A DNA stretch of 11,011 nt from Deltaproteobacteria bacterium. Its GTDB lineage: Bacteria; Myxococcota; Myxococcia; Myxococcales; 40CM-4-68-19. The translations under genes were made by a program, and so were the position numbers. Below, piece after piece: positions 1-11,011 of this stretch. The notes beneath the pieces were generated by a model. It was not told where the DNA came from. It ran no database searches and worked only from the letters and a program-made list of their open reading frames with translations. The first letter of the stretch is position 1, and every line of letters starts with the position of its first letter. The DNA lies in the NCBI GenBank assembly GCA_005879095.1, contig VBLM01000322.1, positions 1 to 11,011 on the forward strand. The letters run 5' to 3'.

Positions 1-1
1 G

Positions 2-1403
<1,402 letters not shown>

Positions 1404-1407
<4 letters not shown>

Positions 1408-2852
1408 ATCCGGAGGTCATCGCCGCGCTCGCCGCCGCCGTCGGTGAGAAGAACTGCATCCGCGAGGCAGAGCAGCTGCGGACGTATGAATCGGACGGAC
1501 TGACGTCGTTCCGCGCGATGCCGGGCGTGGTCGTGCTGCCCGCCTCGACCGAAGAAGTCGTCCGATGTGTTCGCATCGCTCGAGACGCGGGGCTGCCGAT
1601 CGTCGCGCGCGGATCGGGGACGGGATTGTCGGGCGGCGCGCTTCCGGTCGCCGGCTGCGTGCTGATCGGACTGGCGCGGATGCGCAAGGTGCTGGCGATC
1701 GATTTCGACAACGCGTTCATGCGCGTGCAGCCGGGCGTGGTCAATCTCGACGTCTCGAAAGCGATCGGCGCGGAAGGCTGGTACTACGCGCCCGATCCGT
1801 CGTCGCAGAGCGTCTGCACGATCGGCGGCAACGTCGCGGAGAATTCGGGCGGCGCGCACTGCCTGAAGTATGGATTCACCGTCAACCACGTGCTCGGCCT
1901 GCGCATCGTGCTGGCCGACGGCACGGTGCACGATCTCGGCGGGCCGGTGCTCGATCAGCCCGGCTACGATCTCACCGGCGTGGTCGTCGGCAGCGAAGGT
2001 CTGCTCGGGATTGTGACGGAAGTTGTACTTCGTATACTTCGTAAGCCCGAGGCGACGCGCACCTTCTTTGCCACCTTTCCCTCGACCACCGAAGCGGGCA
2101 ACGCGGTCAGCGCGATCATCGCTTCCGGCATCGTGCCGGCGGCGATCGAGATGATGGATCGGCTGGCGATCGTCGCCGCGAAAGCCGCCACCGGCCTCGA
2201 CTGGCCGGACGTCGGCGCCGCCCTCTTGATGGACGTGGACGGACTCGCCGCGGAGTGCGAGCACACCTCTGCGAACGCGATCGACCTCGCGCGCAAGGCC
2301 GGAGCTCTCGAGGTCCGCGTACCGCGCGATGCGGCCGAGCGCGAGCTGATGTGGAAGGGCCGCAAGAGCGCGTTCGCGGCGGTCGGGCGGATCGCGCGCA
2401 ACTACATGGTGCAGGACGGCGTGATTCCCCGCAGCGAGATCGCGCGCGTGCTGCAGGAGATCGCCGAGCTGACTGCGAAAGCGGGTCTGCGCGTAGCCAA
2501 CGTCTTCCACGCCGGCGACGGCAACCTGCACCCGCTGGTGCTCTTCGACGCGCGCGTGCCGGGAGAAGAAAAGCGCGCCGAGGAAGTCTCGGGCGAAATC
2601 CTCCGCATCTGCCTGCGCTACGGCGGCTCGATCACCGGCGAGCACGGCGTCGGCGCCGACAAGGCGCAGTACATGAGCGAGATGTTCTCCGAGGACGACC
2701 TGGAGACGATGAACCGCGTGCGCTGCGCATTCGATCCTTCGATGCAGCTCAATCCGGGGAAGGTCTTTCCCACGCCGCGGCTGTGCGGCGACAAGCCGGG
2801 GATCTACACGCCGCATCCGACCGAGCTGTCGGGCGAGGCTCACCGGGTATGA
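1404..2852 (+). CDS. glcD: Glycolate oxidase FAD-linked subunit GlcD
   Basis: This is the 482-residue FAD subunit of glycolate oxidase, close to the usual length of about 490-500. With GlcE and GlcF it oxidises glycolate (or D-lactate-like 2-hydroxyacids) to glyoxylate and passes electrons to the membrane chain. The N-terminal half is an FAD_binding_4 (PCMH/VAO-type) domain with VARGSGTGLSGG at residues 67-78 and IGGNVAENSGGAHCLKYG at 140-157. The C-terminal half is an FAD-oxidase C domain with HAGDGNLH at 369-376 and GEHGVG around 412-417. The ATG overlaps the aceB stop and no clear Shine-Dalgarno precedes it, so translation is probably coupled to aceB. Its stop overlaps the glcE start in the same ATGA arrangement. 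No frame damage is visible, unlike both neighbours. Single-subunit D-lactate dehydrogenases are similar, but the following glcE and glcF favour GlcD. Confidence 0.95.
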
Positions 2853-3942
2853 CGCCCGCTTCTCTCGACGAAGCGCAGCGCGCGCTGAGCGAATCGCGCG
2901 GCACCGTCGCGTTCGCCGGAGGCAGGACGGAAGTGCCCGCGCCGCCCGCTGCCGATCTGCTGATCGAAACCACGAAGCTCGATCGCATCGTCGAGTACAC
3001 GCCCTCCGATCAGGTGGTGACCGCCGAGTGCGGCGTGACGCTGGCAGCGCTGCAGCGCGAGCTGGCGAAGCACGGGCAGCGGCTCGCTCTCGACCCGGCT
3101 CGCGCGGACCGCGCCACTCTCGGTCGTACGTATGACACTCGTTGACCGGCGCGGGCCCGATGGTGTTGTACCAGACGCCCTCGTTGACCGGAGCGAGGTA
3201 GTCCACGACCGTCCAGGGACCGCCGCTGGTTTTGTCGCGCCAGATGAGCTGGACGTTGCCGGAGCCGCCATAGGCGTAACCCGCGACGGTGAACGTTCCC
3301 GGCGGTCCGAAGCCGGCGGCCTCCGCGGGCTGGATCCAGGCGATCTTCGCTCCGCAGAGGAGGTTCTTGGGGCTGGTTCCCAGACTCGCGCCGCTGGCGG
3401 AGTGGCGCGCGTCGAGCACGTGCGGCTCGCGCGGGACGCTCGGCATGATCGCGACCGCGACGTTCCGCGTGCATCCGGTACCCGAGGAGACGGTGACGCT
3501 GCTCGCGCGGGGCCTCGAGGCTGCCGGCGTGATCGAGCTGGTGCGGAAGGTGCGCCGGTTCCAGCTCGAGCCGGCCGCGATGATGGCGCACTACGAGACG
3601 GATTACGACGTGTGGATCCGCCTCGAGGGCTTTCGCGCCGGCGTGCGGGCGCAGCGCGAGAAGCTGCGCGATCTGGCGGAGGCGCCGTGGCCCGCGGGCG
3701 AGCCGTCGGGCAGCGTGCGATTCGGCGCGCTGCCGACGCAATTGCCCCAGGTCGAACAGACGCTCAAAGCGCCGTTCTGGTGGTACCCGACGCTCGGACT
3801 CGGTCTTGCAAACGCTGCCGATCCCGTGTCGTTTGCCGCGTTCGGCGGTTGGGCGGGCTCGCCGTCGCCTGCATTGCCGACGTTGCATCAGGCGGTGAAA
3901 TCCCGCCTCGATCCGGACACGCGCCTGCCGAGGCTCTGGTGA
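2849..3942 (+). pseudogene. glcE: Glycolate oxidase FAD-binding subunit GlcE, disrupted by a 307-bp duplicated segment
   Basis: GlcE is the second FAD-binding subunit of glycolate oxidase. The N-terminal part (2849-3124, ATG overlapping the glcD stop) shows the usual start of the FAD domain and ends at DRATLG. The C-terminal part resumes at 3421 with CGSRGTLGMI and HPVP, continues through the FAD-oxidase-like half and ends at TGA 3940-3942, overlapping the glcF GTG start. In E. coli GlcE about 54 residues lie between these two points, including the conserved KNVAGYD stretch. Here they are gone and bases 3124-3430 are a foreign 307-bp segment identical to 6688-6994. The first frame stops at 3145, 21 nt into the segment, and the second half is in another frame. 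Intact length would be about 319 residues, near the family norm of about 350. As written no functional GlcE can be made. Both halves remain well conserved, so the event is recent or an assembly artefact. Confidence 0.92.
3124..3430 (+). repeat. 307-bp exact direct repeat, copy A (inside glcE)
   Basis: Reading both copies side by side, bases 3124-3430 match 6688-6994 at every position (offset 3,564), in the same orientation. The match stops at once on both sides: G3123 against C6687 on the left, G3431 against C6995 on the right. Read on the - strand, copy A encodes about 102 residues of the large surface protein (from EPHVLDA to CHTYE). Inside glcE it is antisense and meaningless, so copy A is the derived one. 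It carries no transposase, terminal inverted repeats or target-site duplication, so it is not an insertion sequence. Confidence 0.97.
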
Positions 3943-5198
3943 CCGCTCCCGAGCGCGAGCTGATCGACGACTGCGTGCATTGCGGATTCTGCCTCCCCCA
4001 CTGCCCGACGTACGTCAGCTGGGGCGAGGAGATGGATTCCCCTCGGGGCCGCATCGATCTGATGCGCGCACTGCGCGCCGGCACGACGCAGATGACGCCG
4101 ACGGTCGCCGGCCATTTCGACAAGTGCCTCGGCTGCATGGCGTGCGTCACCGCTTGTCCTTCCGGCGTGCGCTACGACATCCTCATCGAGGAGACGCGCG
4201 CGCTGGTCGAGCAGAAATACCGGCGCGGCCTCTACGATCGATTCCACCGCGCGATGATCTTCGCGCTCTTCCCGTATCCGCGCCGGCTCAAGGCGCTCAC
4301 CGCGCTGCTGCTCGTCTATACGTGGACCGGCTTGCGCTGGCTTCTCAGGCACACGCTGGTGAAATTGCTGCCGGTGCGCTTGCGCGAGATGGAAGCGCTG
4401 CAGCCGACGGTGACCGCGCACAACCTCTTCGGCACCCTGCCCGACCGCGTGCCGGCGCGGGGCGAAAAGCGGATGACGGTGGCGATGATCGCCGGCTGCG
4501 TGCAGCGGGTCTTCAATCCCGGCGTCAACGAAGCCACGCTGCGCGTGCTCTCGGCGGAAGGCTGCGAAGTGCTGGTCCCGCGCGGCCAGGGCTGCTGCGG
4601 CGCGCTCAGCATGCACGCCGGGCGCGAGCACGAGTCGCTCGACTTCGCCCGGGCGCTGATGGGCAAGTTCGACGGGGCGGACGCGATCGTCATCAACGCC
4701 GCCGGCTGCGGCTCGCACCTCAAGGACTACGGGCGGCTGCTCGGTACGGAGGAAGCAAAAGCCTTCAGCGCGAAAGTTCGCGACGTGAACGAATTCCTCG
4801 CCGCGTTCCCCCCGCGCGCCGAGCGCAGGCCGCTGCCGCTGCCGCTGCGCATCGCAATGCACGACGCCTGCCACCTGCAGCATGCGCAGCGCATCGTTGC
4901 GCAGCCTCGACAGCTTCTGAAAGCGATCCCCGGCGTGACGCTGCTCGAGATCCCCGACGGCAACCAGTGCTGCGGCAGCGCGGGCATCTACAACCTGGTT
5001 CAGCCGGAGAGCGCCGATCAGATCGGCCAGCGAAAAGTCGACAACCTGCTCTCGACGAAGCCGGACCTGCTCGCTTCCGCGAACCCCGGTTGCACGCTGC
5101 AGATCCAGAAGATACTGCGCGAGCGCGGCCAGCGACTGCCGGCCGCGCACCCGATCGAGATCCTCGACGCGTCGATCAGCGGGACGCCGCTGCCCTGA
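3939..5198 (+). CDS. glcF: Glycolate oxidase iron-sulfur subunit GlcF
   Basis: This 419-residue protein is the iron-sulfur subunit that takes electrons from GlcD/GlcE. Two 4Fe-4S ferredoxin motifs lie near the N-terminus: CVHCGFCLPHCP at residues 12-23 and CLGCMACVTACP at 63-74. Two CCG (DUF224) domains follow, with C219-C220-G221 and C344-C345-G346 as their signature cysteine pairs, the hallmark of the GlcF/LutA/HdrB family. I chose the GTG at 3939 because it overlaps the glcE stop (GTGA), matching the coupling seen at the other operon junctions, and because the family N-terminus begins there. The same frame is open back to 3132, but that stretch runs through the duplicated segment and out-of-frame glcE and is not coding. 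The gene is intact and ends convergently, 1 nt from the stop of the DUF805 gene. Without GlcE, its role in glycolate oxidation would be lost. Confidence 0.95.
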   Translation: MTAPERELIDDCVHCGFCLPHCPTYVSWGEEMDSPRGRIDLMRALRAGTTQMTPTVAGHFDKCLGCMACVTACPSGVRYDILIEETRALVEQKYRRGLYDRFHRAMIFALFPYPRRLKALTALLLVYTWTGLRWLLRHTLVKLLPVRLREMEALQPTVTAHNLFGTLPDRVPARGEKRMTVAMIAGCVQRVFNPGVNEATLRVLSAEGCEVLVPRGQGCCGALSMHAGREHESLDFARALMGKFDGADAIVINAAGCGSHLKDYGRLLGTEEAKAFSAKVRDVNEFLAAFPPRAERRPLPLPLRIAMHDACHLQHAQRIVAQPRQLLKAIPGVTLLEIPDGNQCCGSAGIYNLVQPESADQIGQRKVDNLLSTKPDLLASANPGCTLQIQKILRERGQRLPAAHPIEILDASISGTPLP

Positions 5199-5199
5199 T

Positions 5200-5568
5200 T
5201 CAGGCTGGCGCGCCCTCGACCACGGACGACTTCGGATTCGGCCCATACTCGTTGTCGCCGGGCTCGCCGTCGGTGGCGAGGAACACGATCAGCACGATGA
5301 AGCCGATCAGCGGAATCAAGCCGATCAGCAGCCACCAGCCGCTGCGCCCGGTGTCGTGCAGGCGCCGCACCGAGACCGCGATGCTCGGGACCAGCACCGC
5401 CAGCGAATAGAGCCAGCTGAGGAAGCTCAAGCCGTGCACGAGCGCGCCGATGACCCCGAGCCCGCAGCCGATGAGGAAGTTGATCAGCACGAACATCCAG
5501 TACTCGCGCCGCCGCGCGCGCCCCGAGAATTCGGCGTACCTCTTGAGCACCGCCATGTACCAGTCCAT
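5200..5568 (-). CDS. DUF805 family small membrane protein
   Basis: This 122-residue integral membrane protein belongs to the DUF805 (YhaH/YhaI-like) family, whose function is unknown. Family landmarks are the N-terminal FSGRARRREYW (residues 14-24), VRRLHDTGRSGWW (around 67-79) and the C-terminal GDNEYGPNP. Three hydrophobic stretches, roughly residues 24-44, 48-66 and 78-98, are likely membrane segments. The ATG at 5568 is preceded by a purine-rich GAGGGGGA Shine-Dalgarno-like stretch. The start lies 10 nt after the stop of the osmC gene, so the two are probably cotranscribed. The same frame stays open upstream to 5718, but that part overlaps osmC out of frame and lacks family similarity. 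Confidence 0.9.
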   Translation of the reverse strand: MDWYMAVLKRYAEFSGRARRREYWMFVLINFLIGCGLGVIGALVHGLSFLSWLYSLAVLVPSIAVSVRRLHDTGRSGWWLLIGLIPLIGFIVLIVFLATDGEPGDNEYGPNPKSSVVEGAPA

Positions 5569-5578
5569 GTTTTCCCCC

Positions 5579-6043
5579 TCAGCGAAACGAAAGCTCGGTT
5601 GTGACTGCGATCTGCGGATGGATCGAGCGGTAGATCGGACACGCCTGCGCGAAGAAGCCGTGCACGCGCTCCGCCGTTTCGCGCTGCGCGGGCTCGGCCT
5701 CGAGCAGCATCTTGACATGAATCCGCTTGATCACCAGTACGTTTCCTTCCAGCTCCACCTCTCCGACGGCTTCCGCGACGAGCTTCCCGGCGGACGCGGG
5801 GATTTGACGCGCCTCCAGCGCGCCTCCGAAAGTCCCGGTCAGTCAACCCGCCGCGGCCGCCACGACGTAGTCGATGGTCGTCGCGTGCGGCTCGTACGCG
5901 CCGGGCTGGGCGCCGTAGTGCTTCGCCACCGCGCCGTGGGTGCCGAATTTCACCGGCTGCGGCTCCTCGGGAAGAAAAGCGTGGCGCAGCGAGCCCTTGA
6001 TTCGTTCGATGCGCACCTGCGAGCGATAGGCGATTTCGGCCAT
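5579..6043 (-). CDS. OsmC-family peroxide reductase with predicted selenocysteine (in-frame TGA at codon 67)
   Basis: OsmC/Ohr proteins are cytoplasmic thiol peroxidases that reduce organic hydroperoxides with two reactive cysteines. The 154-residue frame starts at ATG 6043, with a strong AGGAGG 4 nt upstream. It runs through the family stretch HATTIDYVVAAAAG, meets TGA at 5843-5845 (codon 67), then continues in the same frame with LTGTFGGALEAR and ends at TGA 5579-5581. Codon 67 is exactly where Cys-containing homologues have their first reactive cysteine (AAAGCLTGTFGG). The second one is kept as C135 in QACPIYRSIH (codon 5639-5641), a spacing of 68 against 66 in E. coli OsmC (C59/C125). No other stop or frameshift occurs, and a SECIS-like hairpin follows the TGA. 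I infer Sec67. The alternative is a TGC-to-TGA nonsense mutation or sequence error, a fair worry because aceB and glcE nearby are broken. Conventional gene calling would give only a 66-residue fragment. DUF805 follows in the same operon. Confidence 0.85.
5806..5824 (-). promoter_or_regulatory. Candidate bacterial SECIS element within the osmC-like coding sequence
   Basis: On the - strand, 19-37 nt after the in-frame TGA (5843-5845), the sequence GGCGCGC-TGGAG-GCGCGTC forms a 7-bp stem: five uninterrupted G-C pairs next to the loop, then one G-U and one G-C pair. The loop is the pentanucleotide UGGAG at nt 26-30. Bacterial SECIS elements lie in the coding region just after UGA, with a small apical loop about 16-37 nt downstream and a G among its first two bases; all of these hold here. 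The caveat is that the bases also encode the family-conserved GALEAR in a GC-rich genome, so a hairpin could arise by chance. Confidence 0.6.
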
Positions 6044-6047
6044 GGCG

Positions 6048-6053
6048 CCTCCT
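6048..6053 (-). promoter_or_regulatory. Shine-Dalgarno of the osmC-like gene
   Basis: AGGAGG on the - strand lies 4 nt before ATG 6043. It fixes the start of the osmC-like frame and is the strongest ribosome binding site seen in the window. Confidence 0.75.
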
Positions 6054-6078
6054 GGGGTTGTTGGCGCATGATAGCCGT

Positions 6079-6300
6079 ATGGAACGGGTTCCGGTTCGCA
6101 CGCGCGAGAGCAAAGTCACGTTGTCCGCGTGGCGCACGCAGATTGGAAATGGCGCGATCGTTCTCGTCGAAATCGCGGGCCGCTCGATCTACCGCGGCGA
6201 AGGCGGCTTCCTCGGCGCCTCGCAGGAAAAACTCGCTGAAGCCTGGCAAGCCGCGATTCCGAAGACCGAACCCGAGCCCGACAATCCCCCCCTCGGCTGA
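6079..6300 (+). CDS. Small hypothetical protein, 73 residues
   Basis: I do not recognise this protein. The ATG at 6079 opens a 73-residue frame with a mixed charged and hydrophobic N-terminal half (VTLSAWRTQIGNGAIVLVEI) and an acidic, proline-rich tail (PKTEPEPDNPPLG). No signal peptide, membrane helix or metal motif is visible. A TTG at 6058 could add seven residues but overlaps the region upstream of osmC. No good Shine-Dalgarno precedes either start. Codon use is compatible with coding, with third positions mostly G or C. The frame fills the space between the divergent osmC gene (35 nt away) and the stop of the convergent large gene (2 nt away), which supports a real gene. It could still be a chance ORF in GC-rich DNA. 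Confidence 0.5.
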   Translation: MERVPVRTRESKVTLSAWRTQIGNGAIVLVEIAGRSIYRGEGGFLGASQEKLAEAWQAAIPKTEPEPDNPPLG

Positions 6301-6302
6301 AT

Positions 6303-9300
6303 TCAGGGGCACCAAACGATGTTGCCGTCGCCCGCGTAGGCGCAACTCCCCGACTGCCGGATGTCGTACTTCACGTATGCCTCGTACTGGTGCGTGTAGT
6401 CGGCGGGGAACGCGTTGTACCAGATGCCCGTCGAGTCGGGCAGCGGCGCGTACGACACCTGCGACCAACCGCCCCCGGCCGTCAGGTCCTGGTAGTACAG
6501 GAAGACCTGGACGCCAGGTGGCGCGCCGGTCGCGCTGCCCGCGACGATCAAGTTGTCCGCCGGGCCGAACCCGGCGAGCGGCTGCGGCTGCATCCAGATG
6601 ATGCTCGCGGACTCCTGGCAATAGCCGGACGTCGAAGCATCGTATGTAAAGATCGCGGAGGTCCCGCCGTCGTAGATCGCATAGGCCTCGTACGTATGAC
6701 ACTCGTTGACCGGCGCGGGCCCGATGGTGTTGTACCAGACGCCCTCGTTGACCGGAGCGAGGTAGTCCACGACCGTCCAGGGACCGCCGCTGGTTTTGTC
6801 GCGCCAGATGAGCTGGACGTTGCCGGAGCCGCCATAGGCGTAACCCGCGACGGTGAACGTTCCCGGCGGTCCGAAGCCGGCGGCCTCCGCGGGCTGGATC
6901 CAGGCGATCTTCGCTCCGCAGAGGAGGTTCTTGGGGCTGGTTCCCAGACTCGCGCCGCTGGCGGAGTGGCGCGCGTCGAGCACGTGCGGCTCGCCGTCCT
7001 TGAGCGAGACCGGCGTGCCCGTGCCCCAGGCGTGCGTGCCGTCGCCGATGCCGGCGTCGAGGAGGTCCTGGCGGAAATAGATCGCGGGGAGGCTGGAGAG
7101 CACGCGGACTCCGCCCGAATAGACGTCGACCGCGGTATGTGAGGCGGGCGAGTTCCGGTCCCAGGCCCAGCCGAAGACGACGTCGCATTGGGCGGCGTCG
7201 AAGTATCCTTCGTACAGCGGCGTCGGGATCGTGCAGATGCCGGAGATGCAGTGCCGGCCATTGGTGCAGGCGGGGCCGCCGCCGCAGGTGCACGACCCGT
7301 TGCCACAGCCGTCGGCGACGTTGATATCGCAGGCCGTGCACAGAGCGCCGGCGGGGCCGCAGAAGTTCACCGAGACCGGCTGCTGGCAGGTCCCGTAAAT
7401 ACCGTCCTTGCAGCACCCGTTGCAGCTCGTTTCGTCGCACTGGCAGGCGAACTGTCCGCAGTGCAGCCCGGGTCCGCAGGGAGGCGTGCCGTGGCAGCCG
7501 CAGGTGCCGTCGCTCAGACACATGTTGGTCTTCGCGGGGTCGCAGGACGTGCAGGCGTTGCCGTCGGTTCCGCAGTTGGGGAAGCCCTGCGTATTGCACT
7601 GCCCGTTCTGGCAGCAGCCGTTGGAACAGGCGACTCCACACGTCGAGTGGAACAGGTGTGCGGCTGCCACGTCCGAGGTTTGCGAATTGCCGACGTACGC
7701 GCGCGCCTTCACGTACGTGGAGGTCGAGACGCTGAACGAATTGGAATAGACGCTGCTCGAGAGGTTGTCGGGCGCGGGATCGGTTCCGTCGAGGGTGTAG
7801 TAGATGGTGGCGCCGGGAGTGGTGTCCGAGATCGTGACCGTCTGCGTGCCGGAGAAGATGGTCCCGTCCCTGGGCGAGATCACCGGCGTCGCGACGGTGA
7901 AGAGGCCGAACCAGGCCAGCGTGGACCCGGCCGCGATGTACACGAATCCGCCGCCCACCGTCGGCGCGACGAACTGGCCGGTGTGGGGCAGGTTGTCCTG
8001 GGTGCGGACGCCACGCGGCACGCCGGCCGCGTTGCTGTCGTAAAGGTCGAAGAGATCGGTCGCGCGATAGGCGTGCAGGTAGGTCTTGTCGGGGAAGACG
8101 AACGGTTCCGGTTCCGTGCGCTCCAGCGCCCAGACGATCGAGTCGGCCGTTCCGTTCGCCGAAATCGACGGGGTGGCACCCGGATATTTGAAGGTATTGG
8201 CGCTGTAATAGTCCGGTCCCGAGAAGATCGAGGCGCCGCCGACCGCGAACCGCTTGAGAGAATCGCCGTTGCCGGCGAAGTAGAGGTGCCCGTTGAAGTA
8301 CGCGGGCTGTCCGTAATAGGCCTCACCGGGGACCACACCCGTCGCTCCGACGTCGACGGAGACGGCGCAATTGCCGGGCGCCGCGCCGGACGGACAGATT
8401 GCGTCGGCCGATCCGGTCTGGGTTCCGCCGAGTTGATTGCGGTCGAGCAGGTAGATCGTGCCGTTCTTGCCGGCGGTGACGAGCAGGTTCGGGTGCGCCG
8501 GCACCGAGTCGGGGATGATCACGACGCCTCCCGCCGACAGGTCGAGATCTTTCTGGTTGAGGTGGACCTGGTCCGCCGGCGTGAACCAGTCCGGCACCTG
8601 ATTCAGATTCGGCTGGGGAATGGGAAGCGGCAGCGCGATCACGCTGTCGCCGTACTGACGGTTGCCGGGCGCCGCGACGCCGTTTCCGGTGGTGACGAAG
8701 ATGCGCTGACCGTCGGAAGCGATGCCGCCCGCGCTCTGCCAGATGCTGCCGCCGTAGGCCACTACCCGGAGGTCCGCGGGGACGTTCGGGTCGAGAGAAA
8801 CCGGGTTGAAGTACGGCTCCGCATTGAAGAGGCCGTCCACCCGGTCGAGCGTGGCTGCGTCGAAGGCCATCAGCCAGCCGAAGAAGACCTGGTTCGGAGC
8901 ATCGACGAAGTCGTCGCAGTGGGAGGCCCAGGCCACGTAGACCTTTCCGTTGAGCAGCAGCAATCCGGCGCGCTGGTTTTCACGCCTGGGGTCGAACGCG
9001 ATCGTGGTCGGGGCACCGGTGGCGTCGGTGCCCTGCACCGCGCCGGTGATGACCTGGCTCTTCTTGACGGCACTGGTGGCCAGGTCGATCGCGTGCAGCC
9101 TCTGCTTCCAGGATCCGCCCTCCTGGGTTGCCGCAACCACGTAGATGGTTCCGCTGATCGGGTCGATCACCGGCGTTCCGGTGATCCCGACCTCGTCGGG
9201 GATGTTGATGCAAGGGCTCTTGTACACGTCGCTGGTGGGGATGGGCGGACCGAGCGAGACCGGATTGCTCCAGATCGCGGCGCCGGTATGAGCGTCGAGC

Positions 9301-11011
9301 GCGTAGACCATGTTGTGCTCGGTCGCGACGATCACCATGTCGCGCAGGCCGGAGGGAGTGACCACCCCCGGCGCGTAGAGCGGCTGGGCGAAGATCCGTC
9401 CCACCACGCTTACGGTGAAGAGCTTTCCGAAGCTCATCTGGACCGCCTGCCAGGTGAGCTGGGTCTCGGCCGCGTTGAGGCCGGTGCGCGCGATGTCGTT
9501 GTGCTGCGTGAGCACCGCACCGGCGCCGCCGGTGACGACGGAGGCCTGCGCGAAGATCTCGGCGCTCGCCAGCGCCATCGACGCGCCCGCGCTGCCGCCG
9601 GCGACGAGCACTTGACCACTCGCGAGCAGGGCCGCGGCATGCCTCGTGCGCGGCGTGGAGAGGAACGCGGGCACCTCGGTCCACAGACCTGTCGAGGGCT
9701 GGTAGATCTCAGCGCTGCCGAGGACCGCGCCGCTGGCGTTGGTTCCGCCGACGACGAGGACGTTTCCGTTCGGCAGCAGGGTCGCGGTGTGGCCGGTGCG
9801 CGGCGTGTTCAGCGCGCCGGTCGGCGTGAAAGCGCCGGTCGCCGGGTCGTAGAGCTCCGCAGCCGCGAGGAACCCGCCGCCTCCATACCCGCCGGCGACC
9901 AGCGCCTTGCCGTCGGCGAGCGCGGTGAGGGTAAAACCGCCGCGCGGATTCGACAGCGGGCCGGTGACGGACCAGCTCCTGAGCGAGGGATCGTAAATCT
10001 CCGCCTCGGCCTGCTGCGAATGATCCGATGGACACCCGCTGGCCGGCCCGCCGGCGATGAGCACCTTGCCGCCTGCGAGCAGCGCAGCGGATCCGGACTC
10101 GCGGTTCTGTTGCAGCGAGCCGGTTGGCGACCATCCGCCCGCGGCGTCGAACATCTCGGCATCGGAACGGTACGTGCAGTCGCCAGCGCGCGTGGGGCCG
10201 CCCGCGATCAGCAGCTTGCCGCCGAGGACGACGAAACTGCCGCCGGCGCGCGCGCCCAAAGACAGCGGCGGACCGGCGGACCAGACGTCGGCCGAAGGGT
10301 CGTACAGCTCGCTACTGCCGAGGATGTCATTGCCGCCGTCGAAGCCGCCCGCCGCGATCACCTGCCCGCTGGAGAGCAGTCCGATGCTGAAGGAGCGCCG
10401 ACGGACGCTCATCGACGAAGCCGCGCTCCACATTCCCGTCGCCGGATCGAAGACCTGCGAGGACCCGCCGCCCGCGACCAGCACACTGCCGCCGGGGAGC
10501 TCGATGGCGCCCTCCGCGGAATCGAACTCGCGCGCGATCGCCATCGAGGCGGCCGGCATGAACGCGGGCGATCCCGGTGGAGCGACGACCGGCTCCTTGA
10601 TCTCGATCGCCACGACGCTGCTGGCGCCGCTCGTTTCGCCGTTCAGCTGTTGGGTTGCGGTCAGCGCGTGCGGGCCGATCGCGAGTGAGACGATCGCGCC
10701 GAAGAGACCGCCGCCGTCGGCGGTGACGGACGCGACGGCGCTGCCGCCGTCGAAGAGGGTCACCGACGCATTGGCGATCGCGGCGCCGCTTACCGCGACC
10801 GAGCCGTTGGTCCTCGCGGTGCCGCTCGCAGGCGAGACGATGGCCGGCGCCGCGGGCCGGACGTGGCCCTCGAGCGCATCGCTGGCGACGCTCGTTTCAC
10901 CGTTGCGGATCTGGATCGCGCTGAGGCGGTGAGCTCCGTAGCCGAGAGTAGCGGTGACGCTCCAGATCCCGCCGGCGTCGACGGTGATCGGGCCGGCGGG
11001 AATCGCCAGCG
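6303..11011 (-). CDS. Large secreted/surface multidomain protein (Ig-like, kelch, PQQ-type propeller, Cys-rich), 5'-partial
   Basis: The frame is open from the window edge to TGA 6303-6305, giving 1,568 visible residues; the N-terminus lies beyond 11011. A GTG at 10763 is internal. Domains, numbered from the first visible residue, are: Ig-like repeats (1-137); seven kelch motifs of the LLxxGxVLVAGG type (150-487); a PQQ-type beta-propeller with blades such as VYALDAHTGAAIW (about 498-1037); a chitobiase/hexosaminidase C-terminal-like domain with ATIYYTLDGTDP (1039-1119); a Cys-rich region with 28 cysteines and two NGCC motifs (1124-1260); a domain with FGWAWDRNSP and FRQDLLDAGIGDG (1266-1365); and two related C-terminal repeats with W(I/M)QP, GFGP and (V/I)WYN (1366-1465, 1466-1568). 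The make-up is that of a secreted or cell-surface protein of myxobacterial or acidobacterial type. Function is unknown; binding rather than catalysis seems likely. No C-terminal anchor motif is visible. Confidence 0.92.
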   Translation of the reverse strand, partial: LAIPAGPITVDAGGIWSVTATLGYGAHRLSAIQIRNGETSVASDALEGHVRPAAPAIVSPASGTARTNGSVAVSGAAIANASVTLFDGGSAVASVTADGGGLFGAIVSLAIGPHALTATQQLNGETSGASSVVAIEIKEPVVAPPGSPAFMPAASMAIAREFDSAEGAIELPGGSVLVAGGGSSQVFDPATGMWSAASSMSVRRRSFSIGLLSSGQVIAAGGFDGGNDILGSSELYDPSADVWSAGPPLSLGARAGGSFVVLGGKLLIAGGPTRAGDCTYRSDAEMFDAAGGWSPTGSLQQNRESGSAALLAGGKVLIAGGPASGCPSDHSQQAEAEIYDPSLRSWSVTGPLSNPRGGFTLTALADGKALVAGGYGGGGFLAAAELYDPATGAFTPTGALNTPRTGHTATLLPNGNVLVVGGTNASGAVLGSAEIYQPSTGLWTEVPAFLSTPRTRHAAALLASGQVLVAGGSAGASMALASAEIFAQASVVTGGAGAVLTQHNDIARTGLNAAETQLTWQAVQMSFGKLFTVSVVGRIFAQPLYAPGVVTPSGLRDMVIVATEHNMVYALDAHTGAAIWSNPVSLGPPIPTSDVYKSPCINIPDEVGITGTPVIDPISGTIYVVAATQEGGSWKQRLHAIDLATSAVKKSQVITGAVQGTDATGAPTTIAFDPRRENQRAGLLLLNGKVYVAWASHCDDFVDAPNQVFFGWLMAFDAATLDRVDGLFNAEPYFNPVSLDPNVPADLRVVAYGGSIWQSAGGIASDGQRIFVTTGNGVAAPGNRQYGDSVIALPLPIPQPNLNQVPDWFTPADQVHLNQKDLDLSAGGVVIIPDSVPAHPNLLVTAGKNGTIYLLDRNQLGGTQTGSADAICPSGAAPGNCAVSVDVGATGVVPGEAYYGQPAYFNGHLYFAGNGDSLKRFAVGGASIFSGPDYYSANTFKYPGATPSISANGTADSIVWALERTEPEPFVFPDKTYLHAYRATDLFDLYDSNAAGVPRGVRTQDNLPHTGQFVAPTVGGGFVYIAAGSTLAWFGLFTVATPVISPRDGTIFSGTQTVTISDTTPGATIYYTLDGTDPAPDNLSSSVYSNSFSVSTSTYVKARAYVGNSQTSDVAAAHLFHSTCGVACSNGCCQNGQCNTQGFPNCGTDGNACTSCDPAKTNMCLSDGTCGCHGTPPCGPGLHCGQFACQCDETSCNGCCKDGIYGTCQQPVSVNFCGPAGALCTACDINVADGCGNGSCTCGGGPACTNGRHCISGICTIPTPLYEGYFDAAQCDVVFGWAWDRNSPASHTAVDVYSGGVRVLSSLPAIYFRQDLLDAGIGDGTHAWGTGTPVSLKDGEPHVLDARHSASGASLGTSPKNLLCGAKIAWIQPAEAAGFGPPGTFTVAGYAYGGSGNVQLIWRDKTSGGPWTVVDYLAPVNEGVWYNTIGPAPVNECHTYEAYAIYDGGTSAIFTYDASTSGYCQESASIIWMQPQPLAGFGPADNLIVAGSATGAPPGVQVFLYYQDLTAGGGWSQVSYAPLPDSTGIWYNAFPADYTHQYEAYVKYDIRQSGSCAYAGDGNIVWCP
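6688..6994 (+). repeat. 307-bp exact direct repeat, copy B (source copy in the surface-protein gene)
   Basis: This segment is identical to 3124-3430. Here it sits seamlessly in the - strand frame of the large surface protein, covering the end of the GWAWD domain and most of the first C-terminal repeat. The next repeat of the same protein resembles it only at protein level. It is therefore the original copy, and the one in glcE is derived. Confidence 0.97.
9549..10562 (-). repeat. Seven kelch repeats within the large surface protein
   Basis: Seven motifs of about 45-50 residues each carry a hydrophobic strand, a short turn (GG, DG or SG) and VLVAGG or a variant: VLVAGG, VIAAGG, LLIAGG, VLIAGG, ALVAGG, VLVVGG, VLVAGG. 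Most are followed by SAE(L/I)YDP and a tryptophan or aromatic. Seven repeats would close a complete beta-propeller. This coding block also produces a long spurious open frame on the opposite strand. Confidence 0.85.
10599..11011 (-). repeat. Bacterial Ig-like repeats at the visible N-terminal end of the surface protein
   Basis: Two related segments are visible. One is cut by the window edge and contains ITVDAGGIWSVTATLGYGAH; the other contains VTADGGGLFGAIVSLAIGPH. Both are followed by L(S/T)A, then a few residues and NGETS. Spacing is about 85-90 residues. More copies probably lie beyond 11011. Confidence 0.7.

Follow-up and report, generated by a model that had tools for sequence, protein, structure and literature searches.

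Does a single in-frame TGA in an OsmC-family gene mark a gene that has decayed, or a codon that is read as selenocysteine (Sec)? The question is raised by a locus on the minus strand of the window, by which we mean the whole stretch of 11,011 nucleotides analysed here. A sequence-only reading of that stretch had predicted a selenoprotein, in which the TGA would take the place of the family's reactive cysteine, and we followed this prediction through the reading frame, its relatives, the adjoining RNA and the decoding machinery.

The OsmC-family frame and its single TGA

The strand of the gene, absent from the sequence-only reading, is minus. From 6043 down to 5579 the frame opens with ATG and runs through 66 codons, the TGA, 87 further codons and a TGA stop, whereas the standard code splits it and leaves a 66-residue ORF. 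The translation bears out the earlier description of one TGA in a frame clean on both sides, with the partner cysteine C135 present. It had also been claimed that all eight genes of the window end in TGA; this holds for seven of the eight open frames whose stop codons were checked, the OsmC gene among them, but not for the eighth, which ends in TAG and is the opening part of a malate synthase with a frameshift. Since seven of the eight checked frames end with it, TGA can be regarded as an ordinary stop in the window.

Features of the OsmC-family locus, with positions in the window
Feature	Position	Strand	Basis or remark
OsmC-family selenoprotein gene (predicted), 154 residues plus TGA stop (U67, C135)	5579..6043	-	translation, profile and fold search
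In-frame UGA, predicted selenocysteine codon 67	5843..5845	-	conserved column
Putative bSECIS hairpin, GGCGCGCU-GGA-GGCGCGUC	5806..5824	-	26 nt from UGA to apical loop
Element inside the putative bSECIS hairpin	5814..5816	-	
Cys135 codon, putative resolving cysteine	5639..5641	-	invariant in 29 aligned sequences
Arg20 codon, candidate catalytic Arg by analogy with the Ohr literature	5984..5986	-	invariant in 29 aligned sequences
AGGAGG, candidate ribosome-binding site	6048..6053	-	4 bases between its end and ATG
DUF805 gene directly downstream, possibly cotranscribed	5200..5568	-	beside the Sec gene in 3 of 29 loci

The Pfam model PF02566 (OsmC) matched the window protein with 43.1 bits, above its cut-off of 27.5, over residues 56-150 and thus across the TGA, and it matched every one of the 29 Sec sequences of our alignment (A3, in which U67 is displayed as C) at E <= 0.001. 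A search of the window's assembly with the same model returned the OsmC gene, interrupted by one TGA, and two further places that are free of stops. Sequence searches of the PDB gave no OsmC match, and it was the fold search alone that yielded OsmC-type neighbours; it assigned the protein to the OsmC/Ohr fold, with Ohr and OsmC peroxidases among the best structural neighbours. R20, U67, G70, T71, C135 and P136 are invariant in the 29 aligned sequences. They include the two reactive chalcogen positions, U67 and C135, and the glycine of a UxxG redox motif that is present in 29/29.

The DUF805 neighbour was found by tblastn at L018, L033 and L034; a narrow DUF805 motif recovered it in one of 11 relatives and missed some of the cases found by tblastn. 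Inspection by eye of the longest unannotated ORFs beside 14 relatives showed nothing recurrent that would indicate a conserved operon. The window has some further peculiarities. An exact direct repeat of 300 nt (100%) occupies 3124-3423 and 6688-6987; it is a piece of a kelch-type gene that interrupts an apparent gene for the FAD-binding subunit in a glycolate oxidase cluster, possibly as the result of an assembly chimera. On the plus strand, malate synthase (2-1407) is covered by two overlapping frames, 2-955 (ending in TAG) and 847-1407, an overlap that suggests a frameshift or assembly error. The minus strand of 6303-10763 encodes a long kelch-repeat protein whose C-terminal part is rich in cysteine; the protein also has a chitobiase-like domain.

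The TGA column among relatives

A scan of contigs gave at least 14 cross-phylum loci with 49-95% identity to the window protein in the best segment. Their record titles name Myxococcales, Myxococcaceae, Deltaproteobacteria, Chloroflexota, Acidobacteriaceae, Gemmatimonadetes, Geobacter, Longimicrobiales and KSB1, and since all 14 titles say MAG, a taxon label borne by one locus could reflect a misbinned contig. The residue-67 column is TGA in 14/14 of these listed loci, with no other stop before the gene end, an agreement far beyond chance. The TGA does lie on the reactive-cysteine column, as the sequence-only reading had placed it, and the relatives show TGA at that column rather than the scattered stop codons that this reading had named as contrary evidence.

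Within 99 relatives (the window's genome included), 16 genomes had a match, of which 14 were full-length with one TGA each and two were partial without TGA. Three order-level relatives that carry the gene (G022, G031 and G033) have genomes in a single contig. A search of 195 Myxococcota genomes gave 18 matches: the same two partial ones and 16 full-length ones (window included), all with one TGA, which was confirmed at the residue-67 column in 16/16. The matches left out of the full-length counts are that of G010, which covers residues 99-154 only and was apparently truncated at the edge of a contig, and that of G064, a C-terminal part only in a dissimilar frame. The 14 cross-phylum loci, the set of 99 relatives and the 195 Myxococcota genomes overlap one another, and these counts are not to be added together.

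In Gemmatimonadota, 115 of 395 genomes had a match, with 182 matches in all. The best 150 of the 182 carry one TGA each (150/150), and its column was checked in 50 loci (30 plus 20 further fetched copies); Cys forms may occur among the 32 weaker matches, since the best 150 were those inspected. Many genomes of this phylum carry two Sec-OsmC copies. Eighteen of the 20 fetched copies (L134-L151), scoring about 113-130 bits, form a second paralogous OsmC group, here called the B group, in which TGA again occupies the residue-67 column and the stem covaries; these are 32-40% identical to the window protein (13/18 aligned). The other two, L152 and L153, are intermediate at 144-147 bits. No full-length Cys ortholog was seen among the cross-phylum matches listed, the Myxococcota matches or the best 150 of 182 Gemmatimonadota matches; in the Myxococcota and Gemmatimonadota searches, only some of the first-look candidates were scored in many genomes. 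A tblastn search of plasmids gave no match for the window protein or for a B-group protein.

Putative recoding hairpin and selenocysteine machinery

In the bSECIS model, the loop has 3-9 nt with a G in the first two loop positions, and in most cases starts 16-37 nt after the UGA (PMC13188914). The window hairpin fits this model in its spacing of 26 nt and its GGA loop. We compared 71 genes (51 distinct genes like that of the window, the A type, and the 20 fetched B-group genes, L152 and L153 counted in) with controls in which synonymous codons were redrawn. A stem of at least 4 bp fitting the model was present in 71/71 genes, a count that alone discriminates little. The mean best stem was 7.1 bp as opposed to 5.6 bp in the random recodings, and at least seven uninterrupted pairs were found in 65/71 genes against 22.8 expected under synonymous recoding, a difference that is not a probability because the sequences are related. 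The window stem alone has 8 bp, but 27 of 200 synonymous recodings equal it, so that the window hairpin is by itself no proof.

The codon evidence is stronger than that from stem length. In A-type genes, Ala at +8 is encoded by GCG in 49 of 50 cases and likewise at +11 (49/50), while elsewhere in these genes Ala codons are GCG in 41% and GCC in 43%, and codon choice is mixed for the conserved Ala residues at -5 and -4. The B group has Val (GTG) at +11 in 14/20 genes, and all 14 of them have GCA at +8, a codon that makes up 9% of Ala codons elsewhere; the four B-group genes with GCG at +11 all have GCG at +8. Since the codons at +8 and +11 change together, the stem base pair would be G-C or A-U in step. 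L152 and L153 break the +8/+11 pairing and offer an alternative hairpin, with a GGA loop 18 nt after the UGA or a 5-bp stem, and the hairpins of L025 (Geobacter) and L101 lie in other registers. Rfam at gathering score found nothing in the window, which was not taken as evidence against a bSECIS. If the hairpin acts as predicted, the paired codon changes would show cleanly how an RNA recoding signal can constrain the sequence of a protein.

In regards to the decoding machinery, the window's assembly (3.78 Mb in 791 contigs, 61.9% complete) has a tRNA-Sec on contig C679 (73.1 bits; called tRNA-SeC by ARAGORN), which is 91-93% identical over 105-117 bases to the tRNA-Sec of two genomes of the same genus (G002 and G005). 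The check for sel genes that the sequence-only reading had proposed was answered in part: the tRNA-Sec is in the genome, while searches of this 61.9%-complete bin did not detect SelA and gave no SelB match above the cut-off, yet SelA and SelB (over the cut-off) are both present in 6/6 same-genus genomes. The 14 genomes with a full-length gene among the 99 relatives have SelA in 13 cases, SelB over the cut-off in 12 and tRNA-Sec in 10. Four of them (G001, G004, G006 and G068) carry the TGA gene with no tRNA-Sec even in a more permissive search; all four have SelA, three have SelB over the cut-off, and one is 97% complete. Three genomes (G009, G011 and G018) have neither SelA, nor tRNA-Sec, nor the OsmC Sec gene, and G007 has SelA and SelB with neither the gene nor a tRNA-Sec match. 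A tRNA-Sec was found in 12 of the 13 genomes behind the listed cross-phylum loci, the exception being the genome with locus L021, where the gene is the one also present in G001. Over the 99 relatives a tRNA-Sec match was found in 80 and a match to the protein in 16; the gene is missing from many relatives that have tRNA-Sec, so that Sec use does not depend on it.

The conservation of the TGA column, the tRNA-Sec and the model-fitting hairpin with its codon covariation support the selenoprotein prediction. Judged on this sequence evidence, the UGA at codon 67 is almost certainly a site of Sec insertion, and the reading of the OsmC gene as a selenoprotein is, as a whole, very probable. The tRNA-Sec and SelB would decode the codon-67 UGA as selenocysteine, and the hairpin just downstream would direct this decoding. 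The split of the gene under the standard code, which gives a 66-residue ORF, would also be expected if the TGA had arisen in a Cys gene by nonsense mutation or through a sequencing error and the gene were now a pseudogene. However, the same TGA is shared by all 14 listed relatives and all 16 full-length Myxococcota matches, the frame downstream of it is conserved and the hairpin shows constraint on its choice of codons; we consider this explanation wildly improbable and rejected it, since the same TGA column is conserved across relatives. The UGA could also be recoded otherwise, by Trp or Cys suppression or by simple readthrough. Nothing specific favours this, the nearest observation being the four carriers without a detected tRNA-Sec, and it is hard to reconcile with a UGA that is the normal stop in 7/8 frames checked and falls on the family's reactive Cys column, with the tRNA-Sec of 10/14 Myxococcota carriers, or with the three genomes in which SelA, tRNA-Sec and gene are missing together, which makes it very improbable. 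Genetic-code reassignment of TGA was rejected given its normal use as a stop in the window and the conservation of the Sec column in relatives.

Probable chemistry and relation to known OsmC proteins

By analogy with Ohr/OsmC enzymes, the most likely substrate would be an organic hydroperoxide. The U67 selenolate would attack the peroxide, the resulting selenenic acid would be resolved by C135 to give a selenenylsulfide, and a dithiol partner would regenerate the enzyme. We lean towards such a peroxidase, for which the invariance of both reactive positions and of the N-terminal Arg speaks, as do the Ohr and OsmC peroxidases among the structural neighbours. A selenoprotein engaged in thiol-disulfide or other redox work, of the YhfA type, is a possibility to which we give less credence, although several observations point its way. 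No match of the window protein to the Ohr model TIGR03561 was listed, and the protein stays below the curated cut-offs of OsmC TIGR03562 (14.6 vs 85.8 bits) and SACOL1771 TIGR03563 (20.6 vs 166.15). In Ohr, the literature places the catalytic Glu 10 residues upstream of the reactive Cys. This Glu position is not conserved here: at -10 from U67 the protein has Ile57, and the neighbouring Asp58 (-9) is invariant, these being sequence positions and not superposed residues. Because Ile57 stands at the Glu position with Asp58 adjoining, the Arg-Glu-Cys triad of Ohr is not established for the Sec protein. The Ohr paper itself calls the activity of YhfA still unknown.

OsmC-like selenoproteins as a kind have been known since 2005, and the statement that they had been predicted in metagenome surveys proved correct: three sequences with the motif UxxT were described from the Sargasso Sea (PMC1088965). 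The GOS survey table has five (PMC2398784), and they are listed in two reviews (PMC9312934, PMC13188914). The 2006 selenoprotein lists for Anaeromyxobacter dehalogenans and three Geobacter species name no OsmC (PMC1794560), and in the open-access literature on OsmC selenoproteins, supplements aside, we found no description of the UxxG clade. This clade is beyond the reach of the NCBIfam model OsmC_like_Se (NF041052). Beyond this, we think there is a reasonable case that the clade is large and essentially obligate for Sec, with no close Cys orthologs, that it spans Myxococcota, Gemmatimonadota, Acidobacteriota, Chloroflexota, Geobacter and KSB1, that it includes a second Sec form which many Gemmatimonadota have as a paralogue, that the annotated model of OsmC selenoproteins does not cover it, and that the sequence of its catalytic helix is under constraint from the bSECIS. 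If so, a widespread redox selenoprotein subfamily has likely been missed, or annotated as 66-residue fragments, since neither the OsmC_like_Se nor the Ohr/OsmC models reach it. Such a retention of Sec across phyla would suggest that the chemistry of the clade needs selenium.

Like the OsmC-like selenoprotein of the Sargasso Sea and GOS data (COG1765, PF02566), the protein described here joins an OsmC domain to Sec, a predicted bSECIS and a Sec redox motif; the two are set apart by UxxT in the Sargasso Sea sequences versus UxxG, a distinction drawn from the published motif and not from direct sequence comparison. NF041052 is likewise a curated OsmC-type "(seleno)protein" family, and 24 of the 29 A3 members match it weakly (E <= 0.1). 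However, no match to it was listed for the window protein, and the best A3 score is 38.9 bits (E 7.6e-10, which is also the lowest E value of the 29) against a cut-off of 95, far above it. The Cys hydroperoxide reductases of the Ohr/OsmC type (TIGR03561, TIGR03562) have in common with the window protein the fold, the two reactive positions and the invariant N-terminal Arg. They differ from it in the Glu position and in model scores, the window protein being far under the curated cut-off or unmatched, and they use a peroxidatic Cys where the protein of this clade would use Sec.
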